64,000 bases of DNA, taken from Thermodesulfovibrio aggregans. Lineage in GTDB: Bacteria; Nitrospirota; Thermodesulfovibrionia; Thermodesulfovibrionales; Thermodesulfovibrionaceae. The translations under genes were made by a program, and so were the position numbers. The notes under the pieces are model-generated. The model was given only the letters and a program-made list of their open reading frames with translations. It was not told the origin of the DNA and searched no databases. Shown in pieces: positions 1 through 64,000 of the stretch (position 1 is its first letter; every line of letters begins with the position of its first letter). The DNA is taken from NCBI RefSeq assembly GCF_001514535.1, contig NZ_BCNO01000002.1, positions 298,583-362,582 on the forward strand, given 5' to 3'.

Positions 1-188
1 GGGGTTCTTTCATATTTTTGAGCCCCTGTAAGTGCTGTTATCTCCTCTTGTAATGCTAATTCAATAAACTTTTTCTTCATTAACTTCATTCTTTGTTCAA
101 GTTCTTCCCAGAAAGATTCATTAAAATTTCTGTTGAATTCTTTCCATAAATCTGGTAACCTTAAATTAGTTAAAGGTTTTTCTTTCAT
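1..188 (-). CDS. IS256-family (mutator-type) transposase, N-terminal part only
   Basis: The first 62 codons of a minus-strand gene run off the left edge of the window. The start is ATG at 186-188, with a strong AAAGGAGG ribosome site just upstream on the minus strand. The visible protein contains ELALQEEITALTGAQKYERT, the conserved N-terminal stretch of IS256/mutator transposases, preceded by a charged helix. The DDE catalytic core would lie outside the window, so intactness cannot be judged. The element end lies at about 189-295, followed directly by the cobalamin operon promoter. Family assignment rests on recognition of this N-terminal motif. Confidence 0.72.
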   Translation of the reverse strand, partial: MKEKPLTNLRLPDLWKEFNRNFNESFWEELEQRMKLMKKKFIELALQEEITALTGAQKYERT

Positions 189-295
189 GGGTGTATTCCT
201 CCTTTCTTTGTTTGATTTTTGGGTAATTTAATGGAGGATACACCCTCTTTTATTGCTCTGTCAATTTTACACATAAAAAATTTTACACTACCCGT
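189..295. mobile_element. Terminal region of the IS256-type element
   Basis: This non-coding stretch lies between the transposase start and the cobalamin operon promoter. It holds an inverted repeat, GGGTGTATTCCTCC (189-202) against GGAGGATACACCC (233-245), and an outer segment at about 253-289 (TTGCTCTGTCAATTTTACAC and onwards). A very similar outer segment occurs at about 38867-38906 without a transposase. This recurrence supports reading it as the element's terminal sequence. The exact outer base and any target duplication cannot be fixed from the window. Confidence 0.6.
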
Positions 296-308
296 GATGT
301 CAAGGTAT

Positions 309-338
309 TTGACCATGTTTTAATAAATTTTGTATACT
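309..338 (+). promoter_or_regulatory. Sigma-70-type promoter of the cobalamin operon
   Basis: TTGACC at 309-314 and TATACT at 333-338 are separated by 18 bases. Transcription would start near 345, just before the riboswitch core. The promoter lies a few bases outside the presumed IS256 terminus. Confidence 0.6.
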
Positions 339-344
339 TTTTAG

Positions 345-525
345 GCTGGATTAAGGGAAGAGGGGTGAGAATCCTCCGCTGCCCCGCAGCCGTGTTGGGA
401 ACGAAAGCCCCATAAGGCAGCCATGCTGCCTTAAGCCACTGGAGATAAATCTCCGGGAAGGCGGGCAAGTAGGCACTGAGCCCTAAGCCGGAAGACCTGT
501 CCAGCTGGAAGCTCGTTGAGCTTCC
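345..525 (+). promoter_or_regulatory. Cobalamin (adenosylcobalamin) riboswitch
   Basis: The leader carries the hallmark blocks of the cobalamin riboswitch in order: AAGGGAAGAGGGGTGAGAAT, then TCCGCTGCCCCGCAGCCGTG (the B12 box region), GCCACTGGAGATAAATCTCC, GGGAAGG, and a final CCGGAAGACCTGTCC. The downstream gene is a TonB-dependent receptor of the BtuB type, followed by cobalamin assembly genes, so the target fits. A hairpin at about 507-524 (GGAAGCTCGTTGAGCTTCC) lies just before the ribosome site of btuB and could be the part of the expression platform that masks it. The mode (translation or transcription) is inference. The hallmark blocks are seen directly. Confidence 0.95.
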
Positions 526-549
526 AATTCCTCGAGGGAGGGATTTGTC

Positions 550-2514
550 ATGATTTTCCTTTTTATCCTTTTTATTGTCTTTCTTTTTTGTCAACCAATC
601 TTAGCAGAGGACAAACAACTTGAAGAGCTCGTTGTAACAGCCTCAAGAATTGAAGAACCAAAAAAGGATGTTACTTACTCTGTTCAGGTTATAACTCAGG
701 AAGATATTAAAAATTCTACTGCAAAGAATGCTGGAGACCTGATTACAGAAGCGGCAATCGGTCATGTTCATAAATATCCGGGATTATCAACAAGGAGTAT
801 CGGATTAAGAGGCTTCAGGACAGACCTTTTTGATGACCTTAAAAGCAGGGTCCTTGTTCTTATAAATGGAAATCGTGCAGGAACAGTAAATCTTGCAACA
901 ATACCTGTTGATGATATAGAGAGGATTGAAATACTTAAAGGACCTGCATCAGTTCTTTACGGTTCTTCAGCAATGGGTGGTGTAATCAACATAATCACAA
1001 AGCAGGGCTCAGAAGGCATACATGGTTCAGCTGAAGGGCAAGCTGGTTCATGGCAGTTCTGGAAAACAGGAGGCGAATTAAATGGCAAAAAAGGAGATTT
1101 TGATTTTTATATTTCAGCCAGCCGTTCTGCAATTGATGATTATTCTGCAAAAAATTATGGGAAAATAGAAAACACTGGTTACAATGATGAATCTGTCTCA
1201 GCCCGTTTTGGGTACAGTTTTTTTGATAAACAACATATATCTTTTGGATTTCAGCACTGGAAAGGATGGGATATTGGCTCACCTGGAGCAAGATACTCAC
1301 CGGACCCTGATGATTACAATGACATTGAAAGAAACAGATTTGATTTAGAGTATAAAACAGAAACATTGAAAGCTGGATATTATTTTAACAGGGAAAGAAA
1401 TGAATATCACGAAGGAACTGCAAGAGGAAATTCAAACATTACTTTAAAAAAGACAACCACTCAGGGAGCAAGTATTCAGAAGATATTTTCAATAGATGAA
1501 CACAGAATTATTATTGGAGGGCAGTGGGACAGAATAGAAGTTAAAAGCTCAACAAGCACAGGTGCTCCTTACAATCCCAACTCAGAGTATGACAGCTACG
1601 GTTTGTTTACTGAGGGAAGATTAAGTCTTTTCAATAAAAAACTACTGTTAAATGCAGGAATCCGTTATGACTATTTTGAAAATGAAATACTGCCAACAGA
1701 AGGCATTACAAATCTAAAACCGAGAAAAGAAAATCTTGACCATTTAACCATAAGAGGAGGCATTTTATACAGAATTACGGATAATTTTTCAATAAAAGCA
1801 AATGCTGGCACTGCTTTCAGAGCACCTGCACCTGATGAGCTCGCATCTGATTATGTTTCTTCATGGGGAACTCATTACATAGGAAATCCAGATTTAAAAC
1901 CAGAAAAAAGTAAGTCCTATGATATGGGAGTTTCTTATGCAAAAGATTTCTTCAATGCTGAGCTTACATTTTTTCATTCTGAATTCAAGGATAAAATTCT
2001 GAGCTATTATGACAGCGTTCTTAATGCTCAGACCTTTAGAAATGTTGAAGGAGCAACTATTCAGGGTATAGAAGGAAGCCTTTCATACGATATTGGCCTG
2101 GGTATAGGGCTAAATTTTTCGCTTAAGCCTTTTATCAACTTTACCTATAATACGAGATACTCAAGTAAGGATGAGGTAGAGATCCAAAGATATGGAAAAA
2201 CCCTTCAATACACACCAAAATGCACTGCTTCATTTGGAATCATGGCAGAAAAGGATAAATGGGATTTAAGGTTAATCGCAAACTACACAGGAGATGAAAA
2301 AGTTACTGATTGGAATCCTTCATCTAAAAATTATGGAAAAGTTGTTGATAAAAGCGATTTTACTGTGGTAAATCTTAAAGGCTCATACAGAGCATTAAAA
2401 AATCTTGAGCTCACACTATCTGTAGAAAACCTCTTTGACAGAGCCTATGAGTATGTTCAGTATTATCCAATGCCAAGAAGAACAATTACTGGAGGGGTTA
2501 AATGGCTATTTTAA
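550..2514 (+). CDS. btuB: TonB-dependent outer-membrane receptor, probably for cobalamin/corrinoids
   Basis: This 654-residue protein has a signal peptide (residues 1-19, ending PILA), a TonB box (EELVVTAS, about 25-32), a plug domain to about residue 145 with the usual LVLINGNRAG and VLYGSSAMGGVINIIT motifs, and a beta-barrel ending in a C-terminal aromatic residue (VKWLF). Such receptors take up large nutrients across the outer membrane using TonB-ExbBD energy; no tonB or exbBD is in the window. A B12 substrate is inferred from the riboswitch directly upstream and the cobalamin genes downstream. The ATG start has GAGGGAGGG 7-15 bases upstream. Its 3' end overlaps the next gene by 13 bases. 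Confidence 0.92.
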   Translation: MIFLFILFIVFLFCQPILAEDKQLEELVVTASRIEEPKKDVTYSVQVITQEDIKNSTAKNAGDLITEAAIGHVHKYPGLSTRSIGLRGFRTDLFDDLKSRVLVLINGNRAGTVNLATIPVDDIERIEILKGPASVLYGSSAMGGVINIITKQGSEGIHGSAEGQAGSWQFWKTGGELNGKKGDFDFYISASRSAIDDYSAKNYGKIENTGYNDESVSARFGYSFFDKQHISFGFQHWKGWDIGSPGARYSPDPDDYNDIERNRFDLEYKTETLKAGYYFNRERNEYHEGTARGNSNITLKKTTTQGASIQKIFSIDEHRIIIGGQWDRIEVKSSTSTGAPYNPNSEYDSYGLFTEGRLSLFNKKLLLNAGIRYDYFENEILPTEGITNLKPRKENLDHLTIRGGILYRITDNFSIKANAGTAFRAPAPDELASDYVSSWGTHYIGNPDLKPEKSKSYDMGVSYAKDFFNAELTFFHSEFKDKILSYYDSVLNAQTFRNVEGATIQGIEGSLSYDIGLGIGLNFSLKPFINFTYNTRYSSKDEVEIQRYGKTLQYTPKCTASFGIMAEKDKWDLRLIANYTGDEKVTDWNPSSKNYGKVVDKSDFTVVNLKGSYRALKNLELTLSVENLFDRAYEYVQYYPMPRRTITGGVKWLF

Positions 2515-3161
2515 AAGCCTTTGTTTCGTGGAGCGGAGGAAAAGACAGCTCATTAGCCTGCTACAGAGCAATGAGGAATGGTATAAAAATTTTTTGTCTT
2601 GTTAATATGCTTTCAGAACAGGGAGATTATTCCCGTTCTCATGGAATAAGTTCTGAATTAATCAAAGCTCAGGCAGAGGCAATTGGAATTCCGATTGTTC
2701 AAAGAAAAACAACATGGGAAAGCTATGAAGAGGAGTTTAAAAAAACGCTCATGGAGTTAAAAAAACAGGGTGTTGAGGCAGGAGTATTTGGAGATATTGA
2801 TCTACAGGAGCACAGAGACTGGGTTGAAAGAATTTGTAGCGAGACCGGAATAAAAGCAATCCTGCCTTTATGGAATGAGGAAAGAGAGAGGCTTCTTGTG
2901 GATTTTATAAACTCTGGTTTTAAAGCCATAGTATGTGCAACAAACTCTTCTTTTCTTGGCAGTGAATGGCTTGGAAGAGAAATTGATTTTGATTTCATTA
3001 AAGATTTAAAAGCCTTAGAAAATATTGACCTATGCGGTGAAAAAGGAGAGTATCACACATTTGTTTATGATGGACCTATTTTTAAAGCACCTGTAAGATT
3101 TTTTTCGGGAAAGTGGATACAAAGAGATAGAAATCTATTTCTTGAGGTTAAGAGATGCTAA
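2502..3161 (+). CDS. DUF71/COG2102 PP-loop ATPase, B12-associated subgroup
   Basis: The 219-residue protein begins with a PP-loop (SGGKDS, residues 11-16) and has the [10 protein letters not shown] motif near residue 180, both typical of the DUF71 (diphthine-ammonia ligase-like) family. Bacteria lack diphthamide. Comparative genomics has linked a bacterial DUF71 subgroup to B12 salvage, probably as an ATP-dependent amide-forming enzyme. Position inside a riboswitch-controlled cobalamin operon, between btuB and cobT, puts this protein in that subgroup. The exact reaction is unproven. The start ATG has GGAGGGG just upstream, inside the end of btuB, so translation is probably coupled. Confidence 0.85.
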
Positions 3162-4198
3162 ATCTTGAAATTCAACCCGTAAAAAAAGAGTTTTTTGACA
3201 TTGCATGGAAAAGGCTTAATAATCTTACAAAGCCTCAGGGAAGTCTTGGAAAACTTGAAGAAATTGCAGCAAAACTTGTGGCTATTTATGAAAACCCGAT
3301 GCCTGAGATAAAGAAAAAGGCTGTGCTTGTTTTTGCCTCTGATCACGGAGTTACACAAGAGGGTGTTTCTGCCTATCCAAAAGAAGTTACTGCTCAGATG
3401 GTTTTTAATTTTTTGAGAGGTGGAGCAGGAATAAATGTTTTAGCAAGACATGCAGGAGCAGAGGTAGTGGTTGTAGATGTCGGAGTTGATTATGATTTTG
3501 AGAAAGTTAATGGATTAATATCAAAAAAGGTTGTAAAAGGCACAGGAAATATCGCAAAAGGTCCAGCACTTACCCGTGGTGATGCAATGAAATGTATAGA
3601 AATTGGCATTGAAGTTGTAAAAGAGTATCACAGCAAAGGTTATAATCTGTTCGCAACGGGAGAAATGGGAATTGGCAATACAACGCCTTCTTCTGCAGTT
3701 GTGAGTGTTCTTACAAATTCGCCAGTTGAGGAAGTTACAGGAAGAGGAACAGGTATTGATGAGGAGACTTTTAAAAGAAAAGTTGAGGTAATTAAACGAG
3801 CAATTGAGATAAATAAACCAGATGCTTCCGATCCTGTTGATGTTCTTTCAAAAGTTGGAGGTCCTGAGATTGGAGCAATATCAGGAGTTGTTCTATGCTG
3901 TGCTTCATTAAGAATACCAGTTGTAGTTGATGGATTTATCTCAACAGCAGGGGCTCTAATTGCTTACTGTATAAATCCTGCGGTAAAAGACTATATTTTT
4001 GCATCACACAACTCGGTTGAAAAAGGACATAAGAGAGCACTTGATTTTATGGGACTTAAGCCCTTGTTAGATTTGAATCTCAGACTTGGTGAGGGAACTG
4101 GTGCAGCTCTTGCAATGACAATTATTGAGGCTGGTTTAAAAATTTATAGAGAGATGGCGACTTTTGATGAAGCAGGCGTGAGTAAAAGTGATAAATAG
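3155..4198 (+). CDS. cobT: Nicotinate-nucleotide-dimethylbenzimidazole phosphoribosyltransferase
   Basis: CobT transfers phosphoribose from nicotinate mononucleotide to the lower-ligand base, giving alpha-ribazole phosphate for the cobalamin nucleotide loop. The 347-residue length is normal. Recognisable blocks are the N-terminal [22 protein letters not shown] (about 61-67), [13 protein letters not shown] and the C-terminal [11 protein letters not shown], which carries the catalytic glutamate known in the Salmonella enzyme. It overlaps the DUF71 gene by 7 bases and cobS by 11. The base actually used (dimethylbenzimidazole or another) cannot be told from sequence. Confidence 0.95.
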
Positions 4199-4967
4199 AT
4201 TTCTTACAGCGGTTTCATTTTTAACTGTTATACCTTTGAAATTAAAGAAAGTCAGCGAAAAAGATATTCTGGGCTCGGTTGTATTCTTCCCTTTGGTAGG
4301 ATTTTTGGAGGGAGTATTTTTTTTGGTTCTTGTGAAAGGATTGAATCCTATGTTCTCATCTGCAGTTATTGCAACTGTTTTACTTGTATTTTTGTTTTCC
4401 ATAAGAGGAATTTTTCACCTTGACGGACTTTCAGATACATTTGATGCTCTCTTTTATAAAGAAACAGGAGATAGTGCAAGCGATAAACTGAGAAGACTTG
4501 AAATAATGAAGGATAGCACTGTTGGGGTAGCAGGGGTAGTGGCTGTGGTAATGAATATTATTTGTAAATTTGTTTTGTTTAAAGAGTGTATTGATATTGG
4601 GCAAGTTATGATATTTACTTTTATGTTTACATTTTCAAGGTGGTCAGTAATTCCGTTAATGTATTACAGTAGACCTGCAAAAAATACTGGGCTTGGAGCT
4701 ATGTTTATTGGCAGAATTAGCAAATTAAATTTTATTTTATCTTCAGTTTTGCCTGCATTTTTGCTTTTATACTTTACATTAAAAAGTTTTATTTTTCTGC
4801 CTTTGATTGTGCTTTTTCTCCTTATCGTTATTTTTATTTTAAAAAATCTTTTTGAAAGCAAATTCAGTGGTGTAACAGGAGACAATCTTGGAGCTTCCAT
4901 TGAAATAATAGAAGTTGTTTTTATTTTTTGTTTTTTACTGTTTGAAAAGCTATGGCTAAATTATTGA
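4188..4967 (+). CDS. cobS: Adenosylcobinamide-GDP ribazoletransferase (cobalamin-5'-phosphate synthase)
   Basis: CobS is a polytopic inner-membrane enzyme joining adenosylcobinamide-GDP to alpha-ribazole phosphate in the last assembly step. The 259-residue protein has several hydrophobic segments and the family signature [14 protein letters not shown] (about 76-89), whose acidic residues are thought to bind metal. The start is GTG inside the end of cobT. The last residues overlap the start of cobQ by 16 bases. Together with CobT and CobU it completes the nucleotide-loop branch encoded here. Confidence 0.94.
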
Positions 4968-6433
4968 TGATACAGGGGACATCTTCAGGTTGCGGGAAGA
5001 GCCTGATTGTTACAGCTCTATGCAGGATTGCAAAAAACAGGGGCATTAAAGTTGCACCTTTTAAAGCGCAGAATATGAGTCTGCAGAGTTTTGTTACGGA
5101 AGAAGGAGGAGAGATAGGACTTGCTCAGGCAATTCAGGCAGAGGCATCCGGGATTATCCCATCTTTTCATATGAATCCGGTTTTACTTAAACCTGCAGGT
5201 GAGCAGGGTATTCAGGTAGTTGTTCGTGGAAAGCTTTATAAGACATTGAAAGCCGATGATTTTCATAGTGAAAAGGGAAAGCTATGGGATGCTGTAAAAG
5301 AATCCCTTGATTACATGTGCAAGGAATATGAACTTTTGATTATTGAAGGTGCTGGAAGCCCTGCTGAGATAAATCTTCTTGAAAATGACATTGTAAATAT
5401 GGCTGTAGCGGAATATCTTAAAGCACCTGTTATAATTGTGGGAGACATTGACAGGGGTGGAGTTTTTGCCTCACTTTATGGAACTGTAAAGCTTCTTGAT
5501 AAATATGAAAGTCTAATCAAAGGTTTTATAATCAACAAATTCAGAGGTTATACTGATATTCTTTCCCCAGGAATAAAAAAACTTGAAGATATGATAAAAA
5601 AACCATGTCTTGGTGTGATTCCTTACTTAGATGAAACTGGAATATCTGATGAAGATGGAGTTTCAGTGAAGCTTTCAAACTTGTCAAACTTAAAATCAGA
5701 TACAGCAGTAAAAATAGTTGTTTTAAGACTAAGACATATATCAAACTTCAGTGACTTTGATCCGTTAAGATTTGAGCCAGATGCGGAATTGATTTACTCA
5801 TTGAGAAAAGAAGACCTAATTAATGCAGATATAATAATCATTCCTGGTTCAAAGAAAACTTTTGAGGATTTAAAGCTTTTAAGGGAACTGAAAATCGATG
5901 AAACGATGAAAGAACTTATAAAAAACGAAGTTGAAGTAATTGGCATATGTGGTGGATTTCAGATGCTCGGTGAAAAATTGACAGACTCTGATATGGTTGA
6001 AAGCCCTCTCAGGGAATTTGAGGGATTGGGTTTCCTACCGATTAGAACGGTTTTCTATTCCGAAAAAATAACCACTCAGGTTGAGGGTTATCTTTGTTCA
6101 GAGCCTTCAGTAAAAGTAAGAGGTTATGAAATTCATAAGGGAATAAGTTATGGAGATATGAATCTTTTTAAAATACGAAGAAAGACAACAGGTGAAACAT
6201 TTGCTGATGGAGTAATCTTGCAAAATGTTTGGGGAACATACATTCATGGAGTATTTGAAAGTGACAGCTTTAGAAGATGGTTAATAAACAGACACAGAGT
6301 TAAAAGGGGATTAAATCCAGTTTATTATACTTTTTCCTGGGAGAAACTTAAAAACTCCTTTATTGATAACTTAACAGAGACCGTTGAGAGATATCTTGAC
6401 ATGGATAAAATATGGAAAATAGCTGGTTTATAA
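4952..6433 (+). CDS. cobQ: Cobyric acid synthase (glutamine-hydrolysing)
   Basis: CobQ/CbiP amidates four side chains of adenosylcobyrinic acid diamide using ATP and glutamine. The 493-residue length is usual. The N-terminal half is the BioD/DTBS-like ATPase, with GTSSGCGKS at residues 9-17 as the P-loop. The C-terminal half is a type-1 glutamine amidotransferase, with the nucleophile cysteine in GICGGFQMLG (near residue 333) and the histidine in YIHGVFES. Its presence shows the cell performs late de novo or salvage steps at the cobyric acid level, beyond simple cobinamide salvage. Confidence 0.95.
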   Translation: MAKLLMIQGTSSGCGKSLIVTALCRIAKNRGIKVAPFKAQNMSLQSFVTEEGGEIGLAQAIQAEASGIIPSFHMNPVLLKPAGEQGIQVVVRGKLYKTLKADDFHSEKGKLWDAVKESLDYMCKEYELLIIEGAGSPAEINLLENDIVNMAVAEYLKAPVIIVGDIDRGGVFASLYGTVKLLDKYESLIKGFIINKFRGYTDILSPGIKKLEDMIKKPCLGVIPYLDETGISDEDGVSVKLSNLSNLKSDTAVKIVVLRLRHISNFSDFDPLRFEPDAELIYSLRKEDLINADIIIIPGSKKTFEDLKLLRELKIDETMKELIKNEVEVIGICGGFQMLGEKLTDSDMVESPLREFEGLGFLPIRTVFYSEKITTQVEGYLCSEPSVKVRGYEIHKGISYGDMNLFKIRRKTTGETFADGVILQNVWGTYIHGVFESDSFRRWLINRHRVKRGLNPVYYTFSWEKLKNSFIDNLTETVERYLDMDKIWKIAGL

Positions 6434-7401
6434 AGATATTTTATGTTGAAAGCTGGATAGTAGTTTTGGCTTTTTTAATTGATTTTTTGATTGGAGATCC
6501 TAAAAAATACCATCCTGTCGCAGCAATTGGTAAACTTATTGAAATAATTGAAAAATTTTTAAGAAACAGAAAACTCACAGGCAGATTTGGTGGAGTATTG
6601 CTTTTTTTCTCAGTAACAGCCCCGATTTTTTTATTTTCAGTTCTGTTTGTACATCTATTGAGTGAGCTAAGTCAATCATGGTATGGACAGTTTTTTTCAT
6701 CTGTATTTGTTGCAGTAGCAGGCAGCCTCTTTATTGCCTTAAGAGGTCTTGTTAATGAAGCCAGGAAAGTAAATAGGCTTCTGGATGAAGGAAATCTTGC
6801 TCAGGCAAGAATTTCTCTGAAAGCTCTTGTTGGAAGGGATACTGAAAATCTTCCACCTGAAAAAATTAGAATTGCTGTGATTGAGAGTCTCTCAGAAAAT
6901 CTCTCTGACGGGGTCATTGCTCCTTTATTTTACTTTTTAATTGGCGGTTTTCCATTTTTAGTCCTGTATAAAACTGTTAATACACTTGATTCAATGGTTG
7001 GCTATAAAAATGAAAGATACATCAAGTTTGGATGGTTTTCAGCGAAGATAGATGATGTTTTTAACTATATTCCTGCGAGAATAACAGGAATTTTCATAGT
7101 GTTAAGCTCATTTGTTCTGCTTGGTTTTTCAGCCTTTAAAAAATCTTTAAAAATTATGTTCAGAGACGGAAAGAAACATACCAGTCCAAACAGTGGAATA
7201 CCTGAAGCTGCTATGGCTGGAGCACTTGGAGTAAGAATGGGAGGGCCCAACTACTATGGAGGAGTACCTGTTGAAAAACCATATATTGGAGATGATTTAA
7301 AAACTGTTAATTCAGAGCTTGTTAATTTGAGCATTAAAATTGTTATTCTTAGTAGCTTTTTATTTCTATCAACATCAATAATTCTGAGGAGCATTCTATG
7401 A
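6412..7401 (+). CDS. cbiB: Adenosylcobinamide-phosphate synthase
   Basis: CbiB attaches the aminopropanol (phosphate) arm to cobyric acid at the membrane. The 329-residue protein shows the family's early DFLIGDPKKYHPVAAIG motif (about 24-40), ENLSDGVIAPLFY (about 161-173) and the C-terminal GPNYYGGVPVEKPYIG, with about four to five hydrophobic segments between. It overlaps cobQ by 22 bases and cobD by 4 bases. Its substrate, threonine-phosphate-derived aminopropanol phosphate, would be supplied by the next gene. Confidence 0.94.
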   Translation: MENSWFIKIFYVESWIVVLAFLIDFLIGDPKKYHPVAAIGKLIEIIEKFLRNRKLTGRFGGVLLFFSVTAPIFLFSVLFVHLLSELSQSWYGQFFSSVFVAVAGSLFIALRGLVNEARKVNRLLDEGNLAQARISLKALVGRDTENLPPEKIRIAVIESLSENLSDGVIAPLFYFLIGGFPFLVLYKTVNTLDSMVGYKNERYIKFGWFSAKIDDVFNYIPARITGIFIVLSSFVLLGFSAFKKSLKIMFRDGKKHTSPNSGIPEAAMAGALGVRMGGPNYYGGVPVEKPYIGDDLKTVNSELVNLSIKIVILSSFLFLSTSIILRSIL

Positions 7402-8444
7402 AACACGGAGGTGATATTTATACTGCTTCAGAGTTTATAAAGAAGTCCCTCTACGAGATAATAGATATGAGCTCTTCTGTTAATCCTCTTCCTTTGCCTG
7501 AAAAAATAAAAAGAAAGATTATTGAAAATATTCCACTTCTTCACAAATATCCTGACACTGAAGCACGAGCTTTTAGAAAAACTCTATCTGAACTTTATAG
7601 CGTTCCTTTTGAAAATATTGTATGCGGAAATGGTTCGACAGAGCTGATTTATCTTATAGTCAGAGCATTAAAGCCTGAGTCTGTTTTAATCTTAGAGCCA
7701 ACATTTACAGAATATGAAAGAGCCTGTAGAATAAATGAGATAAAGAGTGTTAAAAGAGTTTTTACAATTAATCAGGATGAAATTTTTAAAAAACTCAAGA
7801 AAGAAATTGAAAAAACAAGATTTGATATGGTTTTTATCTGCAACCCTAACAATCCAACGGGGTGGATTTTAGATAAAAGGGAAATACTTAAGCTCGCTTC
7901 TAATAATAAAAATAGCATTTTTTTAATAGATGAAGCTTTTATTGATTTTGTCCCTGATCAGAGTCTTATCAGAGAGTCAGTATCATCAAATATAGTAGTT
8001 TTGCGTTCTCTTACAAAATTTTATGGACTTGCTGGATTGAGATTCGGTTATGCTGTAGGAAAATCTGAAATTATTAAAAAAATCAAAACCTATAGATATC
8101 CCTGGAGCATAAACAGTCTTGCCCAATGGATAGCAGAAGATATAATAAGAGATGAGGATTTTAAAAATAAGAGTTTAGAATATTTCAAGAGACAGAAGGA
8201 TTTTTTTGAGTACTCACTTAATGAACTTAAACTCAACTATTTCCCATCTGTAGCAAATTTCTATCTCATTGAAATACAAAAGAAAGGTATTTTTCAGTTT
8301 ATGCTTGAAAAAGGAATTCTTATAAGGAACTGTTCAGATTTTTATGGACTCAATGAAAGCTTTATAAGAGTCTCTGTAAAAACCAGCACCGAGAATGAGA
8401 GATTTTTTAGAGAGTTGAAAAAGTTTTTAGGGATTTTAGAATGA
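7398..8444 (+). CDS. cobD: Threonine-phosphate decarboxylase (PLP enzyme, aminotransferase fold)
   Basis: This 348-residue fold-type I PLP protein has the aminotransferase pattern NPNNPTGW (about 151-158), a DEAFIDF block, and the PLP-lysine region SLTKFYGLAGLRFGY. Within aminotransferase class I it could be HisC or CobD. The N-terminal KHGGDIY and the placement between cbiB and cobU favour CobD, which makes (R)-1-amino-2-propanol phosphate for CbiB. A histidinol-phosphate role is the alternative and is not excluded by motifs alone. The ATGA overlap with cbiB indicates coupling. Confidence 0.88.
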   Translation: MKHGGDIYTASEFIKKSLYEIIDMSSSVNPLPLPEKIKRKIIENIPLLHKYPDTEARAFRKTLSELYSVPFENIVCGNGSTELIYLIVRALKPESVLILEPTFTEYERACRINEIKSVKRVFTINQDEIFKKLKKEIEKTRFDMVFICNPNNPTGWILDKREILKLASNNKNSIFLIDEAFIDFVPDQSLIRESVSSNIVVLRSLTKFYGLAGLRFGYAVGKSEIIKKIKTYRYPWSINSLAQWIAEDIIRDEDFKNKSLEYFKRQKDFFEYSLNELKLNYFPSVANFYLIEIQKKGIFQFMLEKGILIRNCSDFYGLNESFIRVSVKTSTENERFFRELKKFLGILE

Positions 8445-8950
8445 TTACATTTATTATCGGTGGGATAAAAAGCGGAAAAACAAGATTTGCACTTAAAGAA
8501 GGAGAAAATACAGGAAATAAGAATTTTTACTACATTGCAACTGCAAAACCCATTGATAAAGAGATGAAAGAACGCATTGAAAAACATAAAAAAGAGAGAG
8601 GCAGTCACTGGATTACCATAGAAGAGCCTGTAACTTTAGGTGAAGTTTTAATAAAAATTCCTGATAACTCTTCTGTAGTAATTGACTGTCTTACCACATG
8701 GCTTACAAATCTTATTGTTGAGGGACATGACCATCAATTTTTTGTTGATTCACTAATAGACTCTCTAAAAAAAGTTAGCCAGAGAATTAACCTATTCATC
8801 GTAGCAAATGAGGTGGGACTTGGGATAATTCCTGAAAGTGAGCTTGCAAGAAAATTTATTGATATTGCAGGAGTTGTTAATCAGAGGATCATGGATTTGT
8901 GCGATAAAGCTTACTTCATGGTTGCTGGAAGAGGTATCAGAATAAAGTGA
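8441..8950 (+). CDS. cobU: Adenosylcobinamide kinase / adenosylcobinamide-phosphate guanylyltransferase
   Basis: CobU phosphorylates adenosylcobinamide and then guanylylates the phosphate, activating it for CobS. The 169-residue protein starts with GGIKSGKTRFA (P-loop, residues 7-17), followed by YYIATAKP and a block RIEKHKKERGSHW, which holds the histidine region guanylylated in the Salmonella enzyme. The C-terminal half has VANEVGLGIIPE, also typical. Its stop codon overlaps the start of btuF (GTGA). Confidence 0.94.
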   Translation: MITFIIGGIKSGKTRFALKEGENTGNKNFYYIATAKPIDKEMKERIEKHKKERGSHWITIEEPVTLGEVLIKIPDNSSVVIDCLTTWLTNLIVEGHDHQFFVDSLIDSLKKVSQRINLFIVANEVGLGIIPESELARKFIDIAGVVNQRIMDLCDKAYFMVAGRGIRIK

Positions 8951-9732
8951 AAAAAGCCCTCTTAATTTTTATAGTATTTTTAATTTTTCCATTATTGAGT
9001 TTTGCTCAACCTCAGAGAATTATCTCGCTTGCACCATCAGTTACAGAGGCAATTTATTATCTTGGCGCGATTGACAGGCTCGTCGGTGTATCAGATTACT
9101 GTAAATGGCCTGAACAGATCAAGACTAAACCAAAGGTTGGAGGCATGATGAATCCATCCTATGAAAAAATCTTAGCATTAAACCCAGACCTTGTAGTAAT
9201 CTCAAAGGATGTCACTCCAAAGGAGGTTTACATCAGACTTACAGAGCTTGGCATGAAAGTTCATGTTTATGCTCCAGAGAGTCTCAAACATATGCCTGAT
9301 GAACTAATAAAACTTGGAATCGCTATTGGCAGGGAAAGGGAGGCAAAAGATGTTGCCAGCCAATTCCGAAAAGATATAAAAAAAGTAAAAAAAGCTTTCA
9401 ATGGTCAAAAAGCATTGTTTGTAGTCTGGGCTGAACCCTTAGTAGTGGCAGGGAAGTCATCTCATATAAATGAGATTATGAATCTTCTGGGATTAAGAAA
9501 CATTGCGGAGTCTTCATCAATAAGTTTAGAAATAGTTATAAAATTAAATCCTGATGTAATATTTTTCGGTGCCGGTCACAAAACAGTTCCTGAAAAACTT
9601 CTTTCAAAGCTTAAAGAAACAAATGCAGTTAAAAAAGGAAACATTTACTTTATAAGCGATAAAATATACCATCTCAGTCCAAGAATAATTGAGGGTATAA
9701 GGGAGATGGCAAGTATAAAGATTAAGAACTAA
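8947..9732 (+). CDS. btuF: Periplasmic cobalamin-binding protein
   Basis: The 261-residue protein has a signal peptide (residues 1-20, ending SFAQ) and the helical-backbone binding-protein fold used by BtuF, with the opening [17 protein letters not shown] and the [10 protein letters not shown] block. BtuF hands B12 to the inner-membrane BtuCD transporter. No btuC or btuD follows, because the operon ends here against uvrB on the other strand, so the permease must be encoded elsewhere. The start is GTG overlapping the cobU stop. The stop codon overlaps the uvrB stop in a tail-to-tail arrangement. Confidence 0.88.
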
Positions 9733-11738
9733 GTTTTAAGTCCTAATTTTAAAATTTTTTCTTTAATTTTGAATATTTTATCTCTTATTTTTGCAGCTCT
9801 TTCAAATTCAAGATTTTCTGCTGCATGTTTCATTTCTGCTTCAAGTTTTTTTAGGGTCTCTTCACTTGGTTCATATTCTTCCACTTCTTCCTGAACAACA
9901 TCAGGAGTGAAGTAATCTCTTTCATAAATTGATGATAAAATATCCTTAATTTTGCTTTTTACTGTTTCAGGAACAATGCCCATTTTTTTATTGTATTCAA
10001 GTTGAATCTTTCTACGTCTTTCAGTCTCTTCAATTGCTTTTTTCATTGACTCTGTGATTGTATCTGCATAAAGGATTACAGTGCCGTTTACATTCCTTGA
10101 GGCTCTACCAGCTGTCTGAATAAGGGAGCGTTCTGAGCGAAGAAATCCTTCTTTGTCTGCATCAAATATGGCAACAAGGGAAACCTCTGGCAGGTCAAGA
10201 CCCTCTCTTAGAAGATTAACACCAATTAAAACATCAAATTTGCCAAGTCTCAGATCTCTTAAAATCTCAACTCTCTCAAGTGTGTCAATATCCGAGTGAA
10301 GATACTTCGCCTTAATTCCCAGGGTTGTATAGTAGTCAGTTAAGTCCTCAGCCATCTTTTTAGTAAGTGTTGTTACCAAAACCCTTTCGCCTCTGCTTAC
10401 TCTTTTTTGTATTTCGTCAAGAAGGTCTTCCACCTGATTTGTAGCAGGACGAACCTCAATTTTTGGGTCAACAAGCCCTGTAGGTCTTATTATCTGTTCG
10501 ACAACTCTGCCTTTTGATTTTTCAATTTCGTAGTCCCCTGGGGTTGCTGAAACATAGATTACGTAGTTCATTCTATGTTCGAATTCTTCAAACTTTAATG
10601 GACGATTATCAAGGGCACTTGGAAGCCTGAATCCGTAATCAACAAGTGTTTGTTTACGGGAACGGTCTCCTTCATACATTCCTCCAATCTGTGGCACTGT
10701 AACATGGCTTTCATCAATTACTGTGAGAAAATCTCCCTTTGATGGACCTGCATAGATATAATCAATTAGAGTAAATGGTGGCTCTCCAGGAAGTCTGCCA
10801 CTCAGATGTCTTGAGTAGTTTTCAATTCCATGACAGTGACCAAACTGACTAAGCATTTCAAGATCAAAACGGGTTCTTCTCTCAATTCGCTCTGCAAATA
10901 GATCCTCTCCTCTCTGTTTAAAGTACTTAATTCGTTCTATAAGTTCCTCTTCGATTGTTTTTAATGCTCTCATAAGTCTTGGCTCAGGCGTTACCCAGTG
11001 GCTGTTTGGTGGAATAAGTATTCTTTGGAGTCTTTTCAAGCGTGCTCCTGTGAGAGGGTCTATCTCATAGATTGCATCAATCTCGTTGTCAAAAAATTCA
11101 ACTCTGTAAGCTCTATCAAGACAGTGGGAAGCATAAATATCAACCACATCACCTCTTACACGAAAACTACCTCTTCGGAATTCATCTTCTGCTCTTGTAT
11201 ATAGAATTTCAACGAGTTTTCTAAGTAAAGCATCTCTTTCAGTAATCATTCCTTCTTCAATGTTTATGTGCATTGCAAGATAATCATCGGGAGAGCCGAT
11301 TCCGTAAATACATGATACAGAGGCAACTACTATAACATCTCTACGAGTAAGAACAGACAGAGTTGCAGAGTGTCTCATTCTGTCAATGTCATCATTTATC
11401 AGGGCATCCTTTTCAATATAGGTGTCTGTTTCAGGAATGTATGCTTCAGGTTGATAGTAATCGTAGTAACTCACATAGTACTCAACGGCATTGTGTGGGA
11501 AAAGCTCTTTAAGCTCTCCATAAAGCTGTGCTGCAAGTGTTTTATTATGGGCAATTACAAGTGTAGGCTTGTTTATCTTTGCAATGACATTTGCAATTGT
11601 AAAGGTTTTTCCAGAGCCTGTAACACCAAGCAGAACCTGATGTTTATATCCTTTTTTAATTCCTTCAACAAGCTCTTTTATTGCCTTTGGCTGGTCTCCC
11701 TTTGGTTTAAAGGAAGTATGAAGTATAAATTTATTCAT
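9729..11738 (-). CDS. uvrB: Excinuclease ABC subunit B
   Basis: UvrB is the damage-verification helicase of nucleotide excision repair. The 669-residue protein is full length: Walker [13 protein letters not shown] (about 39-50), the beta-hairpin region [12 protein letters not shown], the DESHVT Walker B, the C-terminal helicase motif with QTAGRASRN, and the UVR domain at the end that binds UvrA/UvrC. It is the last gene of a minus-strand group with hemB (10 bases upstream) and the HesB-like gene. No LexA-box sequence was noticed immediately upstream. Confidence 0.97.
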
Positions 11739-11748
11739 CTATGTAGAT

Positions 11749-12723
<975 letters not shown>

Positions 12724-13044
12724 TTATACGCCGCAACTACCTCCACAGCCTGGTCCACAGGAAGGCATTGGTCCTTTTAGAATGAATCCTTCCTGTTCCT
12801 CATCTTCATAGTAATCAAGCTCAAGTTCATTAAGAAGATCAAAGGTCTGTTTATCTATAAAGACCTTTAACCCATCTTTTTCAACAACTTCGTCTCCTTC
12901 TTGAGCATTTTCATCAATATCAAGACCAAATGAAGGGCTACAATATCCTTCTGCTGAGAAGATTCTTAAGCCCCAACCTTCTTTACCCTCCTGCTTGAGG
13001 ATCATTTTTGCCTTTTCGGCTGCCTTTGAACTGATACTAAACAC
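12724..13044 (-). CDS. HesB/IscA-family iron-sulfur cluster protein
   Basis: The 106-residue protein has the A-type carrier layout: a first conserved cysteine in GYCSPSFGLDI and the C-terminal cysteines, here in an extended glycine-rich tail SCGPGCGGSCGV. The body GLKVFIDKQTFDLL matches the family. A-type proteins carry iron-sulfur clusters to apo-targets. The tail has four cysteines (in S-CGPGCGGSC-GV: three after PMPS), more than the usual CxC-like end, so it belongs to a HesB-like subgroup and may not be IscA or ErpA proper. It is first in a minus-strand group with hemB, divergent from fdhD. A good AGGAGGT ribosome site precedes the ATG. Confidence 0.8.
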   Translation of the reverse strand: MFSISSKAAEKAKMILKQEGKEGWGLRIFSAEGYCSPSFGLDIDENAQEGDEVVEKDGLKVFIDKQTFDLLNELELDYYEDEEQEGFILKGPMPSCGPGCGGSCGV

Positions 13045-13134
13045 ATCTACCTCCTAAAAAATTTTTCTAACTTCAGAATAGCAGTTTTTTAAAATAATTT
13101 GCAAGAAAAAAATTTAATTGAATAAAATAGAACT

Positions 13135-13896
13135 ATGCAACCGCTTGAAAATAAAAAAATAGTTAGAGTTAAGCAGAATGAGGCAATAGAGCTTGATGAT
13201 AGTTTGGCTGTAGAGAAAAAAATAAAAGTTTATGTAAATAATGAGGAAGTTGTCTCTCTATCTGCTTCTCCTGTTCAGATTAAAGAACTTGTTGTAGGTT
13301 TTCTTATGACCGAGGATATTTTAAAAGGAGACTGGTGTCCTGAAAAAATAACCATTGATGAAGACGGAAAGGATATTAAAGCAAGAGTTGAACTTGAAGG
13401 TCATGTTTCTTTTGAGGGAAAAACTATTACCTCAGGATGTATGAGTTCTGTGAGCTTTCTAAGCGATGTAAAAGTTACTATAAATGACAACTTGAAGATT
13501 AGCCAAAATAGTATATTCAGACTATTTAAAGAATTTCAGCAAAGATCAACTCTATATAGAACAACAGGGTGCATTCATGCAGCAGCACTGGCAGATGAAA
13601 ATGAGATTTTGTATATCGCAGAAGATGTGGGTAGACACAATGCAGTGGACAAAGTAATTGGATGGGCGCTCTTAAATAGAGTGGATTTAAAAGGTAAGAT
13701 AATACTTGTAAGTGGAAGAATTTCTTCAGAGATGGCATTAAAAACTGCAAAATGGAAAATTCCGATTATTGTAAGTAGAACAGCACCAACTACTCTGGCA
13801 GTTGAATTAGCTCAAAAGGCAAACTTAACTTTAATTGGTTTTTTAAGAGGAAATAGATTTAACATCTACAGTAACCCTGAAAGAATAATTCTTTAG
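13135..13896 (+). CDS. fdhD: Formate dehydrogenase accessory sulfurtransferase
   Basis: FdhD passes sulfur from IscS to the molybdenum/tungsten bis-guanine cofactor before insertion into formate dehydrogenase. The 253-residue protein contains the family blocks VGFLMTEDIL, TSGCMSSVSF, TTGCIHAAAL and EDVGRHNAVDKVIG (about 165-178), and ISSEMALK. The E. coli CxxC persulfide site is represented here by a single cysteine in TSGCMSS, as in a number of homologues. No formate dehydrogenase structural gene is in the window, so its partner is elsewhere. It ends tail-to-tail with nth, overlapping by 4 bases. Confidence 0.93.
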   Translation: MQPLENKKIVRVKQNEAIELDDSLAVEKKIKVYVNNEEVVSLSASPVQIKELVVGFLMTEDILKGDWCPEKITIDEDGKDIKARVELEGHVSFEGKTITSGCMSSVSFLSDVKVTINDNLKISQNSIFRLFKEFQQRSTLYRTTGCIHAAALADENEILYIAEDVGRHNAVDKVIGWALLNRVDLKGKIILVSGRISSEMALKTAKWKIPIIVSRTAPTTLAVELAQKANLTLIGFLRGNRFNIYSNPERIIL

Positions 13897-14525
13897 AGTT
13901 TACTACTTGGGCAGATATCATTCAATGGACAGATTTTATGTTGTGGTGCCCTTGCTTTGCAGATTTCTCTTCCAAGCATTATCAGTAAATGAGATAGTTT
14001 TCCCCAGTATTCACGTGGTGTTATTTTCATTAAATCCTGTTCAATTTTATCAGGCTCTGTATGTTGGGTAAGACCTAAAAGCTTTGAAATCCTTTTTACA
14101 TGGGTATCAACAGCCACTCCTTCATTTATTCCGAAAGCATTCCAAAGAACAATGTTTGCTGTTTTTCTTCCAACTCCTGGAAGTGTGACAAGTTCGTCCA
14201 TTGTTTTTGGCACTTCTCCGTTAAATTTTTCAACTAATTTTATTGCAAGGTTTTTTATGTATTTTGCTTTGTTTTTATAAAAATTAATGCTTTTTATGTC
14301 ATTTTCAAGCTCCTCAATAGGAGCATTTGCATAGTCATGTGCTGTCCTGTATTTTTTAAACAGGTTTTCAGTAACTTTGTTTACATTAACATCAGTAGTT
14401 TGAGCTGAAAGTATTGTTGCCACAAGTAAGTCAAGGGCAGTATTAAAGTTGAGTGCTGTTTTTACATTTGGATATCGTTCATCAAGTCTCCTAATTATTT
14501 CTAAGACTTTTTCTTTATTATCCAT
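13893..14525 (-). CDS. nth: Endonuclease III (DNA glycosylase/AP lyase)
   Basis: Nth removes oxidised pyrimidines. The helix-hairpin-helix LPGVGRKTANIVL holds the catalytic lysine and AVDTHVKR the catalytic aspartate. The iron-sulfur loop at the C-terminus is CKARAPQHKICPLNDIC, so the usual second cysteine (C-x6-C-x2-C-x5-C in E. coli) is a histidine. The ATG at 14523-14525 is chosen over an upstream TTG (14537), because GGAGG at 14531-14535 is correctly placed for the ATG and lies inside the TTG-started version. The gene follows the alcohol dehydrogenase stop by one base. Confidence 0.93.
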   Translation of the reverse strand: MDNKEKVLEIIRRLDERYPNVKTALNFNTALDLLVATILSAQTTDVNVNKVTENLFKKYRTAHDYANAPIEELENDIKSINFYKNKAKYIKNLAIKLVEKFNGEVPKTMDELVTLPGVGRKTANIVLWNAFGINEGVAVDTHVKRISKLLGLTQHTEPDKIEQDLMKITPREYWGKLSHLLIMLGREICKARAPQHKICPLNDICPSSKL

Positions 14526-14526
14526 T

Positions 14527-15555
14527 TTATCCTCCAATTTTTAGGACTTTTGCTCCTCTTATTTTTCTTTGTTTTATGTCCTGAATGGCTTTATTTGCCT
14601 CAGAGAAAGGATATATCTCTATCTCAGGTTTTATTGGAAGTTCAGAGGCGATTTTAAGAAATTCTTCAATGTCTTTTCTTGTCACATTAGCTACTGTTTT
14701 AATTTCCTTTTCAAGCCATAAATCTCTTGGATAGTCAATATTTAAAAATTCATCTTTATCAATTTCTTCCTTTCTTATTGCGTTTATTACGAGCCTTCCT
14801 CCAGGTTTTAGATGTTTAAGCACAGTTAGAGGTGGTTTCCATACAGGAGTTGTATCAATTGCAGAGTTAAGTTTTTCAGGAGGAGTTTCATCAAAATTTC
14901 CACTCCAGCATGCACCAAGTTCAACTGCCAGTTGTCTTTCTGAAGGAGTTCTTGAAAATACGAAAACTTTTACCTGAGGATATAAAAACTTTATCATTTT
15001 TAAAACAAGATGTCCTGATGCACCAAAGCCGACAAGACCTATACTATTAGCGTTTTCAGGATGTGCAAGCTTTAAACTTCTGTAACCAATTGCACCTGCA
15101 CAAAAAAGAGGAGCAGTTTCTTCAAAACTAAGATTTTCAGGTATGAGAAAAGCAAAGTCTTCATGGATTTTAAAATACTCTGCATATCCACCATGAGCAT
15201 CCTTACCTGTTGCTTTGAATTCTTTACATAAATTTTCCAATCCTTTTAGACAGTACTCACACCTGCAACAGGCTGAATAAATCCATCCGGCACCAACTCT
15301 GTCACCAACTTTGAATTTTTTTGCCTCTCTTCCGACTTCTACAACTTCTCCCACTATCTGGTGCCCTGGAACTATGGGGAAAAATGAAGGAGTTGCTCTT
15401 CCTTCTATTTCATCAATTTCAGTATGACATACTCCACAGGCATGAACTCTTATAAGTATCTCCTTCTCATTAGGAACAGGATTTTCCATCTCAATTAGAG
15501 TAAGAGGATTTTGATTTTTGATTTCAGTTATTTTTTCTATGACCCATGCTTTCAT
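14527..15555 (-). CDS. Zinc-dependent alcohol dehydrogenase (MDR superfamily)
   Basis: The 342-residue medium-chain dehydrogenase/reductase has the catalytic-zinc block HACGVCHTEIDEIEG, PGHQIVGEVVEVG with the second zinc ligand, and the four-cysteine structural zinc loop CCRCEYCLKGLENLC. The nucleotide-binding fold starts at about LVGFGASGHLVLKM, with glycines slightly different from the classical GxGxxG. The substrate is not predictable; relatives act on primary or aromatic alcohols. It directly precedes nth on the same strand. Divergently placed from the diguanylate cyclase gene. Confidence 0.9.
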   Translation of the reverse strand: MKAWVIEKITEIKNQNPLTLIEMENPVPNEKEILIRVHACGVCHTEIDEIEGRATPSFFPIVPGHQIVGEVVEVGREAKKFKVGDRVGAGWIYSACCRCEYCLKGLENLCKEFKATGKDAHGGYAEYFKIHEDFAFLIPENLSFEETAPLFCAGAIGYRSLKLAHPENANSIGLVGFGASGHLVLKMIKFLYPQVKVFVFSRTPSERQLAVELGACWSGNFDETPPEKLNSAIDTTPVWKPPLTVLKHLKPGGRLVINAIRKEEIDKDEFLNIDYPRDLWLEKEIKTVANVTRKDIEEFLKIASELPIKPEIEIYPFSEANKAIQDIKQRKIRGAKVLKIGG

Positions 15556-15667
15556 TAAAAAATATTATATTACATCTGTTGGAATTTTTGACCCCTGAAG
15601 GTAAAACTTGCCTATTTTTTTGACATATAACTCTATTAAAATGCTTGATTTAGAATAATTTTTACTG

Positions 15668-15682
15668 TGGCATGGATTTTGT
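15668..15682 (+). promoter_or_regulatory. Possible sigma-54 promoter of the diguanylate cyclase gene
   Basis: TGGCAT (15668-15673), five bases, then TTGT (15679-15682) resembles the -24/-12 pattern TGGCAC-N5-TTGC, with GT in place of the nearly invariant GC at -12. It lies 33-47 bases upstream of the ATG, a suitable distance. The -12 deviation makes this a weak candidate. Confidence 0.3.
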
Positions 15683-15714
15683 TACTTATATCATAAAAAA
15701 TTCAGGAGGGCAGG

Positions 15715-16482
15715 ATGAATCCAAAAATACTGGTGTTGAACATAACAAAAGACATAAATAAACTTTTTCTTATAAATTTTGCTGCTTTGATGATGTTTTT
15801 AACTGTTGTTTTTGTAATAGGAGTTTATGACAAAAAAGAATTTGTACTGCTTACTTCTTCAGCAGCAATAGGCTCATTAACATTGAATCTATTGGTTGCT
15901 AAGATAGTTAGAAGAAAGATGGAAAAGATTATACATAATTCCTTTGAAAAAATTGAAAATCAGCTCTATTTTGATGAGTTGACATCAGTTTACAACAGAG
16001 CCACAGGAATGAACAGATTAATGGAAGAAATGGCAAGAGCAAGAAGGCATCTCAAACCACTGTCAGTAGCAATGGTTGACATAGATAATTTTAAATCCAT
16101 AAATGATAATTACGGACATCTTGCAGGAGATAGGGTTTTAAATTATGTTGCTTTACAGATTAAGAGTTTATTGAGAATAGATGATGTTGTTTCAAGATAC
16201 GGAGGAGAAGAGTTTTTAATAATACTTCCAGAAACAGATGAGATAAAAGCATTCATGGCACTTGAAAGGGTAAGAGAAAATATAGCTAAAAGACCAGTCA
16301 AAATAGGGAATGAAAAACTTTTTATAACAGTAAGCATTGGTATAGCAGAGATTGAAAACAACGATACTTTACAGGAGGCTATAAATAGAGCTGATATGGC
16401 ACTTCTTCAGGCAAAAAGAACAGGTAAAAATAAGATTGAGATTGCTTCAAAATATATTAATGAAGGAATTAAGCTGTCATAA
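15715..16482 (+). CDS. Membrane-anchored diguanylate cyclase (GGDEF protein)
   Basis: The 255-residue protein has two hydrophobic segments (about 20-40 and 45-65) and no recognisable sensor domain, followed by a GGDEF domain from about residue 88. The active-site signature is RYGGEEF (about 163-169), so catalysis of c-di-GMP synthesis from GTP is expected. An inhibitory RxxD site (RIDD) stands at the usual distance before it, implying product inhibition. The start has GGAGGGCAGG upstream. It ends tail-to-tail with recG, overlapping by 14 bases. Confidence 0.92.
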   Translation: MNPKILVLNITKDINKLFLINFAALMMFLTVVFVIGVYDKKEFVLLTSSAAIGSLTLNLLVAKIVRRKMEKIIHNSFEKIENQLYFDELTSVYNRATGMNRLMEEMARARRHLKPLSVAMVDIDNFKSINDNYGHLAGDRVLNYVALQIKSLLRIDDVVSRYGGEEFLIILPETDEIKAFMALERVRENIAKRPVKIGNEKLFITVSIGIAEIENNDTLQEAINRADMALLQAKRTGKNKIEIASKYINEGIKLS

Positions 16483-18532
16483 ATATTTCGGTTCTGTCTT
16501 TCCAGAATTCTTCCAGCAGTATTCTTATTTTTGGATGTGAATTTAGGGCGCTGTTTTCTTTTAAAAGAGATTCTGCTTCTTTTCTTGCTATCTCAAGAAG
16601 ACTTTGATCTCTTATTAAATCAGCAACCTTTAAATCAGGCATTCCTGATTGTTTAACTCCGAAGAGTTCTCCAGGTCCTCTTATTTTCATGTCTTCTTCT
16701 GCTATTCTGAATCCATCTGAGTAGTTCACAATTGCTTTAAGCCTCAGCTTTGCCTCCTCTGTTAATTTATAAGGCAGAAGAATACATTTTGATGGTCTGT
16801 CTCCTCTTCCCACTCTTCCTCTTAGTTGATGCAGTTGAGCAAGTCCAAATCTCTCTGCATGGGTTATTATCATTAATGTGGCATTTGGAACATCCACGCC
16901 AACTTCAATAACTGTTGTGGCAACAAGAATATTAATCCTGCCATTTCTAAATTCTTTCATTATATCTTCTCTCTGTCTTGATGGCATTTTACCATGAAGA
17001 AGTCCAACTCTGTATTGAGGAAAAAGCTTTTGTAAACCTTCATATCCCTGAGTTGCTGATTTTAGATCCATTGCTTCAGATTCTTCAATTAAAGGATAAA
17101 CTACATAAACCTGTCCTCCTGATTTAATCTCTTCTTCTATCATTTTGTAAATGATTTTTTTATTCTGGGGTTCAATAACCTTTGTTAAAATCGGCTTTCT
17201 CCCTTTTGGAAGTTCATCAAGCACAGAGTAATCAAGGTCTCCGTAAACAGTAAGTGCCATTGTTCTTGGAATAGGAGTTGCTGTCATAACAAGAGTATCA
17301 GGATTCAGACCCTTCTTTTTTAGCATTGCTCTTTGAATTACTCCAAATCTATGTTGTTCGTCTATGACAACAAATCCTAAGTTTTTAAAATGGACATCTT
17401 CTTGAATTAAGGCGTGAGTTCCTACTACAAGATTTGCATCGCCTGAAGCTATGAGATTTGCATGTTTATTATGGGTGGAAGTATAGATTAGAACATTAAC
17501 AGGTAATCCTTTTAGCATTGAATAGATATTTAAATAATGTTGTTCTGCAAGTATTTCTGTGGGTGCCATAAGAGCTGCCTGATATCCACACTCTATAGCC
17601 GCAAGCATTGCTGCCAAAGCCACTACAGTTTTACCTGATCCAACATCTCCTTGAAGTAATCTATTCATCGGTGTAGGTTTTTTCATGTCCTGTAGAATCT
17701 CTGTTATTACTCTTTGCTGAGCATTGGTTAGTTTGAAAGGAAGATTTTCAAGAAATTTTCTTAAGAGTTTTCCCTCTGGATTGAAAGATATGCCCTTTTC
17801 AATGAGTCTGCTTTGTTTCATCATAAGAATTCCAAGTTGAAGCAAAAAAAGTTCGTCAAAAATTATTCTTTTATGGAACAGGGAATTTTTCTCATTTAGA
17901 CTTTTTACATCACTGTCTTTTGGTGGAAAATGGATAGATTTTAAAGATTCATTTAAATATGGTAAGTTGAGTTTTTTCAATATTTTTTCAGGTAAATACT
18001 CTTCTATAAAGGGAATAGCAAACTCAACTGCAACTTTCATTATTGACTGTATTTGCCTCTGAGATAGACCCTGAGTTACTCTATATACTGGAACAATCTC
18101 ATGATTTTGATGGTTTGAGTTTTCTACAATTTCATACTCTGGATTGACAATTTCTATGTAATTTCCACTCCAGTCAATTTGAGCCTTACCAAAAATTTTT
18201 ATTTTTTGTTTTGTCTTAAGAATTTTTTTTAAGTAAAGCTGATTGAACCATTTTGCCATAAGATAGCCTGTTGCATCTGAGATAATTGCTTCAATAATTG
18301 ATAGGTTTGTTTTTGTTTTTATTTCATTAATCTGAACTATATGCCCTTCTACAGTAACAATTTCTCCGGGTTTGATATCAAAAATATTTTTTTTATTTCT
18401 TCTATCTTCATACTGAGATGGCAGGTAGTATAAAGCATCCTTAACTGTTTGAATCCCTAATTTTTTTAAAAGATTGGCTTTTTTAGGACCTACTCCCTTT
18501 AGATACTGAATGGGAAGATTTAATCCATTCAT
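16469..18532 (-). CDS. recG: ATP-dependent DNA helicase RecG
   Basis: RecG remodels stalled replication forks and branched DNA. The 687-residue protein is full length, with an N-terminal wedge (OB) domain, Walker A LQGDVGSGKTVVA (about 289-301), the DEQH box in VVIDEQHRFG, and motif VI QLRGRVGRGD near residue 570. The start ATG shares bases with the nusA stop (TAATG), so it is coupled to nusA. recG after nusA is unusual, since infB is the common neighbour. Confidence 0.96.
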   Translation of the reverse strand: MNGLNLPIQYLKGVGPKKANLLKKLGIQTVKDALYYLPSQYEDRRNKKNIFDIKPGEIVTVEGHIVQINEIKTKTNLSIIEAIISDATGYLMAKWFNQLYLKKILKTKQKIKIFGKAQIDWSGNYIEIVNPEYEIVENSNHQNHEIVPVYRVTQGLSQRQIQSIMKVAVEFAIPFIEEYLPEKILKKLNLPYLNESLKSIHFPPKDSDVKSLNEKNSLFHKRIIFDELFLLQLGILMMKQSRLIEKGISFNPEGKLLRKFLENLPFKLTNAQQRVITEILQDMKKPTPMNRLLQGDVGSGKTVVALAAMLAAIECGYQAALMAPTEILAEQHYLNIYSMLKGLPVNVLIYTSTHNKHANLIASGDANLVVGTHALIQEDVHFKNLGFVVIDEQHRFGVIQRAMLKKKGLNPDTLVMTATPIPRTMALTVYGDLDYSVLDELPKGRKPILTKVIEPQNKKIIYKMIEEEIKSGGQVYVVYPLIEESEAMDLKSATQGYEGLQKLFPQYRVGLLHGKMPSRQREDIMKEFRNGRINILVATTVIEVGVDVPNATLMIITHAERFGLAQLHQLRGRVGRGDRPSKCILLPYKLTEEAKLRLKAIVNYSDGFRIAEEDMKIRGPGELFGVKQSGMPDLKVADLIRDQSLLEIARKEAESLLKENSALNSHPKIRILLEEFWKDRTEIFMTA

Positions 18533-19596
18533 TAACTCTGTGCATTTTCTTTGAGTTTCATTTGAGCATACTCTGATTCACTCAAAACATCAATATTCCA
18601 GCCTGTCAGTCTTGAAGCAAGTCTTACATTTTGTCCTTTTTTACCAATTGCTAAAGAGAGTTGATCATTTTCAACAACAACAACTGCTGTCTTATCTTTT
18701 TCATTTATACCAACCTTTAGCACAGTGGCAGGAGTAAGAGCTTTTGCAATAAAAAAGCTGATATCTTCGCTGTAAGGAATTATGTCAATTCTTTCACCTT
18801 TTAGTTCTCTCACAACAGCCTGAACTCTTGTTCCTTTCATACCAACGCAGGCTCCTACTGGATCTACCGATGGATCCTTTGATTCAACAGCTATCTTAGT
18901 TCTCTCACCAGGATCCCTTGCTATGCTCTTTATCTTTACTATTCCATCTTGAATTTCTGGTACTTCAAGAGTAAATAATCCAACTACAAAATTGGGATGA
19001 GTTCTTGAAAGCTTTATTATAGGTTCTTTTGATGTTTGTCTAACTTCAAATATGTATGCTTTTACAATATCTCCTCTTTTCAGATTATCCTGTGGTAATA
19101 CTTCTTTCTCCGGTAAAATAGCTTCTGCCTTTCCTACAAGGATATAAAAGTTTCCTTTTTCTTTTCTTAGCACTGTTCCGCTTACTATATTACCAACTTT
19201 ATCTTTAAATTCTTCAAAAATCTGAGATCTTTCAATATCTCTTATCTTTTGAAAAAGCACATGTTTTGCCGTTTGAACAGCTATCCTTCCAAAATCCTGT
19301 ATGGACAAGGGAACTTCAACTGTATCTCCGATACCTTTGTCCACATATTTTTGCTTTACCTCTTCTATAGATATTTCAGCAGACGGATCTTTTACTTCTT
19401 CTACAACTTTCTTAATTTCAAAAATATTAATATCAAAAGTCTGAGGTTCAATCTTAATTCTTATTGAGGATTTATTGCCATATTTTTTCCTGATGGCTGA
19501 AATAAGAGCAGTTTCAAGAAGTTCAATAACATCATCCTTAGTGATTCCCTTTTCTCTCATTATCTGTTCTGCTAAAAATTTAAGCTCTTTTCCCAT
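18532..19596 (-). CDS. nusA: Transcription elongation/termination factor NusA
   Basis: NusA binds RNA polymerase and modulates pausing, termination and antitermination. The 354-residue protein has the N-terminal polymerase-binding domain, an S1 domain (about 135-200; GNIVSGTVLRKEKGNFYILVG) and two KH domains (CVGMKGTRVQAVV and IGKKGQNVRLASRL). It ends after the KH domains with no acidic C-terminal repeats, as in many non-proteobacterial NusA proteins. It lies between rimP (5 bases upstream) and recG. Confidence 0.97.
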   Translation of the reverse strand: MGKELKFLAEQIMREKGITKDDVIELLETALISAIRKKYGNKSSIRIKIEPQTFDINIFEIKKVVEEVKDPSAEISIEEVKQKYVDKGIGDTVEVPLSIQDFGRIAVQTAKHVLFQKIRDIERSQIFEEFKDKVGNIVSGTVLRKEKGNFYILVGKAEAILPEKEVLPQDNLKRGDIVKAYIFEVRQTSKEPIIKLSRTHPNFVVGLFTLEVPEIQDGIVKIKSIARDPGERTKIAVESKDPSVDPVGACVGMKGTRVQAVVRELKGERIDIIPYSEDISFFIAKALTPATVLKVGINEKDKTAVVVVENDQLSLAIGKKGQNVRLASRLTGWNIDVLSESEYAQMKLKENAQS

Positions 19597-19601
19597 AGCC
19601 T

Positions 19602-20096
19602 TTATCCTATATGCACCTGTGCTTTTAAAATTTTATTAAAAGGTATGAATAGGAGTTCTGATTTTTCTTCTTTTTTTGACCCTTTCTTTTTTGCCTCCTT
19701 AATCTCTATTCTTACCCAATCATCGCCTGCATCAATAACTTTTCCTATAAAGAAAGTGCGATCAGCAATTTTGTCCTTTGTAGTGATTTTTACATTTCTT
19801 CCTATATTTCTTAAAAAGTCCTTTTTTTCCTTAAGAGGTCTATCAATTCCTGGAGAAGAAACTTCAAGAACATAAGAGCCTTTTATAGGATCTTCAACAT
19901 CAAGAATCGCTTCCAATGCTCTTGAGAAATTTTCGCAATCTTTAATAGTCACTCCTCCTTCTTTGTCAATAAAGAGCCTTAAAATTAATCCTCTGCCACC
20001 AGGATGTATTTCTACCTCAAGAAGTTCACAACCTTCTTGTTCACTAACTTCCTGTGCATACTCTGTTATTTTTTCTTTGAGTTCTTTTATATTCAT
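19602..20096 (-). CDS. rimP: Ribosome maturation factor RimP
   Basis: RimP assists 30S subunit assembly. The protein shows the family core with GCELLEVEIHPGGRGLILRL, the conserved DCENFSRALEAIL block, and YVLEVSSPGIDRPLK near residue 83. The start is placed at ATG 20094-20096, with TGAGGA immediately upstream, in preference to a TTG seven codons earlier that would place this ribosome site inside the coding sequence. It begins the rimP-nusA-recG group. Confidence 0.94.
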   Translation of the reverse strand: MNIKELKEKITEYAQEVSEQEGCELLEVEIHPGGRGLILRLFIDKEGGVTIKDCENFSRALEAILDVEDPIKGSYVLEVSSPGIDRPLKEKKDFLRNIGRNVKITTKDKIADRTFFIGKVIDAGDDWVRIEIKEAKKKGSKKEEKSELLFIPFNKILKAQVHIG

Positions 20097-20120
20097 TGAT
20101 TTCCTCAACTCAATCAAAAT

Positions 20121-20146
20121 AAAAGAGTGGGGAAACCCACTCTTTT
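20121..20146 (-). terminator. Hairpin, probable terminator for the upstream lipoprotein gene
   Basis: A perfect 11-base stem (AAAAGAGTGGG / CCCACTCTTTT) with a four-base loop is followed on the minus strand by ATTTTG. It lies between the small lipoprotein gene and rimP. It is nearly symmetric, but rimP starts immediately after, so a role as terminator for readthrough from 20225-20455 is the simplest reading. Confidence 0.6.
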
Positions 20147-20175
20147 GAAAAGTTTAACATTTTTAAGGCTTTTAA

Positions 20176-20206
20176 AGCAACACCAGGAAATAATCCCGGT
20201 GTTGCT
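20176..20206 (-). terminator. Second hairpin downstream of the small lipoprotein gene
   Basis: AGCAACACC and GGTGTTGCT form a 9-base stem, extended by two more pairs around one mismatch. The U-tract on the minus strand is poor (TTTAAAAG). It lies 18 bases beyond the lipoprotein stop and may act together with the hairpin at 20121-20146. Confidence 0.45.
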
Positions 20207-20224
20207 TGTGAAAAACTATTAAGC

Positions 20225-20455
20225 TTATTTTTTCTCAGCTGGCTTTTCAGGAGCTTTTGGAGCTTCAGGAGCCTTTGGAGCCTCAGGAGCCTTTGGAGCC
20301 TCAGCTGGTTTTTCAGGTGCTGGTGCAGGTGCTGGTGCAGGTGCAGGTGCTGGTGCTTCAGGTTTCTTTGGTTCCTCAGCCTTTTTGCATCCTAAAGCAA
20401 AGCTAAAGGATACCATGAGAATTAATGAAAGTACTAATGCTAATACTTTTTTCAT
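20225..20455 (-). CDS. Small proline/alanine-rich lipoprotein
   Basis: The 76-residue protein has a lipoprotein signal (hydrophobic 3-20, lipobox FALGC, cysteine near 23). The rest is low complexity: about six PA units (about 37-48) and four copies of a KAPEAP-like unit ending PEKPAEKK. No fold is predicted. Such tails can span the periplasm or bind peptidoglycan, but that is inference. The repetitive DNA (CAGGTGCTGGTG-type and GGAGCCTTTGGAGCCTCA-type units) should be prone to length change. The ATG has AGGAGGTGACTAA upstream. Confidence 0.7.
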   Translation of the reverse strand: MKKVLALVLSLILMVSFSFALGCKKAEEPKKPEAPAPAPAPAPAPAPEKPAEAPKAPEAPKAPEAPKAPEKPAEKK

Positions 20456-20566
20456 CTTATTTAGTCACCTCCTTTCCTATTAGAATTTTGAGCTAAAAAC
20501 TGAAATCCCTTTGACTTTATTTTTTTACCATTGGTTCTCTCTTTTTGTCAACCCCTTTGTAATTTT

Positions 20567-20938
20567 TTATTTAACAACTACTCTGTGACCTGTAAGGTTT
20601 ATTATTAGTACTACAAGTGCTATGATTACAAGAGCTAAAATTATTGCTGCACCTGCATCTCCAGCAATTTTCATCTCATCAATTTTCAGTGCAAGCTTGT
20701 GCAGTGTTTGCTCATCAAGAGTTGAGAGTTTATCCATAATTTCCTTGTCAGAGTAACCAAAATCTTTGAGTCTCTGAGAAACAATTTTCATCTCAAGAAA
20801 TTTCTGAACTTTTTCGAGATCGTTGCTGGTGGTATTAAGAGTCATTTCTGAAGGAATAACTTCAGCGCCTAATGATTGAACTGTTCCAATTACTAAGATG
20901 GCAACGATCAAGTAAATACTAAGAAGTTTTTTTACCAT
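20567..20938 (-). CDS. PA2779-family small membrane protein
   Basis: The protein has an N-terminal hydrophobic signal (about 3-22), a central charged region with VSQRLKDFGYSDKEIMDKLSTL, and a C-terminal transmembrane segment (AAIILALVIIALVVLIINLT). The pattern of a short helical domain with a glycine-preceded C-terminal TM matches what I recall of the PA2779 family. In other genomes it usually neighbours a PA2778 cysteine peptidase with TPR repeats. Here the neighbour is a TPR lipoprotein without a peptidase. The ATG at 20938 is preferred over GTG 20944, since the GGAGG (20946-20950) is too close to the GTG. Confidence 0.6.
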   Translation of the reverse strand: MVKKLLSIYLIVAILVIGTVQSLGAEVIPSEMTLNTTSNDLEKVQKFLEMKIVSQRLKDFGYSDKEIMDKLSTLDEQTLHKLALKIDEMKIAGDAGAAIILALVIIALVVLIINLTGHRVVVK

Positions 20939-21027
20939 AAACACACCTCCCTAAGATATTTAATTCAAAAGCAACATATTAAATAATTCATTCTACAATG
21001 ACTTCAATCGGAGTTGTAGCCATTTTA

Positions 21028-21477
21028 TTACTCCTGTTTTTTTATTTTAATTTTTTCAAATGTATCCAGATAAATTTTAACTTTATCTGGATTGTTTTTT
21101 TCAAGCTCTAAGGCTTTTTTAACTAATTCTTCAGCCTCTTCCAGTCTTTCTCCTTTTATATAATAAAGCCATGCTAAATTATTATAAGCATCAGAGAGCT
21201 TATCGTTTTTATGTATAGCCTTTTTATAACATTCCTCTGCCATATCATACTTTTTTTGATTAAAGTATAAATTCCCTAAAAATAAATATCCCCTTGCATC
21301 GGATTTTGAAGCTTCTTCATAGTGTTTTTTTGCATCATCAATAAGACCTTTTTTTTCATAGCTTAGTCCCAATTGAAGATGTTCCTCTGCAGTTAAAGGA
21401 TCATTTAAAACAACAATTTGTGGCATGCTACAGCCTGTTATTATAAGAAAGCTTGCAATTAACAGTCTTAGAAACAT
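21028..21477 (-). CDS. TPR-repeat lipoprotein
   Basis: The 149-residue protein has a lipobox (IITGC, cysteine 16) and then about three tetratricopeptide repeats: HLQLGLSYEKKGLIDDAKKH (about 33-52), YLFLGNLYFNQKKYDMAEEC, and AYNNLAWLYYIKGERLEEAE. It is predicted to sit on a membrane facing the periplasm as a protein-interaction scaffold. It resembles the TPR part of PA2778-type proteins and precedes a PA2779-like gene, but no papain/C39-like peptidase domain is present. Divergent from the priA-like gene. Confidence 0.75.
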   Translation of the reverse strand: MFLRLLIASFLIITGCSMPQIVVLNDPLTAEEHLQLGLSYEKKGLIDDAKKHYEEASKSDARGYLFLGNLYFNQKKYDMAEECYKKAIHKNDKLSDAYNNLAWLYYIKGERLEEAEELVKKALELEKNNPDKVKIYLDTFEKIKIKKQE

Positions 21478-21514
21478 TATGTAAATTATACCACAAAATG
21501 GTTATAATTACTTC

Positions 21515-23377
21515 ATGCCTTATTTTGATGTATCAATTCCTCTCAAACTTAAAACTCTCACATATTGCTATGACGAAGATATAGATCTCAAAGGATATGC
21601 TGTTAAGGTGCCTCTTAAAAATAAAGTTGTTGAAGGTATTGTTATAAACAAAACTGAAAAGCCTGAAAATCTGGTGCAAATAAGAGAAATTCAGCAAATA
21701 ATTGGTAAAGCCTATGAAGAAAAATTTATAGATTTTCTTAAGTGGATGAGTTTCCATTACGTCTCTGAGATTGGCTCAGTATTAAGAGCCACTTTTTTTG
21801 AGGAAATAATGAAAATACTCAAGGAAATAAAAATTAAAAAATCATCAAGGAAAATTAAGGAGTCTATCCCATTTCAACTGAAGGATTACTCTCTGAATAA
21901 TGAAACTCTTTCAAAAATAATTGAGATTGCAACTAAAGGAATTTTCAAAACATTTCTTGTTCATTGTCCTAATTTTCTTTATGAGATGAAATTAATGGTT
22001 GAAACTGTCAAAGGAGTTTCATCTTTAGATGGAGCAGTTCTTTTAATAGTACCTGAAAAAAGAGATGCTCAAAGACTTTATAGCAGTATAAAAGAACTTG
22101 ACTCCAGAGTTGTGCTTCTTCATAGTGAGATGCCTCGTTCGGAGATTTTGTATTCTATAAAGGAAATAATTGAAAACAGAGTAAAAATTATTGTGGGAAC
22201 AAGATTTGCTGTGTTTGCCCCTGTAAAAAAACTCTCATTAATCATGGTATCACAGGAATCTCAATGGGTCTATAAAGAAGAACAATCACCAAGATATCAT
22301 GCTCGAGACTGTGCTGTAATGAGAGGTTTTATTGAAGGATGTCCGGTTATACTCACTGATTTTATGCCATCAACAACTTCTTATTTTAATACGCTCATAG
22401 GTAAATATGAATTTATAGATGACTTCAATAGATTGAAACATCCTGAAATAAAAATTTTAAGACAGCCCTATCAATATATTTTTCATCCAGAAACACTACT
22501 ATATTTAAAGCTTTATCACAAGGAAGGTATTCTTATTAGTTGTCCGAGAAGTGGGTATAGTCTTCTCAGATGTGGTGATTGTGGAGAAGTTATTAAGTGT
22601 GAGAAATGCGGTATAAGCATGACTTTCCAAAAATCTACAAAAAAAATGGAATGTTTTAGGTGCGGTTTTAGTATGACAGTTCCTGAACTATGCCCAAATT
22701 GTTCTGGAGTAAGTGTTTATCCAGTTGGAGTTGGTATTGAAAGAGTTAAAGAGGAACTTAAGAATATCTTTTCAGATAAACAGACAGAGATTAAAGATAT
22801 AGAAATTGAAACTGAGGAATTTCAGGGAATCTGGGTAGGTAAACCAGAAAGGGCAAAGAAAGGGATTTTATCAGTATTTAAAGGAGTTGTTGTTGTTGAC
22901 TTTGATTTTTTCTTTTTTATCCCAGATTACAGAATTCTTGAAAAGGCTTTTGCAAAAGTTTTATTGCTAAGCCAGATGATAAAAGAAAATGGAACTATGT
23001 TCATACAGACAAGAAATCCTGGCAATGAATTTTTTAAATTTATTCGCTCATACAACTTTAGAGATTTTTACCTTTATGAGTTAAAACACAGACAGGAAAC
23101 AGGTTTTCCTCCATTTACAAGACTAATTAAGTTAGCAGTAAAACTCAAAAAAACAGCTTCCGTTGTTTCAATAGATAAAATTAAGAATTTTTTAAAATCA
23201 AAAGTAAGCGGTGAACTTCTTGGACCTTTAAAAAATGAAGATGAATTTGTTTTTATTCTTAGATCAAGAGATAAAAAAAAGCTTATTGATGAGCTTAATA
23301 AGGCTGTTATAGAACTAAATACCTTTAAGGGTATTTCCTTTAAAGTTGAAGTAGATCCTGTAAATTTAAAAATCTAA
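21515..23377 (+). CDS. priA: PriA-like primosomal protein lacking the helicase ATPase motifs
   Basis: The 620-residue protein is colinear with PriA: an N-terminal DNA-binding domain (MPYFDVSIPLKLKTLTY), a YHARDCAVMRG block, the zinc-binding cysteines (CGDCGEVIKCEKCG, ECFRCGF, LCPNC; about 355-405) and the C-terminal HRQETGFPPFTRLIKLAVK. The ATPase residues are gone. Where GxTGSGKT is expected stands VHCPNFLYEM (about 149-158); the DEEH box is VSQES (about 245-249); the QVAGRAGR motif VI is not recognisable. This recalls actinobacterial PriA proteins that lack these motifs. A DNA- and protein-binding role in replication restart without helicase activity is inferred. Confidence 0.85.
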   Translation: MPYFDVSIPLKLKTLTYCYDEDIDLKGYAVKVPLKNKVVEGIVINKTEKPENLVQIREIQQIIGKAYEEKFIDFLKWMSFHYVSEIGSVLRATFFEEIMKILKEIKIKKSSRKIKESIPFQLKDYSLNNETLSKIIEIATKGIFKTFLVHCPNFLYEMKLMVETVKGVSSLDGAVLLIVPEKRDAQRLYSSIKELDSRVVLLHSEMPRSEILYSIKEIIENRVKIIVGTRFAVFAPVKKLSLIMVSQESQWVYKEEQSPRYHARDCAVMRGFIEGCPVILTDFMPSTTSYFNTLIGKYEFIDDFNRLKHPEIKILRQPYQYIFHPETLLYLKLYHKEGILISCPRSGYSLLRCGDCGEVIKCEKCGISMTFQKSTKKMECFRCGFSMTVPELCPNCSGVSVYPVGVGIERVKEELKNIFSDKQTEIKDIEIETEEFQGIWVGKPERAKKGILSVFKGVVVVDFDFFFFIPDYRILEKAFAKVLLLSQMIKENGTMFIQTRNPGNEFFKFIRSYNFRDFYLYELKHRQETGFPPFTRLIKLAVKLKKTASVVSIDKIKNFLKSKVSGELLGPLKNEDEFVFILRSRDKKKLIDELNKAVIELNTFKGISFKVEVDPVNLKI

Positions 23378-24316
23378 AAATAGCTTTGTCCTGTCTTTTT
23401 TAAAAATCCTCTTTGCCTCTTCAATGTCTTTAGCAATGTTTCCTTTAAGTTCTTCCGGTGAATTAAATTTCTTTTCATCGCGAATTCTATCAATGAAGTG
23501 TATTCTTAAGGTTTTACCAAGCAGATTTTCTCTAAAATTAAGAATATGAACTTCATAGCTCATATCTATATCACCAAAAGTTGGATTTTTACCAATATTT
23601 GCAACTCCTCTGTAAGTTTTTAGATCAGGGGTTGTAACTTTAACTGCATATACTCCTATTTTTGGTACAATTTCCTGTTTAGGAACAAAGTTTGCTGTGG
23701 GATATCCGAGAATTGATGAGCCTCTTCCCATACCTTTTATAACTTCACCATCTATGTGATAGGCTCTTCCGAGAAATTGGTTTGCTTCTTTAATATTACC
23801 TTCAAAAAGAGCATTTCGTACAGCAGTGCTACTTAATATTTTTCCTTTTTTCCTATAAGCTTTAAGCACAGTAACCCTAAATCCATATTTTTCACTCAAT
23901 TTTTTCAGTAACTCTTTGTCTCCTTTTCGTGCCTTTCCAAATCTGTAATCATAACCAACAACAATCCATTTTACATGGAATTTTTCAACAAGAATGTTTT
24001 TTATAAAGTCTTCTGCCTCTATCTGAGCAAATTCAAGGGTGAAAGGTATGCAAATCGTAATGTCTATGCCACATTTTTCAATCAGTTTGATTTTGTCTTC
24101 ATTGGTTGTAATAAGTTTTAAAGGGTGCTCTTTGTATAGCACTTTAATTGGATGGGGGTTAAAAGTTATAACAACTGAGGTTCCCTTAATTTCTTTTGCT
24201 TTTCTTTTTACAAAATCAAAGATTTTCTGATGTCCCATATGGACTCCATCAAAATTTCCTATTGTTATAACAGGATTTGGATAATCAATTTTTTCAATAT
24301 TTCTAATTACCTGCAT
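23366..24316 (-). CDS. ribF: Bifunctional riboflavin kinase / FAD synthetase
   Basis: RibF makes FMN and then FAD. The 316-residue protein has the N-terminal FAD synthetase nucleotidyltransferase domain (TIGNFDGVHMGHQKIF, about 18-33; ISSTAVRNALFEG-like block SSTAVRNAL) and the C-terminal riboflavin kinase (GYPTANFVP, GVYAVKV, VANIGKNPTFG). It is the third gene of a minus-strand group mutS-coaE-ribF with overlaps of 8 and 14 bases. It converges with the priA-like gene, overlapping by 12 bases. Confidence 0.96.
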   Translation of the reverse strand: MQVIRNIEKIDYPNPVITIGNFDGVHMGHQKIFDFVKRKAKEIKGTSVVITFNPHPIKVLYKEHPLKLITTNEDKIKLIEKCGIDITICIPFTLEFAQIEAEDFIKNILVEKFHVKWIVVGYDYRFGKARKGDKELLKKLSEKYGFRVTVLKAYRKKGKILSSTAVRNALFEGNIKEANQFLGRAYHIDGEVIKGMGRGSSILGYPTANFVPKQEIVPKIGVYAVKVTTPDLKTYRGVANIGKNPTFGDIDMSYEVHILNFRENLLGKTLRIHFIDRIRDEKKFNSPEELKGNIAKDIEEAKRIFKKDRTKLFLDF

Positions 24317-24914
24317 ATCTGCGCTCCAGTAAAGTTAATTTTTGAAATATTTCTTCAACCTGTGCTTTTGTTTTTTCTATACTTTCTGAGTTATCTATTA
24401 CATAATCTGACTTTGATTTTTTCATCTCAATGGGAAACTGTGCTTTAAGTCTTTTAATTGCTTCGTCCCTGGGAATTCCTTTTTTCTGAAGTCGCTCTAT
24501 TGCTATCTCTTCAGTAGTATATACAGTTATAATTATATCAAATCTATTTTGATAGCCTCTCTCAAAAATAACAGGTGCTTCAATAATCACTATTTTTGGC
24601 TCTCCTCGAGTAGGAATATTTTTTATTATTTCATCAATTTTTTCAAACACTTTTGGATGAAGAATATTTTCAAGATATATCCTCATAAGTGGATTTTCAA
24701 AGACTATCTGAGATATGTATTTTTTGTTAATTTTACCTTCTAAAAAAGCTTCCTCTCCAAAAAGTTTTTTAATCTCATTCATTACTGAATTATCATTTAG
24801 TAATTCCTCGACGATTTTGTCAGTATTAATTACATAGGCACCAAGACTACGGAAGAGTTCAGCTACTGTAGTTTTACCCATTCCAAAGTTTCCTGTAAGT
24901 CCGACTTTAATCAT
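24303..24914 (-). CDS. coaE: Dephospho-CoA kinase
   Basis: CoaE phosphorylates dephospho-CoA in the last step of coenzyme A synthesis. The 203-residue protein starts with the P-loop GLTGNFGMGKTTVA (about 5-18), where most homologues read GGIGSGKS. It has the conserved D in YVINTDKIVEELL, the HPKVFEKI block and the lid region QKKGIPRDEAIKRLKAQ. It overlaps mutS by 8 bases and ribF by 14. Confidence 0.94.
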   Translation of the reverse strand: MIKVGLTGNFGMGKTTVAELFRSLGAYVINTDKIVEELLNDNSVMNEIKKLFGEEAFLEGKINKKYISQIVFENPLMRIYLENILHPKVFEKIDEIIKNIPTRGEPKIVIIEAPVIFERGYQNRFDIIITVYTTEEIAIERLQKKGIPRDEAIKRLKAQFPIEMKKSKSDYVIDNSESIEKTKAQVEEIFQKLTLLERRYAGN

Positions 24915-27498
24915 TTCTGATCATCTCCTTGAGTTCTTTAAGTTTTTTTAATGCCTTCTGCGGTGTAATATTTTCTACATCTATTTTTGCCAATTCAGCA
25001 AGAACTGGATCCCCTTGAAAAAATAAATCAAGCTGTTTGGCTTTTGATTGAAAGGTCTGAAATTCTTTTTTTTCAAGCTTTTTTAATATCTCCTTTGCTC
25101 TTAAAATAATCTGCTGTGGAAGTCCTGCAAGTCGGGCAACCTGAATTCCATAGCTTTTATCAGCTCCTCCCTTTTGTATTTTTCTTAAAAATATTATTTC
25201 ATCTCCCCATTCTTTAACTACTACTGTGTAATTTTTTATGCAGTCATAACTGAAGGCAAGGTCTGTTAGTTCGTGATAATGAGTAGCGAAAAGTGTTCTT
25301 GCCATGATCTTTTCCGCGATGTACTCAACAACTGCCCATGCAATGCTTATTCCATCAAAAGTACTTGTTCCTCTTCCAACTTCATCAAGGATTATAAAAC
25401 TTTTTTCTGTGGCGTTATTTAAAATATTGGCTACTTCTATCATTTCAACCATAAATGTGCTCTGTCCTTTTCCAAGATAGTCAGATGCTCCAATACGAGT
25501 AAAAATTCTGTCAACGATCCCGATTTTTGCCTCTTTAGCAGGAACAAATGAGCCAATTTGTGCCATAAGTATAATCAGGGCATTTTGTCTCATGTATGTT
25601 GATTTACCAGCCATATTTGGTCCTGTAAGAATGATAATTCTCTGATCCTTTGAGCCAATGGATAAGTCATTAGGAATAAATCTCTGCTCAGGTAATTTCC
25701 CGAGCTGAATGAGCCTTTCAATCACAGGATGTCTTCCCTCAACAATTTCTATCACTTCTTCTTCAGTAATTTCAGGTCTTGTATATTTGTATTTTGATGC
25801 AACTTTTGCCAGACAGCAGAGAAAATCAATATATCCAATAGTTTCTGCGCTTTTAAATATCTGCTCTGTATTTTTTGATATTTCTTTAATTAAGCTTCTG
25901 AATAATTCTTCCTCAACGATTTTTAATCTTTCCTCTGCACTGAGTATTTTTTGTTCAAGTTCCTTAAGCTCTTTTGTTTCAAATCTCTCGGCATTTGCAA
26001 GGGTTTGTTTTCTAATGTAGTGAGAGGGAACAAGCTTTAAATTGGGCTTTGTAATCTCAATATAGTAACCAAAAACCCTATTATAGCCAATCTTAAGGGA
26101 ATTTATCCCTGTCTTAATTCTTTCTTCAGTTTCCATCTTTAGAATATAGTCTTTACTTTGATTTTTTAAAGTTCTCAGCTCGTCTACTATTGAATTGTAA
26201 CCATCTCGGAAAATTCCTCCTTCGTTTATTGTGTTTGGAGGATTGTCTGCAAGGGCATTATCTATCAGTGATACTACCTCATTGAGTTCATAAAGACTGT
26301 TTAACAAATTTTGAATAACTGGAGAGTTATTAAGTTGTAATGTCTTTTTAAGTTCTGGAATTCTTTGTAAAGCCTCTTTCAATGCCTTAAGTTCTCTAGG
26401 AGAGATGTTTTCTTTTTTAATTTTTAAGCCCAGCCTTTCAATATCTGGAAAGTCATTCAAAACTCTATCAACATTTTCTCTTAAAACAAAGTCTTTAAAG
26501 AATACCTCAACGCCGTCCAGTCTTTCTTCTATTTCAGCTTTATTTAAAAGAGGACATGATAAGGCATTTCTTAGGAAACGAGTTCCCATTGGAGTGTTTG
26601 TTTCATCTAAAACCCACAAAAGTGAGCCTTCCTTCTGTCCATCCAGAGATGATAAAATTTCAAGATTTTTTTTAGTTGTTCCATCAAGAAGCATAAAATC
26701 TGAAAGATTCAGAACTTTCAGTTGTTTGAATTGAGTTTCCTGTTTATTTTCTTCAAGATATCTGAGGAGAGCTCCTGCTGCCTGTATGGCAGGATGAAAA
26801 TCCTCCAATCCAAAACTTTTAAGGGAAGACACTTTAAAGTGTTCAATAAGACTTTTATAGGCAAGCATATAGTCAAATTTCCAATCATCAAAAAGGGTAA
26901 ACATTCTTTGATTGATTAGATTTTCAAATTTTAGTAAGTCCTCAAGAGACTTTGGAACAATAATTTCTTTTGGTTCAAATCTCACAATTTCATCAAAAAG
27001 ATTTTTCTCAGTTTCATAGACAATGAATTCAGCTGTGGTAATATCTGCTAAAGCAATTCCCATTCTTCCCTGTTCATTTGATGTTTTTTGTGGATATACT
27101 GCCATTATGTAAACATTTTCTTTGGTTCCTTCTGGAAGAAAGGTACCCGGTGTTAAAACTTTTACAACTTCTCTTTCAACTATACCTTTTGATGTTTTTG
27201 GGTCTCCGATTTGTTCACAGATAGCTATTTTATAGCCTTCACGAAGAAGTTTTTCAATGTATGAATTAGCAGCAAAATATGGAATTCCACACATTGATAT
27301 AGGATTTTCCTTTGATTTGTCTCTTGATGTAAGTGTTAATCCCAAAATATTTGATGCAATCTTTGCATCATCTCCAAACATTTCATAAAAGTCTCCAAGT
27401 CTGAAAAAAACAATAGCATCCTTATACTGTTCTTTTATTCTGAAGTATTGTCTCATAAGTGGAGTGAAGTTTTCCTGAGAGATTTCCATGGAATTCAT
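24907..27498 (-). CDS. mutS: DNA mismatch repair protein MutS
   Basis: MutS recognises mismatches. The 863-residue protein is full length: mismatch-reading motif GDFYEMFGDDA (about 35-45, with the Phe-x-Glu pair), connector, lever, clamp, and ATPase with Walker A GPNMAGKSTYMRQ (about 620-632), DEVGRGTSTFDG and THYHEL. The C-terminal DLFFQGDP region is near the end. No mutL is in the window. It is the first gene of mutS-coaE-ribF and is divergent from the sigma-54 activator gene, with a 55-base gap. Confidence 0.98.
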   Translation of the reverse strand: MNSMEISQENFTPLMRQYFRIKEQYKDAIVFFRLGDFYEMFGDDAKIASNILGLTLTSRDKSKENPISMCGIPYFAANSYIEKLLREGYKIAICEQIGDPKTSKGIVEREVVKVLTPGTFLPEGTKENVYIMAVYPQKTSNEQGRMGIALADITTAEFIVYETEKNLFDEIVRFEPKEIIVPKSLEDLLKFENLINQRMFTLFDDWKFDYMLAYKSLIEHFKVSSLKSFGLEDFHPAIQAAGALLRYLEENKQETQFKQLKVLNLSDFMLLDGTTKKNLEILSSLDGQKEGSLLWVLDETNTPMGTRFLRNALSCPLLNKAEIEERLDGVEVFFKDFVLRENVDRVLNDFPDIERLGLKIKKENISPRELKALKEALQRIPELKKTLQLNNSPVIQNLLNSLYELNEVVSLIDNALADNPPNTINEGGIFRDGYNSIVDELRTLKNQSKDYILKMETEERIKTGINSLKIGYNRVFGYYIEITKPNLKLVPSHYIRKQTLANAERFETKELKELEQKILSAEERLKIVEEELFRSLIKEISKNTEQIFKSAETIGYIDFLCCLAKVASKYKYTRPEITEEEVIEIVEGRHPVIERLIQLGKLPEQRFIPNDLSIGSKDQRIIILTGPNMAGKSTYMRQNALIILMAQIGSFVPAKEAKIGIVDRIFTRIGASDYLGKGQSTFMVEMIEVANILNNATEKSFIILDEVGRGTSTFDGISIAWAVVEYIAEKIMARTLFATHYHELTDLAFSYDCIKNYTVVVKEWGDEIIFLRKIQKGGADKSYGIQVARLAGLPQQIILRAKEILKKLEKKEFQTFQSKAKQLDLFFQGDPVLAELAKIDVENITPQKALKKLKELKEMIRND

Positions 27499-27553
27499 CT
27501 AATTATTATACAGTATTGACAGCCATACATTAAATATTCTATTTTAATTCATC

Positions 27554-28846
27554 ATGGTTTTCTTAAGATCTTTCAGTGTTCTTGTTATTTCTGAAGAAGC
27601 AGATAAACTTTATAATATTTTCGATTCAATAGGTATTACCTTAAGAAAATCTACAGGAACAAAAAATGTCAAATCAGCCAATTTCTCTCTCTATGACATT
27701 GCTTTCCTTGATATTGATGCAGAAGGATGGGAAAAAAGACTGATGGAACTTAAACAATACATGCCTGTAGTTGCTTTTGGTAAACCAGAGATTAAAAAAG
27801 CAGTTGAATCAATGAAGCTTGGTGCAATTGATTTTTTACAGAAACCTTTAAAAAATGAAGCAGTTTTAGAAATTTTTCAGAAATTTCAAGAAAAACCAGA
27901 AGTTGAGATACCCGGATTAATCGGAATAAGCAAAATTATGAAAGATGTTTACTGCAATATAAGAAAAGCAGCTCTTACAGATAGTAATGTTCTGATTACA
28001 GGTGAGTCTGGCACGGGGAAAGAGCTTGTTGCAAGAGCAATTCACAATTTAAGTGAGAGAAAGGAAAATCCATTTATCGTCATAAACTGCACAGCCATAC
28101 CGGATAGTCTACTTGAATCCGAACTTTTTGGCTTTGAAAAGGGTGCTTTTACTGGAGCAAATTACACCAAAAAAGGTCTTATTGAATGGGCTAATCAAGG
28201 CACTGTTTTTTTTGATGAAATTGGCGATGTTTCACCTCTGTTTCAGACTAAGATATTAAGGGTTATTCAAGAAGGAGAATTTATAAAAATTGGCGGACCT
28301 CATTCAATAAAGGTAGATGTAAGATTTATAGCAGCTACAAACAAAGACTTAATCAAGGCATGTAAAGAAGGCTCTTTTAGAGAAGACCTTTTTTACAGAC
28401 TAAATGTAATTCACTTAGAACTTCCTCCTCTAAGGAGCAGAAAGGAAGACATCCCATTTCTTGTAGAATTCTTTATAAAAAAGCACTCCTCTAAAAGAAA
28501 GGATATTCATATTAGAGGGATTACAGAGGAAGCTCTTGATACATTGATGAATTATTCTTTTCCCGGTAATGTTCGTGAGCTTGAAAACATCATAGAAAGA
28601 GCTATTGCGTTTACAAATTCTACAGAGATAACAGTTAAAGATCTGCCCACGTACTTATTAAAGACTTCCAATCCTAAAAAAACCTTACATGGCAATTTAA
28701 GGGAGGCTGTTGAAAATTTTGAAAAAGAACTCATATGGTCAGCTTTGCAGAAAAGTAGAGGTAATATTTCCAAGGCTGCAGAACTTCTTGGAATCCACCG
28801 TCAGCAACTTCAGAGAAAACTGAAACAATTCAAAATTGCTACTTAA
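27554..28846 (+). CDS. Sigma-54-dependent transcriptional activator with an atypical receiver domain
   Basis: The 430-residue protein has an N-terminal receiver-like domain (about 6-115), an AAA+ sigma-54 interaction domain (Walker A GESGTGKE 150-157, sigma-54 loop GAFTGA 197-202, Walker B FFDEIGD 219-225) and a Fis-type helix-turn-helix (RGNISKAAELLGIHRQQLQR). The receiver keeps a candidate phospho-Asp (FLDID, 53 or 55) and the KP pair (97-98), but the first acidic pair reads VISEE and the Thr/Ser site is VVAFG, so it may respond in a non-standard way. No histidine kinase is adjacent. Two identical sites and a -24/-12 promoter lie directly downstream, making the TauE operon its likely target. 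Confidence 0.93.
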   Translation: MVFLRSFSVLVISEEADKLYNIFDSIGITLRKSTGTKNVKSANFSLYDIAFLDIDAEGWEKRLMELKQYMPVVAFGKPEIKKAVESMKLGAIDFLQKPLKNEAVLEIFQKFQEKPEVEIPGLIGISKIMKDVYCNIRKAALTDSNVLITGESGTGKELVARAIHNLSERKENPFIVINCTAIPDSLLESELFGFEKGAFTGANYTKKGLIEWANQGTVFFDEIGDVSPLFQTKILRVIQEGEFIKIGGPHSIKVDVRFIAATNKDLIKACKEGSFREDLFYRLNVIHLELPPLRSRKEDIPFLVEFFIKKHSSKRKDIHIRGITEEALDTLMNYSFPGNVRELENIIERAIAFTNSTEITVKDLPTYLLKTSNPKKTLHGNLREAVENFEKELIWSALQKSRGNISKAAELLGIHRQQLQRKLKQFKIAT

Positions 28847-28854
28847 TTTTTACC

Positions 28855-28939
28855 TGCAATATTTTGTTGCAATAGACCTCTAATTTTAAGGCTAAGAAAT
28901 TTTTAAAACTTAACAAAGTGCAATATTTTGTTGCAATAG
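28855..28939 (+). promoter_or_regulatory. Paired upstream activator sites (two identical 21-mers)
   Basis: TGCAATATTTTGTTGCAATAG occurs twice without mismatch, at 28855-28875 and 28919-28939. Each contains the inverted repeat TGCAA-N7-TTGCA. The copies are 64 bases apart, close to six helical turns, hence on the same DNA face. They begin 9 bases after the activator gene and lie about 86 and 150 bases before the expected start of transcription, the usual place for NtrC-type enhancer sites. Binding by the adjacent activator is inferred. Confidence 0.8.
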
Positions 28940-28986
28940 AGAATTTTTATTAATCTAAAAGCGTTGATATTCATTATTTTCATATC

Positions 28987-29001
28987 TGGCATATTTATTG
29001 C
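28987..29001 (+). promoter_or_regulatory. Sigma-54 (-24/-12) promoter
   Basis: TGGCAT (28987-28992), five bases ATTTA, then TTGC (28998-29001) matches the sigma-54 consensus TGGCAC-N5-TTGCW, with the invariant GG and GC correctly spaced. The start of transcription would be near 29012. It lies between the paired activator sites and the exporter operon. Confidence 0.88.
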
Positions 29002-29015
29002 ACTTCTAATTGATA

Positions 29016-29159
29016 ATGAAAAAGGTCTGGAAAAAAATGAAGGATTTGCTTGTATCAATTACTTTTTCAAAGCCCAAGGAGTTTGACAGGCTTTGTAAAA
29101 AGGAAAAACCAAAAAAGAAGGGAGGTGAAAAAAGAAAGATTTTAAAGTGTTTTGTTTAA
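29016..29159 (+). CDS. Small basic ORF (47 aa) at the head of the sigma-54 operon
   Basis: ATG 29016 to TAA 29159 encodes a 47-residue lysine-rich peptide starting MKKVWKKMKDLLVSITF, with a central KPKEFDRLCKK and a basic tail ending KILKCFV. I recall small proteins of the type F-VSVTFAEAGEFDTA before TauE-like exporters in other sulfate reducers, and the LLVSITFSKPKEFDRL segment fits that pattern, but this is memory and not a search. The ATG lies only about 4 bases after the predicted transcription start and has no ribosome site. An internal ATG at 29037 is an alternative start. Confidence 0.5.
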   Translation: MKKVWKKMKDLLVSITFSKPKEFDRLCKKEKPKKKGGEKRKILKCFV

Positions 29160-29210
29160 TGTAATGATTTTTTATTAAAAATCAAAAACTAAAAAGGAGG
29201 AGGCTGTGGA

Positions 29211-30479
29211 ATGAGTAAGTTAAGGAAATTATACGAACTTATGATGGCGGGTGCAATATATCAAGCCCGCTGGGAAAAGCAGATGTCTGACAACATCCTG
29301 AAGAACAAAAAGAGGCTGTTAATTTTAATCGCTCTGCTATCTCCCATTCTTCTTGTATCTTTTCTTGGTGCAGCAGACTTTTTGGGTGGAAAATCAGCTT
29401 ATGCTCCATCTCACTACACAACAACAGTTTTCATTGCATCCATTGCAGTTGGACTTGCAGCAGGTCTGATTACTGGATGTATAGGTGCAGGAGGAGGATT
29501 TATAATTGCACCAGCACTTATGGCAGCAGGTGTTAAAGGAATTCTTGCAGTTGGAACTGACCAGTTTCACATCTTTGCAAAGGCAATAATGGGAACAGTC
29601 ATCCACAAGAAACTTGGCAATGTCTGTGTAGGTCTTGCAGTTGCCTTTGTTATTGGCTCAGTGTTGGGTGCTACAACAGGTGGTTACATTCAGAGAAGCA
29701 TTTATAACTGGGATCCTGTAGCAAGTGAAGCCTTTATAAGTGTCATTTATGCTGTAATACTTGGTTTTCTTGGATTTTATGGATTGAGAGACTACATAAA
29801 GCTCAGCAAAGCTCGTAAAAAAGGTGCTCAGACAGGCGGTGATGCTCACGGTGATGCCCATGGTGGACCAATGACAACAACAAAGCTTGCATTAAACATT
29901 CAGAAGATTAATATACCTCCAATGATTAGTTTTGACGAAGACTTTGGTGGAAGAAGAATTTCATGGCTGTTTGTTACAATGTGTGGTTTTCTTGTCGGAC
30001 TTCTTGCAGCAGTCATGGGTGTTGGTGGTGGATTTGTAACATTTCCTCTTTTTGTCTATGTTCTTGGTGTATCAACCCCAACAACTGTAGGAACTGATAT
30101 ACTTCAGATAATATTTACTGCCGGTTACTCATCTATTACTCAGTATGCAATATACGGATATGTTTTCTACACACTTGCTATGGGACTTCTTCTTGGCTCA
30201 CTTATAGGAATTCAGATCGGTGCTCTTACAACAAAGGTTGTTCCCGGTATGGTAATAAGAGGTTTCTGGGTTTTGACAATTTTAGCTGGCTTTGCAAACA
30301 GAGCAAGTGTTGTTCCCGATAAATTAAGAAGCCTTGAAATTTGGTCAATTTCTAAGGAAGTCTGTGACATAATAATTCTCATAGGAAACATTGTATTCTG
30401 GGCAGCAGTTGGTGGTTTTGCAATTTGGGTTTTAGGAAGTTTCTTTAAGAATTTAAAGTCTTTTAGAGAGGAGGGATAA
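29211..30479 (+). CDS. TauE/SafE-family anion exporter (probable sulfite/organosulfur)
   Basis: The 422-residue membrane protein has an amphipathic N-terminus of about 35 residues, then about eight to nine hydrophobic segments in two homologous halves, each opening with the family's glycine-rich motif: GLITGCIGAGGGFIIAPALM (about 84-103) and GLLAAVMGVGGGFVTFPLF (about 263-281). Between the halves is a soluble loop with a histidine-rich GGDAHGDAHGGP (about 206-217). The family includes exporters and importers of sulfite, sulfonates and related anions. In a sulfur-metabolising anaerobe sulfite is plausible, but the substrate is inferred. AAGGAGG precedes the ATG. Confidence 0.88.
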   Translation: MSKLRKLYELMMAGAIYQARWEKQMSDNILKNKKRLLILIALLSPILLVSFLGAADFLGGKSAYAPSHYTTTVFIASIAVGLAAGLITGCIGAGGGFIIAPALMAAGVKGILAVGTDQFHIFAKAIMGTVIHKKLGNVCVGLAVAFVIGSVLGATTGGYIQRSIYNWDPVASEAFISVIYAVILGFLGFYGLRDYIKLSKARKKGAQTGGDAHGDAHGGPMTTTKLALNIQKINIPPMISFDEDFGGRRISWLFVTMCGFLVGLLAAVMGVGGGFVTFPLFVYVLGVSTPTTVGTDILQIIFTAGYSSITQYAIYGYVFYTLAMGLLLGSLIGIQIGALTTKVVPGMVIRGFWVLTILAGFANRASVVPDKLRSLEIWSISKEVCDIIILIGNIVFWAAVGGFAIWVLGSFFKNLKSFREEG

Positions 30480-30480
30480 G

Positions 30481-31227
30481 ATGGCTGCTGACAAAAAACA
30501 TTTAGCATGGGGATTGATTTTACTTGGAAGCTTTGTAGGTGTGCTGATACTTATATTCGCACCAATCTATGGACAGGGGATGAACGGACTTGAATACAGT
30601 GATGACCTTTTTAACAAGCTTGCAAAAGGCTCAGCTTATCAGATTCCGAAGTTGAAAAAAGATGTAGAAAAATATAAAGGTAAAGTTCTTGATGTGGTGA
30701 TTGATGCAAAGAAAGAAGGAGACAAACCTGGTGATGCAGAAAAAAGAGCTGAGAGAATAGCTAAGGTATTCACAATAAATGGTGCAAAGGCAGAGGTGCA
30801 GGGTTCAAAAGTTCATATTACTGGAGATTTTGGTGCAATTATGGCTTCAGCTATTGAAGATGCTGACCAGATGTATCACAACAATGGAGACTACATTAAG
30901 AAAAAATACGATGTTACCGATGATGAAAAGATGAAACAGATGTTCAGACAGTGGCATAATGCTTTAAGTCTTGTTAATAAGAAATTAATACTTGATAAGA
31001 AGGCTGAGGATGCCAATTTTGTTAAAACTGTTATAACAAAGGCAATTGAGCCTGCATATAACTTTTATGGAATTCAGGCAGTTAAAATTTCAGAAAAAGC
31101 AGGTGTGGCAACAGGTCTTCTTGTTTTCTATGTTATCTATACAATCTGGTACGGCTTTGGAGTTCTTTATCTATTTGAAGGTTTAGGACTTTCCACAAAG
31201 AAAGCAAAGGTAAAGAAGGAGGTATAA
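30481..31227 (+). CDS. Membrane-anchored protein of unknown function, TauE-associated
   Basis: The 248-residue protein starts one base after the exporter stop. It has an N-terminal TM segment (WGLILLGSFVGVLILIF, about 10-26) and a C-terminal one (about 213-233, GLLVFYVIYTIWYGFG), leaving about 180 mostly polar residues between, presumably on the periplasmic side. The middle is lysine-rich and resembles no domain I can name. Position between exporter and stress protein under the same promoter suggests an accessory subunit or sensor for transport. That is inference from context only. Confidence 0.75.
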   Translation: MAADKKHLAWGLILLGSFVGVLILIFAPIYGQGMNGLEYSDDLFNKLAKGSAYQIPKLKKDVEKYKGKVLDVVIDAKKEGDKPGDAEKRAERIAKVFTINGAKAEVQGSKVHITGDFGAIMASAIEDADQMYHNNGDYIKKKYDVTDDEKMKQMFRQWHNALSLVNKKLILDKKAEDANFVKTVITKAIEPAYNFYGIQAVKISEKAGVATGLLVFYVIYTIWYGFGVLYLFEGLGLSTKKAKVKKEV

Positions 31228-31228
31228 A

Positions 31229-32059
31229 ATGGCAATTGGAGCATGCCCTTTAACAAAATTAGATAAAATCTTAGTAGCAACCGATGGCTCAGAAGCAGCA
31301 AAGTTTGCAGCACAGGCAGCAGTTGACCTTGCAAAACCCTGTAGCAGCACAGTTTATGCAATATGCGTTGCTGAAGTGCCAATTTTTGCAGCAGAGTTTG
31401 TGGAAACACTGCCCCAGTTAATAGATACTTTAGAAAAAAGAGCAAATCAGGCTCTTGATGAGGTAAAGACAATTGCTGACAAAGCAGGTGTAAAGTGCGA
31501 AACAATAAGCTATACAGGACCAGAACCATACAAGTACATAATTGACGAGGCAATTAAAAATAGTGTTGATTTGATTATCCTTGGCAAAAAAGGTGTAATG
31601 CTCGGTGCAGTTGGCAAAAAAGTAATAGGAAATGCACCTTGCAAAGTTCTGGTAGTTCCGGTTGGTGCAACTTTGAATTTTGATAAGATTCTGCTTGCAA
31701 CCGATGGTTCTGTTTACAGCAATGTAGCTGCACAGGAAGCAATAGGAGCAGCAAAAAGATTTGGTAGTGAGCTAATTGCTGTGTCAGTTGCCAAAAGAGA
31801 CAGTGATGTTGTTTATGCTGAGGAAGCCGTAAAAGCAGTAAAAGAGGTTGCTGAAAGGGAAGGCCTTAAGATTCAAACGATTGTTGCAAAGGGGGAACCC
31901 TTTGAACAGATTGTTGATACGGCAAACAAAAATTCAGTTGGACTTGTAGTGATGGGGACCTATGGTAAAACAGGAATTGAAAAGTTCTTTATGGGAAGTG
32001 TCACAGACAGAGTTATTGGAACAATTGCCAGACCTGTAATGGTTGTGAGAAAGAAGTAA
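31229..32059 (+). CDS. Tandem-domain universal stress protein
   Basis: The 276-residue protein has two UspA domains (about 10-140 and 147-275), each opening with DKIL(V/L)ATDGS. The second domain keeps the ATP-binding pattern G-x2-G-x9-G-S in GTYGKTGIEKFFMGSVTDRV. The first has a changed version (GKKGVMLGAVGKKVIG), so nucleotide binding may be confined to one half. It closes the operon behind the exporter, with a two-base gap to the preceding gene, and is followed by a strong terminator. Confidence 0.9.
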   Translation: MAIGACPLTKLDKILVATDGSEAAKFAAQAAVDLAKPCSSTVYAICVAEVPIFAAEFVETLPQLIDTLEKRANQALDEVKTIADKAGVKCETISYTGPEPYKYIIDEAIKNSVDLIILGKKGVMLGAVGKKVIGNAPCKVLVVPVGATLNFDKILLATDGSVYSNVAAQEAIGAAKRFGSELIAVSVAKRDSDVVYAEEAVKAVKEVAEREGLKIQTIVAKGEPFEQIVDTANKNSVGLVVMGTYGKTGIEKFFMGSVTDRVIGTIARPVMVVRKK

Positions 32060-32079
32060 GATTATGTAGAAATTTTGAG

Positions 32080-32120
32080 AGATTCTTCGCCTGTGACAGA
32101 CAGGCGAAGAATCTTACTTT
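32080..32120 (+). terminator. Rho-independent terminator of the exporter operon
   Basis: AGATTCTTCGCCTG (32080-32093) and CAGGCGAAGAATCT (32101-32114) form a perfect 14-base stem with a seven-base loop, followed by TACTTTT. It lies 21 bases after the universal stress protein stop. The 230 bases from here to the IS1634 fragment are A+T-rich and hold nothing I recognise. Confidence 0.85.
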
Positions 32121-32357
32121 TAAAAGGAATTTTACTATTCTTTTATTACATTATATCTTCAAAAAAATTTTTTTAGCCTCTTTTTACTGAAGTTTCAGGA
32201 AATGTGGTTTTACTTCTTCTTTTTTTCTATAATATAATCACTACTTGACTTTGTCAGTTAAATTTTGAAAATTATTGAAAATAAAAGATTTTTACAATAT
32301 TAAAGAAAATTTTTACCACTACAACTGCCTCTAAAGCTTTGACTGTCAATGGTTTAC

Positions 32358-32898
32358 TTAAGCTTGTTCTTCTTCTGAAATTATATTGGAGGGTGCTTTC
32401 ATCCCTATTGCTTTAAGGATTTTTCTACCTTCTGGGGTAAGTTTGGTCTTTATATACACTTTTCTACCATCTACTTCAATCTCTACATAATTCATCCTAT
32501 TTATGGCTTCTCTGATTTTGTCTTGAGAGATGCTCTCTCCAGCTCTCTTTATCTCTATCTCAAGGGCTCGCTCAAGTAAAAAGGCTATGAAACACATCAC
32601 AAAGTGCCCCCTTATTCTTCTCTCTGTCCAGTGAAATATTGGTCTAACTTCAAGATTGCTCTTCATACACCTGAAACTTTCCTCTATTCTCCATAGCTCA
32701 TGATAACTGTTAAGTACTTCTGTGGCTGTGAATCCTTCTTCAGAGGTCTGTATCCCAAAATATCCATCAAAGGCTTCATCCTGTTTTGTAGTTTCCTGGT
32801 CTATCTGATACTCCACGGTACTCAGTGGCTTTATGTATTTCCTGCCACCTCTCTTGATAGAGGCTGTGATTAATGAGGGCTTGCTTAAAAGTTCTTCC
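32358..32898 (-). pseudogene. IS1634/IS4-type transposase, C-terminal fragment
   Basis: The minus-strand reading frame contains blocks typical of the C-terminal part of IS1634-type transposases: DEAFDGYFGIQT, YHELWRIEESFRCMKS, LEVRPIFHWTERRIRGHFV and MCFIAFLLERALEIE. Real homology starts at about ENFQEELLSKPS. Upstream of this the DNA is the left terminus of an IS21-type element (from about 32899), so the 5' two-thirds of the gene is missing. The open frame continues by chance across the junction to 33095. It is non-functional as a transposase. Confidence 0.85.
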
Positions 32899-33120
32899 TG
32901 AAAATTCTCACTGAAAATTGCCCCACTTTTCTCATGAAAATTAACCCACCCTTCTATTAAAATAACCCCTAAAACAGGGGGAAAGGAAAGGGTGATAAGC
33001 ATGGAAGATTGGGTAAAAATAAGGAATCTTAAGAAGAAAAATCCAGAGCTTGGCACAAGAGCAATTGCTAAGCTTGTTGGGGTATCAAGAAACACTGTAA
33101 AGAAAGCTCTTAAAGCTGAT
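32899..33120 (+). mobile_element. istA: IS21-type element, left terminus with truncated istA
   Basis: From TGAAAATTCTCACTGAAAAT at 32899 the sequence matches a second copy at 46916. It then runs through a GGGGGAAAGGAAAGGGTGAT ribosome region to ATG 33001. The reading frame gives MEDWVKIRNLKKKNPELGTR and then AIAKLVGVSRNTVKKALKAD, the N-terminal helix-turn-helix of IstA transposases. Homology ends near 33120, where unrelated cargo sequence begins. About 90 percent of istA is absent. The left terminus contains two internal TGAAAATT-type repeats, as IS21 ends usually do. Confidence 0.85.
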
Positions 33121-33132
33121 TTTTATCCTCTT

Positions 33133-33771
33133 CTAATGTGCCATATCCCAGGCCAGGATATCATAGTAAATTGCAGGGACACCTGCTTCTTTAGCTACAT
33201 CCGCTATGTATCTCTGAAGTAGTAGATATTCCTCTGGTTTTTTAATAAAATTCATTGTTGCATTAGATGGTATCTTGGGATTAGTAATAAGCCTTCTCAA
33301 TCCAACTATAGAGTAGTGATCAAGGGGAACATGGAGTAAACGAATCAATCTTTGTTTAAAATCCTCATCAAGATTTAAAAGACAAGGCAGTTTCTTAAGT
33401 ACAAGATTGCACAGCTTTGAGGCAATCCCAAAACCCAGTTCTGAGCTCATTATCTTAAGCCATTCTAAACGTAGATTATCAGTCGACTCAAGAACAAATA
33501 TCTCATATTCATCTTCTGTATTGATTGTTTGGAGTCTTTCCATAGCCCCTGTTATCCACTTTGTGCCCCATTCTCTGAATACAACGGAAGGCTTCTTCGG
33601 GAGCTTTCGAAAAGCACGAAAGGTATTTCCCGAAACCCCTTCTCTTACAACACTTTCGATATTTGGAATTCTCTTAGAAAAGAAATCATTAGCCCTTATC
33701 CGAGTTTTTTCTGAACGAAGATATTCTATCAATTCATCTCTGCTGTTAAATTCATAAGGAGCCTTTGCCAT
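33133..33771 (-). CDS. Hypothetical protein (212 aa), cargo of the IS21-bounded segment
   Basis: The protein shows no signal peptide or TM segment. The N-terminal 60 residues are basic and the C-terminal half is helical and ordered-looking: LLHVPLDHYSIVGLRRLI, then EYLLLQRYIADVAKEAGVP and the terminal AIYYDILAWDMAH. The spacing of DH, W, D and H residues looks conserved rather than random, so I think it is a real enzyme or nucleic-acid-binding protein, but I cannot name a family. It points away from the AAA ATPase gene and is preceded by a tandem 18-base repeat that may control it. The stop codon lies within 13 bases of the IS21 junction. Confidence 0.65.
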   Translation of the reverse strand: MAKAPYEFNSRDELIEYLRSEKTRIRANDFFSKRIPNIESVVREGVSGNTFRAFRKLPKKPSVVFREWGTKWITGAMERLQTINTEDEYEIFVLESTDNLRLEWLKIMSSELGFGIASKLCNLVLKKLPCLLNLDEDFKQRLIRLLHVPLDHYSIVGLRRLITNPKIPSNATMNFIKKPEEYLLLQRYIADVAKEAGVPAIYYDILAWDMAH

Positions 33772-33893
33772 AGTATTCCCCCTTTATTAAGTTGTATTAG
33801 TCAAAACTTGGTCTTCCGATATTTTGGCTTTCACATCTTTTTTCTTGAAGTATAACCCATCTTTTTTTTCTCTTGGCAAGATGAACAGTACCT

Positions 33894-33929
33894 CGTTCCG
33901 TTCTATTATATCGTTCCGTTCTATTATAT
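33894..33929 (-). repeat. Tandem 18-bp direct repeat upstream of the 212-aa gene
   Basis: CGTTCCGTTCTATTATAT occurs twice in tandem without mismatch (33894-33911 and 33912-33929). On the minus strand each unit reads ATATAATAGAACGGAACG, with a TATAAT-like core and the short repeat GAACGGAAC. It lies about 125 bases upstream of the 212-aa gene, in the divergent region before the AAA gene. An operator or duplicated promoter is possible. Confidence 0.75.
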
Positions 33930-34079
33930 TTGACTGATATAAATTGTTCATAGTATAATATTTATATAGTGAATAATCTTGGACTTGAAAACGACGGCTT
34001 TTCACCTCACCAGATTTAACCTTCCTTAAATCTTTTCAAATTTATAACTTAAATACAAAAAATCAAAAAGGAGTTTTTT

Positions 34080-35300
34080 ATGAGAAAAATAGGTAGATTT
34101 CGTCAAAACTTAACACTGCCAATATCTTCTTTTATCAGAATGGTTAATTATGAAATATATCAATCAATAAAGTCATATCTGCTTAAAATCCATATGGGCT
34201 TGGTCTCAACTGATAGTTTTGAACTTGTCGATCTTTTCTCATTTACCCAACCAGGTATATTTTCCCTTCCTAACATAATGGGTTTTGATCTTTTTGAGAA
34301 TGTAATGTCAAGTGAGCCCTCTATTCTTGGTGTAATCAGATTCAGGCGTGAGAGATATTTTATCTCGTGCACTTCATTTGAGGACAGAGTTGGAAAGATT
34401 TATTGCCTCGTCATTTCAGGAGAGATAACAGGTGATTTCAGACCCGCTGACCTTGCTGAGACAATACTTAAGGAAGCTGTTTTAAACTCAGGATATTCAG
34501 GTAAGATTTTAAGATTAGTCTATGATTCAGCAAACGATAAGTTAACTTTTAAGATAATTCCTCCACCTGACATCACTCTTGAAGACATATATTTGATTGA
34601 TAAAACTGATCTGGAAGACTTTGTTGACTCTGTCAGGATTGGTGGTAGCTCATTAAGATATCTTTTCATTGGCGAACCTGGAACAGGAAAAACTGATACA
34701 ATCAGAGCAATTATTTCTGAATGCAAAAAAATAAGAGAGAATCTTACAATTTTTGTAGTTGATGCTGGATGTGGAGTTTCTCTTGAAGTTGTCTTTGAAT
34801 TTGCCGAGATTTTCAGACCTGTTCTGGTATGTATCGATGACATTGACCTGCTGGTTGGTTCAAGGGATCGCACTCTCAAAAGAGACGAACTTTCAACAGC
34901 ACTTCAGGCTCTTGATGGGTTCATAACAAAGGACAATATTTTTCTGATTGCCACCACTAACGACAGATACCTTGTTGACTTTGCCTTAAGAAGACCTGGT
35001 AGGTTTGATCTTATAATTGAGTTTGGTTGTCTTGAGGCAGAATTTTACAGTACCCTTGTAATGAGAGAATCCAGAGATGATAGACTTGCAGAAGTATTCA
35101 AAGATGAAAGAATACTAAAGCGTCTTTCTTCCTTGAAGGTAACAGGAGCATTTCTTGTAACACTGGTTAAGTATTTAAGCAGAGAAAGATTCAGGAATAT
35201 AAGATACGAGCCAGAGGCAGTGCTTTCAGCTATCAACAGGCTTTATGGCTCTTTTAAATCAGAAATTAAACATGATAAAGTAGGATTTCAGAATAGCTGA
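34080..35300 (+). CDS. AAA-family ATPase (CDC48/FtsH/BCS1-like module)
   Basis: The 406-residue protein has an N-terminal region of about 165 residues with no recognised domain, then one AAA module: Walker A GEPGTGKT (198-205), Walker B LVCIDDID (249-256), sensor 1 ATTND (291-295), and the arginine-finger segment RRPGRFD (304-310). A small helical lid follows. There is no protease, TM segment or second AAA domain. Such proteins usually remodel other proteins, and the N-terminal region probably picks the client. AAAAAGGAG precedes the ATG. It lies 12 bases before the secreted-protein gene, so they are probably cotranscribed. Confidence 0.88.
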   Translation: MRKIGRFRQNLTLPISSFIRMVNYEIYQSIKSYLLKIHMGLVSTDSFELVDLFSFTQPGIFSLPNIMGFDLFENVMSSEPSILGVIRFRRERYFISCTSFEDRVGKIYCLVISGEITGDFRPADLAETILKEAVLNSGYSGKILRLVYDSANDKLTFKIIPPPDITLEDIYLIDKTDLEDFVDSVRIGGSSLRYLFIGEPGTGKTDTIRAIISECKKIRENLTIFVVDAGCGVSLEVVFEFAEIFRPVLVCIDDIDLLVGSRDRTLKRDELSTALQALDGFITKDNIFLIATTNDRYLVDFALRRPGRFDLIIEFGCLEAEFYSTLVMRESRDDRLAEVFKDERILKRLSSLKVTGAFLVTLVKYLSRERFRNIRYEPEAVLSAINRLYGSFKSEIKHDKVGFQNS

Positions 35301-35312
35301 AGGAGGTTAAAA

Positions 35313-36026
35313 ATGAATAAAATTGTATGTTTATTTTTAATCTTATTTTTGCTTTTCAGTAAATTAGCTTTTGCATTCTCTGATATCTCTGGAGAGTACA
35401 TGATTAAACTTAAAGGAGTTGATGGAGGAATTGAAATTAAAGCAAAGGAAAAGGATAAATTTGAATTTGAACTTAACACAGTTACAGGTGGTTGGTATAC
35501 CTGTAATGTTGAAGGCGTAGCTACATTTATAGAGAAAAATAGAGCAATTTTCAGAGATGAAGAGGGATGCCTTATTACCTTCACATTTAAAAATAATCAG
35601 ATTGATTTAAAAACACAGAACTGTTCGATTTATTGTGGACTAAATGGAATTATGGATGGTAAGTATGTCAAAAAATTAAAAAAGAAGGAAAAGGATGAAT
35701 TTAAAAATAGAAACTGGGTTAAATTCGCAAGTTCAAAAGATAATGTGCTTGAACTGTTCTATGATAAAGATTCTGTTGCTCCATCTGTTGGTGGAAGTGT
35801 CTTTATTACAACAAAGCTGGTTGAAAAAGGAAATGAGATTATTATCGCAGACCTATCAGTAAATTGCGGCAGCAGGAATTCACCTCTTGATCTCATCTAC
35901 ATACTCTCAAAGAGAAAAGGTAAATGGGTTGAGGACTCTCCAACAAATCCTGAATTAAAAACCTACACTTCAGTTTACAGAAACAGTGTAGTTATTGAGA
36001 GTCTCCATGAAATAGTTTGCAGATAA
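35313..36026 (+). CDS. Secreted protein with a C-terminal surface-adhesin-E-like region
   Basis: The 237-residue protein has a signal peptide (1-21, ending KLAFA). The first half is a beta-rich domain with cysteines at CNVEG, EGCLI, QNCSIYCG. The second half starts NWVKFASSKDNVLELFYDKD and ends in paired cysteines (VNCGS and the final VCR), a pattern I associate with small surface-adhesin E-type domains. The cysteines suggest disulfides in the periplasm or outside the cell. It lies between an AAA ATPase and an acidic cytoplasmic protein, which gives no clear function. Confidence 0.75.
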   Translation: MNKIVCLFLILFLLFSKLAFAFSDISGEYMIKLKGVDGGIEIKAKEKDKFEFELNTVTGGWYTCNVEGVATFIEKNRAIFRDEEGCLITFTFKNNQIDLKTQNCSIYCGLNGIMDGKYVKKLKKKEKDEFKNRNWVKFASSKDNVLELFYDKDSVAPSVGGSVFITTKLVEKGNEIIIADLSVNCGSRNSPLDLIYILSKRKGKWVEDSPTNPELKTYTSVYRNSVVIESLHEIVCR

Positions 36027-36039
36027 AAAGGGGCAACAA

Positions 36040-37101
36040 ATGAAAGAGCGTGTTTATTTTACAGAGAAGGAGTTAAGAAAAATTGAAGAGGCAGTCTATG
36101 ACATTTTAGATGAAGATAAAGAAAATAGCCTGAATGGTGAAATGATACTTGAGGAACTCTTTAGAAAAGGATTTTCTTTTGGAAAATACAGTAAAAATCA
36201 ATTAAAGCGTATGCTGATTAAATACCTTAAAAATTGGTCAGATTATGAACTTAAAAAATTAAATTCAATTGCACAAAAAGACTTAAAAACAAATTTTAGA
36301 ATTGACAATTTACTGATACTTCAAGAATTTCTGTTTCTTGCTGTAGATGACCTGACTTTTCGGTTTAATGAGGCATTTGAGTTAGGATTTAAGCTAATAA
36401 GAGAAAGAGAGATTAGAAAATTTGTTGAAACCCTTTATCAGGGAATCTTCAATCCTACTCAGGAAGCTCTTGAAAGGACAAAAAAATTTAGAGAGGGAAT
36501 AGAAGTACTTTTTTCACAGAAAGAACCAAAAGGATTATTGGATAAGTATTTTAAAGAAAAAGACAATTTGGATGATGAAGAATTAACAGAAGAAATTTTT
36601 GAGGAACAAATATTTGAAGAGGAGAATCAAGGGGATATAGAAATTACAGACTATCATGTTTTTTCTAACATTGTTGAAAGCCTGATAGACAACAAAAATG
36701 AACTCGAAAAGGAAAAAATAAAGCAGATATTTAATGATGCTAAGGTTAATTTCGATAAAATTACAGACCATGAACTCATTTTAGAATTGTTCAATATGGC
36801 AAAAGAGGCTGTAGAGAGAGAGATAAATGAGGATGAATACATAGCCCATAAGTTTTACTCAATAGATTTCGATGATATATATAATGACTGTGTAGACATT
36901 GATGACCATCAGTCAAAGGATTGCAGGCTCGTCTATCTATTTAATCTGTGGTCTCTTTCCCAGAGACCAATTAAGAAAATGAAGTTGAAAAGGTTTGAAT
37001 TTTTTGAGTCGAGACTTAAATTTACGGTAACTGAGAAAAATCTAATTGAGTTCATAAAAGAAGAAATCAAGAAAAGAAGAGTTCGGCAAAGAAAGAGTTG
37101 A
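36040..37101 (+). CDS. Hypothetical acidic protein (353 aa)
   Basis: The protein has no signal or TM segment and is rich in Lys, Glu and Asp. It appears mostly helical, with an acidic stretch at about residues 180-205 (DDEELTEEIFEEQIFEEE) and a basic C-terminus (KKRRVRQRKS) that could touch nucleic acid. I recognise no family. It starts 13 bases after the secreted-protein gene with AAAAAGGGGC upstream of the ATG, and is the third gene of the cargo operon, closed by a terminator at 37277. Confidence 0.7.
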   Translation: MKERVYFTEKELRKIEEAVYDILDEDKENSLNGEMILEELFRKGFSFGKYSKNQLKRMLIKYLKNWSDYELKKLNSIAQKDLKTNFRIDNLLILQEFLFLAVDDLTFRFNEAFELGFKLIREREIRKFVETLYQGIFNPTQEALERTKKFREGIEVLFSQKEPKGLLDKYFKEKDNLDDEELTEEIFEEQIFEEENQGDIEITDYHVFSNIVESLIDNKNELEKEKIKQIFNDAKVNFDKITDHELILELFNMAKEAVEREINEDEYIAHKFYSIDFDDIYNDCVDIDDHQSKDCRLVYLFNLWSLSQRPIKKMKLKRFEFFESRLKFTVTEKNLIEFIKEEIKKRRVRQRKS

Positions 37102-37276
37102 ACTTGGATTAATCAATAATTATTCTGACATTTTGGATTATATCTCATTTTACAAATTATGACCTATCACTCTCTATTTTGTAGGATAAATTTTGCCATT
37201 AAACTGCATTGGTCCAGATTTAATCTGAAACTACCATTAGAGAGTTATACTAAGTATGTTATATTTTTAAAGCCAC

Positions 37277-37310
37277 AAAAGCTGTATTAATTTCAGCTTT
37301 TTCTTTTTTT
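37277..37310 (+). terminator. Rho-independent terminator of the cargo operon
   Basis: AAAAGCTG (37277-37284) and CAGCTTTT (37294-37301) form an 8-base stem with a 9-base A+T loop, followed by TTCTTTTTTT. It lies 175 bases after the 353-aa gene and just before the nucleotidyltransferase gene. Upstream, CAGATTTAATCTG at about 37216-37228 is a short palindrome of unknown role. Confidence 0.75.
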
Positions 37311-37343
37311 AACATTAAATTTTGATTGGGAGAAAAATGGAAG

Positions 37344-37931
37344 ATGAGAAAGTTAGATGAGATTTTAAATGAAGCATTCTCCAGGGAACAGAGAAAGGAT
37401 TTGATAGAACTATTCAGTTTACTGTATGCAGATGATGTGGCTTATGCAGTTGCTGGCGGAGTTGCGGTAGCTTATTGGGTTATTGGTCGTACTGCCACTA
37501 AGGGTGATATAGACATTGTTATTGAGGAAGGGCATTTTGAAGATATAGTTAAGTTTTTATACGATAGAGATTGGAGTGTGACCAGTGGCGGAGGTGTAAT
37601 AACAGGAGGCTTAATCGAAAGATTCTTTATTTCTGGGAAAAGAGGTGGTATAAAGGTTGATGTATTGATAGTTAAAGATGGATTATTTTTTGATAATTGG
37701 AGAGAGTGGGTAAAGTGGGAAGGAGTTAATGTTGCAGTTTTAAGACCAATGTGGTTAGTGCAATTTAAGTACGATTCTGGTAGAGATAAAGACAATGAGG
37801 ATTTAATACAACTTCTAAGAGTGATGAATGACGAGGAAATTAAAAAAACAGAGTACATGGCATTGGAATTTTTTGGAAAGGATGCATGGAAAGAGATTGA
37901 ACTATTAATAAAAGAGAAAGAGCTACAGTGA
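37344..37931 (+). CDS. Nucleotidyltransferase-fold protein (AbiEii/MNT-like)
   Basis: The protein has the minimal nucleotidyltransferase signature: VAGGVAVAYWVIGRTATKGD, with GG, R-x-T and then DIDIV carrying the paired acidic metal ligands, and a third acidic residue in IKVDVLIV. The C-terminal part VQFKYDSGRDKDNEDLIQLL resembles the K-x5-R-D-K-D-x-x-D motif of AbiEii-type and related toxin or unknown proteins. No AbiEi-like antitoxin is adjacent. ATG 37344 is preferred to TTG 37326, though spacing from GGGAG is long. The stop codon lies at the junction with the truncated istB, so the gene is the last cargo gene. Confidence 0.75.
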   Translation: MRKLDEILNEAFSREQRKDLIELFSLLYADDVAYAVAGGVAVAYWVIGRTATKGDIDIVIEEGHFEDIVKFLYDRDWSVTSGGGVITGGLIERFFISGKRGGIKVDVLIVKDGLFFDNWREWVKWEGVNVAVLRPMWLVQFKYDSGRDKDNEDLIQLLRVMNDEEIKKTEYMALEFFGKDAWKEIELLIKEKELQ

Positions 37932-38296
37932 CTGATATATCGCCATTTCTTGTGATGGTAAAAAATTTCAAATCCAAGCCTTATTCAAAAACATTGCCAC
38001 AATATATAGAAAGTCTGAGCAGAATAGAGCTGCTGATAATAGATGAAGTTGGATATCTTGAGATAAGCAAGGCATCAGCAGCTTTATTTTTTAAACTCAT
38101 ATCAAAGAGATATGAAAAGACCTCAACAATAATAACAACGAACAAGCCATTTGAAGAGTGGAATGAGATATTTGGAGATGAAGTAATAGCAGCAGCAATA
38201 CTTGACAGACTTCTTCATCATTGTTATCCCTTTTTTATAACAGGGAAAAGCTACAGGATGAAAGAATTATTTGAGAAAGGGGTGAAAAAAGAATAA
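37928..38296 (+). pseudogene. istB: IS21-type istB helper ATPase, C-terminal fragment
   Basis: The frame encodes the C-terminal half of an IstB ATPase: ELLIIDEVGYLEISKASA (Walker B region), TSTIITTNKPFEEWNEIF and AAAILDRLLHHCYPFFITG, then SYRMKEL. The N-terminal half with Walker A is missing; homology starts near 37940. Orientation is the same as the istA fragment at 33001. The IS21 right terminus follows at 38313. It cannot act as a transposition helper by itself. Confidence 0.88.
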
Positions 38297-38312
38297 AAAA
38301 TGATACTATATA

Positions 38313-38365
38313 GGGTGGGTCAAATTTCGTGAAAAAACCCGGGCCAATTTTCATGAAAATTTACA
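38313..38365 (+). mobile_element. IS21-type element, right terminus
   Basis: The stretch starting GGGTGGGTCAAATTTCGTGA and containing CCAATTTTCATGAAAATTTA is, read in reverse complement, similar to the left ends at 32899 and 46916 (TGAAAATT repeats followed by GACCCACCC). It lies 17 bases after the istB stop. It closes the segment opened by the left terminus at 32899, giving an IS21-bounded unit of about 5.5 kb. Confidence 0.75.
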
Positions 38366-38368
38366 CTT

Positions 38369-38401
38369 GGAAACTTGACCTCATCTAAAAGGGATTGCGA
38401 C
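38369..38401 (-). other. Single sequence resembling a CRISPR repeat
   Basis: Immediately beyond the IS21 right end the minus strand reads GTCGCAATCCCTTTTAGATG followed by AGGTCAAGTTTCC. The GTCGCAATCCCT opening, the A/T-rich middle and the 30-odd-base length resemble known CRISPR repeats that end in GGGATTGCGAC or GGGATTGAAAC when read the other way. There is only one copy, with no spacer-repeat series, so it is not annotated as an array. It may be a remnant left when the IS21 unit inserted. Confidence 0.35.
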
Positions 38402-38425
38402 TTTCAGTGTTGAGCTACCATACTT

Positions 38426-38712
38426 GTCACTGCGAGGGTGGCATTCCACCTGAAGCAGTCTCTCCATTCCTACAGAGTTGAAACGAAGAGATTGCTTCTC
38501 CCTCGCTGTGCTCGGAGTCACAATGACGAGAGAGAGGCGAGATTGCTTTGTCGCTGACACTCCTCGCAATGACAAAGTGAAAAACAACTCGCAATGACAG
38601 AAAAAGCACACAATGGCAGAAGAGAACGCTTCTTGCGATGATAAAAAAGGGCGGTTGTAATGATGGACTGTAGAGATTGCTTCGTCGCTGACATTCCTCG
38701 CAATGAGAGGGT
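38426..38712. repeat. Cluster A of a dispersed palindromic repeat
   Basis: Several degenerate copies in both orientations of a repeat built on CGCAATGAC and GAGATTGCTTCGTCGCTGA(C), for example at 38535-38573 and 38672-38707, plus GTCACTGCGAGGGTGGCATT at 38426. The same family forms clusters at 43838 and 46638. Arms such as GAGGA/TCCTC allow long RNA hairpins. Short ORFs here are translations of the repeat and not genes. This type of intergenic repeat (GTCATTGCGAGGAGCG... AGCGACGAAGCAATCTC) is widespread among bacteria. Confidence 0.85.
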
Positions 38713-38861
38713 AAAAGTCCACAATTACAAGTAAAAGGGCATGTAATTAGAAAAACTGTGTCTTACCTACGAACCATCCTTAAGGACACATAAGTGAAGC
38801 GGAGAAGTCGTAGTGTTCAGTATTTAAATTGTTTTTGGCAGTTTTAGTAGAAATTTGTGTT

Positions 38862-38947
38862 TTTTATTGCTCTGTCATTTTTGTACATAAAAAAATTTAC
38901 ACAACCGTTTTTAAAAACTTACTTGACGTTTTAAAAACTTATTTGAC
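38862..38947. mobile_element. Solo IS256-type terminus with a tandem 20-bp repeat
   Basis: TTATTGCTCTGTCATTTTTG (from about 38867) and the following ACATAAAAAAATTTACACAA correspond, with a few changes, to the IS256-type end at about 250-290. No transposase is nearby. Directly adjoining is a near-perfect tandem repeat, GTTTTTAAAAACTTACTTGAC then GTTTTAAAAACTTATTTGAC (about 38907-38947). It is a remnant or a recombination scar. The 38713-38861 stretch holds an imperfect inverted repeat CTACGA...TCGTAG but nothing else recognised. Confidence 0.6.
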
Positions 38948-39099
38948 GGCACATGATGATTTGTTAAATAAACATAAAACTCGAGGTTTTGGGGGATTAT
39001 CCTCAACTTGACCTTTAACTACAGTATCAACGATCTTTGACAAGTATGGACTCTCAAAAGATGGACGAAAATTGAAAGCAAACACTTACATTTTGTCCC

Positions 39100-39441
39100 T
39101 TAAAAAAATAGGAGAAATTCTATATAATCTAAAACATCCTTTTTTAAATCTCCAGGAAGTTCTCGTATTTTCAATTCGTCGATTTCTTTTTCCATGGTCT
39201 TTACCTCCTGTAAGTCTATTTTAGGTTGTTCAATATTCTGCAATTTCTTATATTTTACATTTTTATGGTTTAGAGCTCTTCCTTTTACCTCGATTCAGTT
39301 ATCATATTTCCTAAATACACCACCCATGAGGTCTCCTATGATTTGACCTGTAAAACCACTTTCGCAGAGTTCCAAATCGCAAAACTTATCTCCCAAAATG
39401 ACCCCCTTCTCATATTCTTCTACAGCCTTGACTTCTCCCAT
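39100..39441 (-). pseudogene. Decayed gene with in-frame TGA; downstream part resembles a DUF2281-type antitoxin
   Basis: On the minus strand a frame opens at ATG 39441 and encodes 48 residues (MGEVKAVEEYEKGVILGDKF..., ending FRKYDN) to TGA at 39295-39297. The same frame stays open beyond the stop to TAA at 39100. Within it, ATG 39195 has an excellent CAGGAGG site and encodes 31 residues with KIRELPGDLKKDVLDYIEFLL, which resembles short DUF2281/antitoxin-like proteins cut short. Either two small genes or one broken gene is possible. I cannot identify the upstream part. The rest of 38948-39648 shows no convincing gene. Confidence 0.4.
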
Positions 39442-39648
39442 ATAAACAATCTCTCTCAACCCTATTACCCCGACTTCTAAAAAAATCTCTTATCCCCAGT
39501 ATATCACGCTCTAAAAACTCCCTGTGTTAAGTATTTGGGCGTTCGCTGTATTTATTCATTTTTTATGAGAGAATCTCATTGTTCCACTTTTTAAATTCAG
39601 CGTGAAAAATTATTGATTTAGTCTTTTGATTTTTAATAAGATTTCAAC

Positions 39649-40077
39649 ATGAAGGTAGATAATCAATACTCATCCGTTCAGATAATAAATACAATTGAAC
39701 AGCAGAAAATTAATCAAATAATACAAAAACTTAGAAACATTGAAAATCGGGTGATAGCCCATGAATTGGCACATAAATCAGTAGCAGGCAGATATGCAAA
39801 ATCTGTAAGTTATACATATACAAAGGGACCTGATGGAAGAATGTATGTAACAGGCGGTGAAGTTTCTCTTGATGTATCAGAAAAGCGTTCACCGGAGGAG
39901 ACAATCAAAAAAATGGAAATCATAGAGGCTGCTGCTCTTGCACCTTCTGATCCTTCTCCACAGGACATAAAGGTTGCCCAGGTGGCAGCAATTAAAAAGA
40001 TGAAAGCTCAGTTTGAGCTTAACATGAATAAACAGAATGAGGAGTCTCAGGGTAAAATAATAGATGTCTTTGCTTGA
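39649..40077 (+). CDS. SprA-related putative metalloprotease
   Basis: The 142-residue protein contains VIAHELAHKSVAGRYAKSVS, an HExxH-like HELAH zinc motif (about 38-42), followed by YTYTKGPDGRMYVTGGEV and the SPEETIKKMEIIEAAALAPS block with DPSPQDIKVAQVA. This order matches the SprA-related family (putative metalloproteases about the size of this domain). No signal peptide is seen, so a cytoplasmic place is likely. The substrate is unknown. The start ATG has a weak upstream site. The gene stands alone. Confidence 0.85.
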   Translation: MKVDNQYSSVQIINTIEQQKINQIIQKLRNIENRVIAHELAHKSVAGRYAKSVSYTYTKGPDGRMYVTGGEVSLDVSEKRSPEETIKKMEIIEAAALAPSDPSPQDIKVAQVAAIKKMKAQFELNMNKQNEESQGKIIDVFA

Positions 40078-40114
40078 TTTGAGTTAAGGTATAAAAACAG
40101 CCCAGAGGATAAAA

Positions 40115-40231
40115 ATGAAATTTATACCAAAGACACTTTTTATCTTGAGCATTGTATCATTGGGGTTCAGGCTTACAGGTTCAGCAATCAGAAATTTTAA
40201 CTGGATAATTCGGAAACTTATGAGGAAATGA
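40115..40231 (+). CDS. Possible 38-aa hydrophobic small protein
   Basis: ATG 40115 with AGAGGAT 6-12 bases upstream opens a frame to TGA 40231. The peptide starts MKFIPKTLFILSIVSLGFRL and ends with a basic tail (RKLMRK). One hydrophobic segment (about 7-17) could reach the membrane. It follows the SprA-like gene by 38 bases and ends 5 bases before the convergent L,D-transpeptidase stop. Coding status is uncertain. Confidence 0.35.
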   Translation: MKFIPKTLFILSIVSLGFRLTGSAIRNFNWIIRKLMRK

Positions 40232-40235
40232 TACT

Positions 40236-41798
40236 CTAATTTTTTAGTAAATGTTTAGCGATAATGCTGTCATAGCCATAAATATCATCAAAAAAATAGA
40301 GTTCTCCATCTTTTACAAGATTTGTAAAATAGAGAATATATATGGGTACAGGATTTTTTAGATTGATATAAAATGTTTTCTCGCTTTTAAGTGCTTCCTT
40401 AAATTTATTCCCATCCCAGTTCATTGAGTTATTGTTTTCAATCAACATTAAAGCTAAAGGTAAAGCTTGTTCAACTCTTATACAGCCTGAACTAAAGGCT
40501 CTTTTATTCCTTGTAAAAAGTTTTTTGTCGGGGGTGTCATGTAAATATACATCAAAATTATTTGGCATGTGAAACTTTATCTTTCCTAAAGCATTATTCT
40601 TTCCTGCTTTCTGAATCAATTTGAAATTAAAGTTTTTTTCATCTATGTTCTTCCAATCTATTGTAGATGGGTCAATTTCCTCTCCTTCTTTATAGACTTT
40701 TATATTTTCACTGGTTATGTATTGGGGATTTTTTAATATCTTCGGTAGGATGTCTTTTAATGCTATTTTATGTGGTACGTACCAATCAGGATTGATGATT
40801 ATACGAGTTATTTTGCTGTAAAGTAGAGGTGTAGGTCTAAAGTCCTCTTGAAAATCCTTACCTGCTATTATGCGACTATAGAGAAGAAGTTGTCCCTTGT
40901 CATAAAAATAGGCTTCAAAGGAGGGAATATTTACCAATATGTATTTTTCGCCAAAACTTTCAGGAAGCCATCTAAATTTTTCGAGATTTATCCTTATTTG
41001 ATTGATTCTATCTTTGATTGAAAGATTTAAAGTCTTGACAGTATTTTTTCCAATGATTGCATCTGTTTCAAGATTATGTAATTTCTGAAATTTGACTATA
41101 GCCTCTTTTAATTTTTCATCAAAAAAAGGAGATTCTGAAGAATTATCGATAAATCCAAGAAGATAAAGTCTCTTTCTTATCTCTGCCACGGCTGGATGCA
41201 TTTGTCCGGGTTTTATCTTTCCTTTGAGATCTATTTTGTTGAATTTTTCTCTATCCAAAAGATTGTAATATTTTATGAGATACTCCTTTAAAAGTCTGTA
41301 GTTTTCGTATTTTGGTGAGAGCCTGTCAAAGAGAGATAAGAGTCTGTCATCTTTAATCAATTCTATGAGGGTTTCCAACACTATATCTCTCTTTTTGGGA
41401 AAGTCCCATCTTTCAAAAACCTTAGCTGGATTTATAAAACCATAATAGGCATGATATGCAATTTTTATGAGAGTATTCGTAATTCTCAGCTCATTTTCAT
41501 CCTTTGTTCCTGAAAAATCGACTTTATAGTGGGAAGGGTCTAATCCTTCAAATTTTGATTTTTCAATGAGGACTTTCAGGTCATTTATCCTCTTTTCATT
41601 CCATACGGGCTCAAAGTCTAAGGCTCTGTATAGAGTTTTTATCTTTTCACAATTAAGTATACGGGAGTTACATTGTTCAATAGAGTTTATAATGGATTGG
41701 GAAGCAAAGGTCTTTTCTATTGGGTATGATATGAAGAATAATGGCAGAGTAAGGAGAACAAACAGAAAAAATTTATTAGATATGAAGATTTTTTTCAT
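40236..41798 (-). CDS. L,D-transpeptidase of the YcbB type
   Basis: The 520-residue protein has a signal peptide or anchor (about 10-32), a peptidoglycan-binding domain (about 200-260; HPAVAEIRKRLYLLGFID, IVKFQKLHNLETDAIIGKNT) and a YkuD catalytic domain with the histidine in YLHDTPDKKLF and the nucleophile in AFSSGCIRVEQAL (about 425-437). It would form 3-3 cross-links or attach proteins in peptidoglycan in the periplasm. Length and domain order match YcbB (LdtD). It is flanked by convergent small genes and has no operon partner. Confidence 0.92.
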   Translation of the reverse strand: MKKIFISNKFFLFVLLTLPLFFISYPIEKTFASQSIINSIEQCNSRILNCEKIKTLYRALDFEPVWNEKRINDLKVLIEKSKFEGLDPSHYKVDFSGTKDENELRITNTLIKIAYHAYYGFINPAKVFERWDFPKKRDIVLETLIELIKDDRLLSLFDRLSPKYENYRLLKEYLIKYYNLLDREKFNKIDLKGKIKPGQMHPAVAEIRKRLYLLGFIDNSSESPFFDEKLKEAIVKFQKLHNLETDAIIGKNTVKTLNLSIKDRINQIRINLEKFRWLPESFGEKYILVNIPSFEAYFYDKGQLLLYSRIIAGKDFQEDFRPTPLLYSKITRIIINPDWYVPHKIALKDILPKILKNPQYITSENIKVYKEGEEIDPSTIDWKNIDEKNFNFKLIQKAGKNNALGKIKFHMPNNFDVYLHDTPDKKLFTRNKRAFSSGCIRVEQALPLALMLIENNNSMNWDGNKFKEALKSEKTFYINLKNPVPIYILYFTNLVKDGELYFFDDIYGYDSIIAKHLLKN

Positions 41799-41883
41799 GT
41801 TCCAGCGTAAATTTGTCCTCAGTTTTCCTCTCTTTAATGGGTAGAGTTTAAGTTAATACATAGTTCATGCATTTTGTCAATAT

Positions 41884-43134
41884 TTAAATTTTCAAATTAA
41901 TAAAAGGGATTTTCATCCTCTGCTGCCTCTTCACTTTTTCCTTTTTATTTAAAACCGCACCATGCACTAAAATATCTCTTCCAAACCTTATCTTCAACTC
42001 ATCGAGAGTATTGTAGAGTTTTTCAATTTTGTCTAACTTTACTTGATTTTCAAAGAGACTGCCCTGTCTCATCTTCATTGATGTGAGTTCAACCAGTACA
42101 ACTCCTGTCTGTCTGTATGTCTCTCCTTTCTCATAGATTGTTTCAAAAGCTCTTTTCATAAAGGGAAATATATCTTCAGGATAGGCTGTCTCTGAATTAA
42201 GCCTTATTTCACAGGCTCTGTCTCTGAAATCCTGTGTTTTTATAAATATTATGATTTTCTTTGTACATAATCCATATCTTCTTGCTTTGAAACAGGCATT
42301 TTCAAGGTTTTCTACAAGATGGGCATAAACTTCCTCTTTTTCTTTTGTCGGTGTAAATGTCTTTGCTTTGCTTATTGATCTGTATTCCTTCTTTGGTTCA
42401 GGATTTACTGGATATATGCTTCTTCCATTAAGCTCATGCCATATTTCATAAAATGGTTTTGAAAAATGCTTTTTTATAAAGCTTTCAGATTTAGTTGCAA
42501 ACTGAAGTGCTGTCTTTATGCCGAGTTTTTCGCAGTATGCGGCTGTATTGTGACCTATTCCCCATATTTTTTCAATGGGAAGGTCCTGTAAATAAAGATG
42601 TATCTGTCTTCCCGGTATTACTGTTAGTCCGTCAGGTTTTTTATGTTTTGATGCTACCTTTGCAAGCACCTTTGTAAGGCTTATCCCAACTGATACTGTA
42701 ATGCCAAGCTCTTTCTTTATCGTTTCTTTTATTCTCATTCCAATCTCATCGTAGGAACAGTGATAAACTCTACGAAGCCCTGTAAGGTCAACAAATGCCT
42801 CATCTATAGAGTATTCCTCTACCTGCGGAGAAAATCTTCTCAGTATCTCAAACATTCTTACTGAAAAGAGAGAGTATTTTTCATAATCTGAGTTGATGAA
42901 AACTGCATCGGGGCAGAGTTTTTTTATCTCATGAATTAGCATGCCTCTTTTTATTCCCTTTGCCTTTGCTTCATAGCTTACTGCTGTTGCCATTCCTCTT
43001 TCTGCTCCAACTATTACAGGCTTTCCCTTAAGTAAGGGATTTACTGCCTGCTCAACAGAGGCAAAAAAGCCATCGGCATCTATGTGAAGGATAGCTTTAA
43101 TCCAATCATGAATCATTAATGGTCTTTCAGTCAT
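41884..43134 (-). CDS. Y-family translesion DNA polymerase (DinB/UmuC-type)
   Basis: The 416-residue protein has the palm residues LHIDADGFFASVEQ (about 17-30) and YSIDEAFVDLTG (about 106-117), fingers YEAKAKGIKRGM, the HhH region VASKHKKPDGLTVI and IWGIGHNTAAYCEKLGIK, and a little-finger domain. QGSLF near residue 370 matches the beta-clamp motif QxxLF. It overlaps the LexA-like gene upstream by 4 bases (ATGA), so the two form one SOS-type unit comparable to umuDC. The partner's DNA-binding domain distinguishes it from plain UmuD. Confidence 0.92.
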   Translation of the reverse strand: MTERPLMIHDWIKAILHIDADGFFASVEQAVNPLLKGKPVIVGAERGMATAVSYEAKAKGIKRGMLIHEIKKLCPDAVFINSDYEKYSLFSVRMFEILRRFSPQVEEYSIDEAFVDLTGLRRVYHCSYDEIGMRIKETIKKELGITVSVGISLTKVLAKVASKHKKPDGLTVIPGRQIHLYLQDLPIEKIWGIGHNTAAYCEKLGIKTALQFATKSESFIKKHFSKPFYEIWHELNGRSIYPVNPEPKKEYRSISKAKTFTPTKEKEEVYAHLVENLENACFKARRYGLCTKKIIIFIKTQDFRDRACEIRLNSETAYPEDIFPFMKRAFETIYEKGETYRQTGVVLVELTSMKMRQGSLFENQVKLDKIEKLYNTLDELKIRFGRDILVHGAVLNKKEKVKRQQRMKIPFINLKI

Positions 43135-43715
43135 TTTAACTTCCTTATTACTGCAACAACAACGCCTGCTATGTTTAACTCTTTCTTTGGTTTTATAGGT
43201 TTATAGCTGGGATTAGCAGGCTCAAGGATTACCTCTTTTCCAACTCGCCTTAGATACTTCATTGTCCACTGTCCATCAACCTGTGCAATAACTATGTCTC
43301 CACTTTTTGGTAGAAGAGACCTGTCCACAAGAACATAGTCATCGGGCATTATTCCTGCTTCAATCATAGAGTCTCCTGTTACTTTTAGCATGAAAGTAGA
43401 TAAGGGATTGTTGATTAACCATCGGTCAAGGGAGATTGTATCAATAAGTTCTTCCTCTGCAGGAGAGGGAAAACCTGCCTCAACTAAGCCTAAGACTTTT
43501 ATGGGATTTGTGAGAGTTTTTGGAATAAGTCTACCCTTTAAGTCTTTCTCTACGATATTGAGTTTAATTAGTTTTTCAACGAATTTGAAAGCTGCATTTT
43601 TTGAGCTGAATCCAAGTAACTGTGAAATCTCAGAGTAAGATGGCATTCTGCCGTTTTCCCTATAGAAAAGCATGAGACGGGTGATTCTTTCCTTTAGTTT
43701 ATCATCTCTTTTCAT
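43131..43715 (-). CDS. lexA: LexA-like SOS repressor paired with a Y-family polymerase
   Basis: The protein has an N-terminal winged helix (NGRMPSYSEISQLLGFSSKN, about 23-42) and a C-terminal S24 autoprotease: cleavage Ala-Gly in LVEAGFPSP (about 79-87), catalytic serine in TGDSMIEAGIMP and lysine in WTMKYLRRVG. The start is placed at ATG 43715 because the HTH begins just after and the promoter's -10 box lies only 7 bases upstream. The track-like longer frame would read through the promoter. It is probably an SOS regulator, either the cell's LexA or a second copy controlling this pair alone. Ends four bases into the polymerase gene. Confidence 0.9.
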   Translation of the reverse strand: MKRDDKLKERITRLMLFYRENGRMPSYSEISQLLGFSSKNAAFKFVEKLIKLNIVEKDLKGRLIPKTLTNPIKVLGLVEAGFPSPAEEELIDTISLDRWLINNPLSTFMLKVTGDSMIEAGIMPDDYVLVDRSLLPKSGDIVIAQVDGQWTMKYLRRVGKEVILEPANPSYKPIKPKKELNIAGVVVAVIRKLK

Positions 43716-43721
43716 GAGAAT

Positions 43722-43750
43722 ATTATAATTGAACTTTCGTTCACTGTCAA
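43722..43750 (-). promoter_or_regulatory. Promoter with a LexA box between -35 and -10
   Basis: On the minus strand TTGACA (43750-43745) and TATAAT (43727-43722) have the optimal 17-base spacing. Between them lies GAACGAAAGTTC (43742-43731), a perfect GAAC-N4-GTTC palindrome as in the Gram-positive-type LexA box. Repression by the encoded LexA-like protein is thus very likely. Transcription would start about 7 bases on, at or next to the ATG at 43715, implying a leaderless or almost leaderless message. Confidence 0.88.
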
Positions 43751-43837
43751 GGGGGGTAATTTTGTGTGGGTGCGGTATAAAAGGAAATTTTAAATTTTTA
43801 ACTGTCAAAGTGGATGTCCCGATGTCTCTTTTTCCTG

Positions 43838-44110
43838 TCATTCAGAGGGACTCGATGCCCTGAGGAATCTCTGATCCCACTACAATGCACCTTTTTAGTC
43901 ATTCCGAGGGATTAAATGTCCCGAAGCAGTCTCTGAGTTCATACAATAATGAAAAGGCGAGATTGCTTCAGGCGCTAACGCACCTTCGCAATGACTCGTT
44001 TTTCTCTCATCATGCAGGACTCAATGCCTTTTTCTTAAACGGGATGGACTCGATACCTTCTTCTGTCATTCCGAAGGGTTCGATGCCCTGAGGAATCTCT
44101 AACTGCCTCT
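43838..44110. repeat. Cluster B of the dispersed palindromic repeat
   Basis: Degenerate units such as GTCATTCAGAGGGACTCGAT / CCCTGAGGAATCTCT (43838-43872), GTCATTCCGAGGGATTAAAT (43898), GCGAGATTGCTTCAGGCGCT / CTTCGCAATGAC (43957-43994) and a third GTCATTCCGAAGGGTTCGAT / GCCCTGAGGAATCTCT (44063-44100). They fill the region between the LexA-like gene and the PD-(D/E)XK gene. The remaining bases to 44219 hold nothing recognised. Confidence 0.8.
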
Positions 44111-44219
44111 GTCGGTAAAATGAGGGATTACTTCGTTGCTTGGACTTTTTGCGATATTGAAAGTACAGTATATTTTTTCAAGAAACTAAAAATGCACAGA
44201 CATAGTCTTAATAAGATAT

Positions 44220-44894
44220 TTAACCGATTTCTTCGAAGTTCAGTATGTCCATGTATTCCCACTCTCTCCATCCCATTACATATATACCTGAACGGGTCGC
44301 ATACTTTATTACATTGTCAGGAAAAGTTATACTGCCAAATATAATTATCAGTTGTCTTCCTTGAGCAAACTCAGGGAAAAACTCGAAAAATCTTCGCGAC
44401 TTCTCTTTTATGGCGTCTACATCCTGAACTCGGGGAGTTGAACGAACTTCAATCATGAAGACTTTGTCTTCACAGGCTGCTATAGCATCTATTTCATAGT
44501 CCTCTCCGTTTTTTCTTCTGAACATTCGCTGCCCTTCAAGAGTAACCTCACAGTTGAAGTATTTTTTCAACACAGGACGCAAGGCTGGTGCTACAAGGTC
44601 TTCAACAATGGTTCCCATTTTTTTGGCAAGATTGCTCCACTCCTGATTTTTACGCCTGTTTTCCTCTTCCTGCCTCTTTTTGAATTCGAGCATTTCATTT
44701 TTGAATTCTCTCATTTCATTTTTGAACTCTCTCATTTCATTTTTGAACTCTCTCATCTCCTCTTTGAATGCACGAAGTTCTGCTTCAGTCCTCATCTGAG
44801 AGTTGTAAAGTTTGTTAAATTCAATTCCGACACTTCTGATGAACTCTTCTAAAACTTCTTCAAGTTTACTTACTCTTTCTTCCAATACAGGCAT
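44220..44894 (-). CDS. Coiled-coil protein with a PD-(D/E)XK nuclease-like domain (DUF3782-type)
   Basis: The 224-residue protein has an N-terminal coiled coil (about 1-85) including four near-identical seven-residue units EMREFKN, and a C-terminal nuclease-like domain: GTIVEDLVAPALRPVL, then YEIDAIAACEDKVFMIEVRS (about 137-156) holding the D and E-x-R form of the D-E-x-K site. The E-V-R in place of E-x-K may weaken or abolish cleavage. Similar proteins are common in thermophiles and cyanobacteria and have no known role. It lies next to the CARF-HEPN gene on the same strand, separated by 105 bases. Confidence 0.75.
   Translation of the reverse strand: MPVLEERVSKLEEVLEEFIRSVGIEFNKLYNSQMRTEAELRAFKEEMREFKNEMREFKNEMREFKNEMLEFKKRQEEENRRKNQEWSNLAKKMGTIVEDLVAPALRPVLKKYFNCEVTLEGQRMFRRKNGEDYEIDAIAACEDKVFMIEVRSTPRVQDVDAIKEKSRRFFEFFPEFAQGRQLIIIFGSITFPDNVIKYATRSGIYVMGWREWEYMDILNFEEIG
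44678..44761 (-). repeat. In-frame 21-bp tandem repeat within the coiled-coil gene
   Basis: Four units of the form TTTTTGAACTCTCTCATTTCA run in tandem, encoding the seven-residue unit EMREFKN. The two central units differ by one base. The period of 21 keeps the reading frame and the heptad phase, so changes in copy number would lengthen the coiled coil by two helical turns each. Confidence 0.85.
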
Positions 44895-44999
44895 TTAAAA
44901 CCTCCAAGAGTTATTGCATAGTATATGATATCATATTTAACTAACTATGAAAAAAGATTAACAAGACTGCAATACCACACACCAGCTCAATAAATATAG

Positions 45000-46331
45000 C
45001 TAAAATCCTATGTCTTTTAGAGCTTGTGGAAACTGTAAAGCCTGGGCAAAGTCTTTTACTCCTGCTGCTTTAAGTGCATCAGTTAAGAAGTTGTGAAATT
45101 GGTCTTTTATTTCTCTAAACTCTTCTTTTAGTATTGGCGTTAATCCATGAGCAAGTATGGAGTTATTTCTTGATTTCAGGCAGTCAAGAAGCTTATTTTT
45201 TCTCTCAAGATAGAGTTTTCCCACAGGATCATCCATACTTCCAAGTAATTCATAGCTCTTTGTAAGGGCAAGTTTCAGAATTCCGTCTTCACTATTTTTC
45301 TTGCATTCTTCTCTTAGAAACTCTATTGCTTTTTCAGTTTGAACATTGAACTTTGAATTTTGAACATCTATTTTAAGTTCGTCGCAGTTTATCTTGGAGT
45401 TATCTATTCCATAGGAAAGCTTTAGTCGTAACTGAGCAATCATCTCTATAGCTCTGTAGTATCTCGCAACGGCATCGTCGTATCTTTCCTGTTCAGCCCT
45501 TCGTTCAGCATTCATCATCAGGTCAATTACTCTCTCATATCCATGAAATGGCTCTTTCTTTCCAAGAATTTGCTTGAGCCAGAGATAATACTTTACTACC
45601 GATTTTTGAACTGGACTGTCTTTTGTAATTGCTTTCAGTATTCTTTCAAACTCCTCATAGGCACCCTCATGCTGAAATTTATCCCATAAAACAAAGGCAT
45701 AAAGTATGTTCCTTATCAGCATTATTTCATTTCGTGTTTCGTGATTCAGAGGATATTTAAGATAAGTTTTTGTTTTTTCAATAATTTCCTCGTAGTAGTA
45801 GCCTTTCATCAATGAATCGAAATAGGTTTTGTCAATTCTATAAAGGAGATTCATTTTGTTAATGGCAACTGGGAAGTCTCCGCTGTCAATTTTAGTTAGA
45901 TTGGTTCTCTGACCGGCATTAAAACAAAGTTCCCAACCTTCTTGAAAGATACTGACAAGCACCAATGCAACACTCATGGTTTTTGTACCACCAGTGTAGT
46001 TGGCAATTACTTTTATAGTTTTTTTCTCAGGAAATCTTTCGTTGATTCTACTAATCAGCTGTTTTTCTATTTCTTTAAATGTTTCGTTAAGGTCGTCAAT
46101 TATGTCCACTGGAAGAAGTATTTTTTCATATTGTTCAGATGTAAGATTACATTCTCTTACAATAATTATTTCATTGTCTTTTAACTTCTCTCCATCAACA
46201 ATTCTCTCTGATGCCACCTCTGATTTTCCTGAAGAGCAGATAAAGTAGATGAAGTCAAAGTTGGTCTCTTTAATGGCATTAACAATTGGTGCAGGACTAC
46301 CACCTACTGTAAAAACCCCAATTGTTTTCAT
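45000..46331 (-). CDS. Orphan CARF-HEPN protein, TIGR02710 family (CRISPR ancillary ribonuclease type)
   Basis: The 443-residue protein opens with a Rossmann-like CARF domain: VFTVGGSPAPIVNAI (about 6-20), FICSSGKSE, and NYTGGTKTMSVAL (about 111-123), the cyclic-oligoadenylate pocket motif. A helical linker follows, then a C-terminal HEPN-like domain with SRNNSILAHG, giving Arg388-x6-His395 of the ribonuclease site. In type III CRISPR systems such proteins are turned on by cyclic oligoadenylate from Cas10 and degrade RNA. No cas10, csm/cmr, cas6 or array is visible here. The 5' flank (46332-46637) shows no gene. Confidence 0.85.
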   Translation of the reverse strand: MKTIGVFTVGGSPAPIVNAIKETNFDFIYFICSSGKSEVASERIVDGEKLKDNEIIIVRECNLTSEQYEKILLPVDIIDDLNETFKEIEKQLISRINERFPEKKTIKVIANYTGGTKTMSVALVLVSIFQEGWELCFNAGQRTNLTKIDSGDFPVAINKMNLLYRIDKTYFDSLMKGYYYEEIIEKTKTYLKYPLNHETRNEIMLIRNILYAFVLWDKFQHEGAYEEFERILKAITKDSPVQKSVVKYYLWLKQILGKKEPFHGYERVIDLMMNAERRAEQERYDDAVARYYRAIEMIAQLRLKLSYGIDNSKINCDELKIDVQNSKFNVQTEKAIEFLREECKKNSEDGILKLALTKSYELLGSMDDPVGKLYLERKNKLLDCLKSRNNSILAHGLTPILKEEFREIKDQFHNFLTDALKAAGVKDFAQALQFPQALKDIGF

Positions 46332-46637
46332 GAGAGCCTCCGTTTTTTCTTTAAATTATACCAAAATGTGTGTGTTAGAATTGTAAAATTAAATCAGCCG
46401 AACAAACCATATCAAGCTGGTAACGATTTTGTTCTGACATTACGTGTTAAATCAATCTTGTTTTTCCACATACTTACTTTAGGAAGCACGAAATAGCCGT
46501 TGGCATAGTGTTTATCTGTTCATATCGGCATTTTCAGGATATAATCATAACCTGTTGTTACGGTAATGACTTTTTTGTAAAATTGCAATGGGATCTGTAA
46601 CTTGAAGCAGAGAAGTGAGTAATAGAAACCATATTCG
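46332..46637. other. Non-coding stretch upstream of the CARF gene
   Basis: I see no gene, repeat or known RNA motif here. It is A+T-rich near 46340-46400 and presumably carries the promoter of the CARF gene on the minus strand. From about 46600 it runs into the dispersed repeat cluster. Confidence 0.5.
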
Positions 46638-46890
46638 TCACTGCGAGGGTGGCATTCCACCCGAAGCAGTCTTCCCATTTTTTCCAGAGTTGTAACGAAG
46701 AGATTGCTTCGCCTTCGGCTCGCAATGACAGAAAAAAGTTACTCGCAATGACAGAAAAAAGTTACTCGCAATGACAGGGGAAAAGCCCGCTATGACAGAG
46801 GAGGACGCTTCTTGCAATGATAAAAAAAGGCGTTAGCAATGACTGACTGTAGAGATTGCTTCGTCGCTTACGCTCCTCGCAATGACAGAA
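46638..46890. repeat. Cluster C of the dispersed palindromic repeat
   Basis: GTCACTGCGAGGGTGGCATT at about 46638 is identical to the start of cluster A (38426). It is followed by CGAAGAGATTGCTTCGCCTT (46695), two successive copies of a 24-base unit CTCGCAATGACAGAAAAAAG (about 46722-46770), and GAGATTGCTTCGTCGCTTAC / GCTCCTCGCAATGAC (46852-46887). The close match to cluster A over the first 40 bases suggests both were copied or moved recently. Confidence 0.85.
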
Positions 46891-46915
46891 GAGAGCCCGT
46901 GTTCGTAATCATGAG

Positions 46916-47078
46916 TGAAAATTCTCACTGAAAATTGACCCACCCTTTTATTAAAATAATTCCTAAAACAGGGGGAAAGGAAAGGGTGATAAGCATGGAA
47001 GATTGGATAACAATAAGAAATCTTAAGAAGAAAAATTCAGAGCTCGGCAAAATAGCAATTGCAATTGCTTATTCTTGA
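46916..47078 (+). mobile_element. istA: Second IS21-type left terminus with short istA remnant
   Basis: From TGAAAATTCTCACTGAAAAT at 46916 through the ribosome region to ATG 46995 this copy closely matches the left end at 32899. The frame reads MEDWITIRNLKKKNSELGK and then departs to a stop at 47078. The internal segment present in the first copy between the two GACCCACCC-like blocks is missing here, so the termini differ by a short deletion. It is a remnant only. Confidence 0.8.
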
Positions 47079-47083
47079 CAACA

Positions 47084-47248
47084 ATGAAAAATAAGACACA
47101 GCCAAAAACATGCCTAAAAATTCAAAAATACGGCAGCATCTACTACGGTCTCATTGGTGCTAACTATCATAAAGAGGTCAAGATAAAGCACACTGACCTT
47201 GGTACTATCAAAGGCAAGACTTATAAAGAGCTAAATAAAGTTTTTTAG
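47084..47248 (+). pseudogene. Short unidentified coding remnant
   Basis: A 54-codon frame encodes KTCLKIQKYGSIYYGLIGAN and KHTDLGTIKGKTYKELNKVF. After the stop, a +1 frame continues as SEGEFVAEELKR to about 47287, so a frameshifted C-terminus is likely. The composition is gene-like, but I do not recognise the family. It lies between the IS21 remnant and the decarboxylase gene and is probably what is left of a gene destroyed by IS activity. Confidence 0.35.
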
Positions 47249-47341
47249 TGAGGGTGAATTTGTAGCCGAAGAGTTGAAAAGATAAATAGCCTTAATCCCT
47301 TGCTGGATAAGGGAGATGCATAAAAAAGGAGGTATTTAATC

Positions 47342-48625
47342 ATGAATCGCAGAGATTTTATGAAATTAGCAGGAGCAATCACAGTAGCCACAACTGGAGG
47401 ATACACCCTCACAGAGTTGATGAAGATGGAACCCTTGGAGTTGCTGGTAAAAGAGGCAGAAGCAGCCACTATCCCAATGGCAAGGATGAATGCCTTTGCA
47501 AAGGAGTGTGTAAAGAGGAGTAGGTATGTTATAGGATACCCAAATAATCAAAACATAAACACAAAGGATTTTTACAAGTGGTATGTTGAAAGTGGACTTT
47601 GCAATATTCACATGAACAATGTAGGCAATCCATGGAAGCCCTCTGGTGCCTTAATAAATTCCCACGAGTTTGAAAGGGAGGTAATCGAGTATTTTGCTCC
47701 TTTCTTTGGCTTTAAAAAAGGAGAATACTGGGGTATTGTTACCCATAGCGGGACAGACGGTAATATGCACGGTATGTATTTTGGCGTAAAATATTTACAA
47801 GCAAAGACAAAGCAGTTACCTATAGTGTATGTATCAGAAGAGGCTCACTATTCTATAAAGAGATTGGCTGATGTGATGAACCTTGAGCTAAAGTTAATTC
47901 CAACCTTACCTATGGGGCAGATGGATGTATCTGCCTTTGAAAAAGCCCTTGATCCAACAAAGCCTGCATTAATAGTAATTGCCATTGGAACCACATTTAA
48001 AGGTGCCATTGATGACCACCCAAAGATTGCAGAGATTGTAAACAAGGTCAAGCCTATGGCAGTATATACTATGTATGATGCAGCATTATTTGGAGGTTTT
48101 TTGCCTTTTACAAAATATAGGGATATAGTCAACAGAGAAAAAATGAATTTTGATTCCATTGCAGTGAGTGGGCATAAGTTCTTTGGCTTTGATGAGCCAC
48201 TTGGTCTATTCATTACCACTATGGAGGTGTTTAATAATCAAAACCCCTTTAAGGTTAACTATCTCAATGATGCGGTACCGACAATAACATGCTCCAGGTC
48301 TGCCTTAGGGGCATTGAAATTCTGGTGGCATTTGGTGAAAAACGGTGAAAAAGAATATAAGAGACAGGCAGAGCATATCCTGTCAGTAGCCCAGTATCTC
48401 AAGAAAAGGCTTGATGAAATGAATTATCCAGCCTGGTTAAATCCCATGTCTAACACTGTTTTCTTCAAAAGACCAAGTGACTGGATAATGAAGAAGTGGG
48501 ACCTTGCCCCTGAATACGATGAGAGATTGGGAGGACCTTTAGCCCACGATGTAATTATGCAACACGAAACTGAAAAGACTGTTGATAAGTTTATAGCTGA
48601 CTTGAAGAAGGATTTAAAGAAATGA
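47342..48625 (+). CDS. PLP-dependent group II decarboxylase with a twin-arginine (Tat) leader
   Basis: The 427-residue protein starts MNRRDFMKLAGAITVATTGG, a twin-arginine motif RRDFMK followed by a hydrophobic stretch, with a possible cleavage site near AEAA (39-42). The rest is a fold-type I decarboxylase like bacterial histidine decarboxylase: GIVTHSGTDGNMHGMYFGVK, YVSEEAHYSIKRLADV, and the PLP-lysine block SGHKFFGFDEPLG (about 280-292). Export folded with PLP bound by the Tat system would place an amino-acid decarboxylase in the periplasm, which is rare. The substrate is not predictable. AAAAAAGGAGG precedes the ATG. It is followed by a serine dehydratase gene. Confidence 0.85.
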   Translation: MNRRDFMKLAGAITVATTGGYTLTELMKMEPLELLVKEAEAATIPMARMNAFAKECVKRSRYVIGYPNNQNINTKDFYKWYVESGLCNIHMNNVGNPWKPSGALINSHEFEREVIEYFAPFFGFKKGEYWGIVTHSGTDGNMHGMYFGVKYLQAKTKQLPIVYVSEEAHYSIKRLADVMNLELKLIPTLPMGQMDVSAFEKALDPTKPALIVIAIGTTFKGAIDDHPKIAEIVNKVKPMAVYTMYDAALFGGFLPFTKYRDIVNREKMNFDSIAVSGHKFFGFDEPLGLFITTMEVFNNQNPFKVNYLNDAVPTITCSRSALGALKFWWHLVKNGEKEYKRQAEHILSVAQYLKKRLDEMNYPAWLNPMSNTVFFKRPSDWIMKKWDLAPEYDERLGGPLAHDVIMQHETEKTVDKFIADLKKDLKK

Positions 48626-48704
48626 AATTAAGCACCTTTTTGATAGAAAATAATGGTCCAACTTCAAATTTTTGCATGGATTTCATAGTCGTCAAAGGAG
48701 AGCT

Positions 48705-50063
48705 ATGATGACAGCCATAAACACTTCCGTCTTTGAACTTTTGAAGATAGGTCCAGGACCTTCCAGTTCTCACACTATCGGACCTATGAAGGCTGGCTAT
48801 GATTTTCACTGCCTTATGCAGCAGTTACCACAGGAGCAACAGGAAAAAGCAACTGAGTTGAAGGTATATCTATTTGGTTCCCTTGCTTCAACAGGTAAAG
48901 GACATGGTACTGATCGGGCAGTACTGGCAGGGCTTTTGGGATATCAGCCTGAATCATGTTCCCCTGCTATTTTAGACGGCATCAATCCTGATAATCCTGA
49001 AGGTATTTTGTTGCCATTGGGCAGGCTAAAATTGCTCTTTAAGCCCACTGACATGATATGGGATAATCAACAACATAACTATCCATTCAGTAATACCATA
49101 GTAATGCGGCTTTACAGCAAAGACAACATATTGCTGGAAAAGGAGTATTATTCGGTTGGAGGTGGTTTTCTACAATGGAAGGGATGGCAAGAGCCAAAGC
49201 AGGGCGTTCCCCGCTATCCCTATGCCAATGCAGAACAGCTTTTGAAACAACTGAGAAAACATCGCCTGCGGATAGATGAACTGATGCTTGCCAATGAAAT
49301 TGCCATTACAGGATGTTCTAAAAGGCAAATTAAGGAAAAATTAGATCATATCATCAAGGTTATGCAACAGTCGGTAGAGCGGGGTATTGTGACTGAAGGT
49401 TTTTTACCCGGTCCTATTGGTCTACATCGCAAAGCAGCTTTGTTGTATCAGCGGGCAAAGGCAATGCCTCGCTCCATTGACCGGATGTTGGTGTTTCTCT
49501 GCGCCTATGCCTTTGCTGTAGCTGAAGAGAATGCATCTGGTCATATTGTGGTAACTGCTCCTACCTGTGGATCAGCTGGAGTGATTCCAGCAGTGATACA
49601 GGTGTTGCTAAAGCACCAAAAGCTCTCCCGTGATGTGGTACGCCGTGCGCTTTTAGGTGCCTCTGCCATTGGCTTTATTGCCAAACATAACGCAAGCATT
49701 TCTGGTGCCGAAGTGGGCTGTCAGGGAGAGATTGGCGTTGCCTCTAGTATGGCTGCGGCTCTCATTGCTTTAGCTTATGGCTGTGATGAAAGAATTGCCT
49801 TAAATGCAGCAGAGATAGCCTTAGAACATCACCTTGGCATGACCTGTGATCCAGTGAAAGGATATGTACAGATCCCTTGTATTGAGCGTAATGCTATGGG
49901 AGCAGTTAAGGCTTGGACAGCTTATTTGATTGCCAAGGAGAGCCTGCCTGAGTGGCATAAAGTGGGGTTAGATAAGGCTATTGAGGCAATGCTTCAGACT
50001 GGACGCGATATGAAGGTTGAATATCGCGAAACCGCCATGGGCGGTCTTGCCAAAGTTTGTTGA
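48705..50063 (+). CDS. sdaA: L-serine ammonia-lyase, iron-sulfur type, single chain
   Basis: The enzyme deaminates L-serine to pyruvate using a 4Fe-4S cluster. After the beta domain opening (KIGPGPSSSHTIGPMKAG), the alpha domain shows TAPTCGSAGVIPAVIQ (about 289-304), GCQGEIGVASSMAAA and GMTCDPVKGYVQIPCIERNA, with the three cysteines that hold the cluster. The start is ATG 48705 or 48708, since AAAGGAG ends at 48700, and the frame upstream of this is not coding. Base composition and codon use (more C and G at third positions) differ from most of the window. It overlaps no gene and precedes the permease by 13 bases. Confidence 0.92.
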   Translation: MMTAINTSVFELLKIGPGPSSSHTIGPMKAGYDFHCLMQQLPQEQQEKATELKVYLFGSLASTGKGHGTDRAVLAGLLGYQPESCSPAILDGINPDNPEGILLPLGRLKLLFKPTDMIWDNQQHNYPFSNTIVMRLYSKDNILLEKEYYSVGGGFLQWKGWQEPKQGVPRYPYANAEQLLKQLRKHRLRIDELMLANEIAITGCSKRQIKEKLDHIIKVMQQSVERGIVTEGFLPGPIGLHRKAALLYQRAKAMPRSIDRMLVFLCAYAFAVAEENASGHIVVTAPTCGSAGVIPAVIQVLLKHQKLSRDVVRRALLGASAIGFIAKHNASISGAEVGCQGEIGVASSMAAALIALAYGCDERIALNAAEIALEHHLGMTCDPVKGYVQIPCIERNAMGAVKAWTAYLIAKESLPEWHKVGLDKAIEAMLQTGRDMKVEYRETAMGGLAKVC

Positions 50064-50076
50064 GAGGATACCAACT

Positions 50077-51309
50077 ATGCAAACTCCTACGCATTCTTTA
50101 CTTCGCATAATAAGCATTGAGTTTCTGATTGTAGGCAATATAATCGGCATTGGTATACTTGCCTTGCCAATCAACACAGGGCTTGCTGGTTTCATACCAT
50201 CAGTGATTGGGCTCTTTGTCACAAGTGCTGCAATGTATTATTCTGCAGTTATACTTGGGGGTGAAGCGTCCAAGCGTCGGGAAGACACCTTTAACTATCC
50301 AAGTCTTTATAGAACCTACTTAGGGGCAACGGGCAAATGGTTAGCAGTGGCTGCAAACTTAGTAATCCTTTACGGTTATTTGACTGCCTACATGACTGGT
50401 ATCGCCACTATCATTTGCAGTCTGTTCAATTTTAAGTTATCACCCGCCTGGCTGATGTTGGGGTTCTTTGCCATAACCTCAATTATATCGCTGGCTTCAG
50501 TTTACACAATTATGAAGTATGTCTCAATGCTGGTAGTGGTTAAGTGCGTAGCCTTTGCCGTGATTTCTGGCATAGCTGGTACCCATGTCAGAGCAGAAAA
50601 CCTTGCACATGCCAATTGGTCACTATTTTTTTGTGTAATCCCCGTTATGTTGACTGCCTTTCATTTTCACAACATTATTCCAGCAATCTGCAAGAGTCTG
50701 CAGTGGGATCGTCGGGTAATCAATCTTACCATGCTGGTTGGTATGGCGTTTTGTTTTCTGATATACTTCATTTGGCTGCTGGTGGGGATTGGCGTGCTAC
50801 CGCTTGATAATAGCCCAATCGGATTGATAAATGCTTTTCATAAAAATTTGCCAGCTACCATCCCCATGGCAGAGGTCATTCAGTCATCAACATTTTTACT
50901 GATTGCAAGCTTTTTTGGTGTGGTTTCTATCACTACTGGTTATTTGGCAAATGGTATGGGACTAATAGGATTCATGGACGACCTTACCAACCAGCACTTC
51001 AGAATTGTCAATCCCCTTTTAAGCCGTGCTCTCTCATTTATCCCACCACTTTTGATCGCATTAATCTATCCAGATATATTTCTCAAGGCAATCGACATCG
51101 CAGGTGGTTTTGGCGTTGTAACTCTTTTTGGGATTCTGCCTAGTATCATCGCCTTGCGTAATTCTCGGACGAAAGGGCAAAAATTTTTAGGTATTGCCAT
51201 GCTACTGTTGTTTTGCACCTTTTTTCTGTTAGAGGCAATGCAGGAGTTAGGATTGCTGGATATAGATGCAAGTATTGAGTACTGGAAAGTAGGCAATGTC
51301 AAGGAATAA
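50077..51309 (+). CDS. Amino-acid permease of the HAAAP/STP type
   Basis: The protein has about eleven hydrophobic segments and begins, after a short N-terminus, with EFLIVGNIIGIGILALPINT (about 15-34), the first-helix glycine pattern of the hydroxy/aromatic amino-acid permease family (SdaC, TdcC, TyrP, Mtr). The blocks SVYTIMKYVSMLVVVK and FHFHNIIPAICKSL fit. Adjacent serine dehydratase suggests serine/proton symport. Alternatively it imports the amino acid used by the decarboxylase. ATG 50077 has GAGAGGA 9-15 bases upstream; the frame extends further, but overlaps the dehydratase gene. Confidence 0.85.
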   Translation: MQTPTHSLLRIISIEFLIVGNIIGIGILALPINTGLAGFIPSVIGLFVTSAAMYYSAVILGGEASKRREDTFNYPSLYRTYLGATGKWLAVAANLVILYGYLTAYMTGIATIICSLFNFKLSPAWLMLGFFAITSIISLASVYTIMKYVSMLVVVKCVAFAVISGIAGTHVRAENLAHANWSLFFCVIPVMLTAFHFHNIIPAICKSLQWDRRVINLTMLVGMAFCFLIYFIWLLVGIGVLPLDNSPIGLINAFHKNLPATIPMAEVIQSSTFLLIASFFGVVSITTGYLANGMGLIGFMDDLTNQHFRIVNPLLSRALSFIPPLLIALIYPDIFLKAIDIAGGFGVVTLFGILPSIIALRNSRTKGQKFLGIAMLLLFCTFFLLEAMQELGLLDIDASIEYWKVGNVKE

Positions 51310-51372
51310 CACGGTTTATTACATAATCTTTTAAATTATGGTATCATAGTCCTAAAATATTTTGGAGTATAT

Positions 51373-51729
51373 ATGCTTTAGCCACGAATTATTCTATCTC
51401 AAATTCAAGATTCATCGAGACATTTTTTTGTTGTACTTATAACCGGTGCGAGGCAAGTTGGCAAATCAACTCTTGCCCTATTATTAATGGATAATTATAT
51501 AACCATTGACGATATTACTGTTTATTCAAGTGCAAAGGCAGATCCTCAACTATTTATTGAGAGTATTAAAAAACCAGTTGTTATAGATGAGATACAAAAA
51601 ATTCCTGAACTGTTAAGGGCAATCAAGATTGATGTGGACAGAAACAGGATTAATGGGAACTATCTTTTAACAGGCTCATCAAATATCCTGGCATATAAAG
51701 CTCTCTCGCTTCTATTAGCAATTAAATGA
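51373..51729 (+). pseudogene. Broken DUF4143-type AAA ATPase gene
   Basis: The frame from ATG 51373 meets TAG as its third codon and then encodes an ATPase of the DUF4143 type: RIILSQIQDSSRHFFVVLIT, Walker A GARQVGKST, DPQLFIESIKKPVVIDEIQK and NGNYLLTGSSNIL. The sequence stops just after LTGSSN, where the family continues for another 250 residues with the C-terminal DUF4143 domain. Thus both ends are damaged. An internal ATG at 51487 would exclude Walker A, so no functional product is likely. Confidence 0.8.
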
Positions 51730-51850
51730 TAATTAATAAAATTGATGAAAATCTTTTTGCTTTGCCTGTTAGCATAATATTTTGAATATAAAGTTTTTAG
51801 AAGTCATTTAAGGTTTCAAAAGTTTTTATTTTTTGGTATAATAATTAACT

Positions 51851-52375
51851 ATGTTTATAGGAACACCGCTTATTTCAGAAGAGCAGATTCAGAAAAAAGT
51901 TAAAGAGCTTGCTCATAAAATTTCCCTTGATTATGCCGACAAGGATCTTCTTGCAATAGGTATTTTAAAGGGTTCTTTCATGTTTTTTTCAGATCTTATA
52001 AGATGGATTAAATCACCATTAAGGGTGGATTTCATTGTTGCGTCGAGTTATATAAAAGATAAATCTTCAGGTGAAGTAAAGATTCATTACTTTCCAAGAG
52101 AAGAAATTCAAGGGAAGGATATACTTCTTGTTGATGATATTATTGATACGGGAATTTCTTTAAAAATCATTAGAGAAAAAATTCTGTCTTTAAATCCCTC
52201 TTCATTGAAAATATGTGTTTTTCTTGATAAAGCTGAAAGAAGAGTTGTTGATGTTCCTGTTGATTATATTGGTTTTAAAATCCCTAACAAATTCGTGGTA
52301 GGGTATGGACTTGACTATCAAGAAATGTTCAGAAATCTTCCTTATATAACGATATTCAAGAAAGAAGTTAAATAA
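51851..52375 (+). CDS. hpt: Hypoxanthine phosphoribosyltransferase
   Basis: The enzyme salvages hypoxanthine and guanine to IMP and GMP. The 174-residue protein has the PRPP-binding motif ILLVDDIIDTGISLK (about 94-108), preceded by LKGSFMFFSDLIR (about 40-52), and the C-terminal KFVVGYGLDYQEMFRNLPYI typical of Hpt. It heads a plus-strand group, hpt-queD-pmbA-acd, with a one-base overlap to queD. Confidence 0.95.
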   Translation: MFIGTPLISEEQIQKKVKELAHKISLDYADKDLLAIGILKGSFMFFSDLIRWIKSPLRVDFIVASSYIKDKSSGEVKIHYFPREEIQGKDILLVDDIIDTGISLKIIREKILSLNPSSLKICVFLDKAERRVVDVPVDYIGFKIPNKFVVGYGLDYQEMFRNLPYITIFKKEVK

Positions 52376-52743
52376 TGTACAAATTAAAAATAATCACAGG
52401 TTTTGATGCTGCTCATCAGTTAAGGGGTTACAAGGGCAAATGTGAGAACATTCATGGGCATAACTGGAAAGTTGAAGTAGAGGTATTTGCTGAAAATCTT
52501 AATGAAATAGGCATTGCAATTGATTTTAAAGAATTAAGGAAAATTACAGAAGATGTTATTTCTGAGCTTGATCATTCCTTTATAAATCAAGTCCACCCAT
52601 TTAACGAAATAAATCCTTCAAGTGAAAATATAGCAAGGTGGATATATATGTCTTTGAAAGATAGATTAAGCACAACTCCAGTAAGACTTCATAGTGTGAC
52701 TGTGTGGGAGTCAGATTATGCTTCAGCCACTTATTTTGAATGA
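52375..52743 (+). CDS. queD: 6-carboxytetrahydropterin synthase (QueD type)
   Basis: QueD converts 7,8-dihydroneopterin triphosphate to 6-carboxytetrahydropterin for queuosine. The 122-residue protein has zinc histidines in DAAHQL (His14-15 region) and CENIHGHNW (about 23-31), with the catalytic cysteine of the CxxxHGH motif present, favouring QueD over a eukaryote-type PTPS with a different spacing. DHSFIN and the final VWESDYASATY carry the other active-site residues. No queC, queE or queF is adjacent. It overlaps the next gene by 26 bases. Confidence 0.9.
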   Translation: MYKLKIITGFDAAHQLRGYKGKCENIHGHNWKVEVEVFAENLNEIGIAIDFKELRKITEDVISELDHSFINQVHPFNEINPSSENIARWIYMSLKDRLSTTPVRLHSVTVWESDYASATYFE

Positions 52744-54025
52744 AATTTTAAGCAAAATCCCTAAAGTTCAATTTGAGTGGGAGATTTATTTTTTTAAGAG
52801 AAAAGTTTATTCAGTAGAAGGCAAGGATTTAGATATTGATAAAAAAAAGGAAGCAATAAGGGATTTTTTTTCAATAAGAGTAATAAAGGATAAAAAAGCA
52901 GGATTTACAAGTTGTTCTGAAATAGAGAAAGTTCCTGAAGCTTTTCAACGGGCAATTGAAATTGCCAATATATCTGAACCAGACGAGTTTTTGGACCTTC
53001 CTATCCCTGAACAGATAAAACAGGTAGAGGTCTTTGATGAACAATTAATAAGGTTGAAAGAAAGTTTGCCTCGTATATTGATTAATATGCAAAAATCGGC
53101 TTTTTTTGACCGAAAAATAAAAAAACTCAGAAATGCAGAGATAAATATAACAGTTGATGAAAAAGGTATAGTAAATTCAAAAGGACTTTCTGTTTATCAG
53201 CCATTTACCTCAATTACAGCACACATAATCGCAATTGCTGAGGATTCAGAATCCCAGATGGGATGGGCTTTTAGGGCAGAAAGATTTTTAAAAAATCTTA
53301 ATTTTGAAGAAGTTGCAAGAGAAGCAGCGCAAAAAGCTTTAATGCTTCTTAATCCCCAGAAAATTAAACCTTTTAAAGGATTTGCAGTGTTAGACCCATC
53401 TGTTTCTTCTGAGTTTCTTGAACTTATAAGTCAATCCCTTTCAGCAGAAAACTATTTAATGGGTAAATCTTTATTTGCAGAAAAACTTGGCAAGACTGTT
53501 ATAAATGAAAAACTGAATATTATTGATAATGGATTAATTCCTGAGAGATTTGGTTCGACTCCCTTTGATGCTGAAGGAGTTCCTTCACAGGAAAAGTTTT
53601 TGATAAAAAATGGGGTTTTAATTTCACTTTTACACAATACATATACAGCAAAGCGCTCAGGAACTTTGTCTACTGGAAATGCTGTAAGGACAGAAAGAGG
53701 ATTATCAGTAGGTCCTACAAATTTATATCTTCAGTCAGTAGAAACTACTATAGAAGATATTATAAAAGAGGTTGACAGAGGAATTTATATTTTAGAAGTT
53801 ATGGGTATGCATACAGCTAATCCTGTTAGTGGAGAATTTTCAGTAGGAATTTCAGGTATCTATATAGAAAATGGAGAGTTAAAACATCCTGTAAAGGAGG
53901 CAGTATATTCTGGAAATGTTCTGGAACTTTTTAAAAACATTAAAGCAGTAGGTAATGATTTAAAATTCTTTGGAAATATAGGCTCACCAACCCTCCTTGT
54001 TGAGGGTGCAGATATATCTGGTTAA
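52718..54025 (+). CDS. pmbA: TldD/PmbA-family protein, PmbA (TldE)-like
   Basis: The 435-residue protein has the PmbA/TldE layout: LDLPIPEQIKQVEVFDEQL in the N-terminal domain, a central block FDAEGVPSQEKFLIKNGVL and the C-terminal SGEFSVGISGIYIENGELKH. The HExxxH zinc site of TldD is not seen, as expected for TldE. The TldD/TldE pair forms a protease that cleaves peptides such as microcin precursors and labile antitoxins. No tldD gene is nearby, so either the partner is elsewhere or this protein acts alone. It starts within the end of queD. Confidence 0.85.
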   Translation: MLQPLILNEILSKIPKVQFEWEIYFFKRKVYSVEGKDLDIDKKKEAIRDFFSIRVIKDKKAGFTSCSEIEKVPEAFQRAIEIANISEPDEFLDLPIPEQIKQVEVFDEQLIRLKESLPRILINMQKSAFFDRKIKKLRNAEINITVDEKGIVNSKGLSVYQPFTSITAHIIAIAEDSESQMGWAFRAERFLKNLNFEEVAREAAQKALMLLNPQKIKPFKGFAVLDPSVSSEFLELISQSLSAENYLMGKSLFAEKLGKTVINEKLNIIDNGLIPERFGSTPFDAEGVPSQEKFLIKNGVLISLLHNTYTAKRSGTLSTGNAVRTERGLSVGPTNLYLQSVETTIEDIIKEVDRGIYILEVMGMHTANPVSGEFSVGISGIYIENGELKHPVKEAVYSGNVLELFKNIKAVGNDLKFFGNIGSPTLLVEGADISG

Positions 54026-54037
54026 AGGAGGTTATAG

Positions 54038-55198
54038 GTGGATTACTTTTTAACTGAAGAACAGAGGATGATAAAAGACCTTGCAAGACAAATCGCTGAG
54101 GAGCATGTTAAACCAGTTAGAGCAGAACTTGATGAGACAGGTGAGTTTCCCTGGGAGATTATGAAAATTTTGGCTCAGGCAGACATGTTCAGAGTATTCA
54201 TTCCAGAGGAATATGGAGGGCTGGGCACAGGAGCTCTTGAACTCTGTCTCGTGGTAGAGGAACTATCCCGTGTCTGCCTCGGTGTTTCTACAACCTATGC
54301 TGCAAATGCTTTGGGAACATATCCTATTCTTCTTTTTGGAACTGAAGAACAGAAGAAAAAATATTTGCCCGATATAGCTGATGGAAAAAGACTGGTTGCT
54401 TTTGCCCTTACAGAGCCAAATGCTGGAAGCGATGCAGGAGGAATTCAAACAACTGCTACAAAGGATGGAGATTACTATATTCTTAATGGAAGAAAACAGT
54501 GGATAACAAATGGTGGTGAAGCAGAGATTTATACAGTTATTGCACTGACAGATAAAACTAAGGGTCCAAGAGGTGCGTCAGCATTCATTGTTGAAAAAGG
54601 GACTCCTGGTTTCAGTTTTGGAAAAAAAGAAAACAAAATGGGAATAAGAGCATCTGCTACAAGGGAATTGATATTTGAAGACTGTAGAGTTCCGAAAGAA
54701 AACATGCTTGGCAGAGAAGGTATGGGATTTATTGTTGCAATGAAAACACTTGACCAGAGTAGGGTTGGTGTGGGAGCTCAGGGAGTTGGAGTTGCTCAGG
54801 GTGCTTTTGAGGAAGCTGCAAAGTTTGCCAAACAGAGAATACAATTTGGTCAGCCAGTAATAAGCTTTCAGGCAGTTCAGCACATGCTTGCTGATATGGC
54901 AATTCAGATCGAAGCTGCAAGAGCACTTGTTTACTCTGTTGCAAGATACATTGATTCTGGAGCAAAAGATATTACAAAAGCTTCTGCAATGGCAAAGACA
55001 TTTGCAACAGATGTAGCAATGAAAGTAACAGTTGATGCAGTTCAGATTATGGGTGGTTCAGGATACATGAAGGATTATCCTGTTGAAAAGATGATGAGAG
55101 ACGCAAAAATTCTTCAGATTTATGAAGGAACCAATCAGATTCAGAGAAATGTAATAGGGCAGGCAATTATAAAAGAACTTACAAAAGCAGGGATTTAG
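54038..55198 (+). CDS. Acyl-CoA dehydrogenase
   Basis: The 386-residue flavoprotein has the family blocks FALTEPNAGSDAGGIQT (about 126-142), RKQWITNGGEA, YPVEKMMRDAKILQIYEGTN (catalytic glutamate in YEGTNQIQR, about 366) and a normal full length. It is most like short-chain acyl-CoA dehydrogenases. The start is GTG 54038, with GGAGG 8-12 bases upstream. Electron-transfer flavoprotein genes are not in the window. It follows pmbA by 12 bases and precedes a CAP-domain lipoprotein by 20. Confidence 0.95.
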   Translation: MDYFLTEEQRMIKDLARQIAEEHVKPVRAELDETGEFPWEIMKILAQADMFRVFIPEEYGGLGTGALELCLVVEELSRVCLGVSTTYAANALGTYPILLFGTEEQKKKYLPDIADGKRLVAFALTEPNAGSDAGGIQTTATKDGDYYILNGRKQWITNGGEAEIYTVIALTDKTKGPRGASAFIVEKGTPGFSFGKKENKMGIRASATRELIFEDCRVPKENMLGREGMGFIVAMKTLDQSRVGVGAQGVGVAQGAFEEAAKFAKQRIQFGQPVISFQAVQHMLADMAIQIEAARALVYSVARYIDSGAKDITKASAMAKTFATDVAMKVTVDAVQIMGGSGYMKDYPVEKMMRDAKILQIYEGTNQIQRNVIGQAIIKELTKAGI

Positions 55199-55218
55199 AC
55201 AAAAAGGAGAATATAAAA

Positions 55219-55749
55219 TTGCGAATATATGTTATAGGTTTTACCCTGTTACTTTCTCTATTAATTCTGATTAACTGTACAGGTATTAGGCAATACCCTG
55301 CCTATTACAGACATTCAGCAGAGCTTACTCTGGAAGAAAAGAGAGAGTTACTCGCAGAGCATAATAAATGGAGAAATCAAGTTGGAGTGCCTGATTTAAT
55401 CTGGTCAACAGAACTTGAAGAAATTGCTAAGGACTGGGCATATAAGCTCGCTAAAAACTACGGATGTAGAATGATTCATAGCAGTAACAAACTGGGAGAA
55501 AATATTTTCTGGGCAAACTATGCTGTCAGTGCAAAATACGTTGTTGATTACTGGGCAGATGAAAGATTTTATTATGACTATGCATCTAATACATGTAAAC
55601 AAGGCAGACAATGTGGTCACTATACACAACTGGTGTGGAGTGAAACCAGACAGTTAGGATGTGGAAGAGCGCTTTGTAGTAGCGGAGAAGAAATCTGGGT
55701 TTGTAACTATAATCCAGCAGGTAATGTTAAAGGTAAGAGACCCTATTGA
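55219..55749 (+). CDS. CAP/SCP-superfamily lipoprotein (PR-1-like)
   Basis: The 176-residue protein has a lipoprotein leader (LLILINC, cysteine near 20) and a CAP domain (about 40-176): LLAEHNKWRNQVGVPDLIWS, MIHSSNKLGENIFW, CGHYTQLVWSETRQLGCGRA and a C-terminal VCNYNPAGNVKG. The His and Glu of the CAP cavity are present (MIHSS and GENIF, HYTQLVW). Roles of bacterial CAP proteins are unclear. The start is TTG with AAAAGGAG upstream. Its stop is one base from the convergent methyltransferase gene. Confidence 0.88.
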   Translation: MRIYVIGFTLLLSLLILINCTGIRQYPAYYRHSAELTLEEKRELLAEHNKWRNQVGVPDLIWSTELEEIAKDWAYKLAKNYGCRMIHSSNKLGENIFWANYAVSAKYVVDYWADERFYYDYASNTCKQGRQCGHYTQLVWSETRQLGCGRALCSSGEEIWVCNYNPAGNVKGKRPY

Positions 55750-55750
55750 T

Positions 55751-56791
55751 TTAAGTTTTGGATAAAATCATAACTCTATGGGACTCCCCCATTCCCTGGG
55801 GGAGTACAAGTCTTTTAAAATGCTGTATTAGATTTTTTTGATAGATTTCACCTAAAACTTTTTCATCACAAAGTGAGATCAGATAGTTGCTCTGAGAAAA
55901 ATATCCAACACATTCAAATCCTGAGTCCTCTGCCCATTTTTTTAGGGCTGTAAAATTAACATGGGCTGTAATATCCTGGCTACCTATGTTAGTGTATGGA
56001 TTTTCATTAATTGTGTGCTTATAATAGCAAAGAAGCGTTCCTCTTTTTCTTTCAGAACAGTAGTATTCTTCCGCTAAGTATCCATAATCAAAAATTAAAA
56101 CATAACCTTTTTCAAATTTTTCACTCAGAGTTTCAATTAAAGATTTCATTTTTAAGTTTACTTCTGAACGATAACCCTTTATTTTTAAAATCCATGGTGC
56201 AAACTCTTCAATATACTCACGAGTTTCATCTCTACATGGCAGAAGAGTTTCAGTTAATTCATCATTTTTAAAATCTACATAGACTTCCATCATCTCTGTT
56301 GAGGTATTGATCTCAAAAACTCTTACAGGTAAAGCATCAAAAACTTCATTACATATAAACACCCCGACAAAGGGAGATAGTTTATCAATTGATTTGTACC
56401 AATTGGTTTTATCAAGATAGTGATTTAAATTTTGTTTTTGAATCTCTATCAATGAAGGATTTATCTCTACGAGATTATATTTTACTGAAATAGAGAGAGT
56501 TTCAAGAATATCCTTTGCAAGATATCCCATGCCAGGACCTATTTCAGTAATCGTAAAATCTTCAAAACATTTAAGTTTGTGATAAAAATTTTCTATCTGT
56601 TTGCTTAAAAGAAAACCAAATGTTGAACATAAATGGGATGCTGTAAAAAAATCTCCCTGTCTGCCAATTTTCGTATCAGGCTTTGTATAATAGCCAAGGT
56701 CAGGATAATAAAGAGCAATTTCCATGAATTCATCAAAGGGGATTGGTCCATGGTTTTTTATTTTCTCAATAATTATCTCTTTAAGCATCAA
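55751..56791 (-). CDS. SAM-dependent methyltransferase of the MidA/NDUFAF7 family
   Basis: The 346-residue protein matches the family (DUF185): N-terminal GPIPFDEFMEIALYYPDLGY (about 16-35), GRQGDFFTASHLCSTFG, the SAM motif TITEIGPGMGYLAKDIL (about 98-114), and ICNEVFDALPVRVFE. The mitochondrial homologue methylates an arginine of complex I; bacterial roles are not established. It overlaps nadA by 4 bases, so the two are coupled on the minus strand. Confidence 0.9.
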   Translation of the reverse strand: MMLKEIIIEKIKNHGPIPFDEFMEIALYYPDLGYYTKPDTKIGRQGDFFTASHLCSTFGFLLSKQIENFYHKLKCFEDFTITEIGPGMGYLAKDILETLSISVKYNLVEINPSLIEIQKQNLNHYLDKTNWYKSIDKLSPFVGVFICNEVFDALPVRVFEINTSTEMMEVYVDFKNDELTETLLPCRDETREYIEEFAPWILKIKGYRSEVNLKMKSLIETLSEKFEKGYVLIFDYGYLAEEYYCSERKRGTLLCYYKHTINENPYTNIGSQDITAHVNFTALKKWAEDSGFECVGYFSQSNYLISLCDEKVLGEIYQKNLIQHFKRLVLPQGMGESHRVMILSKT

Positions 56792-57699
56792 GACATAAGA
56801 TTGAACATTCTTTGAACTGCTTCGTAAGCCTTTAATCTTATATCCTCAGGAACTTGAATAATGTACTTATTTTCTTTTAATGCTCTAAGAACACTTTCAA
56901 GGGTAGTTATTTTCATATTTGGACATATCATGTTAGTTTTGAGAGGATAAAACTTTTTATCTGGGTTTTCTTTTCTCAATCTGTAAAGAAGTCCAATTTC
57001 TGTGCCAATTATAAATTCTTTAGCTTGAGATGATTTTGCAAACCTTACCATTCCACTTGTAGAGGCAACATGATCTGCAAGCTCAATAACTTCAGGACGA
57101 CACTCAGGATGAACCACAACTAAAGCATCTGGGTAAATATTTTTTGCACGAATAACATCATCCTTTTTTATCATGTGATGAGTTGGACAAAAGCCATTCC
57201 ATGGGATAATCTCTTTTTCAGGAACCTGCTTTTTTGCCCAGTCAGCAAGATTTTTATCAGGAACAAAAATGATTGAATCGAAAGGAACTGCCTTTACAAT
57301 CTGGGGAGCATTGGCAGATGTACAGCAGGCATAGCTTAATGATTTTACTTCGGCAGTGGTATTAACATAGGAAATAACAGGTGAGTTAGGATATTTCTTT
57401 ATCCATTCTTTAAGTTCTCTAATATTTACCGTATCTGCCATGGGGCATCCAGCTTCAATTTCGGGAAGAAGTACTGTTTTATCAGGATTAAGAATTGCAG
57501 CAGTTTCAGCCATAAAGTGAACTCCACAGAACACAATAACATCACATTGAACTTGAGTTGCCTTTTTACTTAATTCAAGAGAGTCTCCAACAAAATCGGC
57601 AATATCCTGTATTTCCTCACGCTGATAGTTGTGAGCAAGAATTATGGCATTCCTTTGTTTTTTAAGTTTTTTTATTTCTTCTACTATTGTTTTATCCAT
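56788..57699 (-). CDS. nadA: Quinolinate synthase
   Basis: NadA condenses iminoaspartate with dihydroxyacetone phosphate to quinolinate for NAD. The 303-residue length is typical of the compact form. HNYQREEIQDIADFVGDS (about 23-40) starts the first domain. The three cluster cysteines are visible in VKSLSYACCTSANAP, VHPECRPEV and TNMICPNMK. No nadB or nadC is adjacent. It overlaps the lytic transglycosylase gene by 16 bases upstream and the methyltransferase gene by 4 downstream. Confidence 0.96.
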   Translation of the reverse strand: MDKTIVEEIKKLKKQRNAIILAHNYQREEIQDIADFVGDSLELSKKATQVQCDVIVFCGVHFMAETAAILNPDKTVLLPEIEAGCPMADTVNIRELKEWIKKYPNSPVISYVNTTAEVKSLSYACCTSANAPQIVKAVPFDSIIFVPDKNLADWAKKQVPEKEIIPWNGFCPTHHMIKKDDVIRAKNIYPDALVVVHPECRPEVIELADHVASTSGMVRFAKSSQAKEFIIGTEIGLLYRLRKENPDKKFYPLKTNMICPNMKITTLESVLRALKENKYIIQVPEDIRLKAYEAVQRMFNLMS

Positions 57700-58346
57700 A
57701 TATAAAGATCCTCCCTGTTAGTGTATACTACTGTTCCATCAGAGAGCACTACAGCTTTAATTGGTTTTCCAATTTTATAATGGGGTGAACTTCCTGAGTA
57801 TCTTAAAGATATTTTTCTTACATAGTTTTGTGTTTCTGCAATGTTAGGGATTCTTCCAAGACTTTCCACAAGACTTGGTCCAGCATTATAGGCAGCAAGA
57901 GCAAGTTGAAAGTTACCATTAAATTTTTCAAGAAGATACTTCATATATCTTATTCCACCATCTATGTTTTGAACAGGATCAAAGGGATCTTTAACACCCA
58001 TCAGAATTGCTGTGCCTGGCATAAGTTGCATAATTCCTATGGCACCTTTTGGAGATACTGCATTAGGATTCCATCCACTTTCTTCCCTTATCATCTCTTT
58101 TATTAACTTAGGATCTACTCCATAAAACCTTGATTTTTCCTCAACGATTTTTTCAAGTTCCTGTCTTGATATCCCTGAAACTGTCTTATACTGATGAATC
58201 TTTTGAGGTTTGTATGACTTTTTTAAGTTTTCACAGAGATTTGTATAAACTCTTTGACCATCAATGATCTGAACACAAATTCTATCAGCAAAAGCAGAGC
58301 CGATGAAAAAAAAGAAAAATAATAGAATTGATAAGAAATTAAACAT
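57684..58346 (-). CDS. Periplasmic lytic transglycosylase (SLT domain)
   Basis: The 220-residue protein has a signal peptide (1-20, ending GSAFA) and an SLT domain (about 70-185) with the catalytic glutamate in KEMIREESGWNPNAVSPKGA (about 84-103) and IGIMQLMPGTA, then AYNAGPSLVE. N- and C-terminal segments carry related DUF4124-like phrases (DGQRVYTN and DGTVVYTN), suggesting a repeated small motif on both sides. It cleaves the glycan strand of peptidoglycan, and starts a minus-strand chain with nadA and the midA-like gene. Confidence 0.92.
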   Translation of the reverse strand: MFNFLSILLFFFFFIGSAFADRICVQIIDGQRVYTNLCENLKKSYKPQKIHQYKTVSGISRQELEKIVEEKSRFYGVDPKLIKEMIREESGWNPNAVSPKGAIGIMQLMPGTAILMGVKDPFDPVQNIDGGIRYMKYLLEKFNGNFQLALAAYNAGPSLVESLGRIPNIAETQNYVRKISLRYSGSSPHYKIGKPIKAVVLSDGTVVYTNREDLYIWIKQ

Positions 58347-58384
58347 GTTAAATTATATCAAAAAATCTCCTTAATAGCAAACAA

Positions 58385-60079
58385 CTACAGTTTTCCAGAT
58401 CTGATTATTGATATGATAAGCCATAATCCAAGAAAGAAAGCAAAAATTCCTGTAATTAAACCAAAAACTGAAATTCCATGTACAAGTGGTTTAACCTCTG
58501 CTGCATGCATAATTGCAGAACTAAGAATCATAGCACTTACAATAAGAGCAAAGGAGATTTTATTGCTTGCTTTATCAATATCCTTTATAAATTCGGGAAG
58601 ATTCACATGATACATGCGGATTGTTATCTCATCCTTTACAGCTTTCCTTAGAAGAGTTTTAAGCTGAAAAGGGATATTTACAGCAGCTTCCTTAAATTCA
58701 TTCAGTGCTTTAAGAGTTTTTTTGAGATAGAAATCAGGTTGTAGTCTCTTTGATATAATTTTTTTTGCATAAGGCTTTAGCAATTCAATAATTGATATTT
58801 TGGGACAGAGTTCCCTTGTTAATCCTTCAAGCATAATTAAAACTTTATCAATTAATAAAAGTTCAGGAAGAAATCTCAATCTATGCTTTAGAGCTACTTT
58901 CATGATTGATTCAATTAGTTCTGATATCCTGATTTCTTCGATTTTGTACGTGTAGAGTGGGAAAAGAAGATCTTCCAGGTCTTCTTTTAGTTCTCTTTTG
59001 AGTTTTTCCTTGTCAATTTCTTCTGGAATAATGCCAAGCTTAAGATACTCGTTGATTAATTTATCAGTGTTCTGATTTATTATTGCCAGAGCGATATTTG
59101 CATAAATTTCCTTAAATTCCTCATCAATCCTTTGAACTATACCAAAATCAATTAAAGCTATAGATGAGTTGTCCATCACAAGAATATTACCAGGATGAGG
59201 ATCAGCATGGAAAAAGCCGTGATCAAAAATTTGTTTGAAATACATCTCTATCAAATTATTTAAGAGTCTTTCAATGTTAAATCCCTTTTTATTAAGTGAT
59301 TCTACATCGTCTATTCTGACTCCTTTCACTTTTTCCATAACAAGAATTTTTTCAGTAGTAAACTCTTTAAACACATAGGGAATATAAACATTCGGGCTGT
59401 CTTTGAAATTCTCTCTGAAAACTATTGCATTGGATGCTTCTCTTCTAAAGTCTATCTCTTTTGTAATAGCCCGCGAAAATTCTTCAACAATACCGATAGG
59501 ATCAAAAATTTTACTTTCAGGAATGTATTTTTCAATGAGTTTTGCAAGATTATGAAGTATTGTAAGATCAAGCATAATCTGTTGCTTTATTCCAGGACGT
59601 CTTACCTTTACAATAACTTCTTTCCCATCTTTCAAAACAGCTTCATGAACCTGGGCAATAGATGCAGAGCCAATTGGTTCAGGATTAATACTGTGAAAGA
59701 CTTTTTCAATACTTACTCCAAGCTCTTTTTCAATTACTTCATAGATTTTTTCTGACTCAAATGGAGCGACTCTATCCTGAAGTTTTTTAAATTCCTGTGC
59801 ATAGGCAATGGTCACAAGGTCTGGACGAGATGAAAGAAGTTGTCCAAGTTTTATAAAAGTTGGGCCTAACTCTTCAAAAGCTATTCTTAATCTCTCCGGA
59901 GCAGTGATTTTGTAATAGGGCCATCTTCCAAAGGTTTTTATTCTTTTCTTTAGAGCTATGAATCTACCAAGATGAATCTGGTCAATTATCTGACCGAATC
60001 CATGTTTTATAAAGACATTGACTATCTCTTGAAACCTTTTTGCAGAGTAGTATGTTTTTTTAATTTTGAAAAAGTCCAT
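58385..60079 (-). CDS. UbiB/ABC1-family atypical kinase
   Basis: The protein has the UbiB hallmarks: the KxGQ motif in [16 protein letters not shown], the alanine-rich loop [26 protein letters not shown] and the metal-binding DFG in LIDFGIV, and two C-terminal TM segments (about 515-560). The family aids quinone lipid synthesis, so it suggests ubiquinone- or menaquinone-linked functions. The start at ATG 60079 ([20 protein letters not shown]) fits the usual N-terminus. An upstream ATG at 60154 adds 25 unusual residues. Neither has a clear ribosome site. Confidence 0.9.
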
Positions 60080-60247
60080 CCGATTAAAACTATTATAACA
60101 TGGATAAATGCTAAAACTTTCTGATAGGGGAATTTTATGTTGTTTAAAATTCATTAATATTTCAAAGAAATATAACGAAAATTGATAAAAAATAGCGATA
60201 TTACGAAAAATTAATCAAAAATTGCTTATAAATTGTCTTATTTAGCC

Positions 60248-60276
60248 TTGATTGGAGATTCAATTTCAGGTTATAT
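60248..60276 (+). promoter_or_regulatory. Promoter of groES-groEL
   Basis: TTGATT (60248-60253) and TTATAT (60271-60276) are separated by 17 bases. Transcription would start near 60283, within the CIRCE-like element. It looks like a standard vegetative promoter rather than a sigma-32 type. Confidence 0.6.
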
Positions 60277-60302
60277 TAGCACTCGGTAAGGTTAGTTGCT
60301 AA
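60276..60302 (+). promoter_or_regulatory. Degenerate CIRCE element (HrcA operator)
   Basis: The left arm TTAGCACTC (60276-60284) is a perfect match to the CIRCE consensus and is followed by exactly nine bases. The right arm is AGTTGCTAA (60294-60302) in place of GAGTGCTAA, with three changes. Position at the start of transcription before groES supports an HrcA site with a damaged right half. No hrcA gene is in the window. Confidence 0.75.
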
Positions 60303-60336
60303 TAACTCACTAAAATAATAATAAAGGAGGGAGGAT

Positions 60337-60603
60337 ATGAAGATTAAGCCACTAAAAGACAGAGTAGTTGTAAAATTCGCATCAGAAGAACTTGAAAAGA
60401 CACCTGGAGGAATTTATGTACCTGATGTGGCGAAAGAAAAGCCCCAGAAGGGTACAGTTCTTGAGGTTGGCTCTGAGGTAAAAGAAGTAAAAGTTGGTGA
60501 TACTGTTCTTTTTGACAAATATGCAGGCACAAAAATCAAGATTGACGATGTTGAGTACTTAATTATCAAAGAAGAAGAAATACTTGGAATAGTAGAAAAA
60601 TAA
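60337..60603 (+). CDS. groES: Co-chaperonin GroES
   Basis: The 88-residue protein is slightly shorter than the usual 95-97, with [11 protein letters not shown] at the start, the mobile loop [20 protein letters not shown] (about 17-36) that contacts GroEL, and [21 protein letters not shown]. It caps the GroEL chamber during folding. AAGGAGGGAGG precedes the ATG. groEL follows after 18 bases with its own ribosome site. Confidence 0.98.
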
Positions 60604-60621
60604 AAAAAAGGAGGGGATGAT

Positions 60622-62244
60622 ATGGCAGCAAAGCAGTTAATATTTGGTGATGCAGCAAGACAGGCTATTCTTAAAGGTGTTACAATTCTTACTGATGCTG
60701 TAAAAGCAACATTGGGACCAAGAGGAAGAAATGTAGTAATTGAGAGGAAGTTTGGTTCTCCCAATGTAACAAAAGATGGAGTTACAGTTGCTAAAGAGAT
60801 AGACCTCAAAGATCCTTTTGAGAACATGGGTGCACAGCTTGTCAGAGAAGTTGCCTCCAAGACCTCTGATGTGGCAGGTGATGGAACGACAACTGCAACT
60901 GTATTAGCCTATGCGATTTACAAAGAAGGTCTCAAGTATGTTTCAGCCGGTGCCAATTCAATGGATCTCAAAAGAGGAATTGACAAAGCTGTTGAGGCAG
61001 TAGTTGAAGAACTCAAAAAGATTTCTAAACCTGTTGCAGATAAAAAAGAGATTGCACAGGTAGGAACTATTTCAGCAAACAATGATGCTTCAATTGGTGA
61101 ACTTATTGCTGAGGCAATGGACAAGGTTGGAAAAGACGGTGTTATCACTGTTGAAGAAGCAAAGGGAATGGCTACAACCCTTGATATAGTTGAAGGAATG
61201 CAGTTTGACCGTGGATATATTTCCCCATACTTTATAACTGATCCTGAGCGCCTTGAGTGTGTTCTTGAGGATGCCTTCATTTTAATTCACGACAAAAAGA
61301 TTTCCAGCATGAAAGATTTGCTCCCAATTCTTGAGCAGATCGCAAGAATGGGCAAACCTCTTTTAATTATTGCTGAAGATGTAGAGGGCGAAGCTCTTGC
61401 AACATTGGTTGTAAACAAACTCAGAGGAGTGCTTCAGGTTTGTGCAGTCAAAGCACCTGGATTTGGAGAGAGAAGAAAGGCAATGCTTGAGGATATTGCT
61501 ATCCTCACAGGTGGAACAGTAATTTCAGAGGACCTTGGAATAAAGCTTGAAAACGTAAAGATTGATGATCTCGGAAGAGCAAAGAAAATCATTGTTGATA
61601 AAGACAATACCACAATCGTAGAGGGAGCAGGAGATCCTCAGAAGATTCAGGGAAGAATTAAACAGATAAAGGTTCAGATTGAAGAGACAACTTCTGACTA
61701 TGATCGTGAAAAACTTCAGGAGAGACTTGCAAAACTCGCAGGTGGAGTTGCAAGAATCAATGTAGGTGCTGCAACTGAAGCAGAAATGAAAGAAAAGAAA
61801 GCAAGAGTAGAGGATGCACTGAATGCAACCAGAGCTGCAGTTGAAGAGGGAATTGTACCCGGTGGTGGAGTAGCATTGCTGAGATGCCAGAAAGCTCTTG
61901 AGAATTTAAAAGCTGAAAATCACGATCAGCAGCTTGGTATTGAGATTGTCAAGAAAGCTCTTGAAGAGCCAATAAAGCAGATTATATCAAATGCTGGTGT
62001 AGAGGCAACACTCATTGTTGAAAAAGTAAAGGAAAACACCAACATTAACTTTGGATACGATGCATATCAGGAAAAATTTGTTGATATGATGGAAGCAGGT
62101 ATTATTGATCCAACAAAAGTTACAAGAACAGCTCTTCAGAATGCTGCATCTGTTGCAGGATTAATGCTTACAACAGAAGTGCTTGTAGCTGAAATTCCAG
62201 AGGAAGAAAAGAAACCTCCAATGCCATCACCTGATATGTACTAA
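60622..62244 (+). CDS. groEL: Chaperonin GroEL
   Basis: The 540-residue protein is full length, with the ATP-binding block [13 protein letters not shown] (about 84-96), [16 protein letters not shown] (about 30-45), and [20 protein letters not shown] (about 394-413). The usual flexible C-terminal GGM repeats are absent; the protein ends [10 protein letters not shown] shorter, non-repetitive tail occurs in several phyla and may alter the chamber's inside wall. AAGGAGGGG precedes the ATG. Confidence 0.98.
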
Positions 62245-62262
62245 TATTTACGGATTCTCCAG

Positions 62263-62296
62263 AGGGGCAGGCATGAGAATGTCTGCCCCTTTTTTA
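62263..62296 (+). terminator. Rho-independent terminator of groES-groEL
   Basis: AGGGGCAG (62263-62270) and CTGCCCCT (62283-62290) form a G+C-rich stem with a 12-base loop region that can pair further with G-T pairs, followed by TTTTTTATT. It lies 19 bases after the groEL stop and ends before the response regulator's ribosome site. Confidence 0.92.
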
Positions 62297-62332
62297 TTGA
62301 AAAAGCTTTTGATTTGTTGTAATATTCATTTG

Positions 62333-62992
62333 ATGAAAGTTCTTCTGATTGAAGATGATAAAGTCCTCGGTGAAAGCATAGAGGATTATTTCAGACTTAA
62401 TGGTATTGATACATTATGGATTTATGATGAAAGAAAACTTCCCAATATAATTAAGGTTTATGAATTTGATGTAATTATTCTTGACCTTATGTTAAATTTC
62501 ACTCGTGGAGAGGATTTAATTACATTTCTTAGAGACAACAGAGTAAACACGCCAATTTTAATTCTTACAGCTAAAACCGAGTTTACCAGCAAAGAGGAGT
62601 GTTTCCTTCGGGGAGCCGATGACTATCTTACAAAACCTTTTGAACCAAAGGAGTTGCTGCTCAGAGTCAGGGCATTAAGTAAAAGAGTTCAAAGAGAGAC
62701 TGTATTTACCATTGGAGATATTACTATCAATATTGATGCAAAAATAATACTTAAAAATAACAGGGAAATAAAGATTTCGAAGACAGCCTGGGATTTATTA
62801 ACTTTGTTGATAAAAAGAAAAGGCGAGATTGTTAGCTGTGATACAATTTTGAACTATGTCTGGGGTGGAAAGGCAGTTGGTGATGAAGTGGTAAGAACTT
62901 ATATAAAAGAGCTGAGAAAAATTCTGCCCTATAACTGTATTAAAACCTATAAAGGAAGAGGATATAAGCTGGAAGGAGAATTAAGGGATTGA
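62333..62992 (+). CDS. OmpR/PhoB-type response regulator
   Basis: The 219-residue protein has a receiver with the acidic pair IEDD (about 7-10), the phospho-acceptor Asp in VIILDLML (about 51), ILTAKTEF with the switch Thr, and LTKPFEPKELLLRV with the conserved lysine. The C-terminal winged helix has GEIVSCDTILNYVWG and the DNA-recognition region VVRTYIKELRKILP. ATG 62333 is chosen; the frame extends into the terminator. It overlaps the kinase gene by 4 bases. Confidence 0.94.
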   Translation: MKVLLIEDDKVLGESIEDYFRLNGIDTLWIYDERKLPNIIKVYEFDVIILDLMLNFTRGEDLITFLRDNRVNTPILILTAKTEFTSKEECFLRGADDYLTKPFEPKELLLRVRALSKRVQRETVFTIGDITINIDAKIILKNNREIKISKTAWDLLTLLIKRKGEIVSCDTILNYVWGGKAVGDEVVRTYIKELRKILPYNCIKTYKGRGYKLEGELRD

Positions 62993-63816
62993 GTTTTCAA
63001 TTAAAAATATTCATCATATTCGCAACTTCTGTGGTACTCATTTTCTCTGTTATTAACTTTATAACGATAAACTTTTTTAAAGAACAGCAACAGGAAGAAG
63101 AAATTCTCTCCAAAATCCCCTATCCAGAACAATTAAAAGAAAGTTATGCTAAAGAGAGATTTAATAAGTATTCTAAGACGATACTTATATGGGAAGTTTT
63201 ACTAATCCTTGTTTTAAGCTATCTTTTCTACAGGATTCTCAATGTAATAAGCAGAAAAGAGAAGGAACATGAGGAGTTTTTGAGATTTCTCTTTTTTGTT
63301 TTATCCCATAAAATTGGTAATTTTCTCTCAACGATGAATACAAACATAGAAATACTAAAAATAAAGCCAGAAAGCAGAGTTCTTGAAAGAATGGAAAAAA
63401 GTTGTAATGCCATTGGTGCGGAGATACAAAAAACTATTGAAGCAGTAAAAAAATTACCTAAAATCTCTAAATCGAAACAACAAATTAACTTAGAGGAATT
63501 GATAAAAACAGTAATTTCAAAATTTGAAACTGATAAAAAACTCCTTTTCAGTAAAAGAGAAGTCTATCTCAATAATAATCCAGAAGTGGTTGAGACAATA
63601 ATTTTTTTGCTGATTGATAATGCATTTAGATATTCAGAAAAAATGATTCACATAAAAATTTTCAGAAATGCAGTTGCGATTAGAAATGACTTCACAGAAA
63701 TTGTTAAGGGCTCTGGATTGGGTTTACAGATCGCTGAGTATCTCTGTAGAACCAGTAAACTACAGCTAAAATACAGAGCAAAGGGTGAGCATTTTATAGT
63801 TCTTTTGATTTTTTAG
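62989..63816 (+). CDS. Compact sensor histidine kinase
   Basis: The 275-residue protein has two TM segments (about 5-28 and 65-84) enclosing a short periplasmic loop of about 35 residues, then a DHp domain with the H-box FFVLSHKIGNFLSTMNTNIE (His107) and a reduced ATPase domain with the N-box FLLIDNAFRYSE and the G2 box KGSGLGLQIAEYL. The usual G1 motif D-x-G-x-G is not found; its place reads VAIRNDFTE. The loop is too short for a ligand-binding domain. The start is TTG overlapping the regulator stop (TTGA). The signal is unknown. Confidence 0.87.
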   Translation: MSFQLKIFIIFATSVVLIFSVINFITINFFKEQQQEEEILSKIPYPEQLKESYAKERFNKYSKTILIWEVLLILVLSYLFYRILNVISRKEKEHEEFLRFLFFVLSHKIGNFLSTMNTNIEILKIKPESRVLERMEKSCNAIGAEIQKTIEAVKKLPKISKSKQQINLEELIKTVISKFETDKKLLFSKREVYLNNNPEVVETIIFLLIDNAFRYSEKMIHIKIFRNAVAIRNDFTEIVKGSGLGLQIAEYLCRTSKLQLKYRAKGEHFIVLLIF

Positions 63817-63839
63817 GCATTTAAATATTAGATTAAACT

Positions 63840-64000
63840 ATGGCTGAGGCAGTCTTAAAAAAGAAAAAATTCACCTATCAGGATTATCTTAACCTTCCAG
63901 ATGAATTACGACATGAACTCATTGAAGGAGATTTAATCATTACACCTTCATCGAATATTAAACATCAGAGAATTTCAAGAAAAATTGAATTTTTAGTTGA
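63840..64000 (+). CDS. Uma2-family (DUF820) restriction-endonuclease-like protein, N-terminal part
   Basis: The gene runs off the right edge. The 53 visible residues contain FTYQDYLNLPDELRHELIEG, DLIITPSSNIKHQRISRKIE and a start MAEAVLKKKK, which matches the N-terminal signature of Uma2 proteins (D-Y-x-x-L-P... -ELIEG-x-L-...-P.P...H). These have a PD-(D/E)XK fold and no known role. It begins 24 bases after the kinase gene; the ribosome site is weak. Confidence 0.8.
   Translation, partial: MAEAVLKKKKFTYQDYLNLPDELRHELIEGDLIITPSSNIKHQRISRKIEFLV

Follow-up and report, generated by a model that had tools for sequence, protein, structure and literature searches.

The Thermodesulfovibrio aggregans genome (3 contigs, 2.0 Mb) carries a 5.5-kb segment bounded by the two opposite ends of an IS21-family insertion sequence, and this arrangement raises the question of whether the bracket is a unit that IS21 can move or a product of breakage among separate IS21 copies. 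Positions given here without a contig name (C1, C2 or C3) are those of the window, the whole stretch of 64,000 nucleotides that was analysed. A preliminary description of this DNA had left the choice between an IS21 derivative that carries cargo and two IS21 copies with a deletion or recombination between them. Our analysis indicates that the segment is probably a rearrangement scar, in which two neighbouring IS21 insertions on the same strand lost the parts that faced each other.

The left and right termini lie at 32899 and 38365 in one orientation, exactly as first described, and no complete istA or istB occurs in between. The left stub (32899-33130, + strand) corresponds to bases 1-232 of the element and is 97.8% identical by blastn to the intact copy at C1:282942-285347; it retains 43 istA codons, so that its left end was correctly placed by the preliminary description and its extent (to 33120, with 40 codons) was not. 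The right stub (37977-38365, + strand) comprises the 3′ part of istB and the right inverted repeat. Specifically, its alignment with IS21 begins at TATTCAAAAACATTG (position 37977) and covers bases ~2017 to 2406 of the element (~390 bases), with 97.4% identity over 37982-38365 and a match to IstB_IS21 (PF01695, E=3.1e-36). The istB 3′ end was thus recognized in the earlier account, which set its start at 37928; the open reading frame that spans 37928-38296 is chimeric, and its first ~16 codons are non-IS21 DNA. Both junctions had been placed within 15 bases of a stop codon of the enclosed genes, which holds for the left one (33130/33131, 2 bases from the stop codon of the first enclosed gene) and fails for the right one (~37977, 45 bases past the last stop, at 37931).

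The identity of the stubs, the IstB_IS21 match and terminal inverted repeats with two repeats per end identify the bracket as an IS21-family remnant. Its termini read TG...CA, as in IS21, and the 54-bp inverted repeats are 74% complementary in an ungapped comparison. It differs from family members in retaining only the 43 istA codons and ~105 istB codons and in the mutated cores of its ends. Relative to the intact copy, ~1.79 kb of IS21 is absent and 4.85 kb of other DNA with five intact genes stands in its place. Both ends are oriented as in a complete element and the genes inside include no transposase, which is the structure of a non-autonomous IS21. By our own arithmetic, with ~13 left ends in 2.0 Mb, ~0.02 properly oriented left ends are expected no farther than 5.5 kb from any one right end; since left ends cluster, with six in 45 kb of C1 and one more at window position 46916, this figure is an underestimate.

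This structure brings in the main rival to the scar, a decayed mobile insertion cassette in which the IS21 middle (bases 233 to ~2016) was replaced by the 4.85 kb of cargo. Such a unit would have kept both ends and would once have been movable by IstA and IstB of an intact copy, its flanks being changed later by deletion or recombination. The presence of both termini with their 54-bp inverted repeats is in line with this history, as is an intact IS21 with open istA and istB that could act in trans. Furthermore, the stubs have diverged from the intact copy about equally (2.2% on the left and 2.6% on the right), as expected of one element, and this equality argues against the scar. On the evidence of the flanks and end motifs described below, we nevertheless consider the cassette doubtful.

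All five open reading frames first reported between the IS21 ends were located at their described places. The leftmost gene (33133-33771, - strand) encodes a 212-aa protein that matches nothing in Pfam, NCBIfam or PADLOC. Divergent from it is an AAA ATPase gene (34080-35300, + strand; 406 aa, PF00004 E=7.6e-17), whose product carries the Walker A motif GEPGTGKT and the Walker B motif VLVCIDDIDLL. Genes follow on the same strand for a 237-aa protein (35313-36026), in which a putative signal peptide was recognized by eye, and for an acidic 353-aa protein without a known domain (36040-37101). Because these three genes are separated by gaps of 12-13 bp, they look like one operon, which would have its own upstream promoter. 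The fifth gene (37326-37931, + strand) lies 224 bp downstream and encodes a nucleotidyltransferase-like protein with weak similarity to DUF2204 and NTP_transf_5 (PF09970 E=0.0088; PF14907 E=0.0086), both under the curated cutoffs.

The interval between the 212-aa and AAA genes contains a putative regulatory region (33889-33959), seen in the sequence, where a tandem repeat is accompanied by overlapping divergent promoter-like sites. The 18-base repeat GTTCCGTTCTATTATATC (33889-33930), upstream of the AAA operon, is possibly an operator. The sites TTGACT-18-TATAAT (+ strand) and TGAACA-16-TATAAT (- strand) are consensus matches whose count does not exceed that in shuffles.

What these genes might do together can only be guessed at: possibly an AAA remodeler forms the core of a chromosomal accessory function and has one secreted partner and one acidic, helical partner. 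The 353-aa protein is probably helical; its AlphaFold model is of low confidence, and the mean pLDDT of 41.6, like the 45.7 of the 212-aa protein, is too poor for a fold search. Profiles of the 237-aa and 353-aa pair gave only marginal, unrelated matches among PDB sequences.

Defence or toxin control had been guessed in the preliminary description, and we found nothing in support. It is very improbable that the segment is at present a mobile IS21-type unit whose cargo has a joint function of this kind. Such a unit would have the IS21 ends that are present, and the AAA domain does weakly resemble defence ATPases (IetA, PADLOC E=1.3e-8). However, the resemblance to IetA is that of a general AAA domain with no partner protease, models of the proteasome and FtsH type score higher in NCBIfam, the other enclosed proteins lack PADLOC matches and the end cores are mutated. 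As a candidate in its own right, the anti-phage system IetAS was rejected, its model NF042959 scoring 34.3 bits against a cutoff of 510 and none of the enclosed proteins matching a protease family, and no defence system gave a match above cutoff in PADLOC or NCBIfam.

The flanks of the bracket bear on its history. On the left, base 1 of IS21 cuts exactly, at 32898/32899, into an IS1634-family transposase gene, of which the C-terminal part remains (32358-32898, - strand; NCBIfam NF033559 E=1.1e-42, profile positions 319-482). An intact IS1634 copy at the start of C1 (C1:~118-2000) reads ...TTCTTCC followed by GCTTTCTG across the cut point, and this continuation has no second copy in the genome besides the intact IS1634 and none to the right of 38365. 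If the bracket had been inserted as one unit, the other half of IS1634 would be expected after 38365. A CRISPR repeat is found there instead: a single repeat (38369-38401, + strand; an exact match, with 0 expected in shuffles) lies 3 bp past the right terminus of IS21 and is followed by a degenerate array end. About 50 copies of this repeat are present in the C3 arrays (C3:25333-28466 and C3:37394-38429).

At C1:286136-286624 there are also a few degenerate copies of the repeat, and a dispersed repeat, GAGATTGCTTCGTCGCTGACATTCCTCGCAATGA with variants, adjoins CRISPR remnants both at window positions 38410-38720 and at L034:8260-9000. Farther along the window, a gene for a CRISPR-associated CARF protein (45000-46331, - strand; TIGR02710 E=4.2e-45) with a Csm6 HEPN domain (PF09670) adjoins another left end of IS21, that at 46916; no further cas gene was noticed in its vicinity.

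IS21 target duplications are published as 5 bp (PMC10122671), and an intact IS21 of the same type in another genome (G116) has GTTGA on both flanks. In contrast, the outer 5-mers of the bracket are CTTCC on the left and CTTGG on the right, so that the target duplications for which the preliminary description had advised looking, at 32899 and 38365, are absent. The two flanks do not combine into one uninterrupted target, and no tRNA was found as a target. A search for an empty site in relatives, using the YkuD-like gene to the right of the segment, found none that could be read because the relatives keep this gene in other surroundings. The missing duplication and the unrelated flanks count against the decayed cassette. 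The absence of any IS1634 or CRISPR remnant within the bracket that would mark deletions counts, conversely, against the scar.

The same flanks bear on a composite transposon, in which two full IS21 copies once moved the intervening genes as a unit and each later lost its inner part. This history would leave the same outer structure as the scar and would account for strain-specific cargo, and yet it is improbable: the outer ends show no target duplication, IS1634 and CRISPR sequences are not joinable into one site, and no second copy of the cargo was found.

The state of the IS21 ends suggests that the bracket is not mobile at present. Each IS21 end contains two repeats, each with a TGACCC core, and all four cores are preserved in the complete copy of the T. 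aggregans genome and in the 76%-identical complete copies of two other genomes (G115 and G116). In the window bracket, one of the four repeats has TGACCC, and the others have changed to TGCCCC, TAACCC and TGGCCC. Integration by IstA requires two complete repeats at each end (PMC10122671), and with three of the four cores changed the bracket would probably be immobile, which also weighs against the decayed cassette. A variant IstA may exist, because TGCCCC recurs in a left-end fragment at C1:719922 (L036), which has in common with the window left end four of the five differences of the latter from the intact copy.

Other IS21 copies in the genome have exchanged flanks. The intact copy at C1:282942-285347 (2,406 bp, TG...CA; istA of 492 codons and istB of 261 codons) has no target duplication of its own. 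AAATA stands at the end of its left flank and again at the start of the right flank of the IS21 copy with which C1 ends (C1:1275853); when the two flanks are joined with AAATA counted once, a 398-residue open frame results that matches the TonB receptor barrel (Pfam E=1.5e-20). Similarly, GTCTGT opens the right flank of the intact copy and closes the left flank of a left-end fragment at C2:272194, and the joined frame is also open. Split halves of single insertions appear to occur elsewhere in this genome, through recombination between IS21 copies. Identical IS21 copies may have been joined in the assembly, which could account for part of the TonB-receptor swap and is a point against the scar. 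Contig C1 ends inside IS21 (C1:1276053), and the end of C2 (C2:426524) and the start of C3 (C3:1) are reverse complements that resemble another transposase gene; the assembly is thus broken at repeat elements.

A second bracket of IS21 ends, ~870 bp long, lies at C1:681994-682863 (L037:9995-10864) and encloses a gene resembling RHH antitoxins (PF01402 E=3.3e-7) together with a disrupted PIN gene (PF13470 E=3.5e-8). TGACCC is preserved in two of its four repeats, and its left end lacks one of the two repeats. The existence of a second bracket with different genes speaks for the decayed cassette and against the scar. It also brings up a broader possibility, namely that IS21-based cassettes arose across the lineage as transposase genes were lost repeatedly, the ends being kept around new genes and remaining movable in trans by intact IS21. 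This proposal, taken jointly with the set of cassettes it would comprise (the AAA operon of the window and the RHH/PIN pair), is quite unlikely.

Fragments with a left terminus only number 7-9 and those with a right terminus only number 0 (two-sided binomial p=0.004 for 9:0). The left-only fragments are at window position 46916, at C1:675256, 689871, 694074, 716850, 719922 and 866280, and at C2:272194 and C2:97686. Among the nine, one case (44 bp between 9-bp GTCGGAATT repeats) is ambiguous, a second extends into masked sequence and one is apparently cut by another IS. A 48-bp remnant at C3:22868-22915 (L041:2869-2916) joins the first ~25 and last ~23 bases of IS21, a near-complete internal deletion.

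The distribution of the enclosed genes also bears on their history. The bracket is present once in the genome and was found in none of the 15 congeners examined, and no copy of an IS21-bounded unit with these genes was met at other sites of its own genome or in those congeners; the preliminary description had proposed to look in related strains for the same cargo between IS21 ends. This singularity is unfavourable to the decayed cassette. The blastn search of the whole unit, likewise proposed there, matched only istB when run against plasmids.

Among 177 genomes of the order, close relatives of the cargo occur only in G118, a member of the same genus with 68% completeness. On its contig C16, a relative of the 237-aa protein (52% identical) adjoins one of the 353-aa protein (36-37%), with a 62-aa open reading frame in between and no IS21 sequence on the contig; an N-terminally incomplete AAA relative (50% identical) lies at the end of another contig, C33. 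The preliminary description had taken the five genes, in the same order in relatives and free of IS21 ends, as a mark of a scar. This mark was seen in part: relatives of two of them are adjacent in G118 and that of the AAA gene is on a separate contig, and all five together were not found. A search of the 177 genomes from the order and of 396 from the phylum found the 212-aa protein in its own genome only, and it has no match in plasmids, phages, viral contigs or PDB sequences. For the nucleotidyltransferase-like protein, the order yielded only distant relatives, the genus none, and viral contigs, plasmids and the PDB no convincing match. For the AAA protein, genome contigs and viral contigs yielded one distant AAA protein and no viral relative.

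These observations are most consistent with the rearrangement scar. If this model is correct, two IS21 copies would have inserted in the same orientation, the left one in the IS1634 transposase gene and the right one beside a CRISPR repeat, with an accessory locus between them. One deletion would then have taken the left IS21's 3′ part and, with it, the other IS1634 half, and one would have taken the right IS21's 5′ part and the CRISPR DNA to the left of it, so that two stubs remain and the genes they enclose are no cargo of IS21. How many insertions took place, and in which order the deletions followed, is our reconstruction.

The scar fits better because the flanks are mismatched, no duplication is present, the cores are decayed and IS21 copies exchange flanks in this genome. 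It is further supported by the relatives of the 237-aa and 353-aa genes, which are adjacent without IS21 in G118, and by a bracket that is single and absent from congeners. Two insertions would explain the unrelated flanks with no step beyond two deletions, whereas replacement of the middle of one IS21 would call for a change of flank in addition. Two insertions 5.5 kb apart followed by two independent deletions are nevertheless not the shortest history, as a replaced middle needs fewer insertions. Of the alternatives first proposed, the one with two IS21 copies is therefore preferred on the grounds just given; the cargo-carrying derivative finds little evidence as a mobile unit and is the less probable reading as a decayed ancestor.

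The bracket resembles mobile insertion cassettes and transporter ISs (names as in PMC3129680) in having IS ends around genes not involved in transposition, no transposase inside and an intact related IS. It differs from them in having no target duplication, second copy or relative, in flanks that do not form one site and in decayed ends. With partial IS copies known as recombination scars (PMC3129680), it shares truncated ends, exchanged flanks and the company of several other partial copies in the genome, but its two stubs face each other and frame intact genes.

The enclosed 212-aa and 353-aa proteins stand without a relative of known function. If the segment were a mobile unit, IS21 would spread multi-gene accessory modules that lack a transposase of their own. 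As a scar it is less important, an example of IS21 copies breaking and swapping flanks within one genome, and it serves as a warning that two facing IS ends are no proof of a transposable unit.

Follow-up and report, generated by a model that had tools for sequence, protein, structure and literature searches.

How does a ribonuclease of the kind that type III CRISPR systems activate with cyclic oligoadenylate come to lie in DNA that holds no other part of such a system, and what could switch it on? The question is raised by a CARF-HEPN gene in the window, the whole stretch of 64 kb analysed here, which corresponds to C2:298583-362582 in a genome of 2.0 Mb in three contigs. The gene occupies the minus strand, a point absent from the earlier note, and the features on which the argument depends are as follows.

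45000-46331, minus strand: TIGR02710-family CARF-HEPN ribonuclease gene, 443 aa (intact ORF, profiles, predicted fold)
45855-46331, minus strand: CARF domain, residues 1-159, predicted cyclic-oligoadenylate sensor (structural matches)
45981-45983, minus strand: Lys117 codon in TGGTKTM (aligned to Lys94 of TTHB144 from Thermus thermophilus)
45087-45530, minus strand: predicted HEPN ribonuclease domain, residues 268-415 (PF09670)
45147-45170, minus strand: HEPN catalytic motif Arg388-x6-His395 (Arg and His in 79/79 sequences)

The enzyme is of an already known kind (TIGR02710, Csm6/Csx1-like), as the earlier note had proposed. The protein scored 154.3 bits against the TIGR02710 profile (curated cut-off 83.9) and 121.9 bits against PF09670, the Csm6 HEPN family (cut-off 27), and it is the sole match to each in the whole genome. 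The top PADLOC match was the CARF1 CARF_HEPN model (E 3.6e-122), and the score against Pfam CARF_Card1 was 22 bits, under the cut-off of 24.6. The motifs named earlier are all present with exact numbering: VGGSPAP starts at residue 9, TGGTKTM at residue 113, and RNNSILAH spans residues 388-395, in agreement with the HEPN pattern R-x4-6-H. Pfam detected no endonuclease domain of the Card1/Can2 PD-(D/E)XK type after the CARF domain, where HEPN is found instead. Lys117 of the CARF domain and Arg388 and His395 of HEPN are kept in every sequence of an alignment composed of 72 full-length homologues from 80 loci in named genomes, six sequences from the same order and TTHB144. Furthermore, the gene appears from codon comparisons to be under purifying selection, with dN/dS (NG86) of 0.13 between the genome of the window (G000) and its congener G010, where dS is near saturation, and 0.35 between G010 and a second congener, G013. 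Promoter and terminator scans gave counts at or below shuffled expectation. Literature searches on TIGR02710, Thermodesulfovibrio type III CRISPR and CARF proteins gave no published account of the gene.

The structure was predicted from the window protein together with 53 homologues taken from named genomes, and the model has a Csm6 fold with a mean pLDDT of 93.5. Loss of the CARF pocket, named in the earlier note as the outcome that would speak against its reading, did not occur in this model, and K117 is kept. In Foldseek the top match, spanning the full protein, was Csm6 of T. thermophilus with bound cA4 (E 5e-13), and VIA-align also placed it first (Z 20.7, 4.3 A, 375 residues). Residues 1-159 structurally match the CARF domains of Can2, Card1, Cam1 and Sso2081. 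The comparison with cA4- and cA6-bound structures that had been suggested thus matched the CARF fold but did not choose the ligand, since the cA6-analogue-bound Csm6 of E. italicus was a nearly equal match (Z 19.5) and the fold does not separate the two.

The gene had been called an orphan, and within the window it is one. Our own cas profiles identified no other cas gene among 66 ORFs, no CRISPR array and no array-like repeat triplet was found in the 64 kb, and genome-wide searches for RAMP (PF03787) and Cas1 (PF01867) proteins gave no match inside the window. A single Cas10-palm match there (27.1 bits, ORF 15715-16482) was ruled out as a GGEEF diguanylate cyclase. Across the genome, however, the term does not hold. 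The search for a GGDD cas10 and type III arrays recommended in the earlier note found both on contig C3, in a full type III-A locus that has a TIGR02584-family ring-nuclease gene adjoining csm1, together with csm2-5, cas6, cas1, cas2 and arrays. The C3 Csm1 carries GGDD and HD motifs and scores 651.5 bits to TIGR02578. The CARF-HEPN gene does not lie inside any type III locus; it is on C2 and csm1 on C3, and the two are separated by 124 kb or more even supposing that these contigs abut. Among the effector families compared, no Csx1, Card1, Csm6 or TIGR02710 gene was found in the flanks of this csm1. A complete GGDD operon without a recognised effector nuclease of its own supports the earlier suggestion that the enzyme acts in trans for a type III system encoded far from it.

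The III-A region holds further genes. At L017 9489-13838 (C3:31489-35838) it encodes a 1449-aa helicase-nuclease resembling the anti-phage ProA/Hhe/Mko proteins, and a 1169-aa MkoC-like relative lies beside the csm operon of the congener G015 (L200). Two ORFs of 75 aa and 99 aa (the latter ASCH-like by eye), at L017 15430-15953, separate the second array from a solo III-A repeat and are perhaps inserted in the array.

We compared 61 genomes, consisting of the window's own, 15 congeners and 45 others of the same order. TIGR02710 was above cut-off in six and Csm1 in 21, with Csm1 present in five of the six TIGR02710 carriers (p 0.016). The sixth carrier, G030, has a GGDD Cmr2 8 kb from its TIGR02710 gene, which stands between a CRISPR array on one side and cas2-cas1-cas6-ring nuclease-cmr genes on the other. 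All six carriers possess a GGDD Cas10. In G022 the TIGR02710 gene and a TIGR02584 ring-nuclease gene are separated by a 3-bp gap in a 20-kb stretch without cas genes, and csm1 is on a different contig. Within the genus, own genome included, TIGR02710 is found in four of 16 members and all four have Csm1, a co-occurrence that is not significant for Csm1 alone (p 0.115).

In the genus the gene lies outside cas loci in all four carriers, as far as the flanks could be read (G015 offers only a 5.3-kb contig). The single-contig genomes G010 and G013 hold a 68% identical orthologue, solitary beside a flavodoxin gene, at a shared site with no cas gene within about 9 kb either side; csm1 is about 130 kb from it in G010 and 17.6 kb in G013. 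In the window's genome the flavodoxin gene is at C2:289 kb, with no CARF-HEPN gene next to it. The gene has therefore used at least two sites.

Elsewhere the family is mostly CRISPR-linked. A single-protein query of genome contigs found no relatives; with an alignment as the query there were 349, and we retained 80. The fetched flank contained a cas gene or array at 66 of these 80 loci and cas10 at 40, counts that are lower bounds because the cas profiles were built from few seeds. A genome-wide Cas10-palm search covered 39 of the 40 loci without a flanking cas10 (the exception being L104, the G015 locus), and 32 of the 39 had a match at E 0.001, 26 above cut-off and 20 at E 1e-8; weak matches of this kind can be GGDEF proteins, as the family also matches E. 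coli, and many of the assemblies are metagenome-derived. Three apparent orphans, viewed with about 10 kb each side, were inspected by eye. L139 and L152 were rejected, as their neighbours look cas-like and were missed by the profiles, and L137 is apparently a true orphan. Given the prevalence of CRISPR linkage in the family, the unlinked state in the genus is unusual yet easily explained. No match was found among 50,697 phage records, and 18 of 72,556 plasmid records matched.

If the unlinked enzyme serves the csm system, it could take the place of a local effector. We read the csm1-locus flanks in all ten Csm1-positive members of the genus, calling Csx1 by PF09455 and PF22230 and testing two Card1-like proteins with Pfam (PF23400, PF09002). 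The TIGR02710 carriers G000, G010, G013 and G015 have no Csx1, Card1, Csm6 or TIGR02710 gene in these flanks, and the six members without TIGR02710 (G002, G008, G009, G011, G012 and G014) have a local Csx1, a Card1-like protein or both. A recognised local effector nuclease is thus lacking in 4/4 carriers and present in 6/6 non-carriers (Fisher p 0.005 by genome; p 0.018 by lineage, with G010 and G013 merged and G009 and G014 merged). Among the 21 Csm1-positive genomes of the order, no recognised local effector was found in four of five carriers versus six of 16 non-carriers (p 0.13), or p 0.028 when four truncated loci (G033, G034, G043 and G047) are removed. TIGR02710 and a local effector are not strictly exclusive, because in G022 a Card1-like gene is local while the TIGR02710 gene is unlinked.

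Several loci bear on how these counts are read. The G015 genome is 66% complete and its csm contig breaks off beside the ring nuclease, so an effector gene at that locus may have gone unseen. In G010 and G013 a small CARF7 protein (TIGR02619) is encoded by the csm operon and might act as an effector. In G012, csm1 is on one short contig and the Card1-like gene on another, and no local effector accompanies the second csm locus of G002. Together, the counts are suggestive of replacement of local effectors by unlinked TIGR02710 within the genus; beyond it, replacement is unproven. A further proposal, which we rate slightly below even odds, is that in this genus the III-A signalling nuclease parted from the csm operon on two or more occasions, in different places on the chromosome, with the unlinked TIGR02710 enzyme replacing local Csx1 or Card1.

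The earlier note had described a single CRISPR-repeat-like sequence about 7 kb off; it is 6.6 kb from the gene, in the following context.

38366-38401, minus strand: solo CRISPR repeat of the genome's III-A array family, an array remnant and not a working array
38402-38720, no strand assigned: REP-like block of a dispersed type, adjoining the solo repeat
37955-38365, plus strand: IS21-family 3' end (istB remnant and right end; IstB_IS21), abutting the solo repeat
46917-47062, plus strand: opposite end of that IS21-family element (left end with a fragment of istA), upstream of the ribonuclease gene
44220-44894, minus strand: 224-aa coiled-coil, PD-(D/E)XK-like gene, 105 bp downstream of the CARF-HEPN gene

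The solo repeat is identical to the C3 III-A repeat at 34 of 36 positions, with an exact 33-nt core; the core pattern reversed, as a control, gave no match in the genome. Both III-A arrays on C3 have a copy of the REP-like block, 94-95% identical, at their distal end. Blocks of this type lie beside or between CRISPR repeats at 38366-38720 in the window, at L017 3334-3592 and 15095-15449, and at L102 8132-8910; a remnant on C1 has the order repeat, spacer, repeat, block, repeat, block, in older tandem copies. The IS21 3' end in the window is 97% identical to an IS copy on C1. From the flanking IS ends and the solo repeat, the gene segment has IS21 remnants on either side and contains a remnant of a III-A array, and it is plausible that the segment moved from a CRISPR locus via such repeats.

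The IS21-family element at 32941-38365 seemingly retains the start of istA (32941-33129, 97% protein identity) and the end of istB (37955-38365), and the central transposase part has given way to other genes, two of which were named by eye as an AAA ATPase and a nucleotidyltransferase-like gene; the element is possibly a cargo-carrying, trans-mobilised IS. The PD-(D/E)XK-like gene was rejected as a partner of the ribonuclease, as it is absent beside the G010 and G013 orthologues and its family matches are weak; a 30% identical relative near the G015 csm locus has no clear role. A histidine-decarboxylase-like gene beside the CARF-HEPN gene (window 47342-48625) was found in none of 15 other genomes (nine congeners and six of the same order, with G010 and G013 left out), so the region may be a genome-specific island.

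A III-A-type solo repeat with an array-end block 6.6 kb away, in a segment flanked by IS21 remnants, is also what one might expect if a type III locus had been lost and had left the gene behind as a degraded or transient remnant, with the repeat as its trace. However, the ORF is intact with all catalytic residues retained and dN/dS below 1, G010 and G013 keep the gene at their own shared site with about 9 kb free of cas genes on each side, and the dispersed block that adjoins the solo repeat is present elsewhere too. We consider this explanation very unlikely. The location of the gene outside cas loci in the four genus members with flanks read would equally suit recruitment by a non-CRISPR signal, CBASS-like or another nucleotide, with loss of the type III role, as the earlier note had offered. 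That proposal found no support: the genome has no match to SMODS CD-NTases, in a search whose control was positive in three of 14 genomes, the pocket and catalytic residues are all as in CRISPR-linked relatives, and a GGDD Cas10 accompanies the gene in 6/6 carriers among the 61 genomes. Such a recruitment is extremely unlikely.

A nearer source of cyclic oligoadenylate could be sought on the same contig. The end of C2, about 72 kb from the CARF-HEPN gene, holds a type I-B and III-C-like cluster that includes the following gene.

C2:417303-420497 (L025 1303-4497): Csx11/Cas10c III-C-like gene (TIGR02682, 754 bits)

The profile score and the Cmr-type genes alongside (Cmr1, Cmr3, Cmr4 and Cmr6, interspersed with type I-B genes) speak for this source, but the 1064-aa Cas10c has neither GGDD nor an HD motif, and the account of III-C in PMC12669027 reports its cyclases as inactivated. 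We regard this source as the least probable of all.

Action in trans is thus the best supported reading, and the enzyme is very probably a cyclic-oligoadenylate-activated RNase of known kind that serves the distant III-A system. In support, the gene is intact with all catalytic residues, the predicted fold and purifying selection, the genome has a GGDD Cas10 and a ring-nuclease gene, the csm flanks hold no recognised effector, and unlinked and local effectors replace one another among congeners. We infer ligand, dimerisation, RNase activity and action in trans as parts of one course. Recognition of invader RNA by the type III-A Csm complex encoded on C3 would cause the GGDD cyclase of Cas10/Csm1 to make cyclic oligoadenylate, most likely cA4. 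This would diffuse to the CARF domain of a dimeric Csm6/Csx1-type effector, the product of the CARF-HEPN gene, and turn on the HEPN RNase to cut RNA without sequence specificity. The signal would then be degraded by the TIGR02584 ring nuclease encoded next to csm1; the CARF domain may contribute to this, as TTHB144 would suggest.

Surveys of type III effectors concentrate on the vicinity of cas10, and this genus provides a specific example, open to testing, of an absent effector that may be encoded elsewhere: the members in which no local effector was recognised are those with an unlinked TIGR02710 gene. A CRISPR system may, on this evidence, be served by an enzyme of this type that is encoded far from it. 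If this outsourcing is true, type III loci with a ring nuclease and no effector would draw on enzymes encoded at other places in the genome, and locus-centred surveys would overlook some of the effectors.

TTHB144 of T. thermophilus HB8 shares the TIGR02710 family and the CARF-HEPN domain order with the window protein, at about 24% identity. It is described in PMC6599890 as a cA4-activated RNase that also degrades cA4, where K94A abolished cA4 binding and activity and H368A abolished RNase activity. We assigned its gene as TTH_RS10730 on pTT27 from gene order and from T10, T11, K94 and H368 in the translation. K94 corresponds to K117 here and H368 to H395, the HEPN Arg is conserved and T11 is replaced by Ser12. 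Because K117 and H395 align with essential TTHB144 residues, cA4 is, by analogy, the likely ligand. In contrast to the unlinked window gene, the TTHB144 gene adjoins cas1 in a type III-A locus. The predicted model also matches T. thermophilus Csm6 (TTHB152; PDB 8jh1, 5fsh) end to end at 17% identity, although TTHB152 is encoded within the csm operon. Csx1 and Card1/Can2 of the congeners are likewise cyclic-oligoadenylate-activated nuclease families of type III-A loci, but they are encoded at the csm locus and have other CARF families, and the nuclease of Card1 is PD-(D/E)XK rather than HEPN.

Less ordinary than the enzyme is an unlinked effector that replaces local ones across a genus, which bears on loci described in PMC12409355. 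That survey, in which genes within 6 kb of type III loci were tested for ring nucleases, describes 31 ring-nuclease-bearing type III loci without a recognised effector and proposes that ring nucleases act in trans. The csm locus studied here likewise has a ring nuclease and no recognised local effector nuclease; unlike the loci as that survey presents them, it has an unlinked effector gene identified for it.
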